The notes beneath the pieces were generated by a model. That model was not told the origin of the DNA and searched no databases. It worked only from the letters and a program-made list of their open reading frames with translations. The translations under genes and the position numbers were made by a program. Shown here in pieces: positions 1 through 64,000 of a DNA stretch of 64,000 bases. The stretch lies in contig MHXZ01000073.1 of the NCBI GenBank assembly GCA_001825665.1, positions 1 to 64,000 of the forward strand. Reading direction: 5' to 3'. This DNA is from Planctomycetes bacterium GWF2_41_51. Its GTDB lineage: Bacteria; Planctomycetota; Phycisphaerae; Sedimentisphaerales; UBA12454. The first letter of the stretch is position 1; the number at the start of each line of letters is the position of its first letter.

Positions 1-1
1 A

Positions 2-592
2 GATTTGCAGAGAATCAATAATCAAAAGCCGCAGATTGTGATTACGATGCCGATACTTGTGGGGCTTGACGGCGTTGAAAAGATGAGTAAGTCAAAGGGT
101 AATTATATCGGCGTAACGGATTCGCCTAAAGATATGTTCGGCAAAGTGATGAGTATAAGCGATGAAATGATGGAAAATTATTTTACGCTGCTGACGAATT
201 TGCCGACTGAGAAAATCAAAGAACTTGTGGATTCGCAGAAGACTCATCCGAAAGAAGCGAAGGTATTCTTAGGCAAAACGATTATAAAGCAATTTTATGA
301 TGAAGCAGCGGCACAGATGGCAGCCGATGAATTTGAAAAAGTATTCGCTCAGAAACAGTTGCCGCAGGATATGCCGGAAGTTAAAATAGCAAATGAGGCA
401 ATAACAGCGGCAAAACTGCTGACTGCCTGTAATCTTGTCGCAAGCGGCGGGGAAGCGAAAAGACTTATCGCAGGCGGCGGAATGAGTATTGATGGTGAAA
501 AGGTTAGTGACCCTAATAAATCGATAACACCTGTAAACGGAATGATTGTTCGTGCGGGAAAACTTAAATTTGCAAAATTGATGGTAAATTAA
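2..592 (+). CDS. tyrS: Tyrosyl-tRNA synthetase, C-terminal part (cut by window edge)
   Basis: Charges tRNA-Tyr with tyrosine in the cytoplasm. The visible 195 or so residues begin within the Rossmann catalytic domain and include the class I signature KMSKSKGN, which binds ATP during tyrosine activation. An alpha-helical anticodon-binding region follows, and the C-terminus is an S4-like RNA-binding domain (ASGGEAKRLIAGGGMSIDG). The true start lies upstream of base 1; the TTG at base 5 is only where the ORF track begins. The next gene starts two bases after the stop, so the two are probably co-transcribed. The TyrZ/TyrS type with an S4 tail is supported; TrpRS is excluded by the S4 tail. Confidence 0.93.
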   Translation, partial: DLQRINNQKPQIVITMPILVGLDGVEKMSKSKGNYIGVTDSPKDMFGKVMSISDEMMENYFTLLTNLPTEKIKELVDSQKTHPKEAKVFLGKTIIKQFYDEAAAQMAADEFEKVFAQKQLPQDMPEVKIANEAITAAKLLTACNLVASGGEAKRLIAGGGMSIDGEKVSDPNKSITPVNGMIVRAGKLKFAKLMVN

Positions 593-594
593 AT

Positions 595-1176
595 ATGAAA
601 CTGCCAGAAATAAAAAAAACTGATAAGTATACAGGCCTTTATGTTGTGGATTTCGGAGACCATAGTGGAGTTGGATTTACCGCGGAAGAAGTCGCTGAAC
701 TTCTTGAAAGCGAAAAGTTCAAAGAGGTAAAAGTATATAAAATTTACAGAGCTTACCCTGACGGCAAAATGGAATTAAAGGGTGTGCCGAATTCGATATT
801 TGAACTTGAATCCGGAATGTTCTTTTATGAATCTGATGAAAGCACAGCGCGGAGCGATTATAAAAAACTGGTTAATTCTGCTGTTACATCCGCACCGCCG
901 ACAAAGGCGAAAGTTCACCTTGCAAAATATGATGATGGAAAATTTGTAACTGCGATTATTTATCCTGCTGAACAAAACGATGAGGTCAGCAGATGGCTTT
1001 TGGATATCGATTATAAAACAACCGGTGCTGCCGAAGGCGGCGTTGATTCAGTTAAAAGGTATTATGCCGATGAACCCGAAGTTCTGGAAAGGCATCAGTT
1101 GTTCAGCAGTTCTCAGATTGAAAGCCTGACCGGCCAGCAGCTTTTGGCCGCAACTAAAATGTCTTATGTAAGATGA
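595..1176 (+). CDS. Conserved hypothetical protein downstream of tyrS
   Basis: A 193-residue soluble protein with no signal peptide or membrane segment. I do not recognise a named domain. The N-terminal half is rich in charged residues around an alternating pattern that could be a small alpha/beta fold. The ATG lies two bases after the tyrS stop, and the ribosome site is weak, so translation may be coupled to tyrS. Its stop overlaps the start of a 58-codon ORF (ATGA), which strengthens the case that it is a real operon member. Function unknown. Confidence 0.75.
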   Translation: MKLPEIKKTDKYTGLYVVDFGDHSGVGFTAEEVAELLESEKFKEVKVYKIYRAYPDGKMELKGVPNSIFELESGMFFYESDESTARSDYKKLVNSAVTSAPPTKAKVHLAKYDDGKFVTAIIYPAEQNDEVSRWLLDIDYKTTGAAEGGVDSVKRYYADEPEVLERHQLFSSSQIESLTGQQLLAATKMSYVR

Positions 1177-1349
1177 GAAATAAACTTCTCATTTCACTTG
1201 TGGTGTTTGTTTCTTCATTCTTTCGGACAAAACCAAAATCCGATGATTTAAAAAAACTGGATTTTTCTTCCTCCACTCAGAAAATGGGACTTTCGTTCAC
1301 AGATAAAATCCGAAATACATTTCGCCACAAGTGGATAAACAAATCTTAA
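1173..1349 (+). CDS. Small 58-residue protein, below the ORF-track cutoff
   Basis: The ATG overlaps the stop of the preceding gene as ATGA, a classic translational-coupling arrangement, and the frame stays open for 58 codons to a TAA at 1347. The product has a short hydrophobic N-terminus (LLISLVVFVSSFF) that may be a membrane anchor or weak signal. A basic C-terminal tail follows (FTDKIRNTFRHKWINKS). It ends 12 bases before the convergent secA stop. No family recognised; the overlap and full use of the gap are the evidence that it is a gene. Confidence 0.5.
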   Translation: MRNKLLISLVVFVSSFFRTKPKSDDLKKLDFSSSTQKMGLSFTDKIRNTFRHKWINKS

Positions 1350-1361
1350 ATTTTTCAATTT

Positions 1362-4300
1362 TTAAGCATTTGCGCCATGGCACTTTTTGTATTTTTTCCC
1401 GCTTCCGCAGGGGCATGGGTCGTTGCGGCCGACTTTCGGCTTTTCGTGAACAATCTGCTTAACCTTTGCGGCTTCACCTTGCGGCGCCTGCGCTGCGGCA
1501 CGCTGCTGCTCTGAAACTTCAAAGTGATCGACTTCTTTATGCTGAGTTCGACCTGCCTGCCAGACATTTCTCGTTCTTGTTCCTGCTTCGAGACGAACCT
1601 TGAAGATGGTATCTGTAACTTTATCCTGAATCAAATCGAGCATATCGGAAAACATCTTGAAGCCTTCCTGCTTATATTCAATTTTCGGATCTTTTTCCGC
1701 ATAAGCTCGCATAAAGATGCTTTCCTTCAGTCGATCCATCGAATAAAGGTGATCTTTCCATGCTGAATCGTAATATTGCAGCAATATATATTTCTCAAGT
1801 TCAGAAAGCTCTGTTCGCAGAAAATCTTTGCCTGCTTTAAGAAGCGTTTCCTTAACTGATTGCTTGTCCTCAAGCTGCTCGGCTGAAAGTTTTGCGTTGA
1901 ATCTGTTGTTTGTCCATTCAGCAAGGACGGCTGCGGAAGAAGCGGATGCAATTTGTTCATCGATTTCTTTCTCAAGGCCGCTGCTGTGATACTCTTCACT
2001 TATTTTCAAAAGTTCTTTATGAATGTTGTTAGGCGAGGTTGTCTGCAAATATGTAACAGGCATATCTGCGCCGAATCTGTCCTTTATCCATCGCGAAAGA
2101 TTTTCGAACGCATAAACATTTACGCTGTCGCCGCGGAAAGTCATACTCATCGCGAACTCAATCGGGTATTCTATTTCACGCCTTGCATATCGAGCCTGCA
2201 CCTGCTCCAATAATTTTTCATAAACCTGCTCTGGCTTTAAATCCTTCAATTCGTTCACTTCGAGTTTGATGGCAAATTTGTTAAATGCCCAATTAGTGAA
2301 AGACTTAATTCCGAATTCAGGGTCAAGGAACGTACTGATTATCGAGCAATCTTTTTTGTCAATCTGTTCGGCGGATGCTTCAATCAGGTTCTGCTCGATT
2401 TCTTCAGCGGTCATCTGGCGAATTTTACTGCCCGAAAGATTAACGCTGAATGTCGTCATCGCCCATTTAACAAGCGATTCGATGTTCCATGTGTTTCTAT
2501 CTTCGAAATCTTCGAGGTATTCGCCCAAAGTTACCGATATATTGTTTGATGCGTCATTTTTAGCGGTTTTCTTTATAATTTCCTCAACACGTTCAGCTTC
2601 CGCGCCGTCAAAGCGTTTTGGACTAATATCAACTCCAAAAGCGGTTCTGGCCCATTCGGAAATTCCTTTATACTGATAACCTTCAGCAAGAATTGTGCTG
2701 ACAGCGGTATCGATTGTCCCGTCAATCATCGCGGTTATTACTTCTTTGAGCTCGCGTCCTTCGATTACCTGTCTTCTTCGCGAATAAAAAGTTTTTCTCT
2801 GATAATCCATTACCTCGTCATATTCGAGAAGGCTTTTTCTTGCTTCGAAGTTTCGCTGCTCGACTTTCTTCTGAACTTTTTCAATTTGTCTGCTTATTGT
2901 TCGATGAAGAATTGGCTCGTCTTCTTTCCATCCTACAAGGCTAAGCAGTTTTGGAATTCTTTCTCCGCCGAAAAGCTGCATCAAATCGTCATCAAAGCTC
3001 AAAAAGAACTGGCTCGAACCGGGGTCACCTTGTCTTCCGGCTCGGCCTCTAAGCTGATTATCGATTCTTCTCGCTTCATGGCGTTCTGTGCCGACTATGT
3101 GCAGGCCGCCGACAACTTTCTGATTCCCTCTCGTATGGAAAACATTCGCAAGCGGGTCAGTTGATTTATAAGTTATGAGGTTTTCTGTGCCGCCTTGTTT
3201 TATAGTATATATTTCTGTATCTTTGGCGGCAGGGTTGGTTTCTATTTTTTCTATTTCGAAAAGAACGCTTGCGCTTAGCTTTATATCAGTCCCTCTTCCC
3301 GCCATGTTGGTTGCGATTGTTACATTGCCGCAAAGATTGCCTCTGCGGTCGGTATGCTGATGTCCTGCTTTTTCTACAATCAAAGCTTCTCTTGCGTGCT
3401 GTTTGGCGTTCAATACTTCGTGCTCAAGGCCGTATTTTTTCGTCAATGCGTTTGAGATCGCTTCGCTTTTTTCGACGCTGATGGTGCCGACAAGGACGGG
3501 TCTGCCTGCGGTGCTTACCTGGTGAATTTCATCGACGATGGCATTGAATTTTTCGCGAAGACTTTTATAAATCATATCGTCTTTGTCGTCGCGAACACAG
3601 GGCTTGTTCGTAGGAATCGTAATCACTTCGAGTTTGTATATCTGCGAAAATTCATCCGCTTCGGTTGCTGCTGTTCCGGTCATACCTGCGATTTTTTTAT
3701 AAAGCCTGAAAAAGTTTTGCAGCGTAATTGTCGCAAGCGTCTGCGATTCTTCCTTTATCGTTACGTTTTCCTTCGCCTCGACAGCCTGGTGGAGACCATC
3801 CGACCATTGTCTGCCGTGCATAAGTCGTCCTGTGAATTCATCGACGATGACAACTTTGCCATCCATAACGACATAATCTTTTTCTCGCTCGAAAACGGTA
3901 TGAGCGCGAAGGCTCTGCTCGATAAGATGTTTCCATTCGGTATTTGCGCCGACAAAGAACGAACCTACTCCTACTAAATCCTGCGCAGCTCCTGTTCCAT
4001 CGTGATTAAGATGTGCGCTCTTGCGGTCGTATTCGACTTCATAATATTGTTTTGACGTGGAGAGCCGGTTTTCAAAAGTTTCAATATCCTGCCTGCTTTT
4101 TTCAATAACCGATTGAGCTTTTTGAACTCTGGCGTCGTCTTTTGCTTTTTTCGCGTCCGACAATTCGCCCTGAGCGTTGGCCAATGTTTTTTGAGCCGTT
4201 TCGAGCTGCTGCTTTGTGCGGTCGTATTCGCTCTGCATTTTTATAAGCTGTCTTGCGACGCCATCAGCCTTTTTGTACCTGCTGACATCGTCGAAAGCGG

Positions 4301-5000
4301 GGCCGGATATAATCAGCGGGGTACGTGCCTCGTCGATTAAAATCGAGTCCACTTCGTCGATAATTGCGTAATCGAGCGGCCCTTGTGCGAGCTGCTCTGC
4401 CGAGACTTTCATATTGTCGCGAAGATAATCAAAGCCGAATTCATTATTCGTGCCATAAGTTATATCGCAGCCGTATTGTGCTTTACGGTCATCGCCGCTT
4501 GTGTCCATATCAGCCTGAATCGCGCCGACATTCAGGCCGAGCATTTTATAAATCGGTCCCATCCATTCGGAGTCACGTTTCGCCAGATAGTCATTTACGG
4601 TAACTATATGAACTTTTTTTCCGGTAAGATGAACAAGATACGCGGCAAGAGTCGCGACGAGAGTTTTTCCTTCGCCCGTTGCCATTTCAGCGATTCTGCC
4701 ATCGTACAGTACATTGCCGCCGATAAGCTGAACATTGAAATGCCGCATATTAACGCTTCGCCTTGCAGCTTCACGAACAACCGCGAAAGCCTCGGACAAA
4801 ATGTCATCCGGGTTTTGACCCTGCGCGAGTCTGTCTTTGAATTCCTGTGTTTTTGCTTTCAGGGCATCGTCATTGAGACTTTTTATTTGCTCTTCGTACT
4901 CGCCGGCGGCAAGGGCCTTGTGCATATAGCCTTTTACGAGTCTTTCATTGCGAGAGCCGAAAAGTTTAACCAGCAGACGACTTATACTTCCCTTAGCCAT
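1362..5000 (-). CDS. secA: Preprotein translocase ATPase SecA, enlarged form
   Basis: ATP-driven motor that pushes secretory proteins through SecYEG. The ORF track starts at a TTG (5015), but the family start MAKGS is at the ATG at 5000. Walker A (ATGEGKT) is near residue 112 of the TTG-numbered ORF, with Walker B/DEAD-like [14 protein letters not shown] about 100 residues later. A coiled-coil insertion of roughly 80 residues, rich in K, Q and E, separates NBD1 from the pre-protein cross-linking domain. NBD2 motifs ([20 protein letters not shown]) follow. The C-terminus carries a SEC-C zinc motif ([13 protein letters not shown]). At about 1212 residues it is some 300 longer than the E. coli protein. 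The extra length is the coiled coil plus a five-fold W...F repeat in the helical scaffold/wing region (see findings). It lies just downstream of efp, 27 bases away. Confidence 0.96.
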
Positions 5001-5027
5001 AATTGAATAACTCAAACTAAAAACTAT

Positions 5028-5582
5028 TTATACTCTTGTTACGTACTCACCGGTTCTTGTATCAACGCGGACAATATCGCCTACTTTTACGAATGTCGGC
5101 ACATATACTACAGCGCCGGTTTCAAGCGTTGCGTTTTTCTTCTGACCTGTTGCAGCAGCCCCCTTGATATCAGGCGGGCAATCCACAACTTTTAAATCAA
5201 CGGTGTTCGGCAGGACTACGGAAATCAGTTTGCCCTGATAAGAACTTACGAGCAGTTCGGTATTCGGTTTGAGATATTTTTTTCCGTCGCCGAAAGCATC
5301 GTCGTCAAGAGTAATCTGGTCGAAGGTTTCGAGATCCATAATAATATGGCCGCTCGGTTCGGAATAAAGATATTCATATTTACGTTTATCTACAGTAACT
5401 TCCTCGATAAATTCTTCCGACCTGATTCTTGCATTTGAAATCAGACCATCGGTAATGCTCTTGAGCTTTGTCTGGTAAATGGCGCCGCCTTTGCCGAGCT
5501 TTACATGTTCGAATTCAATAATTACGTAGAGCTTGCCATCCATCTGGATAGTTTGCCCTTTTTTCATTTCCGCAGCTTTCAT
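5028..5582 (-). CDS. efp: Translation elongation factor P
   Basis: Relieves ribosome stalling at polyproline stretches. The 184-residue length fits the family of three beta-barrel domains. The tip loop that normally carries the modified lysine reads LGKGGA, so the lysine is present in a GKG context. The C-terminal OB domain ends with the usual signature around VGDIVRVDTRTGEYVTRV. An AGAGG ribosome site lies about 10 bases before the ATG. The gene precedes secA on the same strand with a 27-base gap, so the two probably share a transcript. Confidence 0.96.
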   Translation of the reverse strand: MKAAEMKKGQTIQMDGKLYVIIEFEHVKLGKGGAIYQTKLKSITDGLISNARIRSEEFIEEVTVDKRKYEYLYSEPSGHIIMDLETFDQITLDDDAFGDGKKYLKPNTELLVSSYQGKLISVVLPNTVDLKVVDCPPDIKGAAATGQKKNATLETGAVVYVPTFVKVGDIVRVDTRTGEYVTRV

Positions 5583-5904
5583 TCCGTTAGACCTCTCAAT
5601 ACGTTATTCATTTCTTACCTATATTAAAGACACATTGTTTTATCATTGTGAAACATCGTGTTTTGGTTGAGGTTACGCAACTTGTATCGTAAGACGCAAT
5701 ACGTTAAACGTAACGAGCATCGCAACCGCAACCTTTCGACGAATATGGGTAAGTATCGCAGAAATGTGCCGAAAGTCAACCCCACAGAATTGGCTTAATG
5801 GCAAAGTTTATCACTTGAATTAGTTTTTCAAATCCTTTATATTATGCCGTCTTATCGAGTGATGAGGCGGTATTTTTGAAAATCTTAAATTAGCAGGTGG
5901 AAAA
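5583..5904. other. Divergent intergenic region between efp and gltA
   Basis: A 322-base gap with no credible gene. It must hold the promoters for efp (minus) and gltA (plus). The gltA promoter is listed separately. For efp only a loose match is visible (TTCACA, 18 bases, TTTAAT on the minus strand). The middle of the gap has a run of related words around ACGTTA and CGTAACG (CGTAAGACG, ACGTTAAACGTAACG), which could be a regulator site, but no clear palindrome is present. Confidence 0.5.
5815..5843 (+). promoter_or_regulatory. Predicted sigma-70-type promoter for gltA
   Basis: TTGAAT at 5815-5820 and TATATT at 5838-5843 are separated by exactly 17 bases, each matching consensus at five of six positions. 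The predicted start is near 5850, leaving a leader of about 55 bases. The ribosome site AGGTGG precedes the ATG at 5905. Confidence 0.65.
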
Positions 5905-7299
5905 ATGGCAGACGCACTAACTCCGGATATCGAAGGCATCGTACCCGAAAAAACGTCCAAGGACCCATTTCTGACTGAGTTGGCAAAGCTTGCTCGGCAA
6001 AATAACAGGATACCAACAGAGTTTTATGAGCAGTATGTAGTCAAACGCGGCCTCAGAAACGCCGACGGCACGGGAGTTTTGGCCGGCCTTACTGAAATCG
6101 GCGATGTGCACGGCTATATCGTCAGCGAAGGCGAAAAAGTGCCTGTCGACGGCAGACTGCGATACAGAGGAATGGAGATTGAAGACCTTGTCGCCGGGTT
6201 CCAGAAAGAAAAAAGACACGGTTTTGAAGAAACAGCGTATCTGCTGCTGTTTGGCGAGCTGCCGAAGAAAAAGGAATTACACAAATTCTGCAATCTTCTC
6301 GGCAGAAATAGAAGATTGCCGGAAGGCTTTACGGAAAATATGATTCTAAAAGCCCCCAGCAGTAATGTTATGAACAAACTGGCCAGAAGCGTTCTTGCTG
6401 CTTACTCTTATGACAAAACACCTGAAGACAGGTCTATGAAAAATATACTGCGTCAGTGTATCGGGCTTATCGCGAGATTTCCGGTTTTTGCGGCTTACGG
6501 ATACGAAGCCAAGAGACATTACTATGACAAACGCAGCCTTTATATACATCCGCCGGATGAAAAACTTTCGACTGCCGAAAATTTTCTCAGACTTATACGC
6601 GCAGACAAAGCTTACACTAAAACGGAAGCTGCTCTGCTTGATTTGTGCCTGGTTCTGCATGCAGAGCACGGCGGTGGAAATAACTCCACTTTTACAACAC
6701 ACGTGGTTACGTCGTCTGATACCGATGTTTATTCGGCGATTGCCGCTGCTATCGGTTCACTGAAAGGTTTTAAGCACGGCGGAGCGAATATCCAGGTTGT
6801 GCAGATGATGGAAGACATCAAGCAAAACGTCAAAAATTATGAAAGTGAAAATCAGGTTGCTGATTATCTCGAGAAGATTGTCAGGAAAGAAGCTTTCGAT
6901 GGAAGCGGACTGATTTACGGTTTGGGACACGCTGTTTATACTATTTCTGACCCGAGAACAGGGTTGCTTCGAAAACAGGCCGCCAAACTTGCGAAAGAAA
7001 AAGACATCGAATGGGAATTTAACCTTTATACGTTAGTGGAGAGCCTTGCGCCTGAAATATTCCAGAGAATCAAAAAATCCGACAAGAAAATTTGCCCGAA
7101 TGTCGATTTCTATTCAGGCTTTGTCTATAGGATGCTTGGAATACCTGTGGAACTTTATACGCCGCTTTTTGCTATGTCGAGAATCGCCGGATGGTGCGCT
7201 CATCTTATTGAAGAGAATGTAAGCGGCGGAAGAATTATCAGGCCTGCGTATAAGAGCGTAGCGGAAACAAAAGAATATACGCCGATGTCAAAAAGATAA
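5905..7299 (+). CDS. gltA: Citrate synthase
   Basis: Condenses oxaloacetate and acetyl-CoA to citrate at the entry to the TCA cycle or glutamate synthesis. It is 464 residues, in the usual range, and has the active-site segments HAEHGGGNNS (substrate histidine), LKGFKHGGAN and the GLGHAVYTISDPR region. A conserved arginine-containing segment (SGFVYRMLGIP) follows near the C-terminus. The N-terminal extension of about 45 residues before the GLTEIGDVHGY segment resembles citrate synthases of Clostridia and other anaerobes. A 2-methylcitrate synthase role cannot be excluded. It is monocistronic, with its own promoter and a strong terminator. Confidence 0.92.
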   Translation: MADALTPDIEGIVPEKTSKDPFLTELAKLARQNNRIPTEFYEQYVVKRGLRNADGTGVLAGLTEIGDVHGYIVSEGEKVPVDGRLRYRGMEIEDLVAGFQKEKRHGFEETAYLLLFGELPKKKELHKFCNLLGRNRRLPEGFTENMILKAPSSNVMNKLARSVLAAYSYDKTPEDRSMKNILRQCIGLIARFPVFAAYGYEAKRHYYDKRSLYIHPPDEKLSTAENFLRLIRADKAYTKTEAALLDLCLVLHAEHGGGNNSTFTTHVVTSSDTDVYSAIAAAIGSLKGFKHGGANIQVVQMMEDIKQNVKNYESENQVADYLEKIVRKEAFDGSGLIYGLGHAVYTISDPRTGLLRKQAAKLAKEKDIEWEFNLYTLVESLAPEIFQRIKKSDKKICPNVDFYSGFVYRMLGIPVELYTPLFAMSRIAGWCAHLIEENVSGGRIIRPAYKSVAETKEYTPMSKR

Positions 7300-7312
7300 A
7301 TAAATTTATTCA

Positions 7313-7349
7313 AAAAAAGTGCATAAGTTTCAAACCTATGCACTTTTTT
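7313..7349. terminator. Bidirectional intrinsic terminator between gltA and trxB
   Basis: A perfect 13-base inverted repeat, AAAAAAGTGCATA at 7313-7325 and TATGCACTTTTTT at 7337-7349, has an 11-base loop. The T run follows the stem on the plus strand and the A run gives a T run on the minus strand, so it can end both convergent genes. Confidence 0.88.
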
Positions 7350-7365
7350 ATGCGCTAATTTCTTT

Positions 7366-8364
7366 TTACCATTCACAAGGCATTATCTTGTCTGAAACTG
7401 GTTTAGTCCACCAGTTCGGGTCTCTTAGATACTGCTTGGTCATCATCGCAGCATTGACGCCGTCGCCTACAGCGGTTGCAAGCTGCATCGCAGCCCCGAT
7501 TCGGCAATCTCCTGCTACGAAAACACCCTGAACCTTTGTTCGCAAAAATCCGTCATTGCATCTGATAAAACCCAGTTCAGATAAATCCACGAACCCCTTG
7601 AGAAAGCTCGTATTCGGCATCGTTCCGACAAAAATGAAAACTCCTTCGCAGGCAAGAGGCTCTTCGATGTTGGTTTGAACGTTTCTCACCATAACGCTTT
7701 CAACTTTCTTGTCGCCGTTAATTGCGATAATGACGCTATCGAGCCTTAATTTGATATTCGAATTTGGTGCTTTGACTTTATTCATCAGCTCTTCGATGAG
7801 AATTGTTGTCGCTCTGAATTCCTGTCTTCTGTGCACGAGTGTAAGCTCAGATGCGAAATTAGCGACGTGAATCGCTTCTTCGATAGCGGTATTTCCGCCG
7901 CCGACTGCGACAACTTTTTTGCCCTTGAAAAAAGGCGCATCGCACGTTCCGCAATAACTGACTCCCGCGCCCGCGTTTCGGAATTTGTCTTCGCCCGGTA
8001 CGCCCAGTTTTTTATAGTCGCTCCCGCAGGCAAGTATAATTGAGCGTGCGACAAATTCTTCTTTGCCGCAATTTATTTTTATATTTCCGTCCTGAAGTTT
8101 TTCAAGGCTCGTTACTTCGATTCCGTTTTTGAATTCTGCTCCGAAATTTGCAGCCTGTTTCTGCATTCTTTCAATTAAATCCGCTCCTGATATATTCTCG
8201 AAGCCGGGATAGTTTTCTATACGGTCGGTATTGATTATCTGTCCGCCTGGATAAAACCTATCGAGCAGCAGAGTTTTCATTCTGTCTCTTGCATTGTAAA
8301 TTGCCGCGGCTAATCCCGCAGGACCTGCACCTATGATAATATTGTCATAAATATTTTCTGCCAT
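7366..8364 (-). CDS. trxB: Thioredoxin reductase
   Basis: NADPH-dependent flavoprotein that reduces thioredoxin. FAD-binding GAGPAG is near residue 12, the redox-active CGTC (YCGTCDAPFF) near residue 140, and the NADPH-binding GGGNTAIEEA just after it. The C-terminal FAD segment VFVAGDCR is also present. Length 332 is a little above the usual 310-320. It is the last gene of a minus-strand run that includes arsC. An ArsC of the thioredoxin-coupled type needs exactly this reductase system, so the linkage makes functional sense. Confidence 0.93.
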   Translation of the reverse strand: MAENIYDNIIIGAGPAGLAAAIYNARDRMKTLLLDRFYPGGQIINTDRIENYPGFENISGADLIERMQKQAANFGAEFKNGIEVTSLEKLQDGNIKINCGKEEFVARSIILACGSDYKKLGVPGEDKFRNAGAGVSYCGTCDAPFFKGKKVVAVGGGNTAIEEAIHVANFASELTLVHRRQEFRATTILIEELMNKVKAPNSNIKLRLDSVIIAINGDKKVESVMVRNVQTNIEEPLACEGVFIFVGTMPNTSFLKGFVDLSELGFIRCNDGFLRTKVQGVFVAGDCRIGAAMQLATAVGDGVNAAMMTKQYLRDPNWWTKPVSDKIMPCEW

Positions 8365-8373
8365 TACGATTCC

Positions 8374-9717
8374 TTATTTTGAACGCGGATTTTTTTTGTT
8401 TTGATATTGTTCTATCTGCTGAATTTTGTCAAGCCATTGAGGAAAATCGGATAGAACCGATGCCCTTGTTGTCCTTTCGAGCCTGTATGAAATATTGCCC
8501 TGTATGTCTGCCGATACGAGCCTTCCCCGACCGTCGAAATACATCTTCTGATTGGAAGTGATGGCTCCGAAATAATCGGCCTGTGCCGCCGAACGCTCCG
8601 GCAGAGCAGCAGTTTCAGTCGATTTTATTCTCGATAAAATAACAGGCGCTATTCTGCCGTCGGTCTGCAATGTTTCGAGGTAAATCGTATCAAAGTCGCT
8701 TTTGAGAAAATCTGCGACAACAAGGTCGAACAAAGAATCAGGCACCATTATATCGCTGAACGGAAGCTGTTCGAATCTTCCGGATTTTTCTATCGTCAAT
8801 ACTCCCGCGCGAAGCTGAATGATTATTCTCTGCTGACGGTTCGTAAGCATAAATCCCTGGTTAATTGTCCAATCGAATTCGCTCAATTTAATATCTGATT
8901 GAAAAAGTGAATGTTCGGCAAACGTGTCTGAAGAAGGACTGTAGAACAGCAGCGATGCAGAAGTTAGCGGCAGATTATTGTCTGAATCAGCATTATAATT
9001 AATCGTATCGGTAGTAAATCCTATCGGATTTCCGCCTGCGTCTTTTATGCGATAATAGTCGGAAACCATCTGTTCAGATAAATCTGAATTTGGCAGTTCG
9101 GACAAAAATGACTTTTTAAAATTTCCCAAAAATTGAACGCCTTTCGCGAAGGAATTGTCGGGATTATATTTCACGGATGCAAGGAGAGATTTAAATACCT
9201 TTTCGGCAAGTTCAATTCCGGTTCCCTGCTGTACAACCTCAAGAGTTAGAATTCTATCATTCGGCAATACGGTAGTGCCGATAAAAAGAACCGCTTTTTC
9301 TGAACCGATTCTCGCATGGTCGAAAGTAAATTGACCGAAATTATCTGCTCCGAAAGTTTCTATGTGTCCCTGCATCGATGCTGCGATTTCATTAAACCGT
9401 TCATTAGGGTCAACTTTTGCCATCAGCAGAGAATATCTCCACGATGCTGAAATAGCAGAATCGTTGCTTATCCGCAATACAGCCGTAAGTCTGAATTCAT
9501 TATTTTCAAATTTAAAATCATTCGAAAGCCTCTTCCAGTTTTCAGATAGAGGCATCGCGACCTCAAGACCGGTCCCTTTAAGCGCGATTGAATCAGAAAG
9601 TGCGAAAGATGTCCTTGAAGAAATAACTATTTTGGCAATAAGAATCCCAAGTAAAAGCAAAACCAAAAAAGCCAGCTTATCGAATCCCATTCGTCTTAAA
9701 TTTTCACTTTTCGACAT
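8374..9717 (-). CDS. Hypothetical membrane-anchored protein
   Basis: 447 residues with one N-terminal transmembrane helix (about residues 13-30, LAFLVLLLLGILIAKIVI) and a large hydrophilic remainder, probably outside the cytoplasm. No domain recognised. The gene overlaps arsC by 14 bases at its start and sits 9 bases before trxB, so it belongs to this operon. The placement hints at a role in redox or envelope maintenance, but that is only context. Confidence 0.75.
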   Translation of the reverse strand: MSKSENLRRMGFDKLAFLVLLLLGILIAKIVISSRTSFALSDSIALKGTGLEVAMPLSENWKRLSNDFKFENNEFRLTAVLRISNDSAISASWRYSLLMAKVDPNERFNEIAASMQGHIETFGADNFGQFTFDHARIGSEKAVLFIGTTVLPNDRILTLEVVQQGTGIELAEKVFKSLLASVKYNPDNSFAKGVQFLGNFKKSFLSELPNSDLSEQMVSDYYRIKDAGGNPIGFTTDTINYNADSDNNLPLTSASLLFYSPSSDTFAEHSLFQSDIKLSEFDWTINQGFMLTNRQQRIIIQLRAGVLTIEKSGRFEQLPFSDIMVPDSLFDLVVADFLKSDFDTIYLETLQTDGRIAPVILSRIKSTETAALPERSAAQADYFGAITSNQKMYFDGRGRLVSADIQGNISYRLERTTRASVLSDFPQWLDKIQQIEQYQNKKNPRSK

Positions 9718-10168
9718 TTTTATCCTTTTGTAAATCCTGTTCGAGACTATCCGGCAAAGTCATAATATAATCTTTTATATCGTCCCGTGTTTTTCTAAAC
9801 TCGTTCATAATTTTTTCATCAGAACCGATAGCAAACATCGGGTCTGGAAAAGGTTTATGAATCAGCTTTCCTTTTCCGAAAAAGACAGGGCAGTTTTCAC
9901 GGGCGTTGTCACACAGTGTAATCACGTAATCGAAAGTGATTCCTTCAATATCGTTTACATGTTTTGAATATTGCCGCGAAATATCGACACCCGCCTCTGC
10001 CATTACTTTTATGGCTCTCAAGCTGACACTGGCCGGCATAACACCTGCACTGAAAACTTCGATGCAGTCGCTTTTGAGCTTTCTTGCCCAGCCTTCAGCC
10101 ATTTGACTTCGACAGGCATTGCCCGTGCACAAAAAAAGTATATTCAATTTTTCTTTGTTTTCTGTCAC
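9704..10168 (-). CDS. arsC: Arsenate reductase, thioredoxin-coupled (low-MW phosphatase fold)
   Basis: Reduces arsenate to arsenite. The P-loop CTGNACRSQMAEG starts near residue 14, and the two further redox cysteines lie in ITLCDNARENCPVF. That gives the three-cysteine relay of the pI258 type. HKPFPDP supplies the general-acid aspartate region. At 154 residues it has the normal size. It is followed by a membrane protein gene and trxB, which provides the electron source for this class. No arsenite efflux gene or ArsR is visible nearby. Confidence 0.88.
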   Translation of the reverse strand: MTENKEKLNILFLCTGNACRSQMAEGWARKLKSDCIEVFSAGVMPASVSLRAIKVMAEAGVDISRQYSKHVNDIEGITFDYVITLCDNARENCPVFFGKGKLIHKPFPDPMFAIGSDEKIMNEFRKTRDDIKDYIMTLPDSLEQDLQKDKNVEK

Positions 10169-10189
10169 TGTAATTCCGGTAAAAACAAA

Positions 10190-11422
10190 CTATTCTAACC
10201 TTTGCGCGGCTGATTTTCCAGCCAGAAAACCGCTCGAAAAAGCGAATTGCAGATTATAGCCCCCGCACGGCCCGTCAACGTTCATCACTTCACCTGCGAA
10301 AAACAAACCCGGCTGGATTTTCGACTGCATGGTTTTAGTGTCAATTTGACTGTTATCAACGCCGCCTCGCGTTACCGTTGCGCGTTCTATGTCCTGTGCG
10401 GATACGATATTAAATGGATAATTCTTGAGTTTTTCGGCAAGATTTTTGCGTATTTTTTTATTTATCTGACCCGCTTCAATTTTAGGGATTTGATTTTCAC
10501 TGCATATTACGTTTGCCAGTGCTTTCGGCAGAAAATGAGAAAGAATTTGCACAATATTTTTTTTCGGATTTTCAGCTATTAATTCAGCCAATTGCCTGTC
10601 AATCTCATCAATGTTTGTATTAGGCACGAAATCGACAAATACCTTATAATTATTAGCAATTAGTCCTGCGATATTTCTGCTCAAATCAAAAACCGCGGGG
10701 CCTCCTATGCCGCTGTGTGTAAATATCATCGGGCCTCTGTCGATAATTTTTTTGTCTCCGATTTTGCAGCTTATTGTTACATTTGATAATCCCAAACCTG
10801 CTAAATCCCTGCAAAATTTTTCCGCTGCGATAAGCGGAACAATTGCAGCGACTGGTTTGGTAATATTATGCCCGAATTCCGATGCGAATTTATATCCGTC
10901 TCCGGTCGAACCTGTTTGCGGCCAGCTTACTCCGCCTGTTGCGATTATCAGCGCCTTTGCTGAAACTGTAAATTTCTCTGTCGGAATTATAAACAAATTG
11001 TTCTGTTTTGTTACATTTTGAGTTTTTCTGCCGTAATAAATCTGTACCTGCTTGTTTTTTAATTCCGTCAGTAAAACATTATTTACGTCAGTCGATGAAT
11101 GTGTCGCAGGAAAAATGCAGCCGTCTTCTTCAACAACCGTATCCAGTCCTCGTTCATGAAAAAAATCAAGCAGTTTCTGAGGCGGATATTCATAGATGCT
11201 GTGGCGCACGAACCTGTCGAAAGGTTTAAAAGCCCTGATTATTTCATCAGGTTTTCCAGTATGCGTAAGATTGCATCTGCCTCTGCCCGTAAGCAGAAGT
11301 TTTCTTCCGGCAGTGGTATTCGATTCGAAAATAACGATTTTTTTCGAATATGCCGCCGCTGTTATAGCTGCCATCATACCCGCCGGCCCTGCGCCAATTA
11401 TACAAATATCAGTTTCAGTCAT
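10190..11422 (-). CDS. HI0933/YhiN-family flavoprotein
   Basis: NAD(P)/FAD-dependent oxidoreductase of unknown substrate. The N-terminal dinucleotide fold reads CIIGAGPAGMMAA, followed by the family motif GRKLLLTGRGRCNLTH. The C-terminal segments ATVTRGGVDNSQID and GLFFAGEVMNVDGPCGGYN are typical of this family. Length 410 is normal. It is the first gene of the minus-strand run that continues into arsC and trxB, with a 21-base gap. Physiological role unknown. Confidence 0.88.
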   Translation of the reverse strand: MTETDICIIGAGPAGMMAAITAAAYSKKIVIFESNTTAGRKLLLTGRGRCNLTHTGKPDEIIRAFKPFDRFVRHSIYEYPPQKLLDFFHERGLDTVVEEDGCIFPATHSSTDVNNVLLTELKNKQVQIYYGRKTQNVTKQNNLFIIPTEKFTVSAKALIIATGGVSWPQTGSTGDGYKFASEFGHNITKPVAAIVPLIAAEKFCRDLAGLGLSNVTISCKIGDKKIIDRGPMIFTHSGIGGPAVFDLSRNIAGLIANNYKVFVDFVPNTNIDEIDRQLAELIAENPKKNIVQILSHFLPKALANVICSENQIPKIEAGQINKKIRKNLAEKLKNYPFNIVSAQDIERATVTRGGVDNSQIDTKTMQSKIQPGLFFAGEVMNVDGPCGGYNLQFAFSSGFLAGKSAAQRLE

Positions 11423-11485
11423 ATTTTAATTTTGAAAAGCTAAAGATTTAAGATTAACATAGTCAACCCTGATTTTAGAAACATA

Positions 11486-12928
11486 ATGAAAGAAAATACA
11501 GAAAAAAGCAATATAAATGAAGGCGGCTGCAAACAAGTGCTGAAAATCGCCTTCCCCTTGATACTCAGCACCTCGGCAATGACGCTGCAAATGTTTGTCG
11601 ATAGAGTTCTGCTGATGTGGTTCGACCGTGACGCGATGAGCGGGGCGATGCTCGGCGGAATACTTAGTTTCGTGCCGTTTAGTTTATTCCTCGGGACTGC
11701 TACGTACGCCAGCACTTTCGTGTCCCAATACGATGGCGCTAAGATGCCCAAAAGAATCGGTCCGGCCGTCTGGCAAAGCGTTTATTTCTCTCTTGCCGCT
11801 GCCCTGATTATGGCTGCATTCGCGTTATTCGATAAACAAATAATAACAATGGTCGGGCATCAGCCTCAAATTGCCCGATACGAGCTTACATATCTCAGAA
11901 TATTGCTTTTAGGCTCTCTGCCTGGAATTTTGGATTCAGCGGTTTCCTGTTTTTTAACCGGCAGAGGAAAAACATGGATTGTAATGTGGGTTAATGTTTT
12001 AAAAACTATAATCAACATAGCTTTCGATTATGTTTTGATTTTCGGACATTTTGGTTTTCCCAGATGGGGCATTGCAGGAGCGGCCATAGCTACAGTCGGC
12101 GCCAACTGCATTGCCTGCATAATTTATTTTGTGATTTTCCTCCTGCCGGCAAATCGAAAGAATTTTGATACCTCAAATTATCTATTCGACAAAGACCTTT
12201 TCGGCAGGCTCATGAAATTCGGCTTTCCAAGCGGTGTCCAGTTTATGCTCGACGTCCTCGGCTTCACTCTTTTTATTGTATTTATTGGCAGAATTGACGC
12301 TTTATCATTTGCCGCATCGTCGATGGTTTTCCAAATCAATATGCTCGCGTTTATGCCGATGATTGGTTTCGGTATGGCCACAAGCATACTCGTCGGCAGG
12401 GAAATAGGCGCAGGTAAACCACAGCTTGCGCAGAAAGCAACCTTTTCGGCCGCTAAACTCACGTTCGGTTATATGATTGCAGTCGCGACCAGCTATTGGC
12501 TTTTTCCCGATTTATATTTGCTGCCTTTCGGCGCAGGCGCTGATCCGCAGCAGATGCAGGCTATCAGGCCGATAGCAATTACACTTCTTTATTTTGTCAG
12601 CTTCTATTGTATTTTCGATACAGGTAATATAATCTTTTCAGCGGCACTCAAAGGAGCGGGCGATACGAGATTTGTAATGTATGTCTCGATTTGGCTGAAC
12701 TGGCTGATTATGGTGATTCCAAGCTGGTTTGCGGTAACTTATCTGCACGGCAAAGCAAGGCTTTTTGTAGCATGGGCTGCGCTGTCTGGTTATGTTTGTG
12801 CGCTTGCGATTTTGTTTCTGCTGCGATTCCTTTCCGGAAAATGGAAATCTATGCGAGTTATCGAAAAAACGCCCGCAATGCCGTCTATGATGCCAAATGT
12901 TCCGACGGTTGAATCGGATATGAGCTAA
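11486..12928 (+). CDS. MATE-family efflux transporter
   Basis: 480-residue polytopic membrane protein with two similar halves of about six helices each, as expected for cation-coupled multidrug/toxin exporters. The first helix begins near residue 18 (VLKIAFPLILSTSAMTLQMFVDRVLL). The second half starts near LFGRLMKFGFPSGVQ, a typical internal repeat. The short hydrophilic tail is not conserved in a way I recognise. It is divergent from the flavoprotein gene, with a 63-base shared promoter space. Substrate unknown. Confidence 0.9.
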   Translation: MKENTEKSNINEGGCKQVLKIAFPLILSTSAMTLQMFVDRVLLMWFDRDAMSGAMLGGILSFVPFSLFLGTATYASTFVSQYDGAKMPKRIGPAVWQSVYFSLAAALIMAAFALFDKQIITMVGHQPQIARYELTYLRILLLGSLPGILDSAVSCFLTGRGKTWIVMWVNVLKTIINIAFDYVLIFGHFGFPRWGIAGAAIATVGANCIACIIYFVIFLLPANRKNFDTSNYLFDKDLFGRLMKFGFPSGVQFMLDVLGFTLFIVFIGRIDALSFAASSMVFQINMLAFMPMIGFGMATSILVGREIGAGKPQLAQKATFSAAKLTFGYMIAVATSYWLFPDLYLLPFGAGADPQQMQAIRPIAITLLYFVSFYCIFDTGNIIFSAALKGAGDTRFVMYVSIWLNWLIMVIPSWFAVTYLHGKARLFVAWAALSGYVCALAILFLLRFLSGKWKSMRVIEKTPAMPSMMPNVPTVESDMS

Positions 12929-12989
12929 TTTTACCTGTCTCCCGCAAATTATCCAAGTTAAACATCTCTTTTCGTGATTTAAAAATTTT

Positions 12990-13433
12990 GTCCAACGGGT
13001 CTATAAGCCGGGTTCTGTATTTGTACGGCCATTTCTCTAAGGCCGACCGTTACCGATCGGCTCAAGCAGCCTACCCGCTGAAATAACGCTCGGGCCGAGC
13101 ATTTCAGCATACTTGGCCTTGCAGACGGTGGGGTTTACCATGCCGATTCTGTCACCAGAATCGCGGTGCGCTCTTACCGCACCTTTTCACCATTGCCCGG
13201 AGGCTGTGTATTTTCTGTGGCACTTTCCCGTCCCGCACTTACTCCATATTCTCATAAAATGAATTTTAAATCAAAAGAGAATACCAAGTAAGTACGGGAG
13301 GTGGCCGTTAGCCATCACCGCGCCCTGTTCTGCCCGGACTTTCCTCCCCGCACCTGCTTCATATTCTCGTATTCATCAATTAACTGTTACAAGAATACCA
13401 AGCAGGTACGGGGCGGCCGTCCGACCCGCTGAA
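12990..13433 (-). ncRNA. rnpB: RNase P RNA, bacterial class A, with enlarged P3 and P12
   Basis: Catalytic RNA that trims tRNA 5' leaders. On the minus strand it carries the universal GAGGAAAGTCCGGGC core near the 5' end. The 3' half has the conserved ACAGAA followed by CCCGGCTTATAGACCCG. The two ends pair as P1 (CAGCGGGTC with GACCCGTTGG). Two long hairpins, 13346-13413 (P3 position) and 13232-13298 (P12 position), have nearly the same sequence and are described in findings. Ends are estimated from the P1 pairing and may be off by a few bases. Confidence 0.93.
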
Positions 13434-13444
13434 CAATTCTATTA

Positions 13445-13473
13445 TTTATACGATGAAATGCATTTTTTAGCAA
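13445..13473 (-). promoter_or_regulatory. Predicted promoter for rnpB
   Basis: On the minus strand TTGCTA (13468-13473) and TATAAA (13445-13450) are 17 bases apart. The -10 box ends about 12 bases before the first paired base of P1, which is the distance expected if transcription starts at the mature 5' end. Confidence 0.55.
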
Positions 13474-13616
13474 ATATCAAATCTTTTATCGGAACTAAAT
13501 AGTTGGAAAATGGAGTTTAAACCTTGCTTTTTAGCCCATTTTTTGATATAATATTAAATTAAAGACTGAATTAGTATAGTATTTTATTCCTGTATTATAG
13601 GCTGGAGTGCGAAAGA

Positions 13617-16600
13617 ATGAAGATTTTTACCAAGGCAAATTCACCATCCAAAAATAACCAAAATATTCTGCAATCATTTAGCGGAATACTTTTCATATTA
13701 TTTCTCTTTTTACTTGTTACGGAAACATCCATCGCCGTTCCCGCATGTCCGGGAGGCGTAAAAGTCAAACAGCCCGATGGAACAGAAATAACCGTCCGCC
13801 TTCGAGGCGACGAGTTTGTGCATTGGAACGAAAGCGAAGATGGTTTTCAAATCACAAAGAATAAAAAAACCAAACAATGGGTTTATGTGATTAAAGAGAG
13901 CGGGAAAGCTGTCGCAAGTCAACACGCGGTTGGAAAAGCCCATCCCAAATCTATCAAAGCGGTAATCCCTGATATTGCCGAAATGACCGCTATCGCCCGA
14001 ATGAATAAATCCGAAAAACTTATGGATCTCGAACAGCCTGCATTGGCGCCTCTTACCGGCACAATGCGCAATTTGGTTATATTAGTTAATTTTTCCGATA
14101 TGACAGTCGCGTATCCAAGGCAAAATTATGATAATCTGTTTAATCAGGTTGGATATTCAACTGATGGCGCAGTCGGTTCAGTAAAGGATTTTTATCATGA
14201 AATTTCATACAATGCTCTTACCGTGCAATCTACAGTTGTTGAGCCGGTTACATTAAATAACGGTTATGCTTATTATGGAGCTGATGGCAGCAATGGAGAA
14301 ATTGATCTTAATGCTCAGCAAATGGTTGCCCAGGCCTTGCAAAAACTTGAAACTCGCGGATTTGATTTCAGCACAATGGATGGCGATGGTGACGGCTGGA
14401 TTGATGGCCTGACAATTATACATGCAGGCGGCGGCGAAGAATATGGTGGAAACGATCCTGATTATATCTGGTCGCATCAGTGGGCGTTGGCAAGTACGGT
14501 TACGTATGATGGAATCAAAATGAAGACATATCATACCGAGCCTGCACGACGCGGATGGGATACGCATCCAGCCACCCATGGCATAACGAGAATCGGTGTC
14601 ATCTGTCACGAAAATGGTCATTTTCTTGGTTTGCCCGATTTATATGATTATGATTATGACAGCGAAGGGGCTGGAAAATTTTGCCTGATGGCAGGCGGGA
14701 GCTGGAATGGAGAATACGGAACAACACCTGCTCACATGAGCGCATGGTGCAAGAGCGACCTCGGCTGGATTACCCCGACTTTAATTTTAGCCAACGGAAC
14801 ATATACACTGCCAATGGTGGAAACAAACGCTCAGGTCCTTAAACTGCAGGGTGATTTCCCTTCCTCTCAATATTTTTTAGTCGAAAATAAACAAAATTCT
14901 GGTTTTGATTCAGCACTGCCAGGCTCATCGCGAGGCATTTTGATATGGCATGTTGACGAGACTGTAACTACTAACAATGACGACCAGACTCATTACCTTG
15001 TCGACCTTGAAGAAGCAAGCGGCACACAGCACTTGCAGCTAAATGAAAATGAAGGCGAAGATTCGGATTATTATCGCGCTGGCAATGCGACGATCTTTAA
15101 CGATACCAGCGTTCCTAATAATAAAAGTTATTCGAGCCAGCTTTTGAATATCAACATAACAAACGTTGGCCCAACCGGCGCTAATATGGCCGTTACAATT
15201 TCCGGTATACCAGGACCGGGCCTTCCAATGAACCCAAATCCCGCAAATGGCGCAATAGATATAAGTTTAAATGCCGACCTTAGCTGGACTGCCCCGGCTG
15301 AAGCGACCTCGCATGACGTCTATTTTGGAACAGTAAGTCCCGGAACATTCTGCGGCAATCAAACTGGAACGTTTTTTGACCCTGGTACATTGGTTCATGG
15401 CACAACTTACTATTGGCGTATCGATGAAAAAGACACTTACGGTAATATTTCAACCGGCACTGTCTGGTCATTTACGACTATCGCTAATCATTTATTGACA
15501 ATTTCCGCATCAGCAGGTGGAACCGTAACCACTCCGGGTAAAGGTACATTTGAATATGAGCATGGAACCAATGTATCAGTTGCAGCTTCGCCAGACCCAT
15601 ATTACTTTTTTGTGAAATGGACAGGCTCAGCGGTAGCAGAGGGCAAAGTTGCAAATCCAAATTCTCCGAGCACAACAGTTCTTATGGACGATGATTATTC
15701 GTTAAAGGCTAATTTCGATAGTATTTACAATCGTCTAATAGCGTCTTCCACCAGCGGCGGAACCGTGATTGCGCCTGGTATCGGTTCATACTTCTATGAT
15801 CCGGATACTAATGTGCAGATTGAGGCAACGGAAGATATTAATAATTTTTATTTTATTAACTGGACGGGTTCTGCGGTACTCAATGGCAAAGTTGCTGACC
15901 CATGTTCACGCATAACCAATGTTCTTATGAGCGACGACTACACAGTTCAGGCCAACTATGGTTTTGCAATGACTCCGATAGATAATTTATGGACAAAAAC
16001 TTATAGCGGATTATCAAACAGCGATGATTACGCCGCAGATATCGCCGCCGATTCGAATGGAAATGTCTATGTGACTGGTTATGCAAAATACAGCGGAACC
16101 AATTATGATTTTACTACGGTAAAATATGCCCCGGATGGAAATCAGCTTTGGATAAAAACATACAACCGAAATACTTCTAACAACGATTATGCGCTTGCGA
16201 TCACGGCAGACGCAAACTCTAATGTTATTGTCGCAGGTTACAGCTATACGAGTTTTGCCGGTTACGATGCTTTGATTGTAAAATATAATTCCGAAGGTAC
16301 TCAGCTTTGGACAAAATATTACAATTCTACAGGAACAAAAAATGACCGGTTCTACGACGTCGCCGCAGACGCCAACGGAAATATTTACGCCGTCGGCAGA
16401 GCAAACGATGACACATTGATAATTAAGTACGCTCCTAATGGTACAATGTTATGGACGAAAACGTATAATGGCTCTGCAAACGCTTACGATGCGTTATATA
16501 AAGTTGCAATAGATACTCAGGGAAATGCTTTTGCGTGCGGCGAAACTTCACTTTCAGGTTCTGCCAGGGACTGTATGGTCGTTAAATATGCTCCTGATGG

Positions 16601-17426
16601 AACACGGCTTTGGCTGCAAACTCATGGCGACTTTGACAATGATTTTCTCGAATCTATAGCTCTCGGCGCTGATGGAAGCGTTTATGTTACTGGTTCAATT
16701 GAAACTGAAACAGATTGCGATTATGTTACTTTAAAATATTCCCCGACAGGCCAGAAAATTTGGGATGCAAATTATTCAGGTTCAGCCTATGGCTGGGACG
16801 AGTCGGTTGCTGTCGCTGTTTGTCCGGATGGCAATGTCGTAGTTACAGGATACAGCACCGCAGAAAACGTTGACTCAGCCACAATAAAATACAACTCACA
16901 AACCGGCGAGCAGATTTGGGTACAGCGATATAACGGCGGCGCAAATTCGACCGATTATACCGAATCGATTGCAGTAGACAGGTTGGGAAATATCTATGCT
17001 CATGGCAGAAGATATGAGAATGGCAACAATGACTATCTCACAATTTGCTACAATGCCGATGGTTCACTGCTCTGGAGAATGAATCACAATGGCACGGCAG
17101 GTCTCGATGATATCGGCACAGCGTTAGTGGTGATTGATGACGAAGAGGAATACCAAAGCAATGTTTACGTAACCGGCACAACTCAGATTTCGGCAACTAA
17201 TTGCGATTATTTGACTTTGAAATATTCTGTTGATTATACTCCTTGCCGGCAGCCTCTGGGCGATTTGACCGGCGACTGCAAAGTAGACTTGTTTGATTTT
17301 AGTATTTATGCCGACAGCTATTTTACTTCACAGCAGGATTTTAGCATGCTTTGTGATTTAGCTCAGAGCTGGCTTGAATGCGGCCTGCTCATACAGGACA
17401 ACTGCTGGCTTCAGTCAATAGAATAA
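13617..17426 (+). CDS. Secreted M6-family metalloprotease with InlB-like, propeller and dockerin-like domains
   Basis: 1269 residues. A signal peptide lies around residues 22-42 (ILFILFLFLLVTETSIAVPA). The M6 propeptide-like start (GGVKVKQPDGTEITVRLRGDE) is followed by the catalytic zinc motif HENGHFLGLPDLYD near residue 330. After about residue 530 comes an Fn3-like module (AEATSHDVYFGT). Two Big/InlB B-repeat-like modules (LTISASAGGTV, LIASSTSGGTV) are next, then about seven propeller-type repeats with the theme GNVYVTGY...TVKYAPDG..LW. The C-terminal 60 residues are dockerin-like (DLTGDCKVDLFDFSIYADSY). It is probably exported and attached to a surface or complex. GGAG lies about 9 bases before the ATG. 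Confidence 0.9.
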   Translation: MKIFTKANSPSKNNQNILQSFSGILFILFLFLLVTETSIAVPACPGGVKVKQPDGTEITVRLRGDEFVHWNESEDGFQITKNKKTKQWVYVIKESGKAVASQHAVGKAHPKSIKAVIPDIAEMTAIARMNKSEKLMDLEQPALAPLTGTMRNLVILVNFSDMTVAYPRQNYDNLFNQVGYSTDGAVGSVKDFYHEISYNALTVQSTVVEPVTLNNGYAYYGADGSNGEIDLNAQQMVAQALQKLETRGFDFSTMDGDGDGWIDGLTIIHAGGGEEYGGNDPDYIWSHQWALASTVTYDGIKMKTYHTEPARRGWDTHPATHGITRIGVICHENGHFLGLPDLYDYDYDSEGAGKFCLMAGGSWNGEYGTTPAHMSAWCKSDLGWITPTLILANGTYTLPMVETNAQVLKLQGDFPSSQYFLVENKQNSGFDSALPGSSRGILIWHVDETVTTNNDDQTHYLVDLEEASGTQHLQLNENEGEDSDYYRAGNATIFNDTSVPNNKSYSSQLLNINITNVGPTGANMAVTISGIPGPGLPMNPNPANGAIDISLNADLSWTAPAEATSHDVYFGTVSPGTFCGNQTGTFFDPGTLVHGTTYYWRIDEKDTYGNISTGTVWSFTTIANHLLTISASAGGTVTTPGKGTFEYEHGTNVSVAASPDPYYFFVKWTGSAVAEGKVANPNSPSTTVLMDDDYSLKANFDSIYNRLIASSTSGGTVIAPGIGSYFYDPDTNVQIEATEDINNFYFINWTGSAVLNGKVADPCSRITNVLMSDDYTVQANYGFAMTPIDNLWTKTYSGLSNSDDYAADIAADSNGNVYVTGYAKYSGTNYDFTTVKYAPDGNQLWIKTYNRNTSNNDYALAITADANSNVIVAGYSYTSFAGYDALIVKYNSEGTQLWTKYYNSTGTKNDRFYDVAADANGNIYAVGRANDDTLIIKYAPNGTMLWTKTYNGSANAYDALYKVAIDTQGNAFACGETSLSGSARDCMVVKYAPDGTRLWLQTHGDFDNDFLESIALGADGSVYVTGSIETETDCDYVTLKYSPTGQKIWDANYSGSAYGWDESVAVAVCPDGNVVVTGYSTAENVDSATIKYNSQTGEQIWVQRYNGGANSTDYTESIAVDRLGNIYAHGRRYENGNNDYLTICYNADGSLLWRMNHNGTAGLDDIGTALVVIDDEEEYQSNVYVTGTTQISATNCDYLTLKYSVDYTPCRQPLGDLTGDCKVDLFDFSIYADSYFTSQQDFSMLCDLAQSWLECGLLIQDNCWLQSIE

Positions 17427-17432
17427 AAAAAC

Positions 17433-17469
17433 AGGGGATAGAATTTAATCTAATTCAATTCTATCCCCT
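17433..17469 (+). terminator. Terminator after the M6 protease gene
   Basis: A perfect 13-base inverted repeat, AGGGGATAGAATT and AATTCTATCCCCT, with an 11-base loop starts seven bases after the stop codon. The following tract is T-rich but interrupted (TATATTTTCTT). Confidence 0.7.
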
Positions 17470-17535
17470 TATATTTTCTTAATTTTTCAATTCTTCAATC
17501 TTTACTTTTCAATCTTAAATCTCAAAGGAGCCTCT

Positions 17536-19002
17536 ATGCGCACAATCCATCTATCTGATGAAAAAATCAAAAAAGCAGACAATGTTTGTAAAAATTTAAA
17601 ACACCAGCGGCCAAAAACCCGAACTGATTTAGAAAATTGTGTTACTGAATATCTTAATATCCAAATCAGCGACCAGAAAATATGTCCCAATCACGATTCG
17701 CCGATGGATTATTTGTGGCACTGCTACAACAGCGACTTTAACGGCTCTGCAAACGCAGATTGCATCGTATGGGCAGGCCGAGGCGGCGGGAAAACCTATC
17801 TTGCCGCGGCCGCTACACTGCTCGATAGTATTTTCAAACCCGGCTGTAAAACACGAATCCTCGCAGGCAGCGAAAATCAGGCGCATAAAATGTTTGATAA
17901 CCTTACCAAATTTGCGCATGGTAATTTTCAGGAGTTTGTAGATGACGAAAATAAAAACAAATGCTGCTTCAGAAATGGCTCCGATGTCGAAATACTCACA
18001 CAATCAATGGCTTCGGTCAGGGGCAGTCATATTCATAAATTGCGGTGTGATGAAGTCGAGCTTTTCAAAAAGCCGATTTTCGAAGCGGCCAAATTTACAA
18101 CCAAAACCAATAATGGAATCATTGCCGCAATGGAAACTTTGAGCACGATGCATCAGCCATTTGGAATTATGCACGAGCTTGTCGATAAAGCGCAGGAAAA
18201 CGGAACAAAAATTTTCAAATGGTGCGTCTGGGAAGTAATTGAAAATTGCAGAGACCGCTCATGCAGCCAGTGTCCTTTGAATAATGATTGCCGCGGCAGA
18301 GCGAAAAACGCTGACGGCTTTTATAAAATCGATGATGTTATTGCCGCAATGAAGCGAACAAGCAGGGCGATGTTCGATTCTGAAATGCTTTGCCTGCGTC
18401 CTTCGCTGCAAAATGTTGTCTTTGCCGAATTCAATCCTGATATTCACATTGCGCCCATAGAATATGATTCCGATTTGCCTTTGTATCGCGCGATTGATTT
18501 TGGTTTTGTTAATCCGTTTGTCTGTTTGTGGATTCAGGTTGATAATAGCGGTACGGTCCGTGTCATCGATGAGTATATCCAGTCTCGAAGAACAATAGAA
18601 TCGCACGCCGATGAACTGAAAAACAGAAAACCTTTCCGGGAAGACAAAGTGACTATGACTTTTTGCGACCCCGCAGGCTCAGGCGTAAACGATGTTACAG
18701 GCACAAGTCCCGTCGGCCAGTTAAAAGCAAGAGGAATCAAAATTCGTTACAAAAGAAGCATGATTCTCGAAGGCATAGAGCTTATCAGAAGGGCACTTCA
18801 AAACGGCCAGGGCAAAAGCAATTTAATTATCAGTCCTCGCTGCGGTAGGTTGATCGAAGCGATGCAGAGTTATCATTATCCTCAATGCGGCTCGATTGAA
18901 ACTCCCCAAAAAGACGGCATCTACGACCACCCAATAGATGCTCTCCGCTATTTCTTCGTAAATTATTATAATTCGTCTCCCGCAAAAACCAGAAAATATT
19001 AG
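17536..19002 (+). CDS. Phage terminase large subunit, isolated copy with intact active sites
   Basis: DNA-packaging motor and nuclease. Walker A is GRGGGKTYLA near residue 82 and Walker B is LRCDEVELF near residue 170. The coupling motif resembles METLST. The RNase H-like nuclease keeps its acidic residues: RAIDFGF, FCDPAGSG and DHPIDALRYF. A four-cysteine cluster (CRDRSCSQCPLNNDC) sits between the two domains and could bind a metal. A strong AAAGGAG ribosome site precedes the ATG. No other phage gene adjoins it; the portal and capsid genes are 32 kb away on the same strand. It is 488 residues, a normal size, with no sign of decay. Confidence 0.88.
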   Translation: MRTIHLSDEKIKKADNVCKNLKHQRPKTRTDLENCVTEYLNIQISDQKICPNHDSPMDYLWHCYNSDFNGSANADCIVWAGRGGGKTYLAAAATLLDSIFKPGCKTRILAGSENQAHKMFDNLTKFAHGNFQEFVDDENKNKCCFRNGSDVEILTQSMASVRGSHIHKLRCDEVELFKKPIFEAAKFTTKTNNGIIAAMETLSTMHQPFGIMHELVDKAQENGTKIFKWCVWEVIENCRDRSCSQCPLNNDCRGRAKNADGFYKIDDVIAAMKRTSRAMFDSEMLCLRPSLQNVVFAEFNPDIHIAPIEYDSDLPLYRAIDFGFVNPFVCLWIQVDNSGTVRVIDEYIQSRRTIESHADELKNRKPFREDKVTMTFCDPAGSGVNDVTGTSPVGQLKARGIKIRYKRSMILEGIELIRRALQNGQGKSNLIISPRCGRLIEAMQSYHYPQCGSIETPQKDGIYDHPIDALRYFFVNYYNSSPAKTRKY

Positions 19003-19117
19003 AAAATTAAATTTTATAATCTAACTATGATTATGGTAGAATGTTTTCTTACAGAGAGTATTTTGCATGAGTTGGCGGCATCGATTTTGGCGCAGGATTA
19101 TAGTGGAGAATTAAAAA

Positions 19118-19575
19118 ATGAAAAATAATGCTCGCGGCTGTGATGGGTATCTGTTTAATTGTGAGACAAAATGCGAACCTGTTTTAATTAGTGCCTGTTT
19201 ACTTGGTATTCCATGCCGCTGGCACGGACGCAGACCACAAAAACGGGACAAGCTTATAGAGCGTTTGAAAAAAAAATATGTATTGCTTCCGGTTTGCCCT
19301 GAACAGCTTGAGGTATGCCGACGCCTCGGACCGGCGAAAAACTTTATGGAACAGGAGCACAGGTTCTTGACGAAAACTTAAAGATAATAGCCCCGGAAAA
19401 TGGCCGCGACGTAACACAATTTCATATCAACGGCGCAAAATATGTACTTGAAATAGCGAAAATTACGGATGCCTCCCGTGCCTATCTAAAGGCAGGCAGC
19501 CCATCGTGTGATAAACAGGGAGTAACCGGTGAAGTATTAAAACGCGGAGGCATAGAAGTTATCTCGGTGCCTTAA
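19118..19575 (+). pseudogene. DUF523-family protein, frameshifted
   Basis: The first frame reads SACLLGIPCRWHGR and then PVCPEQLEV, the standard DUF523 opening. The expected continuation (family pattern PEQLGG-PTPR) appears in another frame as MPTPRTGEK. It runs on through NGRDVTQFHINGA and KAGSPSCDKQGV to the stop at 19575. One base appears to be missing near 19310-19316. All conserved motifs are otherwise intact, so this is a very recent mutation, a sequencing error or, less likely, programmed frameshifting. The function of DUF523 is not established; its conserved cysteines suggest metal binding. Confidence 0.75.
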
Positions 19576-19609
19576 AAACTATATAGATTATTTAAAATTG
19601 ATGAATAAA

Positions 19610-19637
19610 AAAGGCTGCGGATTTTTTCGCAGCCTTT
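19610..19637. terminator. Bidirectional terminator between DUF523 and a PEP-CTERM gene
   Basis: AAAGGCTGCG at 19610-19619 and CGCAGCCTTT at 19628-19637 form a 10-base stem. It is flanked by A and T runs that suit both convergent genes. Confidence 0.75.
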
Positions 19638-19661
19638 ATATTTATAAACATTTCGGTCTGA

Positions 19662-20765
19662 TTATTTTCTTTTTCTCAAAGCTAAAACAGCTCCAATGGA
19701 AAGAATAGCTATCGTCGCCGGTTCTGGAATAACAGTATGGAAAATCGGGTCGTTATCATCTGCGTTAAGGTCGGTATAAAATTTGTCGCCTATATAGCCG
19801 CTTTTACCGTCAATTCTGCCGTATGTCGATTTTTCATTCGCGGTTTGGCCTGCTTCGTTTGAAACATACAAATCATCACCGAATATTACAATCCCTGCCA
19901 ACGCGCCTCCGCCGCTCTGACCATCAGCGTCAAGTTCAAGATTTGCCCACGGCATACTAATAGTTTCCTGCAGCGACAATAGAACAGAATCAAAAACGCT
20001 GATTTGTCTTTGTGTGTACTGAGTAACAAATACTGAAGAATCGGTGAAATCAATATCGATTGGAGAAGCAACTCCATTAATGGTTTGATACGATGAGCCG
20101 TCTGAAGAAACCACGAATACCTGGTTGCTTCCATAGCCTGCTACCCATATATTGCCCGAAGAGTCAACCTCAAGACCGCGAAGATTGCTCGCAAGGGAAA
20201 CGCTTCCGCCCGTTCCGAAAGATGTATCCAGAGCAGCGCCTGTGATTGAGCCGCCGCTTTCGGTGAGCAGCCATTTATTCAATGCGCCGGTAGTTCTGTC
20301 TGTGTTATAAACTGCAAGCTGGCCGCCCTGACGTTTTACGCTAACACCTTCGGAATTACTAAGGCCGGTCAGGTTAAAAATATTTGAGCTTAGGTCTGAA
20401 TTGTAAATTTTGATTGATGTTCCTTCGGCAAAATAAACTCTGCCGGCATCGTCAACACTGATTGATTTGCCGCGAACGCCTGTAACCTGCGCATCGGCTG
20501 CATCTATATAATCGTTCACTGTTAAATCAATCCTGCGTACTGCCGGGCTGTTGTTATAACCGGCATAAAGATAACGGCCGTCAGGTGAAATTGCCAATCC
20601 TCTATTGTCCCGCGGACTGGAGCTTTGTATCTGACCGAAATCAGATTGACTTGTGTCAACCATATACTGAACTGACCATTCGAGATTATCGAAATTTACT
20701 GCCTTTGCGGGCATTGATGCAGCGGCAATAACCGCCAGAGCAAAAACGTACATTATCCGATTCAT
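19662..20765 (-). CDS. PEP-CTERM protein with NHL-like beta-propeller
   Basis: 367 residues. An N-terminal signal peptide (VFALAVIAAASMPAKA) is followed by repeats of the type ISPDGRYLYAGYNN, VDDAGRVYFAEG and VDSSGNIWVAGYG, which suggest a six-bladed propeller. The C-terminus is a canonical exosortase sorting signal: PEPATIAILSIGAVLALRKRK. PEP-CTERM proteins are exported and processed by exosortase, usually in exopolysaccharide-linked surface settings. No exosortase gene is in the window. Ligand unknown. A candidate structured leader lies upstream. Confidence 0.88.
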   Translation of the reverse strand: MNRIMYVFALAVIAAASMPAKAVNFDNLEWSVQYMVDTSQSDFGQIQSSSPRDNRGLAISPDGRYLYAGYNNSPAVRRIDLTVNDYIDAADAQVTGVRGKSISVDDAGRVYFAEGTSIKIYNSDLSSNIFNLTGLSNSEGVSVKRQGGQLAVYNTDRTTGALNKWLLTESGGSITGAALDTSFGTGGSVSLASNLRGLEVDSSGNIWVAGYGSNQVFVVSSDGSSYQTINGVASPIDIDFTDSSVFVTQYTQRQISVFDSVLLSLQETISMPWANLELDADGQSGGGALAGIVIFGDDLYVSNEAGQTANEKSTYGRIDGKSGYIGDKFYTDLNADDNDPIFHTVIPEPATIAILSIGAVLALRKRK

Positions 20766-20833
20766 TTTCTTCTTCCTTCCCCAAAAAATTACGATTAGAT
20801 TAAATTACGTTAAATTACATTTATGGAAGCGCA

Positions 20834-20888
20834 GAAGATATGTAGAGCAATTCCCTTTGCTGATGCGGTTTCCTCCCTGCATCTTCTC
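20834..20888 (-). promoter_or_regulatory. Candidate structured 5' leader of the PEP-CTERM gene
   Basis: On the minus strand AGAAGAT and ATCTTCT (7 bp) close a junction that holds two smaller helices. One is a GC-A-GG / CC-GC hairpin with a GAGGAAA loop and the other is AGCAA / TTGCT. It lies between a predicted promoter at 20918 and the start codon at 20765. It matches no riboswitch class that I can recognise. Pairing was found by eye only. Confidence 0.35.
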
Positions 20889-20917
20889 CGACTCCCGGCT
20901 TTTTAAGGCCGATAACA

Positions 20918-20946
20918 TTGTATCAAAATACGTCGTTTTTGCAAAG
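20918..20946 (-). promoter_or_regulatory. Predicted promoter for the PEP-CTERM gene at 19662
   Basis: An extended -10, TGATACAAT on the minus strand, sits 17 bases after a weak -35 (TTTGCA). It would give a leader of about 145 bases that contains the predicted three-way junction. Confidence 0.4.
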
Positions 20947-21003
20947 AAAAATGATATAAATTATCGTAAGTCTTTGTGTTGTAAAGAATTATATTTATAT
21001 TAT

Positions 21004-23949
21004 CTAAATCGTGTCTCCGATTTCTGTCATCCATTCCTCAGCAAATATGTTAAAATCGGAAAAATCCGTCCTGCCGCTCTGATCAAAATCAGCCTTTTCG
21101 CACCAGTATGGATAATCGCACTCCTCAAGCCACGTTGAAACCAGAACCGCCAAATCATAAAAATCAACTCTGCAATCCTTGACTCCCGGCCATTCTGAAT
21201 TAGCTATATCCGCCCGCGGACACTCTGCATTCGTATTTAATGTCAATTCATAGTTGCCTGCGATTGGCCAATAATATGAATTATAAACTTTGACATAGTA
21301 TCTTCCGCTTACAGGGCATACCCATTCCCCATAAAATTCCATTTCTTCCTTGGCGTTCCTGTCGTACAAGGCTATTTCTAATTCATTTGTAAATATGTCA
21401 ACCCAATACGCTCTGCCTTCGACGGCATCGAAGTAAAACCAGTCTGGCTCAGTTGTTTCCGAGTTGATATGACCGCTCGTTGGAATATTGTTTTTCAGCT
21501 CAACAGGATATTTCATTTCAATGTCAACGTTTTCCAAATCGTCGTACATCATCGACAGCGGCCTGGCGTTTTCGATATTGAACGCTTCCAGCGCAAATGG
21601 ATTTTCAAATCCGAACAATGGCGTAAACGCTCTTACAAATCCCTGCCAGCCCATCGGAACTCCTTCAAGCGTATATTGCCCCGGCTCTGTTATCATAGTA
21701 GAAGCCACAATACTTTCCTCCGGGTCTTCTGCTTCAGTATATGCCTGGATGAAAATAGGGTCTCCTTGATGCCCATCATATTCGATTGTTCCGCTAATAG
21801 ACCCAAGTTCGCCTATCCTTAAGTTAGTATAATTTTCCTCGGAATTATAATTGCCGTATGGGTCGCTTCCTTCGCTTTCAATGATTATAAATCTTCCCGG
21901 AAGATTATCAGGAATAAAACCTTTCCATATTATAAATTCTATACAGTTTTGACCGCGTACTGCCTGGAATTCTCCGAACCAATACCAGTCTTTTTCTCTG
22001 TACGAATTGTCCATATAGTAAACCTCGCCTATAACAGAACCATCGCCATATCGGGTTATTACAAATTTTATACTACACAAGGCCGATGTGTCCTGCGGAA
22101 TATAAGTCATAAAAATGTTAAAGCAGTAGTAGTTATCCATTTGAAAATCATCATAAGTTTCAATCGCTCCAAAAAGAAAACTCTTGTCTGTAGCCATGTA
22201 AACTGTCTTGATATCAGTACCGCTGACTAACTGAAGCTCTTCTATATCCTCATCATCCACTGCATCGCCGCTTGGGTCATTCAATATTATTTGATTGGCC
22301 TGCCAGTCGTCTAAATAGCCATTCAGATATATCGGCTGCTGGTTTTTATAATCCAGATAAATCAGTCCGCTCGGCTGCAAATCGAATTCTTTTTGCCAGT
22401 ATTCCTGAGTCATCTCCGGCACAATTCCTCCAAGCGTCGGGTCATTATCTAATCCATGTCCAAAGGTTCCAATAAACGGGAAATTCCATTCATCGAACAC
22501 CGGCAGCAAATCCCGCGGATTAACAGGATTCGGATATCGTGCAGATGAACCGAAAACAGGATTCAAATCAATTTGTCCATTCTCGACTTCGATGCTTTCA
22601 ATATCTGCCGAAAGATTATTTAATGTCCCGCTCACATTCCCCCAGTATTCGAATGTCGCATTAAGTATATTATTGCCATCTTCGCTCAAAAATCCTTCAA
22701 GATAACCCTGTCTCCACTCGTAGTTTCCATAGTATTCGAATTCAATTTCGATAAATCTCGTTGCTGTGACACCAAACCAGTCGATATCCCACGGCGTAGG
22801 TGTAACACCGTCCGTAAAAGTAAGACTCCCTTCATCACCTTCTATGTCTGTGAAATTATATACCAGCGTTAGTTCGCCAATGTATGCCGAACCTGCATCA
22901 TATATACCGAAAGTCTTGGTTTTTTCCATCGGCAGTTCTGCGACTGTATCGTTCATAATCGAATCGCGGAAAACAACTAATTTTTTCTCAATCTCATCTG
23001 CGATAAATTCATCTTCCATAGCTATATAGAAAAAGTCGTCTTCCTGTTCGTCTTCTTCACCGCGGATGTATTCTACCGAGTCCAGATAATAATTTATGCC
23101 GTTAATCATTTCCTGTTTAATTTGTGCCAGTGCCGCTTTGCCGTCATTTGAATCGCTCGGTGTCGGCAGAACCTTCAAAAAATCAGGATGAGCGGAAAAA
23201 ATATCGTCGCTTATTTTTAAATTGCCGCCGTAATACTTTTCATATAATTTCGCGTTAGGACTGACATACAAATCGTAAGCCGCTTTGTATTCAAGCTGCG
23301 CCTTTATAAACGTCAAAATCCCTTTAAGCATCAGAACTTCGCCGTAATCGACCTCCACCGGCTCCAAAGGATTCTCAAATTCATAATCTATTGCGTGAAA
23401 AATCCTCAATTCATCGGCACTCAAATAAACTCTGAACCTGTTTGTCGGGCTGTCAATTATTGAATCAAGCTCCGCGATTATCGCCTCGATTTCAGGAATA
23501 AAATTTTCTTCTGATATTTTCCGCAAATCGTTAACATCCGGCGCATCATCAGGAATTTCATAATAGTCGTGCTGATTCTTTGTTTCGCTAAATTCGATTC
23601 TCGCAGGCCGGAAATACGGCGCCCAGAATTGTCCCGATATGTTAATCCCGAACTTGTCCATCTGTTCAAAAGCGCTGTCAATATTACCTGCATCATCTTT
23701 TACAACAAGCATTGCCGTTCTTGACAACGCGTGGAAAAATTTCAATTCTCTGCTTGTCTGACAGTCGCCGCATCCTGCATCCTTAAGCCCGTTATCGAAT
23801 GTCTGATATCCGTTTCGTATTCCGTCCAGCGTTCCGTCGAACAACTGTGCTCTTCCTGTTGTTAGATAATTCTCTGCATTACTTGCGAGCAAATTTGAAT
23901 TTATTAAAGCTGTAAATACCAAAAGACAAACTATAATTTTGCGGTACAT
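21004..23949 (-). CDS. Large secreted protein with carboxypeptidase-regulatory-like and dockerin-like domains
   Basis: 981 residues with a signal peptide (KIIVCLLVFTALINSNLLA). The first 300 residues are helical and resemble no named domain. Around residue 720 there is a carboxypeptidase-regulatory-like beta sandwich (GSISGTIEYDGHQG ... GQYTLEGVPMGWQG). A bacterial pre-peptidase C-terminal-like module follows (YWVDIFTNELEIALYDRN, GRYYVKVYN). The last 60 residues are dockerin-like (DCRVDFYDLAVLVSTWLEECDY, DFDQSGRTDFSDFNIFAEEW). The start overlaps the upstream gene by 19 bases. Probably an extracellular protein that binds partners through the C-terminus; its activity is unknown. Confidence 0.8.
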   Translation of the reverse strand: MYRKIIVCLLVFTALINSNLLASNAENYLTTGRAQLFDGTLDGIRNGYQTFDNGLKDAGCGDCQTSRELKFFHALSRTAMLVVKDDAGNIDSAFEQMDKFGINISGQFWAPYFRPARIEFSETKNQHDYYEIPDDAPDVNDLRKISEENFIPEIEAIIAELDSIIDSPTNRFRVYLSADELRIFHAIDYEFENPLEPVEVDYGEVLMLKGILTFIKAQLEYKAAYDLYVSPNAKLYEKYYGGNLKISDDIFSAHPDFLKVLPTPSDSNDGKAALAQIKQEMINGINYYLDSVEYIRGEEDEQEDDFFYIAMEDEFIADEIEKKLVVFRDSIMNDTVAELPMEKTKTFGIYDAGSAYIGELTLVYNFTDIEGDEGSLTFTDGVTPTPWDIDWFGVTATRFIEIEFEYYGNYEWRQGYLEGFLSEDGNNILNATFEYWGNVSGTLNNLSADIESIEVENGQIDLNPVFGSSARYPNPVNPRDLLPVFDEWNFPFIGTFGHGLDNDPTLGGIVPEMTQEYWQKEFDLQPSGLIYLDYKNQQPIYLNGYLDDWQANQIILNDPSGDAVDDEDIEELQLVSGTDIKTVYMATDKSFLFGAIETYDDFQMDNYYCFNIFMTYIPQDTSALCSIKFVITRYGDGSVIGEVYYMDNSYREKDWYWFGEFQAVRGQNCIEFIIWKGFIPDNLPGRFIIIESEGSDPYGNYNSEENYTNLRIGELGSISGTIEYDGHQGDPIFIQAYTEAEDPEESIVASTMITEPGQYTLEGVPMGWQGFVRAFTPLFGFENPFALEAFNIENARPLSMMYDDLENVDIEMKYPVELKNNIPTSGHINSETTEPDWFYFDAVEGRAYWVDIFTNELEIALYDRNAKEEMEFYGEWVCPVSGRYYVKVYNSYYWPIAGNYELTLNTNAECPRADIANSEWPGVKDCRVDFYDLAVLVSTWLEECDYPYWCEKADFDQSGRTDFSDFNIFAEEWMTEIGDTI

Positions 23950-24689
23950 TGATATTCCTCCTGTAACTTCGAATTGAAAGTTGTATTTTTGTCGGTCTTT
24001 ACTGAACCGTTCTGCTTAAGTATATATGAATTTCTTATTTTAAAATTATTTTGTTTTATATCCCATTGAGCAAAATTGCTTTCAAGGATACTCCCGTCAC
24101 TGGTTTTAATAATTACATGGCCGCGCAAATCTATGTTGCCGCTTTTGGAAACCGCTGCTCTTTTGCAGCTTATAGAAAGCGTCAAATCATTATCAAAATA
24201 AAACTTGCATTCGAGATTATTCGCACAAGCTTCTGCGACATTGGAAAAGTTAATATTTCCAATATTTAGTTCGTCAGCAGGGCGGGTTATTATTTCCTTT
24301 GTTTCCTCGATTAATTTCTCAGAAGTTTTGTTTTCGGAAAAAGTTTTGTTCTTTTCTGGTGCAGGTGAATATTCATATAATTTAAGCTGCAAATTGTCTA
24401 TTGTAGCCTTATTGTACATTGCCGTCGTAAATGGCCCAATGCTGCTGTTTTCAAGGTCTAAACTGTCGAACGCGATGGCATAAGCAGGTCTCTGGCTGTT
24501 TGGCTCAGTAAATCGTATGCAGCTGAATGCGTCGATATGATTGCCCGCAGGCTGGTTGAAATCAAAAATACCCGGATTTATTTTGAATGCTTGAAAATTG
24601 CTGCTGAAAAAGAATGCGCAGGAAATAAAAACAATCCAGCAAATCAGGATCGTTGCATAGACTATCTTCTTTCTTCTTCCTTTCTCCAT
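23931..24689 (-). CDS. Membrane-anchored protein, possibly LptC/OstA-like
   Basis: 252 residues with one N-terminal transmembrane segment (IVYATILICWIVFISCAFFF) and a periplasmic portion. The C-terminal part reads ISCKRAAVSKSGNIDLRGHV and IKTSDGSILESNFAQWD. This alternating pattern resembles the beta-jellyroll repeats of LptC/LptA lipopolysaccharide-transport proteins (V...DG...L.S..A.WD). That match is by eye and weak. No lpt gene adjoins it. It overlaps the large secreted protein by 19 bases, suggesting co-expression. Confidence 0.6.
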   Translation of the reverse strand: MEKGRRKKIVYATILICWIVFISCAFFFSSNFQAFKINPGIFDFNQPAGNHIDAFSCIRFTEPNSQRPAYAIAFDSLDLENSSIGPFTTAMYNKATIDNLQLKLYEYSPAPEKNKTFSENKTSEKLIEETKEIITRPADELNIGNINFSNVAEACANNLECKFYFDNDLTLSISCKRAAVSKSGNIDLRGHVIIKTSDGSILESNFAQWDIKQNNFKIRNSYILKQNGSVKTDKNTTFNSKLQEEYQCTAKL

Positions 24690-24752
24690 ATAACTGCCTT
24701 TTTCAAAGGATAATATTCTAAGCGAAAATTAAAGAAAGTCAAGAAAAAAGAC

Positions 24753-25187
24753 TTAATATGTTTTATTTGTCTCGGCCTTACTGATATGCTTTCTTATGAA
24801 TTGTTCTATTGCTGAAACCGCTTGCTCTTTGAATTCCGCCGGGCTTGAAGCTACCCATATCGTAAAGTTATAAAATTCCTGGATATCCGTATTGAGCCAT
24901 TTTCCATTATTATTTAGAAATAAGAGCAGTGTAGTAATAGCAATCCTTTTATTTCCGTTTTGGAACGGATGATTTTTAATCATAAGATAAAACAGTATTG
25001 AGGCTTTTGGAATGACTGCTGGATACAAATGTCTTCCGCCGAACTTTTGAAAAGGCGTCAATAAACAGCTCTCGAGAATATTTGGAAACCTTGTCGTAAA
25101 ATCCGGAATCGGTTCGTCGAATTTAAGAAGTTGCTGCGCAAGACTGAAAGCGATATGCTCCACCTCTTTTACTGTCAGCGGAATCAT
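24753..25187 (-). CDS. doc: Doc-type Fic toxin
   Basis: 144 residues, the size of death-on-curing toxins. The Fic loop reads HPFQNGNKRIA, with the catalytic histidine and phosphate-binding GNKR present. Doc-group enzymes phosphorylate EF-Tu, whereas other Fic proteins AMPylate; the N in place of D/E after F is typical of the Doc group, so kinase activity is likely. Its start overlaps the stop of the antitoxin gene by one base, the usual antitoxin-first arrangement of toxin-antitoxin modules. Confidence 0.82.
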   Translation of the reverse strand: MIPLTVKEVEHIAFSLAQQLLKFDEPIPDFTTRFPNILESCLLTPFQKFGGRHLYPAVIPKASILFYLMIKNHPFQNGNKRIAITTLLLFLNNNGKWLNTDIQEFYNFTIWVASSPAEFKEQAVSAIEQFIRKHISKAETNKTY

Positions 25188-25438
25188 TATTCAGCCCCCA
25201 GCTTTTTAAGAAGCGGACCGTACTGTTTTACAACTTTCTTAACCGTACGATCGATTTGACTTTTTTTGGTGCTGGAAAGTTCCTTTCCCAGTATATCGTT
25301 TACGGTTTTGTCTGTAATAATGTAAGTTCTGCCAACTTTTTCTGCCGGAATAACCCCTGCTTTTACTTTTTTATATACAGCTATTCGGCTGATTCCTAAT
25401 AGTTTAGCTAATTCCGGTACTGTCAGGTTCTTTTTCAT
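25187..25438 (-). CDS. Antitoxin with excisionase-type HTH
   Basis: 83 residues. A MerR/excisionase-like helix-turn-helix fills residues 6-50 (TVPELAKLLGISRIAVYKKVKAG). The lysine-rich C-terminal tail (KKVVKQYGPLLKKLGAE) probably wraps the toxin. It precedes doc with a one-base overlap. Three GTTAAC sites upstream are likely autoregulatory operators. This HTH antitoxin differs from the Phd fold of the P1 system. Confidence 0.72.
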   Translation of the reverse strand: MKKNLTVPELAKLLGISRIAVYKKVKAGVIPAEKVGRTYIITDKTVNDILGKELSSTKKSQIDRTVKKVVKQYGPLLKKLGAE

Positions 25439-25466
25439 AAGGCTATTTAAAATAATAAGTTGTGAC

Positions 25467-25520
25467 GTTAACTGGTTATAAATAAGTTAACCTGTGTTAA
25501 ATATATATATAAAAGTTAAC
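25467..25520 (-). promoter_or_regulatory. Putative operator array of the toxin-antitoxin operon
   Basis: The palindrome GTTAAC occurs at 25467-25472, 25486-25491 and 25515-25520, with a GTTAA half site at 25495. The spacing of 19 bases between the first two is close to two helical turns. The sites overlap the AT-rich region where the antitoxin promoter must lie. Confidence 0.5.
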
Positions 25521-25545
25521 ATTAAAATAAGCTCTTGTCAATCAA

Positions 25546-26136
25546 TTATTTGTGTAACTTTTCCGAAGATACAATCCTGTAATGTGAGGGATATTTGGAA
25601 TTGAACTCTTTGCTGTGATGAACGACATATTTATTTTCCGCAAGCAGCGAGTTGATATATTTTTTATCTTCCTCGAAATTTGAAAAATCATGTTTTTGCT
25701 TTTCAATTTCCGCCAGAACCCTCGGCCAGATTTTTTTCCATTCCTCAATATCTTCATCGCTAACCGGCTTTGCGCTTTTCACAAACGCCTCAGTAAAATC
25801 CTCCAGCGATATTTTCCCTTCCTTAATGAGTCGCAAATTCACGCGAACATATTTCCCGTTCGGCGGCAGCTCATGAAAATCATAATCCTCGAACTCATTT
25901 GCCTCCGCAATTTCCCGCCCGATATATTCCTTCGCCGAATTTGCATCTCTGATTAGGTGCGCAGGCCCGAAAAATCCCTGAAAAAAAGTTTTATAAATAT
26001 CGACAAGCCTCTGCTCGGGGTATCTCTCAATCTCCTGCTTAATGATTTTCGATAATTTCGCGTCATCACAATATTCGCATGAAATATTCATAAAAATTAA
26101 AGGCAAAATAAATATAAATATTTTTTTAACATCCAT
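25546..26136 (-). CDS. Hypothetical exported protein with a motif seen in Bacteroidetes proteins
   Basis: 196 residues. A hydrophobic start (IFIFILPLIFMNISCEYC) could be a lipoprotein signal with the lipid on the first cysteine. The core, YPEQRLVDIYKTFFQGFFGPAHLI, is a pattern I associate with uncharacterised Bacteroides-type proteins (YKSFFQD.FGPGH). No catalytic residues can be assigned. It stands alone between a periodic repeat upstream and the toxin-antitoxin promoter downstream. Confidence 0.65.
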   Translation of the reverse strand: MDVKKIFIFILPLIFMNISCEYCDDAKLSKIIKQEIERYPEQRLVDIYKTFFQGFFGPAHLIRDANSAKEYIGREIAEANEFEDYDFHELPPNGKYVRVNLRLIKEGKISLEDFTEAFVKSAKPVSDEDIEEWKKIWPRVLAEIEKQKHDFSNFEEDKKYINSLLAENKYVVHHSKEFNSKYPSHYRIVSSEKLHK

Positions 26137-26170
26137 TAAACACTAAGTTCTAAATGTTTGGAACATTTGA

Positions 26171-26220
26171 ATTTTTGGTAATTCGATATTGTTTCGAGAT
26201 TCGTATTTCGTATTTCGAAT
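26171..26220. repeat. Dispersed CGAAATAC-type repeat, copy 1
   Basis: On the minus strand the text runs ATTCGAAATACGAAATACGA, then CTCGAAACAAT and CCAAAAATTCAAATG. A second copy with the same order of words lies after the portal gene at 52444. It is non-coding and placed just upstream of the start at 26136. Confidence 0.6.
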
Positions 26221-26262
26221 TTACTTTAGTCTAACTTTGCCCCTGTAATTTGTCAATCAGGC

Positions 26263-26925
26263 TTATCTCCCGCCGCGTCCGTCCGGCCCGCCCGGCCCTC
26301 CAAAACGTGGCATTTCAATCCCGCGTTCCTGCGCCCGTTTCTGCATCGCTTCACCGAATTGTCTTCGTTGAGCTCTTTGTTCGGGTGTCCCGCGTTCTCT
26401 CATTGCTCTCATCCGTGAGCCATCAACTCTTCTGCCGCCTTGTGCCTGCTGTGCGCGTTCTCTCCGTCTTTGCATATTCGGATCGTTTGCATCTCGTCTC
26501 GGCCTTTCACTTCTCATCTGTTCAAAATTTCCGCGCATCGATTGCATTTCATCAATCAGTTTATCGAGATATGGGGTTTGCTGTTCTTTAGGCAGAGTAA
26601 TATATGTATCGATATGATAGTCTATCAATTTTCTTCCGCTTGCCATCGTGTACATCATCTGCTCGCGCTGTGAAAGTCTCTTATATCTTTCGCTGTTTCT
26701 GTAATCGATTATCTGTTTGGCGTTTTGTTTATCGGGATTCGGCATATTGGCATCATTCCATTCTCTTCTGCGTCTGCCGAATTCATCAGTTTCTTCTCCG
26801 CCTTTGAACATAAGATACATCCCGCCCGATGCAGATAGAACTATAACGGCTATAACAGCGGCAATGATTGCGATTTTTTTTCTATTTGGTTTCGCCTTTT
26901 GAAGTTTTCCGTTTATTGCTGCCAT
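26263..26925 (-). CDS. Hypothetical membrane protein with Arg/Gln-rich tail
   Basis: 220 residues. One transmembrane helix at residues 17-40 (KKIAIIAAVIAVIVLSASGGMYLMF) is followed by a helical region with a conserved-looking core (SERYKRLSQREQMMYTMASGRKLIDYHIDTY). A low-complexity C-terminus rich in R, Q, D and G comes last (GGPGGPDGRGGR). The start overlaps the stop of the pilin-like gene by one base, so the two are one transcript. It may assist assembly or secretion of the pilin-like protein; this is inferred only from the operon. Confidence 0.7.
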   Translation of the reverse strand: MAAINGKLQKAKPNRKKIAIIAAVIAVIVLSASGGMYLMFKGGEETDEFGRRRREWNDANMPNPDKQNAKQIIDYRNSERYKRLSQREQMMYTMASGRKLIDYHIDTYITLPKEQQTPYLDKLIDEMQSMRGNFEQMRSERPRRDANDPNMQRRRERAQQAQGGRRVDGSRMRAMRERGTPEQRAQRRQFGEAMQKRAQERGIEMPRFGGPGGPDGRGGR

Positions 26926-27509
26926 TATTTGTTCCTTTCTCTGTCGCCGATAATATTATCCGCATATAAATACATAAACGAGCCGTTTTCCCATTCATCG
27001 CCTTGTCTTATTTTGCCGTGGAACCCGCTGTAATCATGCATCACATCGACCTCTCCCACAGGAATTTTAATTTGACGTTCGACTCCGCGTCTGTTCCGAA
27101 TAAACGTTATCTCTTTGCTGTTATCGAATCTTATTCCGCCCAGCCGCGTATTATATGCATAGCTTGATCCGTTTTCCCGAAAATATCTCGCTTGCGGATC
27201 CGCAGGGCACTTCAGAGATTCAGGCCCGCTCAAATATTTTTTCATTACTTCACAAAATGGTTTAAGACCCATATCTTTTTCCGAATCTACCGTCCTGCTT
27301 GGTAAATATATCGCATAAGGCATTACATTGCGGTTCTCATCAAGGTACATTCTAAATGATACCGCGCAGCCGTGAAGGTTCTGTTTGCAGCCGACTCTAT
27401 ATGCGCTTCTCCGTGCCGCCTGCAGCGCAGGCATCAATATCCCCATCAAAAGAGCGATTATCGAGAGAACCACCAACAATTCGACCAACGTGAAACCCTT
27501 TTTCTGCAC
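26925..27509 (-). CDS. Type IV pilin/pseudopilin-like protein, planctomycete H-X9-DG type
   Basis: 194 residues. The prepilin peptidase site and helix are clear: KKGFTLVELLVVLSIIALL, cleaved after the glycine with F at +1 and E at +5. The C-terminal part (MHDYSGFHGKI ... MYLYADN) resembles the H-X9-DG region of the large planctomycete pilin-like (DUF1559) group. The product is expected at the inner membrane or as a fibre subunit. It is followed by the membrane protein at 26263 with ATGA overlap. Confidence 0.85.
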   Translation of the reverse strand: MQKKGFTLVELLVVLSIIALLMGILMPALQAARRSAYRVGCKQNLHGCAVSFRMYLDENRNVMPYAIYLPSRTVDSEKDMGLKPFCEVMKKYLSGPESLKCPADPQARYFRENGSSYAYNTRLGGIRFDNSKEITFIRNRRGVERQIKIPVGEVDVMHDYSGFHGKIRQGDEWENGSFMYLYADNIIGDRERNK

Positions 27510-27651
27510 TTTCCCATTCCTAAATAGACTAATTCCAACATTTATAGTGTCATTTTGTTATCAAAAGTAACAGACTAATTGCAAAGACGCTTCAAAACAC
27601 CTGTAAATTGCATTATTTTTTTACAGTGTAAATCCCGTGTTGAGGAGCCTG

Positions 27652-27669
27652 CCCCCGCGCAGGCGGGGG
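27652..27669. repeat. GC-rich palindrome between genes
   Basis: CCCCCGC, a four-base loop GCAG, and GCGGGGG make a perfect 7-bp hairpin in an otherwise AT-rich gap. An alternative CCTGC/GCAGG pairing overlaps it. It resembles the GC-rich repetitive extragenic hairpins of many genomes. No T run follows on either strand, so a terminator is unlikely. Confidence 0.5.
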
Positions 27670-27702
27670 GTGTCTAAAAAAAAACAGGGTAAATCAGTGT
27701 CT

Positions 27703-29280
27703 CTAAGGTGGAAAAAAACAATGTGCATTCCCTTGATCTTCACGTTCCCATCCCTCCGGCACAAGACTTTTTAAATCAATCTTCTCAAACCTCGTCAATT
27801 CCGGCCCAATCACAACTGCCCCAGGCTGATTTTCCTCTATCATTTTACGCATTTTGCCTAACCCCGCCGTATGAGTCATCTTCCTTTCCTGCTCAGTTAG
27901 CTTATCGCCAACCCTGAATGCAAACGCTCCAGCCGATAGTTCCCGATAAATCTCCCCGCCTCCCTCAATCGCATACAATGGCGTCAATGCAAGAATAGGT
28001 TTCGAATTACCTGCTTTCGTGATGATGTTCTTTGAAATCTTATGAACCCGCATCGGCGTCCACTTTTCAATTTCCCAAATTTTTGAAATTTTCGAAAACG
28101 GTTTTTGTTTGATTGCTGTAAATAACGCAAGCGCGACAAAAACATAAATCCATATCCTCGTGCATTTCAGCGAATAAAAAAGCCCATAAGCCAAACTGAT
28201 AATTATAAAAGCGACTGGTATCCCAAAATATTGTTTCCACATCGTCGGCGGAAAATATGCGATAGCAAACGAAGCAATCACCAGCATCCCCGCAAGCAGG
28301 GAGTTTGCGTCATCTGTAAAAACAATTTTTCGTCTCTTGGCAAAAACATAAACCCACACAACGATTGCGAACAAAATCAAAAACAGAAATTCTCTATTTC
28401 TCATCGTCATGAATGTAAGATAAAATTTGCTGTAAGCAATTCCAAGTTTATGAAGCAATTCGCTGTTGAGTGTTGGTATCGTATAGATGTTAACAAAGAA
28501 AGCCTGCCCGCTGCAAATAATTATCCAAACTGGAACAATACTGAAAACAATCACGCTCCCCAAAAATGCCAAAAATAATTTTTTAAAACTTAAAATTACC
28601 GTGTTAATCCGTGTAAATCCGTGTCTAATAGTATCCGTGTTATTCAGTGTCATTTTCGCAATAACCATCACCATAAAAAATGGAATCACAAATACTGTAG
28701 TCGCTCTCGTCCACACAGCAATCGTCAAAAGCGAACCAATCGCCGCGATTTTCACACAGTTATTCATTTGTTTAGCCGTTGCCGGTACGGCAACGCTGTC
28801 CAATTCTAAAAAAATCCTCAAACTCAAAATAATGCACAGCAATACCAAATCATGGTTCCAGGCAAGTCCCAGCAGATAATTCGAATAAGGGTTGAACACA
28901 AATATCATTGTCCCCGCCAGCCCCGCAAAAATACCTCCAAAGTAGTATTGCCTAAAAATTTTCCTGAAAATACTAAATAGGCAAACAATTATAACTATAT
29001 CGAACACAACCGAAACAATCCTGCCCGCCAGAAGGTAATGCGTCGTCCCGCTTAGTTTATAAATCCCCGCCAGTAAAAGCGGATGATAGGGCAGTTGAGC
29101 AACATACGAAAAATCGCGATAAACCATCAGCCCCTTGCTCAGCAGATACCCGCCCGTGCAGTACATCTGTTCATCGCTCGTCATCGCACGGCTCATACTC
29201 GCCGCAAACAGATAAACAGACAAAAACGCAATCACCGCGCCCGCAAATATATATAGAATTTTTCGATAGTATCTGTCCAC
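27703..29280 (-). CDS. GT39/ArnT-like membrane glycosyltransferase
   Basis: 525 residues with about ten to twelve transmembrane helices. The first luminal loop has the acidic pair SDEQMY near residue 36 that GT-C glycosyltransferases use for catalysis and metal or donor binding. The pattern YLLSKGLMVYRDFSYVAQLPYHPLLLAGIY also matches the GT39/PMT group. It would transfer a sugar from a polyprenyl-phosphate donor to protein or lipid. A periodic DNA repeat is embedded in frame at 28598-28654, in a predicted loop. Confidence 0.8.
   Translation of the reverse strand: MDRYYRKILYIFAGAVIAFLSVYLFAASMSRAMTSDEQMYCTGGYLLSKGLMVYRDFSYVAQLPYHPLLLAGIYKLSGTTHYLLAGRIVSVVFDIVIIVCLFSIFRKIFRQYYFGGIFAGLAGTMIFVFNPYSNYLLGLAWNHDLVLLCIILSLRIFLELDSVAVPATAKQMNNCVKIAAIGSLLTIAVWTRATTVFVIPFFMVMVIAKMTLNNTDTIRHGFTRINTVILSFKKLFLAFLGSVIVFSIVPVWIIICSGQAFFVNIYTIPTLNSELLHKLGIAYSKFYLTFMTMRNREFLFLILFAIVVWVYVFAKRRKIVFTDDANSLLAGMLVIASFAIAYFPPTMWKQYFGIPVAFIIISLAYGLFYSLKCTRIWIYVFVALALFTAIKQKPFSKISKIWEIEKWTPMRVHKISKNIITKAGNSKPILALTPLYAIEGGGEIYRELSAGAFAFRVGDKLTEQERKMTHTAGLGKMRKMIEENQPGAVVIGPELTRFEKIDLKSLVPEGWEREDQGNAHCFFPP
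28598..28654. repeat. Period-10 ATCCGTGTNA repeat inside the GT39 gene
   Basis: Units GTGTTAATCC, GTGTAAATCC, GTGTCTAATA..., GTGTTATTCA follow each other at about ten-base steps on the plus strand. It is read in frame on the minus strand as part of LNNTDTIRHGFTRINTVI. The same word type (ATCTGTGTCC) occurs between genes at 45945. Confidence 0.65.
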
Positions 29281-29400
29281 AGAGCTAATTAAAATCTTAT
29301 TAAAAAATAAAGCAATAGAATAATCCTTTGAATGTCATCCTTTATAGATTATAATCCCGCGCCTTGTGATTTAATTATTTACAGTAATGGGGGAAAAAGA

Positions 29401-30735
29401 ATGAACCGGTCAATTTGCAGATTCATTTTACTATTCATCGTAATTTATTTTACTGCTCCAGCTTTCGCGCTCAGACTCGCAGGCAATCCTGCCGAGCTTA
29501 CAACAGACCCTCGCGCATATCCTCATACCATTGCTGATGAATTTGATTTCAGCGGCAGGTTGGTTGTTTGGATTGATTCGAGAGACGATGTAAATTATGT
29601 CCCGCGTGTATATGCCGCCCGTCTTAATGACAATTCCCATACCGAATATCTCATTGATGTTAATGCGTTCAATGCCTCAGCCGTTCGAACCGATGGCGTA
29701 TACATTGCGTATTTCGTGTGGAATGAATCGATGCTGGCCTTGCGTATCGCTGATATCACAGATATTAACAATCCCGTAATCAAAGAAATAGAAATCGCAG
29801 CCTCTTACGTTGACAGTTTTGAAGTTGACAATGGCGTTGTCGTTTTCAAGGAAAACGGAGACGGATATTCCATTCCGTCAGTTATTTCCGCTGTTTCACT
29901 TTCAGACCCGTTTCTGACAAAGCACACTGTAAAAGAATTTCCGTTTAATGACTACAGTTATACGAACATATCCCTCGACTCCAATAGAGTCATCTGGAGC
30001 GGCGAATACTACGATGATGTAAATTATCTTTATTCCAACTACATTGACGTTGCAGACATCACCGACATTGCAAATCCCGTAGTTGCCCGCAATTCCCTTC
30101 CGCAAACCCAGACCGGCGGATACATCGTATGGATAAACGCTTTAGCAGTCTCAGATGATTGGCTCATTGCTCGCGGAAGTTACAACGATACCGATTGCGT
30201 CTTCGGCGTTCACAATTATTACGACCCGCAGAATTGGTCATTTACTATGATAAGACAAATGGATAGCTATAAGGAATTTATCCTGCGAGTTGATGCGCCT
30301 TACGCCGTTTGGGTCGAAAATGATATGCAGCACCCTGAATTTACCGGCCGGCAGATGCAAACACAAAGTCAATCAGTATCATCCGAGCAGGGCATTATTG
30401 TTGGCGCAGTCTTGTTCGATAACGGCAAAACCGTAACTTCAATTATAAAGACCTCTGACCAGAACTGGACTTTAATGGGCGCAGCCGTCAGCGGCGGCAA
30501 AGTCGTCTGGGGTGCTGACTATTTCTATGCTGACCCTGAAACAGAAAGTGCCGAAGAATACCGCGACCTCTTCACAGATACCCTCGAATTGGAATGTGGC
30601 GACAGAGGCTATTCGCTTGCCGATTTGAATCGCGATTGCAAAGTCGATTTTGCCGATTTCGCAATCATGTCAGAACGCTGGCTTGTTTGCACTTTGCCGA
30701 ACGATGAAATCTGTATCGACGGTGAAGTTTATTGA
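29401..30735 (+). CDS. Secreted beta-propeller-like protein with dockerin-like C-terminus
   Basis: The ORF track begins at 29332, but a GGGGG ribosome site and a clean signal peptide (FILLFIVIYFTAPAFA) support the ATG at 29401, giving 444 residues. Repeats such as FDFSGRLVVWIDSRDDV, LDSNRVIWSGEYYD and VSGGKVVWGADYF suggest a TolB/propeller-like fold. The C-terminal dockerin-like segment reads LADLNRDCKVDFADFAIMSE, with only one clear calcium loop. Probably surface-associated; function unknown. Confidence 0.8.
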   Translation: MNRSICRFILLFIVIYFTAPAFALRLAGNPAELTTDPRAYPHTIADEFDFSGRLVVWIDSRDDVNYVPRVYAARLNDNSHTEYLIDVNAFNASAVRTDGVYIAYFVWNESMLALRIADITDINNPVIKEIEIAASYVDSFEVDNGVVVFKENGDGYSIPSVISAVSLSDPFLTKHTVKEFPFNDYSYTNISLDSNRVIWSGEYYDDVNYLYSNYIDVADITDIANPVVARNSLPQTQTGGYIVWINALAVSDDWLIARGSYNDTDCVFGVHNYYDPQNWSFTMIRQMDSYKEFILRVDAPYAVWVENDMQHPEFTGRQMQTQSQSVSSEQGIIVGAVLFDNGKTVTSIIKTSDQNWTLMGAAVSGGKVVWGADYFYADPETESAEEYRDLFTDTLELECGDRGYSLADLNRDCKVDFADFAIMSERWLVCTLPNDEICIDGEVY

Positions 30736-31103
30736 TATTTTCCAGGTCAGAAATTTAACATCATATCAGTTAAAACATAAAACCATGGATTTACAAAAAT
30801 AAATCTTTTAATTAACGTTTCAACAGCCTCCTTTTATGTATTATCCTTTCCCCGCTGCCAGATATTGGCTATTGCAAAAAAAAATATTTGCATTCTCTTT
30901 TCTATTAGATAGAACTTTATCTAAGTAGTGAGAAAACTTGTGCAACCCTTAGACCGCCTGAGACTCAGCAGTGATTTATTTGTACTCTCACTCGGCAGCC
31001 TGCTCCTGCGAAAGCACCGATGGCTATAATAAAATTATCTCTATGGCCTCTGTGACCTCTGTGGCAAACAAATAAAACCTGCTCTGTGGCGATTTTCTTT
31101 TTA
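30736..31103. other. Intergenic region with periodic repeat
   Basis: 368 bases between two convergent genes with no credible ORF. It contains a short inverted word pair (AGATAGAACTTTATCT) near 30907 and the CTCTGTGGC repeat listed separately. No terminator with a clear T run was found by eye for the plus-strand gene. Confidence 0.5.
31039..31090. repeat. Period-9 CTCTGTGGC repeat
   Basis: Three adjoining nine-base units, CTCTATGGC, CTCTGTGAC and CTCTGTGGC, fill 31039-31065. A fourth exact CTCTGTGGC lies at 31082-31090, near the 3' end of the TerS-like gene. Confidence 0.7.
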
Positions 31104-31526
31104 TTAGAGGCTTTTATTTCTTTTCCTCTCTGCAAGTATCGCAAGTATCTTCGATGCCGTCTCAGGTTCAAGCGACGATACCGGTTCATCTTCTCCCTCT
31201 TCATTTTGTTTGATACCCGGCTTATTTGCTAAAATAACCATGCATGCTTTTCTGCTCGTCTCAGAACTCTTGCTTTCACACAGTTGAACAAGCCGTGCAG
31301 CGGCCACTGCATTATATCTTGCCAATAAAATCTGTCCCGCCATTTTATATGATTCAAGTTTGCACTCGATTCCTTCGATAAATTCTTTACTGCACAGCCA
31401 TCTTCTCCACAATATGGGCGATAGTTTATTTTTTTCGAGAACTGCCGTTTCATCTCCGTTCATCTCGAACAAATCGTTTATTACTTTTATTTGTTTTTGC
31501 GTAAGTTTCATTTCTGCCTCATACAA
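31104..31526 (-). CDS. HTH protein resembling a terminase small subunit
   Basis: 140 residues. It opens with LTQKQIKVINDLFEMNGDET, then a predicted HTH with a LSPILWRRWLCSKEFIEGIE turn. A long helical region follows (RYNAVAAARLVQLCESKSSE) that ends in repeated A...IL words. The layout LT.KQ...TL.RW....F...L...AA..L..L is that of small terminase / phBC6A51-type phage HTH proteins, which recognise DNA for packaging. It is directly downstream of a ParB-like gene with a 3-base gap. The TerL gene of the window is 13 kb away on the other strand. Confidence 0.55.
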   Translation of the reverse strand: MYEAEMKLTQKQIKVINDLFEMNGDETAVLEKNKLSPILWRRWLCSKEFIEGIECKLESYKMAGQILLARYNAVAAARLVQLCESKSSETSRKACMVILANKPGIKQNEEGEDEPVSSLEPETASKILAILAERKRNKSL

Positions 31527-31529
31527 AAT

Positions 31530-32144
31530 TTATTTTATTCTTTGTGCTATAGCCGTTATCGCTGCTGCCATCTTTTCTGCTTTAGTACCTTTTGCCGGCA
31601 TTGCTTTCTCGATTGCCGCCTGAACAATTTCCATCTGTTCATCATTAAGGAAAAATACCAGCGTATTCAAAAACACATCAGAGCCGCGACCGTCAGGAAG
31701 CGGTAAAGACTTCACCGTTATATCTCTCAATTTTTCAATTACCTGTTTACTGTCCGCCAATTTTTCCGCCAATTCTTTTGAGCCGTATTTCTCTGATAAT
31801 TTTTTTATCAGTTCGATTTTCAATCTCAAATCGTCTTTCCCTCCCAGCCGGTTCAGCGTCGAAAGCAAAATTCTGACTCCGTCATCGTCAACATCCCACA
31901 CTGCGCAATCAGCAAAAGTTTCGCCCAATTGTTTCAATGCTTCCGCCCGATGATGACCGTTTATAATTTGATAGAACCCTTTTTTCTCCGGATGCGCCCG
32001 CACAATCAGCGGCTCATAATTCCCCGTCTGTTTAATATGATTCTTTAGCTTTTCAAAATTTACTCCGCTCATCCTGTTCGGATTCTCCGGATGAGCCAAA
32101 AGCTTCTCCATCTCGATTTTTAATACTGTATTTTTTTTGCTCAT
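31530..32144 (-). CDS. ParB-like nuclease-domain protein
   Basis: 204 residues. The N-terminal 100 residues are the ParB/Sulfiredoxin fold: LLAHPENPNRM, a LIVRAHPE segment and the motif INGHHRAEALKQLG. In phages such proteins act near packaging or DNA-modification genes, and the CTP-binding GHHRxEA pattern is kept. No KorB-type HTH is obvious, though LAEKLADSKQVIEKL could be a short one. A peptide SLPLPDGRGSDV near residue 146 is encoded by a hairpin repeat inserted in frame. It is probably co-transcribed with the TerS-like gene. Confidence 0.75.
   Translation of the reverse strand: MSKKNTVLKIEMEKLLAHPENPNRMSGVNFEKLKNHIKQTGNYEPLIVRAHPEKKGFYQIINGHHRAEALKQLGETFADCAVWDVDDDGVRILLSTLNRLGGKDDLRLKIELIKKLSEKYGSKELAEKLADSKQVIEKLRDITVKSLPLPDGRGSDVFLNTLVFFLNDEQMEIVQAAIEKAMPAKGTKAEKMAAAITAIAQRIK
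31681..31703. repeat. GAGCCGCGAC hairpin element, copy inside the ParB-like gene
   Basis: GAGCCGCGAC followed by CGTCAGGAAGCGG. It folds as CCGC/GCGG, a GA/AA internal pair, CC/GG and a GTCA loop. It is read in frame on the minus strand as PLPDGRGSD. A related copy is at 45620. Confidence 0.7.
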
Positions 32145-32337
32145 ATTTAAGTTCCTATAATAATTTAACGTCCTATAATGTTGCTCGAAAGAATAATTGC
32201 TTAAGTCTTTAAATAGTATGGACTTAGGATGTAATTTTGCGTCTGTATTTGCTTTAGGGTCTGTTGTTTATTATATTCTAATGTCAAAGCTGCACGGATT
32301 TGGGGCTGATAAGTTTTATTTTTTTGGGAAATAGCAA

Positions 32338-33081
32338 ATGGAGAAAACAAATTTGAAGTCTCGTTCTGCGCTTGCGCTCTGGCTTTGCGTTTTTGCTTTT
32401 ATCTTTGTACCTGCAAAGGCAACGATAATACAAACCGCCGACGGTTTTTCCGACACCGGCGATGCTGTCTTTTTCAAATCCCAGCTAACAATCACAAATG
32501 ACCTGCTCACCGTACAGCTTTTTAACATTTCACCAACAGCGTCCAACAGCCCAGACGACATGTTGAGCAGTTACTTTTTCGATATTCAAAACAGCCTCGG
32601 CCAAAGACCCGATTTGGTTTTGCTCAGCGCTTATGGCGATGTTTACAAAACCAGCAAAAACTCAGTTGATACATTGCACGCAGCTTCAGCAAATCTAAAA
32701 GCGGAAAACAAAAAAGATTACACATGGCAATATCTGCAATTAAACGCATCCAAAGTCCCATTTCTCGGCTTTGGTGTCGGTACAGTCGGCAATTCCGATT
32801 TATCACCAAATAATTTCAACGGTAATATCGTCGGCGGTATGGATTACTCCATCATCACAGGTGAAATTACAACTCAAAGTCTGCACAACAGGCTGCTCGT
32901 CAAAAACTCTATCACATTTACTTTTTCAGGCTTAACAGGATTTAACGAAAATGATATTTCGCAATCATTCGCTTTTGGTTTGGGCACTTCTCCAGACACA
33001 ATGCTTGTTGGAATTCCAGAACCTTCAACTGTGGCGATTCTTTGTTTCGGCTGCTTGTTGTTTATAAGAAAAAAGCATTGA
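32338..33081 (+). CDS. PEP-CTERM protein
   Basis: 247 residues with a signal peptide (LALWLCVFAFIFVPAKA). The C-terminal sorting signal PEPSTVAILCFGCLLFIRKKH has all three parts: motif, helix, basic tail. The beta-rich middle (LTVQLFNISPTASNSPDDM) resembles other small planctomycete PEP-CTERM proteins of unknown role. It is monocistronic, with a GGGAA ribosome site, and lies upstream of another PEP-CTERM gene in the same direction. Confidence 0.85.
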   Translation: MEKTNLKSRSALALWLCVFAFIFVPAKATIIQTADGFSDTGDAVFFKSQLTITNDLLTVQLFNISPTASNSPDDMLSSYFFDIQNSLGQRPDLVLLSAYGDVYKTSKNSVDTLHAASANLKAENKKDYTWQYLQLNASKVPFLGFGVGTVGNSDLSPNNFNGNIVGGMDYSIITGEITTQSLHNRLLVKNSITFTFSGLTGFNENDISQSFAFGLGTSPDTMLVGIPEPSTVAILCFGCLLFIRKKH

Positions 33082-33337
33082 TCGTTACTCTCTTCTTCAA
33101 GCCTCAATTTTCATCCTCTAATCAGTTAATTTTTTTTGCCTAAAAGGCCCATAAAAGAACGTCATTTGCCCCAAAACCCGCTTTTTACGCCTAAAAACAT
33201 AGTTTATGCCTTTGTAAATTTGCCTAAATTGCCGAAATCTGCTACAATGCTTCCATCAGTCAGGGGTGTGGACTACAGCGAGGTTTTGGTACTGAATTTT
33301 GGGATGATGCAGGTATCAAATTTTGGGGGTTAACATA

Positions 33338-33991
33338 ATGAAAAAATTTCTTCTTGTACTTATCGTTCTTGCAATGAGTGTTGCTGCTCAGGCGAACATT
33401 ATTACATACTCCGACAGTGTTACAGGTTTATTCGACCTCGTGCCCGATACAGACCTTCTCGTTTCTCAGTTCGACTCGTCTCTCGGCACATTAAACAGCG
33501 TTACCATTACATTCTATACCGCTCTCCAGGGTTCGCTCGGCTTTGAGAACCTCAAACAATTCGGCGGGAACTTCAGTATTTCCACAAATAATATTTATGC
33601 CGCCGTTGTTATTGGCGGCGGTATTTGCGCATCAAATTATAACGATAATCAGATGTACACCGCAACCCTTGGTGCTTATGACGGTACGACAGATTACGCC
33701 GGAACAAGCGGAACAATTCTCGCGACATACAGCGATTCTGATACAATGCCGTTCTTTTTTAATACTCCCGATAGTATGGCTCAATTCCTTGGAACAGGAA
33801 ATATGACTTTCACAACTCAGACTTTTTCTATGATGTCGCTTGGATTGCCAACCAACAGTGAAGCTGCCATTAATACTACCGGCCAGGCTTCTGTAACAAT
33901 CTCTTACGATTATACACCCGTGCCCGAACCTGCGACCATCGCAATCCTTTCCCTCGGCGGATTATTCTTATTTAAGAGAAAAACAGCTTAA
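33338..33991 (+). CDS. PEP-CTERM protein
   Basis: 217 residues from the ATG at 33338. The ORF track starts at a TTG 15 bases earlier, but GGGGG sits eight bases before the ATG and the signal peptide begins there (KKFLLVLIVLAMSVAAQA). The sorting signal is PEPATIAILSLGGLFLFKRKTA. The middle is rich in N, T and G and beta strands. It is followed by a clear terminator. Function unknown. Confidence 0.87.
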   Translation: MKKFLLVLIVLAMSVAAQANIITYSDSVTGLFDLVPDTDLLVSQFDSSLGTLNSVTITFYTALQGSLGFENLKQFGGNFSISTNNIYAAVVIGGGICASNYNDNQMYTATLGAYDGTTDYAGTSGTILATYSDSDTMPFFFNTPDSMAQFLGTGNMTFTTQTFSMMSLGLPTNSEAAINTTGQASVTISYDYTPVPEPATIAILSLGGLFLFKRKTA

Positions 33992-34019
33992 CCAAAGCGC
34001 TGCAAAAGTATTCCAAATG

Positions 34020-34045
34020 GCCGGCCTAAACCACCGGCTTTTTTT
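34020..34045 (+). terminator. Terminator after the PEP-CTERM gene
   Basis: GCCGG at 34020-34024 pairs with CCGGC at 34034-34038 over a nine-base loop. A seven-base T run follows. Confidence 0.7.
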
Positions 34046-34095
34046 ATTTACTTATAAAATTTTTTCGCCGTCAGGCGCCTCAATAGTTTTTAGTT

Positions 34096-34842
34096 TTAAG
34101 CTTTAAACTTTAAGTTTAGCTGAGCGTTTCGCCAGATATAATATACCGGCCTCTCCGATAACCTGCTGATAAAAAATTCCGTCCTCTTCAAACACTGCGG
34201 CAGACACTTCGCTCTCCTGCCGTATGCCGAAAGAAAATCCGTTATGTGTTTTTCAATAAACGCTTTCGCTTTAGTATTCAGATTTTCGATTTTCCTGTTC
34301 GTTAATTCTATATCAACAAGCTCATATTCTTCAATCCCAACCGAACTAAGTGCCTGCCGAAGTTTAACGCTCCTCAACGGCTCGTGTGCCTCGTATTTCA
34401 TCATCCCCGCTTTCTCAAAAAACGGATTGACCTTCCCCATCACCGCAAGCGCCTCGATATAAGGCATATTAAGCAGCGGCATGGTTTTTTTCACAAGCTG
34501 ATAAGCCAGCCCCAAAGCTCTGTACCGCGGCTCAATCACAACCCTCGATATCGTGCGAATGTTTTGATTGATTAGCTGCAAATTCGCACTGCTTGACCCC
34601 GATTTTGTAAACAGTCCCTGCGTCGCGACATTACGAAGCTGCACGCTCACTGCAGGCATTGAATAAATTATAATTCCAACCACTGGCTCGATTAGTTCAC
34701 GGGAAGGATGACAGTCAATTATTTTATAAATCGTCGCTGTTGGTCCCGTTTGACAACTGCGATAATGAAACCGCGACAGCAATTTGTAATCGTCTAAACT
34801 CCCCTGAACAATCTTCAAATATTTCTTTATCGTACATTGCAT
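34096..34842 (-). CDS. GNAT-fold acyltransferase linked to an ABC ATPase
   Basis: 248 residues. The acetyl-CoA-binding core is visible as ISRVVIEPRYRALGLAYQLV (motif A, R-A-L-G-L-A), followed by EALAVMGKVNPFFEKAGM (motif B-like). It is 91 bases downstream of an ABC ATPase gene on the same strand. The combination recalls COG2401, in which an ABC-type ATPase and an acetyltransferase are fused; here they are separate. Substrate unknown. Nearby phage-like genes make a role in phage DNA or protein modification possible. Confidence 0.68.
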   Translation of the reverse strand: MQCTIKKYLKIVQGSLDDYKLLSRFHYRSCQTGPTATIYKIIDCHPSRELIEPVVGIIIYSMPAVSVQLRNVATQGLFTKSGSSSANLQLINQNIRTISRVVIEPRYRALGLAYQLVKKTMPLLNMPYIEALAVMGKVNPFFEKAGMMKYEAHEPLRSVKLRQALSSVGIEEYELVDIELTNRKIENLNTKAKAFIEKHITDFLSAYGRRAKCLPQCLKRTEFFISRLSERPVYYIWRNAQLNLKFKA

Positions 34843-34904
34843 TTTAAAATGATACGCCCAAGGCGTTCCTCAACTTTTCAATTATTAAATATATTTATTA
34901 TTTT

Positions 34905-34928
34905 CTTTGTGCCTTAGTGTCTTCGTGG
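34905..34928. repeat. Period-8 CTTNGTGN repeat, copy 1
   Basis: Three eight-base units, CTTTGTGC, CTTAGTGT and CTTCGTGG, fill 24 bases between the ABC ATPase and GNAT genes. The same three unit types, permuted and inverted, occur at 53018-53041. Confidence 0.7.
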
Positions 34929-34933
34929 CTGCG

Positions 34934-35641
34934 TTAATTTTTATAAACCACTTCCGCTTCACCAGCCAAATGCTTGATAACGATTACCTCCGGCCGTAAA
35001 TCCGCCAGCAAATCATCATGTGCGCTTGCGAGAATAAATGTTTTGCCCGTCTTGGTTGCGAATTTGCGAAGGTTATGCGATATGACCGCCGCCGTTACTC
35101 TGTCCAGTTGACTGCAAAACTCATCTGCGAAAATGAATTGTTTATCCGAGGCAATTGCTTTTGCGATTCGATAGCGATATTTCTGTCCCTCTGACAAATT
35201 CGCCGGCGAATTGAGCACACAAAATACATCCGTCAGCCCTGCGTAGCTCAATGTCCTCAATATCTCAAGAAATCCGGTATTGGAATTTGCTCGTTGATTA
35301 TTGGTTATTCTCTTGTAATTTGTATCTTGGTTATTGGTTATTTTTTCTATTGCATCAACACAAGTCTTATCATTCGCAAGCGGTATATCATCGATATTGA
35401 GTTTATTTTCATTTTCGCAATGATTATAAAATTCTCGCAGAATCACGCTTTTGCCGCTCCCTGATGGCCCTGTGATATAGCATATCTGCCCAGGCGATAA
35501 GTTGATTGTGCAGTTATGCAGGATAGCGTTACTTTTAAGCCGCTGCACTGTGATACCGAAAGCCCGCATAACATCGCTGACCTTGCCGGTTAAAGGAAGT
35601 TTCCAGTCAAACATTTTATTTGCCGTTAATGTTATATTCAT
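34934..35641 (-). CDS. ABC-type ATPase, partner of the GNAT protein
   Basis: 235 residues and a complete ABC nucleotide-binding domain. Walker A is GPSGSGKSVI near residue 58, the signature is LSEGQKYRYR, Walker B is FIFADEFCSQLDR and the H-loop is ASAHDD. No membrane partner is nearby, so this is not a classical transporter; COG2401-type systems are the better comparison. Between the Q-loop area and the signature lies a low-complexity stretch (ITNNQDTNYKR ITNNQRANSN) encoded by a DNA repeat. Two TGCGCA sites lie upstream (35679 and 35785). Confidence 0.75.
   Translation of the reverse strand: MNITLTANKMFDWKLPLTGKVSDVMRAFGITVQRLKSNAILHNCTINLSPGQICYITGPSGSGKSVILREFYNHCENENKLNIDDIPLANDKTCVDAIEKITNNQDTNYKRITNNQRANSNTGFLEILRTLSYAGLTDVFCVLNSPANLSEGQKYRYRIAKAIASDKQFIFADEFCSQLDRVTAAVISHNLRKFATKTGKTFILASAHDDLLADLRPEVIVIKHLAGEAEVVYKN
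35298..35342. repeat. TTATTGGTTATT direct repeat inside the ABC ATPase gene
   Basis: Two exact copies of TTATTGGTTATT lie 33 bases apart (35298 and 35331), with TTGTAATTTGTATC between. The 33-base period equals 11 codons, so the insertion keeps the frame and gives an 11-residue peptide repeat. Confidence 0.75.
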
Positions 35642-35814
35642 AAATAACCTTTCTTTGCGTCTATAATTACACAGAACTTGCGCAAATTTTTGACGACATT
35701 TTTAAAAAAAGGTTAAGAGGCATTTAGATTTGAATAATAATGAAGTAAAATTTTTAAATTTTTTTATTCGCGCAAGTTTCCTCCTGCGCAATATTATTGA
35801 AAACCAGTGATTAG

Positions 35815-35833
35815 CCCTCGGCTCTGCCGGGGG
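35815..35833. repeat. CCCTCGGC palindrome followed by CTTCTG, copy 1
   Basis: CCCTCGGC, loop TCT, GCCGGGGG, then TTCTTCTGAAAA. The same plan (TARCCC hairpin, GGGGG, CTTCTGRAAA) appears within the portal gene at 51446. Confidence 0.55.
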
Positions 35834-35866
35834 TTCTTCTGAAAATTGCCTTAACGTTTAATTTGG

Positions 35867-37381
35867 CTACAGACCCGCCAGCCAATTTTCCGCAAATACT
35901 GCAAAATCAGCAAAATTCACTATGTTGTTTTTATTTATATCAATTCCGCCGCAGTAATTATTTGAAGCATCGCAATCCATCATCAGCCATTTTGAGCAAA
36001 ACGCGCCAAGGTCTTCAATGCCGACTCCATCCGGACACGCAAAATCACCGACCAAAGATTCGAAATTTAATCGTGGATAATTTACTCCATCGCCGCACAT
36101 TCTCCATAAATCGTTTGTGCCGTTCGTTGTTTCGTTGCAGAAATCCCAACCCGCCGCAGTAAACGTTGCGCACGTTTTCATCTCAGCAGTCGTCTTACCT
36201 GTCCCACCTGAACTTGTCTGCTGGTTAGAAGTATTTTTATCCCAGAAGCTATCTGTCACCGTGCCGCCATTATAGCCTATCATACCGTATATATTGTATG
36301 AACCTGAACCGGCGGTAACCAAACCTGTGGAATAGCAGTTATCGATTGTACCTGATACAACTACACCTATCAGTCCGCCAACGTTGTTCGATGTTGTCCC
36401 TACGCTGACTGCTCCTGTTGCGTACGAATCGAAAATATTATTATTTCCGTAATGGTCTCCCACAAGCCCCCCAATATACGTGCTGCTCGAATAGCCGGTA
36501 ACCATTCCGTCCGCAAAACACATACTAATGAATCCGCTGTTTATGCCGATAAGCCCGCCCACATAGGATTTTCCGCTGACTGCTCCTGTTGCATGACAGC
36601 GCACGACAATAGCCGAACTGTCATAATTTTCGCCGATGAGTCCGCCAACTTTATAAACAGTCGTTGAACCTGATACTTGGCCATAAGCGCTGCAATTTAT
36701 CACATTGCCATAGTTCCTGCCTATCAATCCTCCTGTTCCGCCTTGTCCGCCAATACTTGTCACTGAAACAGATGCCGATGAATCTCGGATAATGCCGGTT
36801 GAACTATTTTCGCCCACAAGCCCACCCAACGTTGAAATACTCGGTCCATTAGCGGTTCCCGTTGCGCTGCAATTTGTGATAAGACCGCCATAATTGTAAC
36901 CGACTACGCAGCCGGCAGGGTACTCACCGTAAACCTGACCAGCCGTATTGCAGTTCTCGATAGTACCTCCCTCATGAAATCCGACAAGCCCTCCGACAGA
37001 GTAGCGGCCGGTCATACTGAACGAAGTAATATTAATATTAATTATGCTGCTGCCAATCGCATATCCGAAGAGACCAACGTTATCACCTGTTGGCGTGTTG
37101 ATGACGGCATTGCTGATAATGTGGCTGTTGCCGTTAATGGTGCCGGTGAACTTAGTGGTTGAATTGCCGACAGGTACTATTGCAGCACCGTATAAATTCA
37201 CATCGTCTGTAAGGATAAAATGCTTGTTCCAGTCACTGTCGGTTATCATCAATTCCTGCCAATTAGAAATGCTGCTGATTTTATAAGGTGCGTCTGGCTC
37301 TCCTGTCCCGCCGTTATATGTCCCCGCGATAGAAAAACTGACAAATGCAAAAAACGCTAATACTCCCGCTATCTTCTTCAT
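35867..37381 (-). CDS. Secreted GLUG-repeat protein with dockerin-like C-terminus
   Basis: 504 residues. Signal peptide (GVLAFFAFVSFSIAG) followed by YNGGTGEPDAPYKISSISNW, the common opening of planctomycete GLUG proteins. About eight GLUG-type repeats (VGGLVGFHEGGTIENC, LGGLVGENSSTG, VGGLIGENYDSS) probably form a right-handed beta-helix. The C-terminal dockerin-like segment is SNNYCGGIDINKNNIVNFAD. A near-consensus promoter lies 28 bases upstream of the start. Probably surface-bound; ligand unknown. Confidence 0.85.
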   Translation of the reverse strand: MKKIAGVLAFFAFVSFSIAGTYNGGTGEPDAPYKISSISNWQELMITDSDWNKHFILTDDVNLYGAAIVPVGNSTTKFTGTINGNSHIISNAVINTPTGDNVGLFGYAIGSSIININITSFSMTGRYSVGGLVGFHEGGTIENCNTAGQVYGEYPAGCVVGYNYGGLITNCSATGTANGPSISTLGGLVGENSSTGIIRDSSASVSVTSIGGQGGTGGLIGRNYGNVINCSAYGQVSGSTTVYKVGGLIGENYDSSAIVVRCHATGAVSGKSYVGGLIGINSGFISMCFADGMVTGYSSSTYIGGLVGDHYGNNNIFDSYATGAVSVGTTSNNVGGLIGVVVSGTIDNCYSTGLVTAGSGSYNIYGMIGYNGGTVTDSFWDKNTSNQQTSSGGTGKTTAEMKTCATFTAAGWDFCNETTNGTNDLWRMCGDGVNYPRLNFESLVGDFACPDGVGIEDLGAFCSKWLMMDCDASNNYCGGIDINKNNIVNFADFAVFAENWLAGL

Positions 37382-37408
37382 ACCTTCATCTCCATTTAAT
37401 TGGGACGT

Positions 37409-37437
37409 ATTATATCTTTTTGCAGGTCCAACGTCAA
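37409..37437 (-). promoter_or_regulatory. Near-consensus promoter for the GLUG-repeat gene
   Basis: On the minus strand TTGACG (37432-37437) and a perfect TATAAT (37409-37414) are separated by 17 bases. The predicted leader is about 20 bases long. Confidence 0.75.
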
Positions 37438-37503
37438 TTACTTTATTTTGCCCTGGCCTTAATTCGCGCCGCAGTTAGTCAAAAGCGAAGAATAAATTTC
37501 CAG

Positions 37504-37532
37504 TTTACGTTTTCGCCTTATATGGCTATAAT
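37504..37532 (+). promoter_or_regulatory. Predicted promoter for the AAA ATPase/DUF4276 pair
   Basis: TTTACG (37504-37509), 17 bases, perfect TATAAT (37527-37532). The start codon is 54 bases further on, after an AAGGAA ribosome site. Confidence 0.5.
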
Positions 37533-37585
37533 AAGGGGAAATTGGGACTAATTTGCCTGATATATAACAAGGTAAGGAATGTATT

Positions 37586-38662
37586 ATGGGTCAATCTCTG
37601 GACAAACTAACAATAAAAGGCTTTAAGTCCATCAAGTCTCTTGAGAACTTTAAGCTTAAAAACCTTAACATAATGATAGGCGGCAATGGCGCAGGAAAAA
37701 GCAATTTTATTGAAGTTTTCCGCATGCTTTGCGCTATGGCTGAAGGTGAGAGTGCGTTTGATAAGTTTACCCAAATGGGTGGTGGTGCTGATGATTTTCT
37801 TCATAATGGGCCTAAGGCAACGCCTGTTATAGAAATAGATTTGAATTTTGAAGAATTTTATTTTTCAAGAAGATTATTTCCTACTGTCAGCGAAAAATTT
37901 GTTATAGAAAAAGAAGGTATCTTCGGAAAAAACAAATTTGCTACTGGTATTTATGATACACATTTACAATCAGAAATCGGTAAATCATTAAGAAATCAGG
38001 TTAATGAACTTGTTTCTAATATTATTGTTTATCATTTTCATGATACTAGTTCAACGGCTCCGATGAGGCGTTCTGAAATCACAGCAGATAATATAAAATT
38101 ACGTTCCGATGCTTCTAACATTGCCCCATTTCTTTTACAGTTGAGAAAAGATGAGCCTAAACATTATAATGCAGTAGTAGAAGCGGTCAGATTAGTAACA
38201 CCATTTTTTGATGATTTTATATTGGAGCCTGAACGAAAAGGTGAAAAGGAAAAAGTTAATTTAAGCTGGCGGCAAAAGGGTTCGGATTATCCTATGCAGC
38301 CTTATCATTTCTCAGATGGTACTATTCGCTTTATATGTCTTGCTACCGCTCTTTTACAACCCGCACCACCTTCAGCGATTATTATTGATGAACCTGAACT
38401 TGGCCTTCATCCTTATGCAATAGAAATATTATCAGAATTGATTAAAGCTGCTTCAACAAAAACCCAGGTAATCATTTCTACGCAATCTCCGCACTTGATA
38501 GATAAATTTAACCCGGAAGATATTATTGTTGTTAACCGGGAAGATGGAGCTTCAACTTTTGATAGACTAAATGAAAAAGAGCTTGCTGAGTGGCTAAAAG
38601 ATTATTCGCTTGGCGAGCTTTGGAGAAAAAATGTAATAGCCGGAGGTCCGGTTAATGAGTAG
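37586..38662 (+). CDS. AAA (ABC/RecF-type) ATPase of a DUF4276-linked pair
   Basis: 358 residues. Walker A is GGNGAGKSNFIEVF near residue 32, the signature-like region is PYHFSDGTIRFICLATALL, Walker B is IIIDEPELGLHP and the switch region is ISTQSPHLIDKF. This is the AAA_21/OLD-type architecture without an in-frame TOPRIM nuclease. The following gene overlaps it by 8 bases and encodes a DUF4276 protein that could supply the nuclease. Such split OLD-like pairs are frequently found in anti-phage defence regions. Confidence 0.83.
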   Translation: MGQSLDKLTIKGFKSIKSLENFKLKNLNIMIGGNGAGKSNFIEVFRMLCAMAEGESAFDKFTQMGGGADDFLHNGPKATPVIEIDLNFEEFYFSRRLFPTVSEKFVIEKEGIFGKNKFATGIYDTHLQSEIGKSLRNQVNELVSNIIVYHFHDTSSTAPMRRSEITADNIKLRSDASNIAPFLLQLRKDEPKHYNAVVEAVRLVTPFFDDFILEPERKGEKEKVNLSWRQKGSDYPMQPYHFSDGTIRFICLATALLQPAPPSAIIIDEPELGLHPYAIEILSELIKAASTKTQVIISTQSPHLIDKFNPEDIIVVNREDGASTFDRLNEKELAEWLKDYSLGELWRKNVIAGGPVNE

Positions 38663-39323
38663 TATCGAAGTTTACATCATTTGCGAAGGGCCGACGGAAC
38701 AAACCTTTGTCAGAGATATTCTTAAGCGGCAAATGAGTTATAACAATATTTTTTTATATCCAATTTTGATTGGAAAACCCGGACATCAGGGAGGAAATGT
38801 TAAATTTGACAGAGCTAAGGAAGATATAGGTAGGTTTTTGAAACAAAGGCCGGATACATATGTATCTACTATGCTTGATTATTTTAGATTAGACCCAAAT
38901 TGGCCGGGAAACAGGAAAAGCAGACTTACTGCAATAAAAAAAGCTGAAAAAGTAGAAACAGCTACTGTGGCAGAAATTGAGCGGTTGTTTCCGAAACTTA
39001 ATGTTAAAAAGCGTTTTATTCCATATATTGAAATGCATGAATTTGAAGCTTTGTTATTCAGTGATGCTTCAATTCTTGCGGATAAAATATCCGTGCCGAA
39101 AAATGAAATAGATAAGATTTTAAATGAATGTAAAGAACCGGAAGAGATTAATGATGGTGCAGAAACTGCTCCCTCGAAAAGGTTAATTGCTTTATGCGAT
39201 AGTTATCGTAAAGTTGCTATGGGAAAAACCATATCTGAGGCCATTGGGATAAAAACCATTCGTGAAAAATGTTCCCATTTTAACGAATGGTTAACAAAAT
39301 TAGAGCAACTTGAAACTTTATAA
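38655..39323 (+). CDS. DUF4276 protein, TOPRIM-like partner of the AAA ATPase
   Basis: 222 residues. The start VYIICEGPTEQTFVRDIL resembles the first strand of TOPRIM folds with its catalytic glutamate. A TMLDYFRLDP segment and an IEMHEFEALLFSD motif supply further acidic residues, all typical of DUF4276. The ATG lies inside the end of the ATPase gene (8-base overlap), so the two are translated together. A nuclease role and a defence function are inferred from the family and pairing. Confidence 0.78.
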   Translation: MSSIEVYIICEGPTEQTFVRDILKRQMSYNNIFLYPILIGKPGHQGGNVKFDRAKEDIGRFLKQRPDTYVSTMLDYFRLDPNWPGNRKSRLTAIKKAEKVETATVAEIERLFPKLNVKKRFIPYIEMHEFEALLFSDASILADKISVPKNEIDKILNECKEPEEINDGAETAPSKRLIALCDSYRKVAMGKTISEAIGIKTIREKCSHFNEWLTKLEQLETL

Positions 39324-39414
39324 AATAATCAAATAAATCTGCGTAATCTGTGATAAAAATTTTTGTCGTATTCCATTGAAAGCCACCTTGCTTTCTCCTT
39401 CCTTGCTTCTGTCT

Positions 39415-39810
39415 CTACCTTTTGCCGGCCGATTTAATGAGCTTCCGCACTTCATAATAGCTGATCTTATTATTTCGAGCTATTTTATTCATTGGCAAAT
39501 CGTTGATAAAATAATCTTTCATAATTTTCATTTTCAATGGTGTCAGATTTTTATTCGACAGGGCGTTAACGAAATTATTGTTGCTGATTCGATCCGCGAT
39601 CTTTTTGATTCGTCTTGCGATAGTTGCCTCGTGCACTTGCGCTGCCGCTGCGATATTGCGAAAATTTTGTGAGGCAAGAAACAGGTTGATAAAAGCCTTG
39701 TCTTTATCCGGCAGCATCTCGATTCTGCCGGGAATTTTTTCGAGCAAATCTAAAAGTTCTCTCTTCGTGATTTTTTTCAATTTTGCTGTTTGGATTTCTT
39801 GTACCAACAT
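39415..39810 (-). CDS. Protein with two helix-turn-helix motifs, sigma-70 region 4-like
   Basis: 131 residues. The first HTH is about residues 45-75 (FRNIAAAAQVHEATIARRIKK) and the second at the end (PMNKIARNNKISYYEVRKLI). This looks like a small DNA-binding protein such as a phage late regulator or packaging-related factor. It stands alone on the minus strand, upstream of the ABC/GNAT and ParB/TerS-like genes in the same orientation, which is why a link to the phage-like set is suspected. Confidence 0.62.
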   Translation of the reverse strand: MLVQEIQTAKLKKITKRELLDLLEKIPGRIEMLPDKDKAFINLFLASQNFRNIAAAAQVHEATIARRIKKIADRISNNNFVNALSNKNLTPLKMKIMKDYFINDLPMNKIARNNKISYYEVRKLIKSAGKR

Positions 39811-40060
39811 ATCTACCTCCGTTCATTTCTGCTCTTATATTTTCCTCATCAATTTAACGACCGCAAAGACCTTTATTGTTCTTATATATTGTTTGTTTTT
39901 TACTTAACTTTTGTGCTATTTTAACTGAAAATATTAAAAAAGCAAACCATTTTTTTGTAATTTTTGTTAATTTTTTAATAAGTTTACTAAATACTTAACA
40001 AATAAAGAGTTGCAATATTTTTCAAATTGTGGTAATAATCATAAAAATTCGGGTGGAGAA

Positions 40061-40951
40061 ATGGAAAGTTCGATACATCTTATAGTTAGGCGTAACGAAC
40101 AGACGGTGAATGAGTTTACGTTTGCAGAGGGAAATCCAATCTTAATTGGACGCAGGTCCGATGTCCAGGTTGTTCTTACAGATAATGCCGTATCTCGTCA
40201 GCACGCAAAGATTTGCGCTGATGACGGCAAATGGGTGATAGAGGATTTGGATTCTGCAAATCGAACATTTCTTAACGGCCAGGCCGTTCATAAATCGCAA
40301 CTCAAGCAGGGCGATATACTTACGATTGCCGATTTCTCTGTGATGGTCAATATTGCCAGCAAAATTGATAATATGAAATTATCCGCTGATGATACCGTAA
40401 GTCTCGAAGCCGCTTCACTTTCCACTCCGCGCGATGAAGTAATTGTGCGAAAACCCGATGCCTCCCACGCTCCCGCCTTAAGACTTGCCGCCAGAAGACT
40501 TACGGATTTTGCGCAAGCTATAGAATCTCTGGGTTCGGCAAATAATCTTGACGAGTTTGTGCAATCGCTATTAAAGCTTTCTGTGCAGCAGTTTACGGCA
40601 TTTCGCGTTTGGTGCGGAATCAGAAGCGCCAACACTGGCCCAATCACTTTCCAGGCCGGCAAACGACGCGACGGCAAGCCGGTTCTTTTGACGGATATCA
40701 GGTTAGGGCCTAAAGTTACAGAAACTTTCGAACGCGGCCAATCTTTGGTTCTTCCGCAAGTTGCGGCAAAACTTGAAACAACCGAGCGAATCCGTTCCGC
40801 TATGATAGCAAGCATAAAACGCCCAAGTGGTTGTTTCGGCGTAATTTACATCGACAACGCAATGGTTCACCAGCATTATAGTCTTAGCGATTTGGATTAT
40901 TTAATGATTCTCGCCATGCACACCGCTGCTGTATTAAAAAGCCATCTTTAA
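40061..40951 (+). CDS. FHA-GAF domain protein
   Basis: About 296 residues from the ATG at 40061, chosen because GGTGGAGAA precedes it and the family starts there; the track begins 51 bases earlier. The FHA domain (residues 5-95) has ILIGRRSDVQVVLTD, SRQHAKI and the N of ANRTFLNG, so it should bind phosphothreonine. A GAF-like domain follows (LDEFVQSLLKLSVQQFTAFRV ... GCFGVIYIDNAM). FHA-GAF proteins are usually signalling regulators. A kinase partner was not seen nearby. Confidence 0.85.
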   Translation: MESSIHLIVRRNEQTVNEFTFAEGNPILIGRRSDVQVVLTDNAVSRQHAKICADDGKWVIEDLDSANRTFLNGQAVHKSQLKQGDILTIADFSVMVNIASKIDNMKLSADDTVSLEAASLSTPRDEVIVRKPDASHAPALRLAARRLTDFAQAIESLGSANNLDEFVQSLLKLSVQQFTAFRVWCGIRSANTGPITFQAGKRRDGKPVLLTDIRLGPKVTETFERGQSLVLPQVAAKLETTERIRSAMIASIKRPSGCFGVIYIDNAMVHQHYSLSDLDYLMILAMHTAAVLKSHL

Positions 40952-40972
40952 ATCATACAGGAGTAAATAGTT

Positions 40973-41647
40973 ATGCTTAAAAACATGATGTTTTTCCATT
41001 TCTATATTATCGCAATAGCATCTTTTTGTTTCGCTCTTCCCCAGAATCCTTTGCCCGCAATTGAAACACCGGATTTTTCAAATCTGATTTCTCAACCGGT
41101 TTTAAAAACAATTGAAAACAATAAAATTGTTATCATACAGGATGGCAACGAGTTAACAAAAAATCTAATTGGAATTGCTTCGCCGCCAAAGGAAAATTTA
41201 AAACAGATGGCAAATCAATTTGTGAATAATTTATTAAAAGGCGAAAACATTTTTGTCGTTGCTGACCTGAACGATTGTAATTCAGTAAGCGTTTACCGGT
41301 CTCCTGATGCAATGTTTATCAACGCAGAAATTATTCGGCAGGGCTATGGTTTAGCTTCTTCCGAACAAACCTTTAAACATGCGGAGCAGTTTAAACAATT
41401 TGAAATTTTCGCGAGACAAACAGCAAAAGGAATTTGGGGAGTTCAGGCAATTATCACAGCGGCAGTGCAGGACAGCAATAATATAAAATTATCTGATAAT
41501 GACGAAACTACTGTTTATGTAACCAAATCAGGAACGAAGTATCATACAAAGGATTGCAGATTCCTAAGAAAAAGTTCCACACCCATAAAGCTCAGCGAGG
41601 CAAAAACAAAGTATTCTCCATGCAGCGTTTGCAAACCTCCGCAGTAA
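40973..41647 (+). CDS. Exported SNase-like protein with Cys-rich C-terminal motif
   Basis: 224 residues with a signal peptide (FHFYIIAIASFCFA). The middle has the thermonuclease-like ending NAEIIRQGYGLASS ... EIFARQTAKGIWG. The usual catalytic Arg and Glu at the start of the domain are not evident, so nuclease activity is doubtful. The C-terminal YHTKDCRFLRKSSTPI ... YSPCSVCKPP is a small Cys/His motif commonly attached to SNase-like proteins. The gene is 21 bases after the FHA-GAF gene and likely shares its transcript. Confidence 0.72.
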   Translation: MLKNMMFFHFYIIAIASFCFALPQNPLPAIETPDFSNLISQPVLKTIENNKIVIIQDGNELTKNLIGIASPPKENLKQMANQFVNNLLKGENIFVVADLNDCNSVSVYRSPDAMFINAEIIRQGYGLASSEQTFKHAEQFKQFEIFARQTAKGIWGVQAIITAAVQDSNNIKLSDNDETTVYVTKSGTKYHTKDCRFLRKSSTPIKLSEAKTKYSPCSVCKPPQ

Positions 41648-41907
41648 TATTACCATTTAGTGAATTTAGAGGACGATACAGTTCGCCTGGTTTGCCTGCT
41701 TTAACAAGTCGAATAATACTTAACACGAATTTTAATATTTTATGCGCTTTTTATATTTTTTTACAACCGACATGAAGTTTAAAAACGTATATTGTATAGA
41801 TAGTTTCAGACGCGTGTTTTACTGGAACAAGGCTTTAAAAATTAATAATAGGCTCTTGTTAATTGCTCGAAGGAGCAATCTGATGCATTCAGAAAGGAGG
41901 CACGGTT

Positions 41908-42666
41908 ATGGAAAAGGCAAGGAAATTAGCTGACATACTTGAACGCGTAAGAGGGGGAGAAGACCCGGCCAAAATCAGGCAGCAGGCAAAGCAGTTGCTT
42001 GCGACACTTCGATTGAGCGACATTAGCAAAGCTCATAAATATCTTGTAGGTACGGGAATGTCTCTCGACCAGCTTCGCACTCTCGTTTATGCCTTTGCAT
42101 CTATTCTCGGTGATCAATTTGCGCTGCTTAGAGCTAACCTTTCAGCCGACCATCCCATTCGCAGAGTTCTCGCTGAACACGAAATGTTCGAATGTTTTCT
42201 GGCAGACCTTGAAATTGCGAATATAATGATTCAGGACACAGATGAACTGACAGAACTCTCAAGTGAATTCAGAAGATTGCAGCATATAACAGAGCATCTG
42301 CAGGCAATTGATATTCATGACCAGCGTGAAGACGATTTGATTTTCCCCGTTCTTGAAAATTATCCGTGCAGAAGTATTTGCGTAGTTCTCAGCAAAGCAC
42401 ATTGGCGAATCAAAAATATGGTAGGCAATCTGACAATGGCCGTTAATAACTTCAGGCAGTTCGACCCGATACAATTCAAAATTCAAATCAACGCTCTTTC
42501 TTCAGCCATCGTGCCGATTATGCGGGAACATATTTTCCAGGAGGATAATATTTTGTATCCTGTTGCGATTGACTGTGTAAAAGATGACAGAGTATGGTGG
42601 CGGATAAAACAGCTAAGTGATGAAATGGGTTATTGTGGTTTTGATGCTCAGCCTTGCTGTTCATAA
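41908..42666 (+). CDS. DUF438/hemerythrin HHE-domain protein
   Basis: 252 residues. The N-terminal 80 match DUF438 (KLADILERVRGGEDPAKIRQ). The rest is a hemerythrin-like four-helix bundle with iron-ligand candidates in VLAEHEMFE, QHITEHLQAIDIHDQREDD and MREHIFQEDNILYP. It lacks the PAS domain of full-length DUF438 proteins. Such proteins sense or handle oxygen or NO. A perfect AAAGGAGG ribosome site precedes the ATG, and an ATTGCTC/GAGCAAT hairpin lies about 30 bases upstream. Confidence 0.82.
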   Translation: MEKARKLADILERVRGGEDPAKIRQQAKQLLATLRLSDISKAHKYLVGTGMSLDQLRTLVYAFASILGDQFALLRANLSADHPIRRVLAEHEMFECFLADLEIANIMIQDTDELTELSSEFRRLQHITEHLQAIDIHDQREDDLIFPVLENYPCRSICVVLSKAHWRIKNMVGNLTMAVNNFRQFDPIQFKIQINALSSAIVPIMREHIFQEDNILYPVAIDCVKDDRVWWRIKQLSDEMGYCGFDAQPCCS

Positions 42667-42733
42667 ATTCTACCTCTTGCAGGGGGATGATGATAGTTGC
42701 CCTTTAATGGGCAGCCGGGAGGAATTAGGATAT

Positions 42734-42762
42734 AGCTCCTCAAAGCATCGGGGAGCTTTTTT
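42734..42762 (+). terminator. Terminator after the hemerythrin gene
   Basis: AGCTCC at 42734-42739 pairs with GGAGCT at 42752-42757, followed by a six-base T run. The convergent HAD gene stops inside the T run. Confidence 0.75.
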
Positions 42763-43417
42763 AATGCCAGCAAATCGCTTCGGCCGGCACATTCGCCAAA
42801 TCGGGAGCGTAGAAATCGGCGCCCGGTATTTGAGCAGATGTGAAACTCGAAGTTATTCCCAGGCATTTACATCCTGCCGCCTTCGCCGCTTTAATTCCGC
42901 TAAGTGCATCCTCGATGACAAGGCAGTCTTTCGGATTTAAATCAATTCGCTTTGCAGCGAGCAGGAAAATTTCCGGGTCAGGTTTTTTATTTTTTACATC
43001 GTTGCCTGCCAGAACCGCATCGAATATTTCAGCAGGAATTTTTATTTCATCGAGGTTGCCTTTTACTTTTCTCCAGTCGGCGCTCGAAGCTACCGCGATT
43101 TTCTTATTCATCTTTCTGCATTTTGCAATAAATTCTCTTACTCCGTTAAGAGGCTCCAAATCGCCTTTGATTATCTCGAGATAAATATCATAAGTGCGTT
43201 TTTTCGCCTGTGGTAAATCCAGCGGGAAATTATATGTTTCCGCGACTCCGCCAAGGAATCTGTCTTCGCCTGTTCCCGTAAAAGGGTGAAAATCCTGCGG
43301 CAAAACGGTTAGACCTTTTTCAGCGAACATCTGCGAAGCGGCCTTTATAATAAAAGGCTCCGAATCGAGCAATACGCCATCCATATCAAATATGATTCCG
43401 TAAGGTAGTTGTGACAT
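42761..43417 (-). CDS. HAD-family phosphatase/phosphomutase-like protein
   Basis: 218 residues. Motif I is FDMDGVLLDSEP, with the nucleophilic first Asp, and motif II is IAVASSADW. The conserved Lys is in KKPDPEIFLLAA and motif III is VIEDALSGIKAAKAAG. The helical cap is of the C1 type, as in beta-phosphoglucomutase and phosphoglycolate phosphatase. Substrate cannot be assigned. Stands alone between hemerythrin and rlmN. Confidence 0.88.
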   Translation of the reverse strand: MSQLPYGIIFDMDGVLLDSEPFIIKAASQMFAEKGLTVLPQDFHPFTGTGEDRFLGGVAETYNFPLDLPQAKKRTYDIYLEIIKGDLEPLNGVREFIAKCRKMNKKIAVASSADWRKVKGNLDEIKIPAEIFDAVLAGNDVKNKKPDPEIFLLAAKRIDLNPKDCLVIEDALSGIKAAKAAGCKCLGITSSFTSAQIPGADFYAPDLANVPAEAICWH

Positions 43418-43533
43418 TTTACATCCTATAAAAGTAAGATATGATTTTAAATATTGAGACCAAACCCTCTAACCGATTGCTTTTTGAATATCATCCTTAA
43501 TTTTTTTCTTTTTACCGGCCATATCAAATACGT

Positions 43534-44589
43534 TTATTCGTCTTCATCCTTGGTTTTATTTTCGCTCAATCGGTCAGCGCCTAACTGCCCGCACGCCGCT
43601 TTAACAGCTTGCCCGCGCCGAAATCTTATTATCGTTTCGAAACCCGCCTGCATAAGCATATCCTTGAATTCTTTTATCTGCTCACGCCTGGCAGGCTGGT
43701 AATCGGCGCCGGGATGAGGATTATATTCAATCAGGTTTACTCCAACTTTCAATGGCCTGATGTATTGAATTAGTTTTCTCGCCAAATCGAAACTGTCATT
43801 AACACCGTCAATCATACAATATTCAATCGTAATTCGCCGGCCGGTTGTTTCATTATAATATTTCATTGCCGACAGCAGTTCCTTGAGCGAATATTTATGA
43901 GCGGCAGGTACAATTTCTTTCCTTACCCCGTCATCCGCCGAGTGCAGCGATACCGCAAGCCGCGGAAAAACATCTTCATCCGCAAGTTTCCTGATTGCCT
44001 CCGGTATACCGACAGTTGAAATAGTCTGCCGTCTGAACCCGATTTGCTTTCCTATCTCAGTTGCGTTAATCCTCACCGCCCGCATAGTATTATCATAATT
44101 TTCCAGCGGCTCACCCATCCCCATATAGACAAGATTGTTCACCTTGCATCCGCTGTCAGCGCAAATCGCCGATACCTGGTCGATTATTTCACCCGCATCG
44201 AGATTCCTCTGGAAACCCAAAGCGCCCGTTGCGCAGAATTTACATCCAAGCCTGCATCCAACCTGCGTTGATACGCAAATTGTCTTTCTTCCGTTCTCAT
44301 CCAGCAGTACAGATTCGATTTTATTTCCATCCGCCGTTTGAAAAAGATATTTCACAGTCCCGTCAGGGTCAACGAGCTTAGCTTCGATTTTGAGCTGTGT
44401 TATATAATAACCGTCATCGACGATTCTCTTCCGCATATCCTTAGACAGGGTAGTCATAAGATTAATATCGTTTAAGTTATGCTGGTGCAGATAGGTGAAT
44501 ATGTACTTGGAAAGGTATTCCTTGCCGCCATATTTGGCAACTATCGCTTTCAGTTCTTCCGGCGTCTTGTTTTTAAAATCTTTGTCCAT
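43534..44589 (-). CDS. rlmN: 23S rRNA (adenine-2503-C2)-methyltransferase
   Basis: Radical SAM enzyme that methylates A2503 of 23S rRNA and A37 of some tRNAs. The 4Fe-4S motif is CRLGCKFCATG near residue 117, GMGEPLENYDN is the SAM-binding GGE-like segment and the C-terminal RRGQAVKAACGQL holds the mechanistic cysteine. The N-terminal helical domain is present. 351 residues, normal. The charged tail NKTKDEDE is not conserved. Cfr is less likely in this setting. Confidence 0.94.
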   Translation of the reverse strand: MDKDFKNKTPEELKAIVAKYGGKEYLSKYIFTYLHQHNLNDINLMTTLSKDMRKRIVDDGYYITQLKIEAKLVDPDGTVKYLFQTADGNKIESVLLDENGRKTICVSTQVGCRLGCKFCATGALGFQRNLDAGEIIDQVSAICADSGCKVNNLVYMGMGEPLENYDNTMRAVRINATEIGKQIGFRRQTISTVGIPEAIRKLADEDVFPRLAVSLHSADDGVRKEIVPAAHKYSLKELLSAMKYYNETTGRRITIEYCMIDGVNDSFDLARKLIQYIRPLKVGVNLIEYNPHPGADYQPARREQIKEFKDMLMQAGFETIIRFRRGQAVKAACGQLGADRLSENKTKDEDE

Positions 44590-44640
44590 CGGGATAATAT
44601 ACCCGCAAAGACGCCAAATTACAAGAGACTGGATTCTAAA

Positions 44641-45090
44641 CTAATTGCTGCTGCTTTTTTCTCTATTACCTGTTTTCTTATCAAAGACGTAATAGTTTGG
44701 ATCAATTCTTTTTCCATTTAAACCATATGCCACAAAAATAGCATCTTTTCCATTCATATCTGCAGGATGTGGATAATTAAAGGTTATCTCATATGAATTC
44801 ATATCAGAGTGGTATACCGTTTTATCAAATATTCTCCGATACTCAGAATTTTCAAAAGTATCGAACATATTTACATCAACACTAATTGGATAACTTTTAT
44901 GTTCATCATAATATTTATCTAAATATCGAAATATGCTCCACCTGAATGTTGCCATATCTTCAGAATATTTGCTCATTTTCCAATTGTCTTCTCGGATTAT
45001 TTGAATTTTCGGGAATAGCAAGAGCAAGGAAATTAACAATCCAGCACTAACAAATAGAATTATAGTAAATAAACGTTTTTTAAGCATCAT
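44641..45090 (-). CDS. Hypothetical single-pass membrane protein
   Basis: 149 residues with an N-terminal transmembrane helix (LFTIILFVSAGLLISLLLLFP). The domain outside contains words similar to planctomycete pilin C-termini (DAIFVAYGLNGKRIDPNYYV), but a prepilin cleavage site (GFTLxE) is absent. ATG codons at 45090 and 45087 are both possible. Function unknown. Confidence 0.6.
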   Translation of the reverse strand: MMLKKRLFTIILFVSAGLLISLLLLFPKIQIIREDNWKMSKYSEDMATFRWSIFRYLDKYYDEHKSYPISVDVNMFDTFENSEYRRIFDKTVYHSDMNSYEITFNYPHPADMNGKDAIFVAYGLNGKRIDPNYYVFDKKTGNREKSSSN

Positions 45091-45276
45091 AGTATTACCT
45101 TATTATTTACATACAGCGCCTGAAACAATTTTCGAAAGAGTTTTGCATGTAGAACTACACATGCTAACCCGATTTTTACTGTTCCGCCAGCGAAATTTTC
45201 CTGCGGCTTATTACAAGATGGATACTTTGCACCGCTTGCAGGACTGTAACCGGCATTATACCTTTTGCCAACCCAT

Positions 45277-45933
45277 GTTTCAAAGCCGTTGACAATTTAC
45301 ATATCACAAAAAATTCTACCGGCCGTGATACCGGCAATCAATATCTCGATTACACCGACGAAACCGACGTTGACAATCACACTGGCGTCCAATACGGCCG
45401 CGTTGCCGTTGGCTGTGACGAATTTGGCGGTCTTTCTGATTATGATGAAAACGGAATTATTAATTTTCTTGATTATCGCTTTTTATCGCAAAACTGGAAC
45501 GAGGATGAAACAGACTACAGCATTGATGATCACAATGATATTGATATTTATGATTAGACATATTTCGCCGCCGAATGGCTTTGGCAGGATGAAACCGAAA
45601 TGCTGATGATGTCTTATCCGAGCCGCGACAGTGATGGAGCGGGTAATTCAAAAATTTTATGATTTAATTCCTTCCACAACGATTACTGCTCGTCAGAACG
45701 AACTTGAAAAACTTAAAAATGAAAAATATTTCTCTTCAAAATGTTCACTGAGTTTAGCACCCGCACCTGTGGCGGGTGAATTTTGTGATTCGTATGAATC
45801 GCAAATACTTGATATTGAAATGTTAGTTGATTGGCTGGACGATCTTTGGCAGACCGATGAAGAAATTAGAAACTCAATGACAGAAGAAGAATTTTTGAAT
45901 TTCAGAAATTCAATCAAAGAATCCGCCAAATAA
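45277..45933 (+). pseudogene. Decayed dockerin-like C-terminal fragment
   Basis: One frame reads DYDENGIINFLDYRFLSQNW and then DDHNDIDIYD, stop (TAG near 45556), TYFAAEWLW: two dockerin-type calcium loops broken by a nonsense codon. About 65 bases on, the reading frame moves to that of the 45631 ORF (KFYDLIPSTT ... LVDWLDDLWQTDEEIRNS). The frame break coincides with a GAGCCGCGAC hairpin element at 45620, which may have caused it. No matching N-terminal part, signal peptide or start was found upstream. Confidence 0.65.
45620..45642. repeat. GAGCCGCGAC hairpin element, copy in the pseudogene
   Basis: GAGCCGCGAC then AGTGATGGAGCGG. It folds as CCGC/GCGG, tandem GA/GA, CA/TG and a GTGA loop. Compared with the copy at 31681, the inner pair changes from CC/GG to CA/TG with pairing kept. 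Confidence 0.65.
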
Positions 45934-46622
45934 TATATTTAAGAATCTGTGTCCATCTGTGGCTGGTGGTAGTGATTAAAATAGTCTCGGCTTCCGAATC
46001 CACAACTATTCACTATTCGTTATTCACTCTTCACTAAAAACGAGATACACTTCACGAAGACGCGAGATGCGATTATTAAAGACCCTGAACCTCTATAGAA
46101 AACGCTTCATTTTGATATACTTTTCTCACCATTTTATCCAAAATCCCGTGCAAATACGTGCAATCCGAGGTTAATTTTTCAATTTTTAGCAAATTCGATG
46201 TAATTGCTTGTTTTTCAAGCAGTTATATTTTGCAATTCGTTCATAAGTCCTTTATTTACGTTGTTGCGGTATAGACATATCGTTATTTTTTAACCCCTTA
46301 TTTTCAACGCAAAAATTAGGTTTTTCGCAATTCCGCGCAAGTCGTCGAAGCGAAGCGGAGACCCCCGAATCAATCAGAAAATTTTTACCTCGAAGAAAAT
46401 TTTAGAGGGGGAGCGTCAAATTTTTTTGAATAAATTTTACTGTTCGTATTCTTGTGGTGATTGTTCTGGTATAATCCACAAGCACCTTATACTTTCAATC
46501 AGAAAACTTATTACCCCTGCCGGCATAATAAAGGTTTTTTGAGTTTGACATAATAGGTCTATTGAAAGTACAATTTTAAGTCTGATTTTTTTATGATTTT
46601 TTCTAATGGAGAAACTTGAGCT
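45934..46622. other. Long intergenic region with several repeat types
   Basis: 689 bases without a credible gene. It begins with two ten-base units (ATCTGTGTCC, ATCTGTGGCT, 45945-45964). Next come TTCACTATTCGTTATTCAC-type words near 46010 and CGTGCAAATACGTGCAA near 46150. A GC-rich stretch (CGAAGCGAAGCGGAGACC) near 46350 is followed by two AAAATTTT words flanked by CCCCC and GGGGG. The last 150 bases hold promoter signals and inverted repeats for the phosphomannomutase gene. Confidence 0.6.
46545..46574 (+). promoter_or_regulatory. Predicted promoter for the phosphomannomutase gene
   Basis: A perfect TTGACA (46545-46550) and TACAAT (46569-46574) are 18 bases apart. An alternative extended -10, TGGTATAAT, lies upstream at 46467-46475. 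One arm of a 10-base inverted repeat (ATTGAAAGTA, 46561-46570) overlaps the spacer and -10 box. Confidence 0.6.
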
Positions 46623-47999
46623 ATGGATCCTAAGATATTTAAGGCCTATGACATACGTGGTATTTATCCCGACCAGTTAGATGAAGATGCCGCCTGGAAA
46701 ATCGGCAATGCCGCCGCGACATTTTTACGTTCTCTGCTCCGCGGCTACGACCGCGGCCTTGCAAATAAACAAAGTTTATGCGTCGGCTGTGACATGCGTT
46801 CCCACAGCCCGTTGCTTGTTGAAGCGCTTAAACGCGGAATGAATGCAGCCGGTGCTAACGTTATAGATATCGGAATGATAGATACCCCTCAAATGTATTT
46901 TGCCATAAATCATTTAGGCACTTGCGGCGGCGTTCAGGTTACCGCTTCGCACAATCCCGCGAAGTATAACGGCTTTAAAATCTCAGGGTTAGAAGCAAAA
47001 CCCGTTGGCGAAGATACCGGCCTAAAAGAGATTAAACACATAGCTACGGCACTATTACATACTTTGGGAACCGCCGATGGAACAGTTGAGAAAACCGATT
47101 TAACTAAGGCATATAAAGAACATATCTTAAAATTTCTTGATGGCAAAGTTAAACCTTTAAAAATCGTTATAGATGCGTCAAATGGCATGGCCGGTAAAAT
47201 GGTTCCATTGATTTTTGAAGGTTTGGGAATCGAAATTATAAAGCTCAATTTCGAGCATAAGGGCGTGTTTAAGCATGAGCCTAACCCTCTTGTCGAAAGC
47301 AACTTAGAACAGCTCAAAAGCACAATCATAAAACGCAAAGCCAACGTCGGTATTTGTTTCGACGGCGACGCCGATAGATTAGTTATGATTGATGAAAAAG
47401 GCGAAACAATCGGATGCGATATCCTTACTGCGCTTATGGTTCCGTACTTTTTAAAGAAGGCCCCGGGTTCGGCTGTTGTTTACGATTTGCGAAGCAGTTG
47501 GGTCGTTCGTGAAGAAATATTAAAATATGGCGGAGTCCCCAGACGCGAACGAGTAGGCCATTCGTTTATGAAAAAGACTTTGCGAACCGCGAGAGCGATT
47601 TTCGGCGGCGAATTAAGCGGCCATTTTTATTATAGAGATAATTTCTTTGCGGATTCAGGTTTTATTACTTTTGTCCACATGATTAATATTTTGAGCGCGG
47701 CTGACAAGCCTGTCAGCGAACTTATAAAACCATTGAAAAGATATTTCTCGAGCGGAGAGATTAATTTCGCAGTCGAAGATAAACAAGCTATGATGACCGA
47801 ATTAAAACGCAAATTTAGTCAGGGCGACGCCGACGATTTAGACGGCATTACGGTTCAGTTTAAGGATTGGTGGTTTAACTGCCGTCCGAGCAATACCGAA
47901 CCGCTGCTGCGGCTAAACGTAGAAGCTAAAAATAAGGAACTGCTCGAAAAGCAATTCAAAGAAATAGAAAATATTCTGGGCAAACCCGTTGCCCATTAA
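46623..47999 (+). CDS. Phosphomannomutase/phosphoglucomutase
   Basis: Interconverts hexose 1- and 6-phosphates for polysaccharide precursors. 458 residues, the ManB/AlgC size. It starts with FKAYDIRGIYPDQLDEDAAW. The phosphoserine loop is TASHNPAKYNGFK, the magnesium loop CFDGDADRLVM, the sugar-binding loop GELSGHFYYRD and the phosphate-binding loop NCRPSNTEPLLRL. All four active-site loops are intact. GGAG precedes the ATG by about 10 bases. The following M48 gene is 15 bases away. Confidence 0.94.
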   Translation: MDPKIFKAYDIRGIYPDQLDEDAAWKIGNAAATFLRSLLRGYDRGLANKQSLCVGCDMRSHSPLLVEALKRGMNAAGANVIDIGMIDTPQMYFAINHLGTCGGVQVTASHNPAKYNGFKISGLEAKPVGEDTGLKEIKHIATALLHTLGTADGTVEKTDLTKAYKEHILKFLDGKVKPLKIVIDASNGMAGKMVPLIFEGLGIEIIKLNFEHKGVFKHEPNPLVESNLEQLKSTIIKRKANVGICFDGDADRLVMIDEKGETIGCDILTALMVPYFLKKAPGSAVVYDLRSSWVVREEILKYGGVPRRERVGHSFMKKTLRTARAIFGGELSGHFYYRDNFFADSGFITFVHMINILSAADKPVSELIKPLKRYFSSGEINFAVEDKQAMMTELKRKFSQGDADDLDGITVQFKDWWFNCRPSNTEPLLRLNVEAKNKELLEKQFKEIENILGKPVAH

Positions 48000-48014
48000 T
48001 GGGGAATTTTTAAA

Positions 48015-48830
48015 ATGAGATTTTTCATTGTTTTTATTATATCGTTATCGGCTTTGTTTCTTGTCGGCTGCCAGACGAATCCAGTTACAGGCGAAACAGA
48101 ATTTGTGATTATCAGTCCTGAACGTGAAAAGGAAATGGGCGCCGATTATGCCAAGGAAGTTGAAAAAGAACTTGGCAAGAGCGTACAAGATGTGCAACTT
48201 CAGAATTATATAAGCAGCGTCGGTCAAAGCGTTGCAAAAGTAAGCCACATGGCGGATTATGGATTTTCGTATAAAGCCATTGACCATAACTCTGTAAATG
48301 CGTTTGCGATTCCGGGAGGATATATATATATAACAACAGGTATGCTCAAGCAGATGAATAATGAAGCGCAGCTTGCGGCCGTGCTTGGCCACGAAACCGC
48401 ACACGTTACCGCAAGGCATATTGCCAACCAGATGACACGGGATTTAATGATAAACCTTGGATTAACAGCGGCAAGTTATAGAGTTCCTACCACCGCATTG
48501 AGAGTGGCGGGAATTGTAGCACAGCTAGAGGGAATGTCGTTTACGAGAACTCAGGAAAGACAGGCGGACCAGGTAGGACTCGATTATTTGGTTAAAGCGG
48601 GGTATACGCCGAACGGTATGATTGAGACGATGGAAATATTGGAAAGGCAGAGCGAATCAAAGCCGATTGAATTTTTATCGACTCATCCAAGTCCTGAAAA
48701 CAGAATAGAATTAATCAGAGAGAATATCTTCAATAATCGTTACAGTACCAGCGGGAAAGTAGGAGCAGAAGAATATTCGGCAAATGTTATAGAAAAGCTG
48801 AAGCAAATAAAACCGCAGCAGCAAAAGTAA
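48015..48830 (+). CDS. M48-family metalloprotease lipoprotein
   Basis: 271 residues. Lipoprotein signal LSALFLVGCQTNP with the lipid cysteine near residue 19. It continues NPVTGETEFVIISPEREKEMG, the standard opening of this periplasmic subgroup. The zinc motif is GHETAHVTARH and the third ligand is in RQADQVGLDYLVKAGY. It may help quality control of outer-membrane proteins, as BepA/LoiP-type relatives do. It overlaps the end of the convergent prenyltransferase gene by 44 bases. Confidence 0.9.
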   Translation: MRFFIVFIISLSALFLVGCQTNPVTGETEFVIISPEREKEMGADYAKEVEKELGKSVQDVQLQNYISSVGQSVAKVSHMADYGFSYKAIDHNSVNAFAIPGGYIYITTGMLKQMNNEAQLAAVLGHETAHVTARHIANQMTRDLMINLGLTAASYRVPTTALRVAGIVAQLEGMSFTRTQERQADQVGLDYLVKAGYTPNGMIETMEILERQSESKPIEFLSTHPSPENRIELIRENIFNNRYSTSGKVGAEEYSANVIEKLKQIKPQQQK

Positions 48831-49701
48831 TGCCTCCAATCGTATGCAGAAGAATGGTATATTTACTTAAATTGGAATAACCTTGCTGGGATAGTTTTTC
48901 AGGATTACAGGCTTTAAAACAATTAATACATAAAAAACCTATCATTACAAATAATATCAATCGAACCATAAAATTTTCAATCATGAATAATGATAGAATT
49001 GTTACTACAAACAAAGCGGCTTTGTAAAGAATGGCTGCTTTTTTTATGCCTAATGTAACTACCAACGTTCTTTTATTGACTGCTTTATCAGCGAGGTAGT
49101 CGGGGAATTCGTTTGCGAAGATTACAAGGAAAATTAAAACCGCAACAAACAATGAAGGCAAAAGCGGCACTAAATCAATTAAGTCGGTCTGGATGTAATA
49201 TGCTCCATAAACAGGCAGAATGCCGAAAAGAAAACCAATTGTAATTTCTCCTGCTGTGCGATAACCGAGTTTCAACGGCGGGGCAGTATAAAAAAATGCA
49301 CCGAGCAAACCTATGATTCCAAGTGAAAGCACAAACAAACTTTTTGTAATTGCCAGTATAACAAGTCCCAATGCCGCGCCTGATGCAAAAAGTATCAGTG
49401 AGCCGATAAGGACTTCTTTTGGTGTCAGCAGGTTCTTTTGAATTATTTGAGCACCGCCAGAAAATGGGGTCGGGTTTTTGTTGAGCCAGTCATTTTTTGA
49501 TTTGCTGTCGAAATAATCATTGGAAACGTTAGCACCCATTTGGAAAAAAGAAATAGAAAAAACAGCAAGCGAAAAAAGCACCAAATTAAATTCATGAGTA
49601 TGTGACCATGCAAGAGCTGTACCAATTAATATAGGAATTACGCTTGCGGTACAGAATTGAAGTCTTACTTCTTTAAGCCAGATTAGAGCTTTTGAGTTCA
49701 T
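48787..49701 (-). CDS. UbiA-family prenyltransferase, probably MenA-like
   Basis: 304 residues with about eight transmembrane helices. The two aspartate-rich motifs are NDYFDSKSKND (first) and NEFPDYLADKAVNKRT (second), which bind prenyl diphosphate through magnesium. The start WLKEVRLQFCTASVIPILIG fits 1,4-dihydroxy-2-naphthoate octaprenyltransferases of menaquinone synthesis better than UbiA itself, but other aromatic acceptors are possible. The start overlaps the cupin gene by ATGA. Confidence 0.83.
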   Translation of the reverse strand: MNSKALIWLKEVRLQFCTASVIPILIGTALAWSHTHEFNLVLFSLAVFSISFFQMGANVSNDYFDSKSKNDWLNKNPTPFSGGAQIIQKNLLTPKEVLIGSLILFASGAALGLVILAITKSLFVLSLGIIGLLGAFFYTAPPLKLGYRTAGEITIGFLFGILPVYGAYYIQTDLIDLVPLLPSLFVAVLIFLVIFANEFPDYLADKAVNKRTLVVTLGIKKAAILYKAALFVVTILSLFMIENFMVRLILFVMIGFLCINCFKACNPEKLSQQGYSNLSKYTILLHTIGGITFAAAVLFASAFL

Positions 49702-50192
49702 GTATAATTTTCAATATATTTTTTTAAATGCGGCGGAAATTGCTGAATGCGTTTTTCTTTGCTGCCGCTTTCATAATCTGAAAATTCAAAACCTGGTGCG
49801 ACAGTGCAGCCGAGCAGTGCGAATTTTCCGCCGGGTGTTAGCTTTGTTCCCTGCCAGATATTTTTTTCAACAACCACTTGTGGTTTTTGGTTTTTGAGAA
49901 TATCTGTGCCGAGGATTTCTATTTTAATTTTACCATTATCAGAAATCTTGAGCATTTCGACCGCATCGCCGAGATAAAAATGAAATATTTCATCACTTTT
50001 TACGCGGTGCAGTTTTGAAAAACTGGTTGGCGTAATCAGATATAAAATTGCAGTTGAAAAGTTTCTTGGACCATCGTATCGATTTGGCAACCCGGAAATT
50101 TTTTCCGATGAACGATAGGTTTCGATATAATAGCCGCCTTCATCCGGCAAAGGCTTCATATTGAAATATTTAATTAGTTCATCGGCGGTCAT
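49698..50192 (-). CDS. DUF985 cupin protein
   Basis: 164 residues, a cupin_5 (DUF985) protein. It starts TADELIKYFNMKPLPDEGGYY and has the cupin histidines and glutamate in FSKLHRVKSDEIFHFYLGD. The end of the barrel is LLGCTVAPGFEFSDYE. Relatives are small-molecule-binding or epimerase-like, without a settled role. It is placed between rubrerythrin and the prenyltransferase, with a four-base overlap to the latter. Confidence 0.88.
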   Translation of the reverse strand: MTADELIKYFNMKPLPDEGGYYIETYRSSEKISGLPNRYDGPRNFSTAILYLITPTSFSKLHRVKSDEIFHFYLGDAVEMLKISDNGKIKIEILGTDILKNQKPQVVVEKNIWQGTKLTPGGKFALLGCTVAPGFEFSDYESGSKEKRIQQFPPHLKKYIENYT

Positions 50193-50199
50193 AAAGTCG

Positions 50200-50655
50200 T
50201 TAATCTTCTTTTAGAACAACATCATCATATTCGAGTTCAAAACGCAATTTGTGTTTAGCTTCCTGTTGAGCGAGCGAATGAAAAAGCTTTTTAGCTTCGT
50301 GGTCTGCTGTCGCAGCGGCGAGGTCTGTGTAAAGCATATATGCAGCTTTTTCTTTCTTCATCGCCAGGGTCAGGATGTCCTGGTATTTCATATTTTCTGT
50401 GGGTTTGATATCGACTGCATAATCAGCAATTTTCAAATCGGGAACTTTATCCTGGCCGAGTTTAACTTTTTTGCCTTTTTTGAAATCTTCGAGAATTTTT
50501 CTGTGACCCTGTTCTTCAGAAGCGAAATTGAGAAGAACCTGTTTCATTTCCGGATTTTTCGCTTTCCCGGCAAGGCTGGTATAGAAATTATAAGCTTCAA
50601 TTTCATTATCAATAGCAAAATCAAGAATTTCATCAATTATATTAATTTTTTCCAT
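50200..50655 (-). CDS. Ferritin-like/rubrerythrin-type diiron protein
   Basis: 151 residues. Four-helix bundle with iron ligands in DNEIEAYNFY, SEEQGHRKIL, KKEKAAYMLY and QQEAKHKLRFE, which give two EXXH-type motifs. No rubredoxin domain is attached. Such proteins reduce peroxide or sense redox in anaerobes. The gene is 7 bases before the cupin gene and starts a three-gene minus-strand run. Confidence 0.88.
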   Translation of the reverse strand: MEKINIIDEILDFAIDNEIEAYNFYTSLAGKAKNPEMKQVLLNFASEEQGHRKILEDFKKGKKVKLGQDKVPDLKIADYAVDIKPTENMKYQDILTLAMKKEKAAYMLYTDLAAATADHEAKKLFHSLAQQEAKHKLRFELEYDDVVLKED

Positions 50656-50886
50656 CTTTAATACCTCATAAAAATTATGTTTATCTAATTATAGATTAAA
50701 AAATATTAAAAGCAAGCGCGTGTAAAAACCTGCGCATTATTAAATTTTTTAAAAAATTCATCCTTATTTGACAAGCACTTAGAAGAATATGCCAAAATAA
50801 TTTTATAACTCTTCATTAAATCTGCGCAAGTTAGCTGTAAGGATGGAAGCACACGTAAATCAGCTATTTGAGTCGGAGAAATTTTA

Positions 50887-52440
50887 ATGGGTTTTGAATT
50901 TACAAATTTTAACAGCAGTAACATAAATGCAGATTTTGTGGATTGGCTTGTCGATGAGCAATGGGTAGATATGCAGAGGCATTTCGGGAGATTATGGGAT
51001 TATTATCAAAATCCAATGTATTCGCCGGCAGGTATAACCGCGATTGACGGCAAATTAAATGAGTCTGCAAGGACTTACATTCAGGCGCAGGAAATGGGGC
51101 TGCCTGCGAGAATTACAGGTATTAAGAGAACGCAAATAAGCGGTTTGACGGGAGGCAAGGCTGTCGCAGATATAGAAAGGAAGGAAGTTGTAATTGAAAA
51201 CGATATCGGCTGGCGAATCAATGCGATGGTGGATTTTCTGTTCGGCAAGGGGGTTGATATTGTCAGTAAAGCAGAAGATAAAAACAGGCGAATTGAAATT
51301 GATAAAATTATAAAACAGATATTCAACTCCAATGGAGGAGTAAGATTTTTTCAGGATATGGCAGTGCTCGGAGCTGTTTATGGCTTTGTGGACTGCATCA
51401 TCAGGCCGGGGCAGAAGATGGTTGATTTCTGGCAAAACTCACTAACCCCCAACATGAAGTTGGGGGCTTCTGGAAACGACACCTCCTTTACCAAAGTTAT
51501 GGAACTGGTTTCGGACTGCGGCCTGGAATTGATTGAAGCTCAAAGAGCACTGCCTATTCTCGATGAAAGAGACTTTCGGAAAATCAATTTTTATGTTCAG
51601 CATTTTATTGAACAGAAAAATGAAATTACGACAGAAGGCAACTTCCTGAGGAGATTACTTGCTCCTGAAAGCAGCATCGCGGCGCGGCGCACAGCGGCTG
51701 TTACTGAAATTATTTCTGCAAACTGGTGGCAGAGATATGAAGATAAACAACTTATAGCTGAGGGATCTAATATTGCAGAAATTGTACCTGTTGTTCATAT
51801 CCAAAATGTCGCACAACCTTTGTATTACGAGGGAATTAGTGATGTGGAATCACTTATAGCGCTTCAGGATGAATTGAATACACGACTTAGCGATAGGGCA
51901 AGCAGGATAACATTCCAGGCATTTAAAATGTATCTTGCCAAGGGGATTGAAGGCGTTGAGAACAGAGCGGTATCGCCGGGCAGAATGTGGTGCACGGATA
52001 ATCCCGAAGCAAGCATTGAACAATTCGGCGGAGACAGCAGCTCGCCGAGTGAGGATGCGCATATCGCTGAAATAAGGGAAGCTTTAGATAAATCGAGCGG
52101 AGTTACGCCGGTGGCGGCAGGAGTATTGAAAGAGAAACTTGGAAATTTAACCAGTGCGGTCGCTTTAAGGATGACGCTTATGGGAATGCTGGCGAAGACA
52201 GAACGGAAGCATTACGCATACGGTCAGGGGCTTAAAGAAATCGCGGCGATGGTGATGCATTTACTTGATGTGACAAAAATCTATCCCAATGCAAAAGGGG
52301 AAAGGGTGTTTGATGTGATTTTTCCAAGTCCGCTGCCGGAGAATATGCTTGAAAAATTAAATGAGGCGAAATTGAAACAGGAACTTGGAGTTCCACAAGA
52401 ACAGATATTGAGAGAGCTTGGTTATGAGATGAAAAGTTAA
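50887..52440 (+). CDS. Phage portal protein
   Basis: 517 residues, first gene of the virion cluster. Portal features are a start region with WVDMQRHFGRLWDYYQNP, then ITGIKRTQISGLTGGKAVADIERKEVV and FLFGKGVDIV. The second half has DELNTRLSDRASRITFQAFK (clip/stem region) and a typical end, PLPENMLEKLNEAKLKQELG. Residues around 185-195 (SLTPNMKLGASGND) are encoded by a 21-base palindrome inserted in frame. Two TGCGCA sites lie upstream. The portal normally forms the dodecameric ring through which TerL pumps DNA. Confidence 0.82.
   Translation: MGFEFTNFNSSNINADFVDWLVDEQWVDMQRHFGRLWDYYQNPMYSPAGITAIDGKLNESARTYIQAQEMGLPARITGIKRTQISGLTGGKAVADIERKEVVIENDIGWRINAMVDFLFGKGVDIVSKAEDKNRRIEIDKIIKQIFNSNGGVRFFQDMAVLGAVYGFVDCIIRPGQKMVDFWQNSLTPNMKLGASGNDTSFTKVMELVSDCGLELIEAQRALPILDERDFRKINFYVQHFIEQKNEITTEGNFLRRLLAPESSIAARRTAAVTEIISANWWQRYEDKQLIAEGSNIAEIVPVVHIQNVAQPLYYEGISDVESLIALQDELNTRLSDRASRITFQAFKMYLAKGIEGVENRAVSPGRMWCTDNPEASIEQFGGDSSSPSEDAHIAEIREALDKSSGVTPVAAGVLKEKLGNLTSAVALRMTLMGMLAKTERKHYAYGQGLKEIAAMVMHLLDVTKIYPNAKGERVFDVIFPSPLPENMLEKLNEAKLKQELGVPQEQILRELGYEMKS
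51446..51466. repeat. CCCCCAAC palindrome followed by CTTCTG, copy inside the portal gene
   Basis: CCCCCAAC, loop ATGAA, GTTGGGGG, then CTTCTGGAAACG. It has the same plan as the element at 35815. It resembles the terminal hairpins of IS200/IS605-type elements or REP sequences, but no transposase is present. Confidence 0.65.
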
Positions 52441-52443
52441 AAT

Positions 52444-52489
52444 AAATTCGAAATACTAAATTGAAATACGAAATAAATTCAAAACAATG
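52444..52489. repeat. Dispersed CGAAATAC-type repeat, copy 2
   Basis: ATTCGAAATACTAAATTGAA, then ATACGAAATAAATTCAAAACAAT, starts three bases after the portal stop codon. It matches the minus-strand copy at 26171 in word order. Confidence 0.6.
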
Positions 52490-52505
52490 AAAGGCAAATA
52501 TTTTT

Positions 52506-53024
52506 ATGAGTCAGAATGACACAGAAATTGAGGGTTCAGAAGAACAAGAGCAGCGGAGTGAAAAGCTTGTTGATGTAAGTGAAGCGATTCGTTATCGCAA
52601 AAGGGCACAGCTTGCCGAGCAGAAAAAAGCACTTCTTGAACAAGAACTTGCGGACAGAAAAAGCGAAGTTGAAAAACTTAACAAAAATCTGTCACAAATG
52701 AATGTTGAACGTCAGTTAATTGAAAAATTTGTTTCGGCAGGTGTTAAAGATTTGGATGCCGCATTAATCATCGGCAAGAGCAGAATCGAAAATGATTCGA
52801 AAATAACCGCACAGGATGTTGTTGAGCAATTGATAAAAGAGAAAGGTTATCTATTTAATGAAACTCAATCAGCGTTAGCGAGTGCAAAGACAAGCGGAGT
52901 CAAAGACAGGTTGTCCGGGACAACGGGTGCTCTTGAACGGGCGGCTAAAAAAGCTGCGAAAAGCGGTTCAAGAACGGATTTGCAGGAATACCTGCGAACG
53001 AGAAGGAATTTTGTCAGCCACTAA
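52506..53024 (+). CDS. Scaffold-like coiled-coil protein
   Basis: 172 residues, highly charged, with a long coiled coil at residues 30-85 (AQLAEQKKALLEQELADRKSEVEKLNKNL). Position between portal and major capsid is where phages encode scaffolding or head-assembly factors. No protease motif is present. The stop codon TAA is supplied by the period-8 repeat that follows, so the last one or two residues may differ from the ancestral protein. Confidence 0.68.
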   Translation: MSQNDTEIEGSEEQEQRSEKLVDVSEAIRYRKRAQLAEQKKALLEQELADRKSEVEKLNKNLSQMNVERQLIEKFVSAGVKDLDAALIIGKSRIENDSKITAQDVVEQLIKEKGYLFNETQSALASAKTSGVKDRLSGTTGALERAAKKAAKSGSRTDLQEYLRTRRNFVSH

Positions 53025-53041
53025 GGCACAAAGACACTAAG
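53018..53041. repeat. Period-8 CTTNGTGN repeat, copy 2 (inverted)
   Basis: CCACTAAG, GCACAAAG and ACACTAAG are the reverse complements of the unit types at 34905, in permuted order. The first unit contains the stop codon of the scaffold-like gene. Confidence 0.7.
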
Positions 53042-53068
53042 AGAATATTTATTAAGAAAGGATAAACT

Positions 53069-54223
53069 ATGGCTTTTACAGGTAAAGCTACATACACGGC
53101 AGGTATAACGCTGCCAGAAATTGCGGAAGATGTTTCTGATATTGTCGGAATCATATCGCCGGTGGAGACATTTTTGCTGGATGCGATTGGCGATCCGATG
53201 CGCGAAGCAAAAAGTACATATCATGAATGGCTGGAAGATTCGCTTGTTCCAAATAAAGATTCAATAAGCGACAGCTCTATTAGTGATCCGGCCGGAGAGA
53301 CGAGTTTTGATGTTGCCAATGGAGAAAGATTCAGAGTTGGCGACCAAATTCAAACGGCAGGGAGTGAAGAATTGATGCTGGTAACTGGTGTAACGGGCGA
53401 CACAATTACAGTTGTTCGCGGTTACGCAGGCACGACTCCTGAAAATATTTCAAATGGCGAGGTGATTCATATCCTCGGCAATGCTGCACTCGAAGGAGAT
53501 GACAAGCCGGCAGCGAGATTTACGAATCGGATTCGCTGTGGAAACTATACCCAGATTTTTACATCGAGTGTCGAAGTAAGCGGGACGAATATTGCCGCAA
53601 GTCATCTGGGAATTTCAAACGAAATGGATTATCAGAAATCCGAGAGGCTGCGTGAACTGATTCGAGATCTTGAAAATACCATTATTAATGGCGGTCAGCC
53701 TTCGGCAAATCCGCAAGGTTCAGGCACGGTACGCAGAAGTCTGAAAGGCATAATCCAGAGCATAGCAACGAATGTTTATCGTACGGGAGATGCGGGATTT
53801 CCGAGCGGAACCGGCCTTGATGAAGCAAAAATTAATTACGTGCTTCGTCAGATTTGGGAGAACAGCAGCGGAAATGTTGACCTGATTGTTGTCGGAGGTT
53901 ATCAGAAACGAAAAATCAATTCGTTTTTGACTGCAAGCAGAAGTTTTGGGCCTGCTGATAATACTTACACCGATATGGTAAGCGTTTATGAAAGCGATTT
54001 CGGTGTTTGCAGGATAATCACAAGCAGATGGGTTCCGCAGGATGCGGTATTGCTGCTGGATTCTTCGCGTATCAGCGTGCTGCCAATGTCGGGCAGAAGT
54101 TTTCATTTCAAACCGCTTGCAAGCAGCGGCGATTATGAGTGCGGTCAGCTAATCGGCGAATACACACTCGAATTCAAAAATGAAGGTGCGCACGGGATTA
54201 TCAGGGACCTTGCGATAAATTAA
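53069..54223 (+). CDS. Major capsid protein, SU10/DUF5309 type
   Basis: 384 residues. The N-terminus ETFLLDAIGDPMREAKSTYHEWLEDSL is the hallmark of the SU10-like (DUF5309) capsid family, which has the HK97 fold. The middle has NGERFRVGDQIQTAG and VVRGYAGTTPENI, an inserted beta domain. A long helix (YQKSERLRELIRDLENTIING) and a P-domain-like LIVVGGYQKRKINSF follow. No frameshift or stop. An AAAGGA ribosome site precedes the ATG. Confidence 0.87.
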   Translation: MAFTGKATYTAGITLPEIAEDVSDIVGIISPVETFLLDAIGDPMREAKSTYHEWLEDSLVPNKDSISDSSISDPAGETSFDVANGERFRVGDQIQTAGSEELMLVTGVTGDTITVVRGYAGTTPENISNGEVIHILGNAALEGDDKPAARFTNRIRCGNYTQIFTSSVEVSGTNIAASHLGISNEMDYQKSERLRELIRDLENTIINGGQPSANPQGSGTVRRSLKGIIQSIATNVYRTGDAGFPSGTGLDEAKINYVLRQIWENSSGNVDLIVVGGYQKRKINSFLTASRSFGPADNTYTDMVSVYESDFGVCRIITSRWVPQDAVLLLDSSRISVLPMSGRSFHFKPLASSGDYECGQLIGEYTLEFKNEGAHGIIRDLAIN

Positions 54224-54247
54224 TTGAATGAGGTTTGAATTTTTTCG

Positions 54248-54305
54248 GCCGGGTACGGGTATCTACAAAACATTGCGATTTAAAGGTTAGATAATCCGGC
54301 CCGGC
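54248..54305 (+). other. Large imperfect hairpin downstream of the capsid gene
   Basis: GCCGGG pairs with CCCGGC, and inside it TATCTA pairs with TAGATA. With wobble pairs the stem is about 18 positions long and the loop 22 bases. No T run follows, so it is not a standard terminator. It could stabilise or attenuate the mRNA between the capsid gene and the rest of the cluster. Confidence 0.5.
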
Positions 54306-54356
54306 TGATAAATTTTATAAAAATTCTGTGATTTTTTAAGCAGATGAGGCAAAGAA

Positions 54357-55016
54357 ATGAATAGTTTTTCAAATGACGTTGATATTTTGAAATATGAACC
54401 GATTCTGTTCGGCGATTTGCATTTTGCCGGTCAAGAGCTAATAAGCGGCATCGGAGCTAATGTAAGCGGTTCTGTTTTAAATGCCCCTGGTGCAAATTTT
54501 ATGAATAATCAAATTATAGCCGGGATGGTTGTGAACTTGCGCAGTGAGGACAGTTTAATTGACGATTGTTATGAAATAATATCTATCGATTCGGCGGCAC
54601 AACTTACAGTTTCTATAATGAGGGCGGATGGGCAAGCAGAAATAATCCCTTTGAAAGATGCAGAAGATGTGAGCTATAAAATCTGCACATATCAGGCGCA
54701 AAGCAACGAAATATTCTTGCAGCTTACGCAGCATTTCGGATTGAGGCCAGGTGTTTCTGATGGGCAGTACAGTGTGGATGACATTCTTGATGTTTCAGTT
54801 TTGAGACAGGTTTCTGTTTATGGGATTTTGTCGGGTGTTTATGCGACACTTTCCGGAAAATCTGATGACAAAGAAAACTATTGGAAGAAAAGCCAGTATT
54901 ACAGGGGGCTTTATGAAAAGGCTTTGCAGAGATGCAGAATAAGTTTTGATTTAGGTGACGACGGTATTGCTGATTCGGTTCGCAGCGGTTCAAGTGTCAG
55001 ATTAATGAGGGATTAA
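54357..55016 (+). CDS. Putative head-tail connector/adaptor protein
   Basis: 219 residues. I assign it by position (first gene after the capsid) and a beta-rich pattern with a helical end (NYWKKSQYYRGLYEKALQRC), as in many head-completion proteins. No sequence motif is diagnostic. It is separated from the capsid gene by 133 bases with a large hairpin. Confidence 0.5.
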   Translation: MNSFSNDVDILKYEPILFGDLHFAGQELISGIGANVSGSVLNAPGANFMNNQIIAGMVVNLRSEDSLIDDCYEIISIDSAAQLTVSIMRADGQAEIIPLKDAEDVSYKICTYQAQSNEIFLQLTQHFGLRPGVSDGQYSVDDILDVSVLRQVSVYGILSGVYATLSGKSDDKENYWKKSQYYRGLYEKALQRCRISFDLGDDGIADSVRSGSSVRLMRD

Positions 55017-55018
55017 TT

Positions 55019-55384
55019 ATGAAAGCTGCTATCGATGAAATACTTGTTGATGATGAAATTTTTGAGCTTGAGATTAAAAGCCAACAAAGAAAAGTTGTCC
55101 AAAGGTCTTCGATGGGGCTTGATGGGCAGATAAGTATCGATCTTGGGCTTCGCGGAAGAAAGCTAATTCAAAAAGGTGAATTGAAAGCTAAGAGCAAGGC
55201 TGAACTTCAAAAAAGAATAAATGAAATAAACGAAATGATCGATGGAGAACTGCATAGTTTAAAATGTCCGGATGGAAGAATATTCAATAATCTTTTGATT
55301 GATGAATTTTTAACTGGAACAATCGTGAATAGCGGGGCACATCAAAGCTGTAACTATCAGATTGTATACATACAGCAAGGCTAA
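55019..55384 (+). CDS. Small phage protein of unknown role
   Basis: 121 residues, two bases after the previous stop. It has a beta-rich start (VQRSSMGLDGQISIDLGLRG) followed by a helical segment (KSKAELQKRINEINEMIDGE) and a final strand region. The layout recalls small tail-completion proteins, but no family is recognised. Confidence 0.6.
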   Translation: MKAAIDEILVDDEIFELEIKSQQRKVVQRSSMGLDGQISIDLGLRGRKLIQKGELKAKSKAELQKRINEINEMIDGELHSLKCPDGRIFNNLLIDEFLTGTIVNSGAHQSCNYQIVYIQQG

Positions 55385-55388
55385 AGCA

Positions 55389-56135
55389 ATGTTATTAAGT
55401 GAAGTAAGTAAAGTTCGAGTGTACGCGCTGCCTGCGGGCGTGAGCGGGAGTGGAAAAGCAAATCAATTAGCTGGGTCGGCAATTGTAAAATGGAATTCAA
55501 CATACACTAATATGCTGCATCAGGTTTATGTGAATGGGCGGTTCGCGGGAGTAACAGTTGGATGCACGCAGAGGATGATTATAGTGCCGCTTCCGCTTTC
55601 GCAAAAAACAGCGGTGAAGATTGAGGTGTTTGCGGTAGATTACCTAAACACTAATACAGATTATTCAGAGGTAATTCGCTCTGAACAAATACAAGCAGCA
55701 AGAATTAAAATAGAATTTCCAATGACAGATGAACTGCCGGTGGATGGAAACCTGGATATTTACTTTGAAGATAAAAAGCTAAACAAAGCAACTATTAAAA
55801 TTCAAAATGAGTATTCAGAAAAGGGCGGATTTGGATTAAGCAGTTTTGGCAAAAGTGATTTTGGATATGACGGCAGCGCAGCAGTCGGATTCGGCAGAGG
55901 AAATTTTGGTTTAGGAGGTTTCGGCTTTGATGCAGAATTATTATGCTGGCAGAGCGAACAACTTAAAACAGGTACATACAAATTTGACATACGTATTTCG
56001 GATAGTATGGGCAATCACACAGATTTAATTGAAACGGAAACATTGACTGTAATTTCGCCTGCAACACCGGCGGAAAGGCTGACAGTGGAATCGTTCGACA
56101 AAAATAACGGCAAATTAATTTTAAAATCGGCTTAG
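55389..56135 (+). CDS. Phage structural protein with FG-rich segment
   Basis: About 248 residues from the ATG at 55389, chosen over the TTG at 55362 because AAGG precedes it and the overlap with the previous gene disappears. Two beta-sandwich-like halves flank a phenylalanine-glycine segment (GGFGLSSFGKSDFGYDGS ... GFGRGNFGLGGFGFD) of about 40 residues. It is probably a virion surface or fibre-associated protein; no close family recognised. Confidence 0.6.
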   Translation: MLLSEVSKVRVYALPAGVSGSGKANQLAGSAIVKWNSTYTNMLHQVYVNGRFAGVTVGCTQRMIIVPLPLSQKTAVKIEVFAVDYLNTNTDYSEVIRSEQIQAARIKIEFPMTDELPVDGNLDIYFEDKKLNKATIKIQNEYSEKGGFGLSSFGKSDFGYDGSAAVGFGRGNFGLGGFGFDAELLCWQSEQLKTGTYKFDIRISDSMGNHTDLIETETLTVISPATPAERLTVESFDKNNGKLILKSA

Positions 56136-56145
56136 GAGAATTAAA

Positions 56146-56595
56146 ATGGCAGAAGTATATCCATCAGACAATGAGCTTTTGAATATCTTGAATGATGATG
56201 AGACTGGTGTGGAATTTATCACGACCGGCAAAGCACCCTATTATCTCGAATTTAGAAAGTTGCTTTACAGACTGATTCTTGCGACTAAAAGAGCGAATGA
56301 CTTGCGGGTATTTGATGAGGGTGGATTGGATATTGGCGTTAAGAGCGGTAAATTTTGGGTAGGAACGACGCTTGTCGAGTATTCAGGGTCAAGCGGAAAT
56401 ACGCTGGCAGATGATAGAAGCAATATTTATGTCTATCTCGATGCGGCGGGGAATCTGATTATTAATGAGTATTCACAATTTCCGAATATGGAAACAACTC
56501 CTCACTTGAGACTGGCGATTGTAACAACAAGCGGCGGGGATATTACTTCGATAACAGATGCGAGATGCAGTTTCTATGTTCCGAGCGGAGTGTAA
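56146..56595 (+). CDS. Phage protein, possible fibre-base component
   Basis: 149 residues. The segment GKFWVGTTLVEYSGSSGNTLADD and YLDAAGNLIINEYSQFP are typical of phage fibre or baseplate-wedge-associated beta structures (an element with V.Y.G.....L.......Y.Y.D..G.l). Short gaps on both sides indicate co-transcription. No named family. Confidence 0.6.
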   Translation: MAEVYPSDNELLNILNDDETGVEFITTGKAPYYLEFRKLLYRLILATKRANDLRVFDEGGLDIGVKSGKFWVGTTLVEYSGSSGNTLADDRSNIYVYLDAAGNLIINEYSQFPNMETTPHLRLAIVTTSGGDITSITDARCSFYVPSGV

Positions 56596-56597
56596 CA

Positions 56598-57728
56598 ATG
56601 GCAGATAAATTCGTATCATCGGCAGGACCAAAAGGAACGGGGGACGGCAGCAGTGAAGCAAATGCCTGGAGTTTGATGAATGCATTAACATATGCTGGAG
56701 CAGGTGATTATGTATGGATTAAAAACGATGGCGTGTATTATGGAACTTATGTAGTCGGGTGCAGCGGATCGTATACGGATAATACGCACATTTATTTTAT
56801 TGGGTATAATAATGTCAATGATTGTGACCTGGTAAATCATATCAGCGATATGGATTATGGTAAAGGGTTCTGGGGAGGGCCATTGAATCCGGATGCCGCT
56901 AACTGCTGGGTGGATATTGACGGGCAGGGCGCGGCGACTCATGTTGTTTATCAATATCAAAAAAATAATGTTCACTGGCGGAATATATATTTTCATAATA
57001 ATAACAAAACGGCATATAACTGCGTTTTTTATGCAAAGAATTGCAGCGGCGTTACTTTTACCAAATGTAAATTTACAGATGGATATATGAATTTGTGGGT
57101 CGATACAAATAGTACGAATTGCATGATTAAGTGCTGCTATTTCAGCGATTATGTTGCTTCAAATCTTGATATTGGCGGAGGAAGCTATCTTAATATTTTT
57201 TCGCATTGCGTTTTCAACGGCGGGCAGGCAAAGATGTACAGGTCGGTTGGATGCAACAGCATTTTTATTGGCGGTAATTATGGTATCGGTGCGTTCTATT
57301 ATCAAAACATCGTCTTCAATAATACGATGTATAATCAAACCGCATATTGCCTTGGTTATGGGCACAATTCTTACGCCGGCGGCTTGATAGAATACAATAA
57401 TATTTTTATACCAGCGGCGAAAAATATTCCTGCGTTTTACAGAAATGGTTACGGATCACTGGCTTATTCAGGTTATGGGTGTGCTTATTGTTTGGAAGAA
57501 AACTCTGTTCTTGACACACCTTACAGTGGTGAAAAAGGGCTTAATGTAAATCCTCAATTCGCTGATCCGGCAGGAAAAGATTTTAGAGTACGCAATCCGC
57601 TTGTTCTGCGCGGAGGTATGCCGGATTTTGCGGGAAATGCAAGTCAAATTGGAGCTGTTCTGCAAAAATATCAGTTCGCAAATCGGTCGAGAGCGGCGAA
57701 CATGGCAAGATTATCAATTTTCAAATAG
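56598..57728 (+). CDS. Right-handed beta-helix protein, probable tail fibre/spike
   Basis: 376 residues from the ATG at 56598, chosen over the track start at 56565 because it follows the previous stop by two bases and GGAG precedes it. The start FVSSAGPKGTGDGSSEANAW is the common opening of parallel beta-helix proteins. Repeated rungs such as NVHWRNIYFHNN, GVTFTKCKFTDG and YLNIFSHCVFNG support the fold. It is likely a receptor-binding or polysaccharide-binding spike. Unusually rich in Cys and Tyr. Confidence 0.72.
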   Translation: MADKFVSSAGPKGTGDGSSEANAWSLMNALTYAGAGDYVWIKNDGVYYGTYVVGCSGSYTDNTHIYFIGYNNVNDCDLVNHISDMDYGKGFWGGPLNPDAANCWVDIDGQGAATHVVYQYQKNNVHWRNIYFHNNNKTAYNCVFYAKNCSGVTFTKCKFTDGYMNLWVDTNSTNCMIKCCYFSDYVASNLDIGGGSYLNIFSHCVFNGGQAKMYRSVGCNSIFIGGNYGIGAFYYQNIVFNNTMYNQTAYCLGYGHNSYAGGLIEYNNIFIPAAKNIPAFYRNGYGSLAYSGYGCAYCLEENSVLDTPYSGEKGLNVNPQFADPAGKDFRVRNPLVLRGGMPDFAGNASQIGAVLQKYQFANRSRAANMARLSIFK

Positions 57729-57738
57729 GAGGTTTCAA

Positions 57739-58182
57739 ATGGCAAATTCAGCAATTGATATACCCTTTTACGTTGCGAAAGATGGAGCGCCTTTAATTGG
57801 AAGCGATGCTGAAATGAATTTCGATTCCCTGCAAACAATCAGCGGGGTAGATAAAATCGCTTTGGCTCCGGCAATAAGTGAAATCGGCGGCGGATGGTAT
57901 AAGTTCAGCGTTGCGTTTGGGGCTGCTCCATTTGACCAGGGCGACCTTGTTGGAGCTATTGATGCGGATAAAAACGGTAACAACTCACTTGCGGCGGCAG
58001 AGAGATTCATACCTATCGAGGTGAGGCTTGATTTTTACGGCCTTATGCGAAGTGTTTATCTGATGACACAAAGTAAATTAACCGGAGACATGGAAATAAA
58101 AAATTCTGACGGCGATACAATATTGAAACTTGCTATTTCTGATAATGCAAATGAAATTCAAAGATCTGCGGTAAGTGAATAA
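57739..58182 (+). CDS. Phage structural protein of unknown role
   Basis: 147 residues from the ATG at 57739 with a perfect AGGAGG ribosome site; the track start at 57601 lies inside the previous gene and is rejected. A beta-sandwich-like pattern (FYVAKDGAPLIGSDAEMNF ... GGGWYKFSVAFG) resembles small virion decoration or fibre-linked domains. It overlaps the next start by one base (ATGG after TAA). Confidence 0.65.
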   Translation: MANSAIDIPFYVAKDGAPLIGSDAEMNFDSLQTISGVDKIALAPAISEIGGGWYKFSVAFGAAPFDQGDLVGAIDADKNGNNSLAAAERFIPIEVRLDFYGLMRSVYLMTQSKLTGDMEIKNSDGDTILKLAISDNANEIQRSAVSE

Positions 58183-58853
58183 TGGAAGCGAAATTTTTTG
58201 ATAGTATATACGGCGGAGATTCGGCTAACGGTGTTAAACTTTGTATGGGAATTACAGATGGTGATTTCTGGGCGAGGCCGACAGGTGTGCAGGTTTTATA
58301 CAAAGGAACTGAAATTGACAATGTTGATTTCAGGGCTATTGTTGATTCGGCAAATATTGCTGAAGATAATTTTGAGATTATCTGCGGGCAGCCTTTGAGC
58401 AGATTTCTTTACATCGTAAGGCGGGTTAATTGCTGCGGTATCGAGGAAAAGACGGTCAATGCTGTTTTGCGAGTTGAGTTTGACAGCCAAGGCAATCTCA
58501 TTGAATACGGCTGCAATAAGATTATTGATGTCTCTGCACATCAGGCCGATGGAGACAAAGTTTCGCTAAGATGGTTTTATCATGCGATTCATCAAGCGAA
58601 AAAAATAAAAAGCTTTTTCATTTACAGCGATAATGGTAACGGAACAATCGATTATCAAGATCCAATCGGGATAGTCGAATATACAGGATGCAAATTTTAT
58701 CAGTTTATTACAAATTCGCTTTCAGGGAATCATTACAAGTTCTGTATACGAGCAGTTGCGGATGATTCTGTTTCAGAATTTTATAATGAAATTAAAATCG
58801 GGCTTAATAGACAATCACCTAACGAGGTTCAATTGATATGTCAAACAATGTAG
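58182..58853 (+). CDS. Phage protein of unknown role, beta-rich
   Basis: 223 residues. The second half has an Fn3-like pattern (DKVSLRWFYHAIHQAKKIKSF ... HYKFCIRAVADDS), the first half is not recognised. It overlaps the hub-like gene by 16 bases. Probably a baseplate or fibre-linked protein. Confidence 0.6.
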   Translation: MEAKFFDSIYGGDSANGVKLCMGITDGDFWARPTGVQVLYKGTEIDNVDFRAIVDSANIAEDNFEIICGQPLSRFLYIVRRVNCCGIEEKTVNAVLRVEFDSQGNLIEYGCNKIIDVSAHQADGDKVSLRWFYHAIHQAKKIKSFFIYSDNGNGTIDYQDPIGIVEYTGCKFYQFITNSLSGNHYKFCIRAVADDSVSEFYNEIKIGLNRQSPNEVQLICQTM

Positions 58854-60568
58854 AATTTTTTCAGCCTCAATGTGCAAAGCTCGCTGTCGGTCCGGCCATA
58901 GCGAGCGTCTATGTTGACGGAGTGTTTTGTGATTTTCTCAATGTGGAATCAATAACGATTGCTGCGGATCCTGATTTTAATAAAGCACAATTGAATTGCT
59001 CTATTAACAGCGACATAGAATGCGGGCGAAAGATTGTTATAAAAACCGTATATGACAGCGGAATCGGGATTACCCGGCCAGAGGAAATTACGGTATTCGC
59101 GGGATATATTGAACAAATTGAAATCGCAGAAACAACGAAGATTACAGCAAAAGATTATTCGTCAAAATTAAAAAGAAAAACTGTTTACGGCAGGAACATT
59201 TATTCAAGCGGTCAAACAATATTCATAGCTTCCGCTGAAACAGCTTTCAATCCCTCAGGCATAGCTAATTTATCGAAAGAATCCCACTTTTTCACGGCAG
59301 ATGAGAATGATGCGAAGTTATTTAAATGCGCTGATGCGATATATTATCTTTTACAAACCTACATCCCGGCAGGAGAATTGGTCATTCCGACATTGGCAGA
59401 ACTTGAGAGCCTGACAGAAAATTGCGGGATTATCGATGTCGATGTTACGGGGCTTAATCTTATTGACGCCATTTCAAGATGCTGCAAACAGGCAGGACTA
59501 AGATTTAAATTTGTGCCGACATATGGCGAGACTTCGGCAACAGAGACAATTGTGTTTTTCAGACCTGAAATTTGCAGGCAGGTTGAATTGAATTGTCAAT
59601 GGCAGGGAGAGAAAATCGATATTTCGAAAACTAATATCTGTGAAGTTTCGCAAAAGAAAAATTATGCTGCGGTAAACAGGTATATCGTGCAAGGCGATTA
59701 TAAAATATTTGAAGCCACTTTTGAACTGGTGAAAGGATGGGACCCATCGCTGGAAGCCAATGATTATGACAGATATTCCCCAATCACAAATGAAAACTTC
59801 AATGAAGTTCGGGATGTTTATCGCAAGTGGGTCTTGAACGAAGCGGGTGACTACAGCGCAAGTCCGTATAATCAGGGAGAGGCTTTTAATTTTTCGAATA
59901 TTTTTGAAAACGCGAACTACATCCGCAAAAGAAGAAGATTTTTACCTGCGCTGGCATGCGGTCAGGACGGCAGTTCAATCGGTTATAATCTGGAAATGTC
60001 ATATACTGATGGAAGTTACTGGTGGCCTTATATGAATTCGTTTAAGGTATTGCTTGACCAGTGCGGTATCTGGCTATCCACTGAACAACTTGATTCGGAT
60101 ATGTGGTTTGCGATTCTTAAAGGCGTATTGAAAGTAAGAATTACCGCTTCGGTTGCGGCGGATGAAAGAATAAATTTTGCCACGACAGACGGGGCTGTAA
60201 ACTCAATTATCGATGTTGTTGATAGAGTCGTTACGCTGCCGAGGAGATTCAAATATCAGAAAGTATCGCCTTACAGCATTTTCAAAAATACAACAGCAAA
60301 CGAAATAGACAATACAAACGCTCTTGTGGAATTTGCGAGAGGGCTGTGCGGTTCTTCTCGAAACGTAAACGAGCAGCTTGAAATCAAGACAATGATTTTA
60401 TCGCCTTTCTTTGCTCCCGGTGACAGAATAACAGCAAGTCCCGACAGCAGAGATATTCTCAGCGTTTTGTACGATACCAGAAATATTTGTTATGTCGAAA
60501 AAGTTCATAACGATTATGCAAATCAGCAGACAAGCATTACGGCAGTGAAGAAAAGGAAAGCAATATGA
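58838..60568 (+). CDS. Probable tail hub/baseplate-like phage protein
   Basis: 576 residues, the largest of the cluster. The early part (VYVDGVFCDFLNVESITIAAD ... VFAGYIEQIEIAETTKITAKDY) resembles the first beta-barrel of gpD/gp27-like hub proteins. A helical interruption (NLIDAISRCCKQAGLRFKFVP) precedes the second barrel, as in that fold. The similarity is by pattern only. It overlaps both neighbours. No tape-measure gene is found next to it. Confidence 0.55.
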   Translation: MSNNVEFFQPQCAKLAVGPAIASVYVDGVFCDFLNVESITIAADPDFNKAQLNCSINSDIECGRKIVIKTVYDSGIGITRPEEITVFAGYIEQIEIAETTKITAKDYSSKLKRKTVYGRNIYSSGQTIFIASAETAFNPSGIANLSKESHFFTADENDAKLFKCADAIYYLLQTYIPAGELVIPTLAELESLTENCGIIDVDVTGLNLIDAISRCCKQAGLRFKFVPTYGETSATETIVFFRPEICRQVELNCQWQGEKIDISKTNICEVSQKKNYAAVNRYIVQGDYKIFEATFELVKGWDPSLEANDYDRYSPITNENFNEVRDVYRKWVLNEAGDYSASPYNQGEAFNFSNIFENANYIRKRRRFLPALACGQDGSSIGYNLEMSYTDGSYWWPYMNSFKVLLDQCGIWLSTEQLDSDMWFAILKGVLKVRITASVAADERINFATTDGAVNSIIDVVDRVVTLPRRFKYQKVSPYSIFKNTTANEIDNTNALVEFARGLCGSSRNVNEQLEIKTMILSPFFAPGDRITASPDSRDILSVLYDTRNICYVEKVHNDYANQQTSITAVKKRKAI

Positions 60569-60897
60569 GCGATGAGATAACCCAAAACGAACAGCAGCAG
60601 ATGATGGAAAGATTATTGCGAAACGGTGAGCCGATGACCGAGAACGCATTTGTTACCTCGGCGGGCGGCAGAAACCCTGGTTTCGTTGCAAGAGTCATCA
60701 GTAAACACAACTATAATCATTACAACGTACGCGCGTGTGAATTAAGGTCGGCAGGTCTGTATCCAATCGCGGTCGGCGAAGAAGTGCGGGCGGTGAATGT
60801 TGCAGAGCCGTTTACTTCGCAGGGAACTCTGACGGCAGGCAAATACGTGATAATGTTCAAGATGGGCGAGTATTATTGTTTTTACGCTAACGCATAA
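60565..60897 (+). CDS. Small phage protein after the hub-like gene
   Basis: 110 residues. A helical start (ITQNEQQQMMERLLRNGE) precedes a beta-rich part that could be a small OB-like domain (GFVARVISKHNYNHYNVRACE ... AGKYVIMFKMGEYYCFY). It overlaps the preceding gene by four bases (ATGA). Function unknown. Confidence 0.62.
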   Translation: MSDEITQNEQQQMMERLLRNGEPMTENAFVTSAGGRNPGFVARVISKHNYNHYNVRACELRSAGLYPIAVGEEVRAVNVAEPFTSQGTLTAGKYVIMFKMGEYYCFYANA

Positions 60898-60933
60898 AAC
60901 AAATTTAAAATTGAAGATTGAAAATTTATGGAA

Positions 60934-60954
60934 CTGCCTTCGGCAGGTTTTTTT
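60934..60954 (+). terminator. Intrinsic terminator inside the virion cluster
   Basis: CTGCC, loop TTC, GGCAG, then G and a seven-base T run that ends directly at the ATG at 60955. It could partly end transcription before the small membrane-protein gene, or reflect a separate control of that gene. Confidence 0.6.
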
Positions 60955-61242
60955 ATGAGCGATACACTAAAAAATAAATATTGGAATTTTAATAAGCAAA
61001 TAGATTTATCTGTTTTGATTCAGCTTGTTTTTCTGGCGGCTTTAATTGTCGGAACGTGGGTCAATCTTCAGCAGCAGCTTTCGCTTTTGCAGCACGATAT
61101 AACGAGCCTGCTGGAAACACAGAAAATCTTTCAGCAGCGAATCGAGGAGCTGACCAGAACAAGCATAACATACGAATACCGGCTGCGGTCGATAGAAAAA
61201 TATATTCCGCAGGCCGATATCGAAAAAAGCAGAGATATGTAA
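60955..61242 (+). CDS. Small membrane protein with coiled coil, holin/spanin candidate
   Basis: 95 residues from the ATG at 60955; the track start at 60928 would place a terminator in the coding region. One transmembrane helix (LSVLIQLVFLAALIVGTWV) is followed by a coiled coil (QQQLSLLQHDITSLLETQKIFQQRIEEL). Single-pass small proteins with a coiled coil near the end of a virion cluster are often lysis factors. No endolysin gene is visible. Confidence 0.55.
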   Translation: MSDTLKNKYWNFNKQIDLSVLIQLVFLAALIVGTWVNLQQQLSLLQHDITSLLETQKIFQQRIEELTRTSITYEYRLRSIEKYIPQADIEKSRDM

Positions 61243-61277
61243 AATTTATAAATACTTAATACCATGTGAAAAAATAC

Positions 61278-62353
61278 TTAACCAATGCAGTTACATATTT
61301 GATTTTTGAAATTCAGTCGTTCATAAATTTCATGATTTTCCCGGCAAATTGCAATACTGACCTTTTTATTACAGCTTCTGATTACATCTATCAAATATTT
61401 ATAGAACTCTAATTGATTTTCGAGTTTATATCTTAATTTTCCATCATTTGCTATATCTGTTAAACCAATGAATAAATCAGGATTGATTTTATAAGCATTT
61501 TTGGAAAGGCTAATATGACCTTTGAACATTCTCAACATGCCCATTGTAATACTTTCCGGCTCTGTATTAGAAAAGATTTTTTCAATTAGCGAACGATACT
61601 CATTTTTCCAATTTTCGCAAAGTATACCAGGGTCTATTCGGAATCGTATACGATAACCATGCTGCTGGCATTTTTTTGCTGAATTTATTCTTTCGTCGAG
61701 AGAAGCGGCTGCTAATTCGTAATCATCAATAATTTTTTGAGGGTTTAAACTCCATGAAACTACGACATTATTATTTGGTTCTAATGTCAAAAGGTTGTCT
61801 ATGTTACTGCTTTTTGTGAGCATCATTAAAAAACTATTTTTTAAATTGCGGAAAAAAGGAACAAACATATTCGTGAGGTTCGTAATGTGGTCAAGAGCGA
61901 GACTGTCACGCATTTCGCCCAAATTATAACAGATTTTGTGCATATTACTGCTTGAAATTTTAGTTATCTGTTCGAACATTTAGAATAGTTGATATTAATT
62001 TTTATAAAAGCGCCATATTTCCTATAAACATAAGCAAGGTAGCAGTATATACAATTATAAGGACAACCATTTGAAACCGGAATTAATTTATAATACGGTA
62101 AACATTTCATGTTATCTCCAATGTTTCCGTCAAAATGATTTACAAAGGATGAGGCGGCACCAATCATAAGCACTTTTTTACTTTGAGCCAGAGATTGTGC
62201 CATTGAGAGATTGAAATAAAGAAGTTTCTGAGTTTTGATGATTTTAACCTCAACCGGTTGAAATGAATTTATGATTCTCTGGGCCTCGAAACTGTCACTA
62301 ACTTTTTCCCAGAGATAAATTATTTCAGGTTTAAAGTTTTTTGCTGAATCCAC
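61278..62353 (-). pseudogene. Spore-photoproduct-lyase-like radical SAM protein, frameshifted
   Basis: The first part has the 4Fe-4S motif NGCPYNCIYCYL. A GTG at 62353 with GGAG eight bases upstream is the best start, since the longer ORF would overlap the divergent lipoprotein gene. The second frame begins MFEQITKIS and holds the family motifs VVSWSLNP, LDERINSAKKCQQHGYRIRF and RIDPG. One missing A near 61977-61983 (in CTAAATG) breaks the frame. SPL enzymes reverse UV-induced spore photoproduct; relatives outside spore formers are uncharacterised. Recent mutation or sequencing error are both possible. Confidence 0.75.
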
Positions 62354-62410
62354 ATCTATTCTCCAAATATTATTAAAACCTAAATGAATTAAAATAGAAA
62401 GGAATTTTTG

Positions 62411-62899
62411 ATGAATACTAAGATTATTTTGTCTGCAATTATTGTAATGTCTGTTGTGCTGGTAACGGGTTGTCAGTTTGCGTATGATTTCTGGCCTGCG
62501 GAGATTTCGCCGCTTGCGCTCAAATATGCGGGCAGGGACGTTAACAGTATTTGCTGGTACGAAAAAAATCTGCATACCGCCAACGAACTGAAAAGCGAGG
62601 TCATCGATGTTTACATCGGCGAAAGTCTCAAGCTCGAATACCTTGCCAATCTCAACAAGGAAAAATATCAGCAGGTTCTCGGTCTGCTCGATGTCTCAAT
62701 AAAACAGGCGCAGAGCGACAGGCAAAGTATGATTGGAACAATCCAGCAACCGGGCTGGCTTCTCGCCGGTCTTTTGACATTGCTGCCGGTCGGGTCGTAT
62801 ATTGCAGGCTGGCGAACGCTTTGGCCGAATCATTATACCGAACAGGAAGTACAGGCAGAAATCGCAAAAGCCAAAACGCCTCGTCCGACCATTGCATAA
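62411..62899 (+). CDS. Lipoprotein with C-terminal transmembrane segment
   Basis: 162 residues from the ATG at 62411; the TTG three bases before is less likely. The lipobox is VLVTGCQ near residue 21. A helical middle (LANLNKEKYQQVLGLLDVSIKQ) precedes a hydrophobic helix (WLLAGLLTLLPVGSYIAGW) and a polar tail. The double anchoring pattern could fit a spanin-like or tail-attached role if the gene belongs to the phage-like cluster. It abuts the convergent PEP-CTERM stop without a gap. Confidence 0.65.
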   Translation: MNTKIILSAIIVMSVVLVTGCQFAYDFWPAEISPLALKYAGRDVNSICWYEKNLHTANELKSEVIDVYIGESLKLEYLANLNKEKYQQVLGLLDVSIKQAQSDRQSMIGTIQQPGWLLAGLLTLLPVGSYIAGWRTLWPNHYTEQEVQAEIAKAKTPRPTIA

Positions 62900-63976
62900 T
62901 TATTTTTTCTTTGTCGCAGGCAACAGCGACATGCCGAGAGCCAGAATTATAACTGTCGCAGGTTCGGGCACAACTTTGAGAAGAAACGCACGTTCAACGC
63001 CGTTGCGAATACCAACCCCGACGATTTGTCCATCGTTGTTAATATCGTAAGCGTATCGCAGCGACCATCCGCTTGAGGGGTCGATTAGTATGTTTAGGTC
63101 TATGGCTGTTGATGATTCGAACAGGCAGGCACGTGCAGCACCGCTTGCGTTTTCTGCGTAGCCGACGATTTGTCCGAGATTATTGTTTGCTATAGCAAGG
63201 CTGTAATTTCCGCCGAGCGTTCCAAAATCCGTATTTATTCCGCTGCCGTCGCTGTTGAAAATGCAGGCGTTGTAGAAACCATTTTCATTATCAGCACTGC
63301 CGACGATTTGACCGCCATCATTGATTGAGTATGCCCAGCTTCTTTTGTCGTAAAGCGGTATATTGCCGGTATCAGAAAATTTGCAGGCTATATCTGTTCC
63401 GCTTCCGTTTTGCTCGCTGCCGACGATTGTACCTGTAGAATTTATCGAAAGCGCCCAACTGTTATCACCGCCGAGAAAGCCGGTATTTGTGAAATTGTAT
63501 GCCTCAGTTTCTCCGGCATCTCTGCCGCTTCTGCCGACTGTTGTTCCAGTATTATTGATTGCGACTGCCATACTGTTGGTGTTGTCGCTTAAAGAAGCAG
63601 GAGAAACACCGGCAGTGAAAGTGCAGGCTCGTCTGTCTGTGGTACTGTTTTGTGACCAGCCGACAATGGCACCATCATTATTAATTGCGTACGCGTAACT
63701 TGAGGTATAGCCGGTAAGTGTTCCGAGATTGTTTACGCTGCCATCGGTGTTGAATCTGCAGGCGATATAATTCCCGGAATCATCTTCTGCTCTGCCAACG
63801 ACAACTCCGCTATCGTTGATACTGTATGCCCAGCTTTTTCCGCCATCGGAAAGTGAGCCAAGGTCGATGACATCATAGAGGGATGCTTGAGACAGACTTG
63901 ATAAACAGAACATTGAAATAAGAATTAGAAATGACGGTCTCGATGTGCGCACAGACACAAATGGGAATTTCTTCAT
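62900..63976 (-). CDS. HAF-repeat PEP-CTERM protein
   Basis: 358 residues from the ATG at 63976 (GGAAG eight bases upstream); a GTG at 63988 is a weaker choice. Signal peptide ILISMFCLSSLSQA. About seven HAF-type repeats of 35-40 residues follow, with the theme YSINDSGVVVGRAEDDSGNY / AYAINNDGAIVGWSQN. The C-terminal sorting signal PEPATVIILALGMSLLPATKKK is complete. A propeller is the likely fold. Exported and exosortase-processed; function unknown. The promoter region lies at or beyond the window edge. Confidence 0.88.
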   Translation of the reverse strand: MKKFPFVSVRTSRPSFLILISMFCLSSLSQASLYDVIDLGSLSDGGKSWAYSINDSGVVVGRAEDDSGNYIACRFNTDGSVNNLGTLTGYTSSYAYAINNDGAIVGWSQNSTTDRRACTFTAGVSPASLSDNTNSMAVAINNTGTTVGRSGRDAGETEAYNFTNTGFLGGDNSWALSINSTGTIVGSEQNGSGTDIACKFSDTGNIPLYDKRSWAYSINDGGQIVGSADNENGFYNACIFNSDGSGINTDFGTLGGNYSLAIANNNLGQIVGYAENASGAARACLFESSTAIDLNILIDPSSGWSLRYAYDINNDGQIVGVGIRNGVERAFLLKVVPEPATVIILALGMSLLPATKKK

Positions 63977-64000
63977 AACTTCTTCCACCTAAATAAACTA

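Follow-up and report, generated by a model that had tools for sequence, protein, structure and literature searches.

The DNA analysed here, a window of 64,000 nucleotides from Planctomycetes bacterium GWF2_41_51, contains two short GC-rich hairpins, one inside a ParB-like gene and the other at a broken reading frame, which raises the question of whether they are copies of a mobile repeat and, if so, which enzyme could have moved it. Their sequences and hairpin folds were as an earlier note on this DNA had described them, and the same fold was obtained with DNA and RNA parameters (Table 1). Copy 1 has a GA/AA internal step and an extra G31683-T31704 wobble, and the internal step of copy 2 is GA/GA. 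A structural scan of the window returned these two copies and no others, and none in the reversed sequence. A Rfam search of the window found RNase P only, the hairpin matching no curated family. With one mismatch allowed, the 10-mer occurs three times in the 64-kb window against 2.2 expected, which is chance level, so that the case for a real repeat rests on genome counts.

Table 1. Features of the window and of the class-3 tnpA gene of the same genome
Feature	Position	Strand	Basis or remark
REP-like element copy 1 (GAGCCGCGACCGTCAGGAAGCGG)	31681..31703	+	pattern match, folding
Copy 1 foot CAGA	31679-31682	+	foot and pair statistics
Copy 1 stem CCGC/GCGG	31684-31687/31700-31703	+	
Copy 1 inner pairs CC/GG	31690-31691/31696-31697	+	
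Copy 1 loop GTCA	31692-31695	+	
ParB_N-domain gene carrying copy 1 in frame	31530..32144	-	PF02195 E=6.5e-7; orthologue alignment
REP-like element copy 2 (GAGCCGCGACAGTGATGGAGCGG)	45620..45642	+	pattern match, folding, structural scan
Copy 2 foot CCGA	45618-45621	+	
Copy 2 stem CCGC/GCGG	45623-45626/45639-45642	+	
Copy 2 inner pairs CA/TG	45629-45630/45635-45636	+	
Copy 2 loop GTGA	45631-45634	+	
TAG stop breaking the reading frame that runs into copy 2	45555-45557	+	three-frame translation
Class-3 tnpA (L319)	C109:12739-13194		168 aa, no stop; PF01797 E=4.6e-8

Collecting all copies, as had been suggested, revealed a dispersed family. The 4.83-Mb source genome holds nine exact copies of GAGCCGCGAC-N9-GCGG and none of the reversed-pattern control, and the 23-nt consensus of the element reads GAG-CCGC-GA-CN-GTNA-N'G-RA-GCGG. 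GAGCCGCGACNGTNANGRAGCGG was present in 24 of 98 relatives, at 1 to 36 copies each, with a control of 0 in all. The scan of named genomes listed, among its matches, Planctomycetota (Phycisphaerae, Planctomycetia), Acidobacteriota (Bryobacterales, Solibacter), Gammaproteobacteria (Legionella, Nevskia), Chloroflexota (Anaerolineae, Ardenticatenia) and a Verrucomicrobiia bacterium. Twenty-four of these genomes have 2 to 371 copies apiece, the highest number being that of Legionella shakespearei, and the control was 0 in all 24. The element is thus dispersed and reaches high copy number, as expected of a class 3 REP, the nine copies of the window's genome being a moderate number. The chance-level count of the 10-mer inside the window is what would suggest a fortuitous similarity between two GC-rich words, a reading refuted by the nine genomic copies with their empty control and by hundreds more in other genomes, and to which we give practically no credit.

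Copies also form 25 inverted pairs, either head-to-head or tail-to-tail and 8-60 bp apart, in a BIME-like arrangement, and mixed pairs of CCGC and CCCC elements occur. Open reading frames of at least 900 nt hold 31% of the copies vs 77% of random positions, an extragenic bias. In one relative (G014), tandem arrays carry a copy every ~201-203 bp (C1:3806632-3809322 and 3823262-3823861). The element is also found in 70 stretches of predicted viral contigs (L187-L256), some with up to eight copies, although misbinning of host or prophage DNA may account for these stretches; a scan of viral contigs for class 3 genes found no relative.

As the copies are ungapped, covariation was assessed by direct pair counts. 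The free inner pair is a standard one in 265 of the 271 copies of the strict pattern (C-G 207, A-T 28, T-A 14, G-C 10, T-G 6; a single G-T lies outside the 265), and with the stem letters left free 370 of 378 copies are paired at the inner position, with six pair types; since copies are not fully independent, p-values for pairing and for the strand bias given below are indicative. The third outer pair of these 378 copies can be G-C, C-G or A-T, and the outer stem changes in a paired manner among relatives (CCGC/GCGG, CCCC/GGGG, CCAC/GTGG, CACC/GGTG). The internal step is GA/GA in 364 copies and GA/AA in 14. The pairing of the element is therefore selected, as the earlier note had proposed, and a random spread of the word without paired changes is ruled out. 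The GNRA-like loop described in the same note did not hold, because any base can stand third in the loop (A 124, G 122, C 91, T 41 in the 378 copies), and the loop is better written GNNA. A bias of the loop base by reading frame was apparent only, and was discarded because the demand for open frames produces it.

When the decayed end pair is excluded, there are 27 G-T changes and only 3 A-C changes (24 loci vs 3), which suggests that the GAG strand is the one that folds and that its complement is immaterial. In the 271 strict-pattern copies position -2 is C in 83% and position +1 is T in 68%, which points to a CnGA foot, with the stem closed by a G-T pair. The commonest feet in the 378 copies are CCGA (138), CAGA (96), CGGA (35) and CTGA (34), with ACGA (59) as a departure, so that the element has the 5' CnGA foot of class 3 REPs. 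Between RNA and single-stranded DNA as the folded molecule, the link to a transposase, described below, favours DNA.

That a RAYT or TnpA-like gene might be linked to the element had been raised at the outset, and a search for one eventually succeeded. A first Y1 HMM, built from the best PF01797 matches, placed almost no transposase close to elements, as if the RAYT test had failed, but low-scoring PF01797 matches changed this picture: genes scoring high against PF01797 do not lie near elements, whereas weak matches do. In Legionella shakespearei, for instance, a Y1 gene sits between element dimers. The subfamily alignment (A1) shows invariant HxH, W-T, Tyr and Gln, and motifs, length, taxa and CnGA foot all agree with the HUH-Y1 protein TnpA_Y1 class 3 (PMC6006769). 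When this subfamily was searched in 49 element-bearing genomes and strong and weaker matches were scored for an element within 500 bp, 17 of the 20 strong class-3 genes had one, at 0-142 bp, often on both sides and in different phyla (15 of 18 without L347 and L348, two loci first noticed through their nearness to elements). Other Y1 genes from overlapping genomes had an element at that distance in one case out of 28 (Fisher p=4e-9), and element density predicts 2.8%. The gene that has the element on its flanks in many genomes, and a sister hairpin there in the source genome, encodes an HUH-Y1 TnpA. A single-sequence AlphaFold model of one such protein (L147) is of low confidence (mean pLDDT 64.5), and a fold search with it ranked the IS608, ISDra2 and IS200 transposases at the top with E only ~1e-3; a PDB sequence search with alignment A1 gave no match.

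The thresholds applied gave no class-3 gene in 17 of the 49 element-bearing genomes, nor in the near-complete G003 and G014, and G003, a near-complete relative with copies, has no PF01797 match; we assume loss of the gene or incomplete assembly. Among 392 Planctomycetota genomes not picked for the element, 44 encode a class-3 gene (E<=1e-30), and the hairpin stands beside only some of these genes, which implies that the class uses several hairpin types.

The source genome has a class-3 gene of its own, whose product carries H94-x-H96, W131-T132, Y152 and Q157, all invariant in A1, and so possesses the HUH, W[TA] and Tyr-x4-Gln motifs. Both flanks of this gene carry the sister hairpin GAGCCCTGACCGTAAGGGAGGGG, which has the CCCT/GGGG form and not the CCGC form of the window. 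The CCGC-type copies of this genome may have been made by the present class-3 gene or by one since lost. A GAGCCCTGAGCGTAAGCGCCGGG-like hairpin type surrounds the same gene (L319 1300-1450) and abuts one CCGC copy (L001 flank). Class-3 genes of two relatives (L320, L321) are flanked by a further repeat, which reads TEPGAKATGAKFGAKATG in the frame of the gene. This suggests that every TnpA lineage has its own hairpin.

We propose, with a probability of about 0.88, that the hairpin is a REP-like element, short, mobile and non-autonomous, which a class-3 HUH-tyrosine TnpA binds, cuts and rejoins in single-stranded form, or once did, the gene of this enzyme being itself flanked by such hairpins (REPtron). 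The data show that the element is dispersed, covaries, has a strand bias and is tightly linked to the gene, and that the protein has conserved HxH and Tyr-x4-Gln and a weak fold match to IS200/IS605 TnpA. For IS608 and for TnpA_REP of Escherichia coli, hairpin binding, cutting at a place set by the foot and joining through the tyrosine are established. In the element studied here the GAG strand would fold when single-stranded, its CnGA(G) foot lying 5' of a GC stem of 4-5 bp that leads through a tandem G-A step to two inner pairs closed by a GNNA loop. By analogy, TnpA would bind this hairpin on exposed lagging-strand DNA, the foot would position the cut and the catalytic tyrosine would join the ends. 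Hairpins would in this way spread in trans, and the tnpA gene would move together with the hairpins on its flanks. Since several genomes have copies with no class-3 gene detected, many of the copies are probably relics.

The strand bias does not by itself speak for DNA, as an excess of G-T on the GAG strand fits RNA too. The hairpin could then be mainly an RNA element, such as an mRNA stabiliser, a terminator-like structure or a protein-binding site, kept by its function and with a merely historical link to a transposase, and strong RNA folding (up to z=-4.5) and the position of most copies outside long ORFs agree with this. However, copies occur on both strands and within ORFs too, the loop is not restricted to GNRA, copies cluster at class-3 TnpA genes, and relatives have anything from 0 to 36 of them, unlike what a conserved regulator would show; we thus hold an RNA role to be improbable. 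We are still more sceptical of the view that CCGC-type copies are moved by another enzyme (another Y1 protein, a group II intron or a recombinase), class-3 genes being only frequent landing places. The genomes with copies and no detectable class-3 gene would fit it, and so would four named genomes (77, 102, 6 and 30 copies) without any PF01797 match, but it leaves unexplained the close, often two-sided flanking of class-3 genes across phyla when other Y1 genes are almost never flanked, and none of ten weaker, other-type relatives of class 3 is.

The class-3 REPtron that we favour is ordinary in kind, being a REP element, and unusual in class. TnpA_Y1 class 3 was described as having NHVH, W[TA] and Y-4x-Q motifs, a length of about 178 aa, REPtron-like flanks with "atypical secondary structures" and a 5' CnGA foot; it was found in Planctomycetes, Acidobacteria and Proteobacteria, with about 600 copies in Solibacter usitatus, and was set apart as perhaps bridging insertion sequences and REP systems (Quentin et al. 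2018, PMC6006769). Few members are treated in the main text of that study, where class 3 has neither a consensus nor evidence of covariation or strand, so this kind of element was known but barely described. To it we add its occurrence in Chloroflexota, Verrucomicrobiota and Legionella, and the units that lie in frame within host genes. The little-studied class thereby gains a defined consensus, strand and partner, and is shown to occur in Legionella, which can be cultured, as well as in many uncultured bacteria. Exact-word literature searches on the hairpin found nothing relevant among the papers listed.

Like GTAG REPs and their class-2 RAYTs (E. coli, Pseudomonas REPINs), the elements are short, mostly extragenic hairpins forming inverted dimers and heterodimers and flanking an HUH-Y1 gene. 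They differ in having a CnGA foot and no GTAG/GTRG, and a Y motif of the Y-4x-Q type (YVKNGQG) where class-2 RAYTs have Y---NP; class-3 TnpA scores 24-27 bits against the NCBIfam RAYT model NF047646, whose cut-off is 80, and is thus no class-2 RAYT. CGTC REPs and Rickettsia palindromic elements are also short palindromes, some of them in frame in genes, but these have a CGTC (TGTC, CCTC) end, stems of 8-9 bp starting with A+T and no transposase association (Di Nocera et al. 2013, PMC3733652), whereas our elements, with a CnGA foot, a 4-5 bp stem plus internal step and a linked transposase, fall outside that family. With the ends of IS200/IS605 elements (IS608, ISDra2), which are subterminal hairpins recognised as single-stranded DNA, they share an HUH-Y1 enzyme and the fold match; unlike those ends, the hairpins are dispersed and far outnumber the gene.

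An unexpected lead came from whole Y1 tnpA units lying in frame in host genes. Most of these units belong to class 3, and several have hairpins on their flanks. The interrupted genes are valS (L348, L351, L413, L420), alaS (L354, L355), leuS (L371), the BREX-2 gene pglX (L410) and an MmeI-like gene (L368), and one valS-embedded unit comes from a Phycisphaerales genome. L368 and L371 are more distantly related, and neither they nor L420 have CCGC hairpins. Domain searches of very long open frames placed TnpA surrounded by ValRS (L351), LeuRS (L371) and AlaRS (L354, L355), and within BREX-2 PglX (L410) and the MmeI-like enzyme (L368). In four genomes the sole valS above the valS cut-off is the interrupted one, with the unit at an identical site, and this site is empty in the source genome and in G014. 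Such a position makes the transposase easy to express and test. Read codon by codon, every hairpin copy is open in at least 4 of 6 frames, which would make in-frame insertion easier. Class-3 REPtrons might thus persist like inteins, the hairpin adding a harmless peptide in at least 4 of 6 frames and tnpA-plus-hairpin units lodging in the indispensable valS, alaS and leuS, where they would be kept and expressed as a foreign domain of a working enzyme, an idea that we consider evenly balanced between right and wrong. If confirmed in cells, in-frame units would represent a novel means by which a mobile element ensures its expression and avoids being purged. No description of in-frame tnpA units in tRNA-synthetase or methylase genes was found in the open-access literature searched.

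Both window copies are probably old insertions, copy 1 being tolerated in a variable linker of the ParB-like protein and copy 2 lying at a broken frame. Copy 1 is antisense to the ParB_N gene, where it encodes PLPDGRGS. The earlier note had read PLPDGRGSD as added to the protein, which is borne out insofar as the stretch lies within the gene and most orthologues of the genus are ~2 net residues shorter there; the alignment of ParB-like gene orthologues yielded no clean empty site. At the DNA level, five of six close orthologues are 6 bp shorter at the copy 1 site, and the sixth and nearest (L378) has equal length and keeps a CCGC/GCGG hairpin with a different inner sequence, for which reason the insertion may predate the split. 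As for copy 2, claimed to sit at a frame break in a pseudogene, the break is confirmed by an in-frame TAG, and no family match bears out the pseudogene. An ORF of 100 codons (window 45631-45933) starts within copy 2, and its start codon may thus come from the element. Some 120 bp away from this copy there is a second palindrome, CCCGCACCTGTGGCGGG (window 45760-45776), which also adjoins another element copy on contig C88 (L006 1478-1494), and is perhaps another repeat family.
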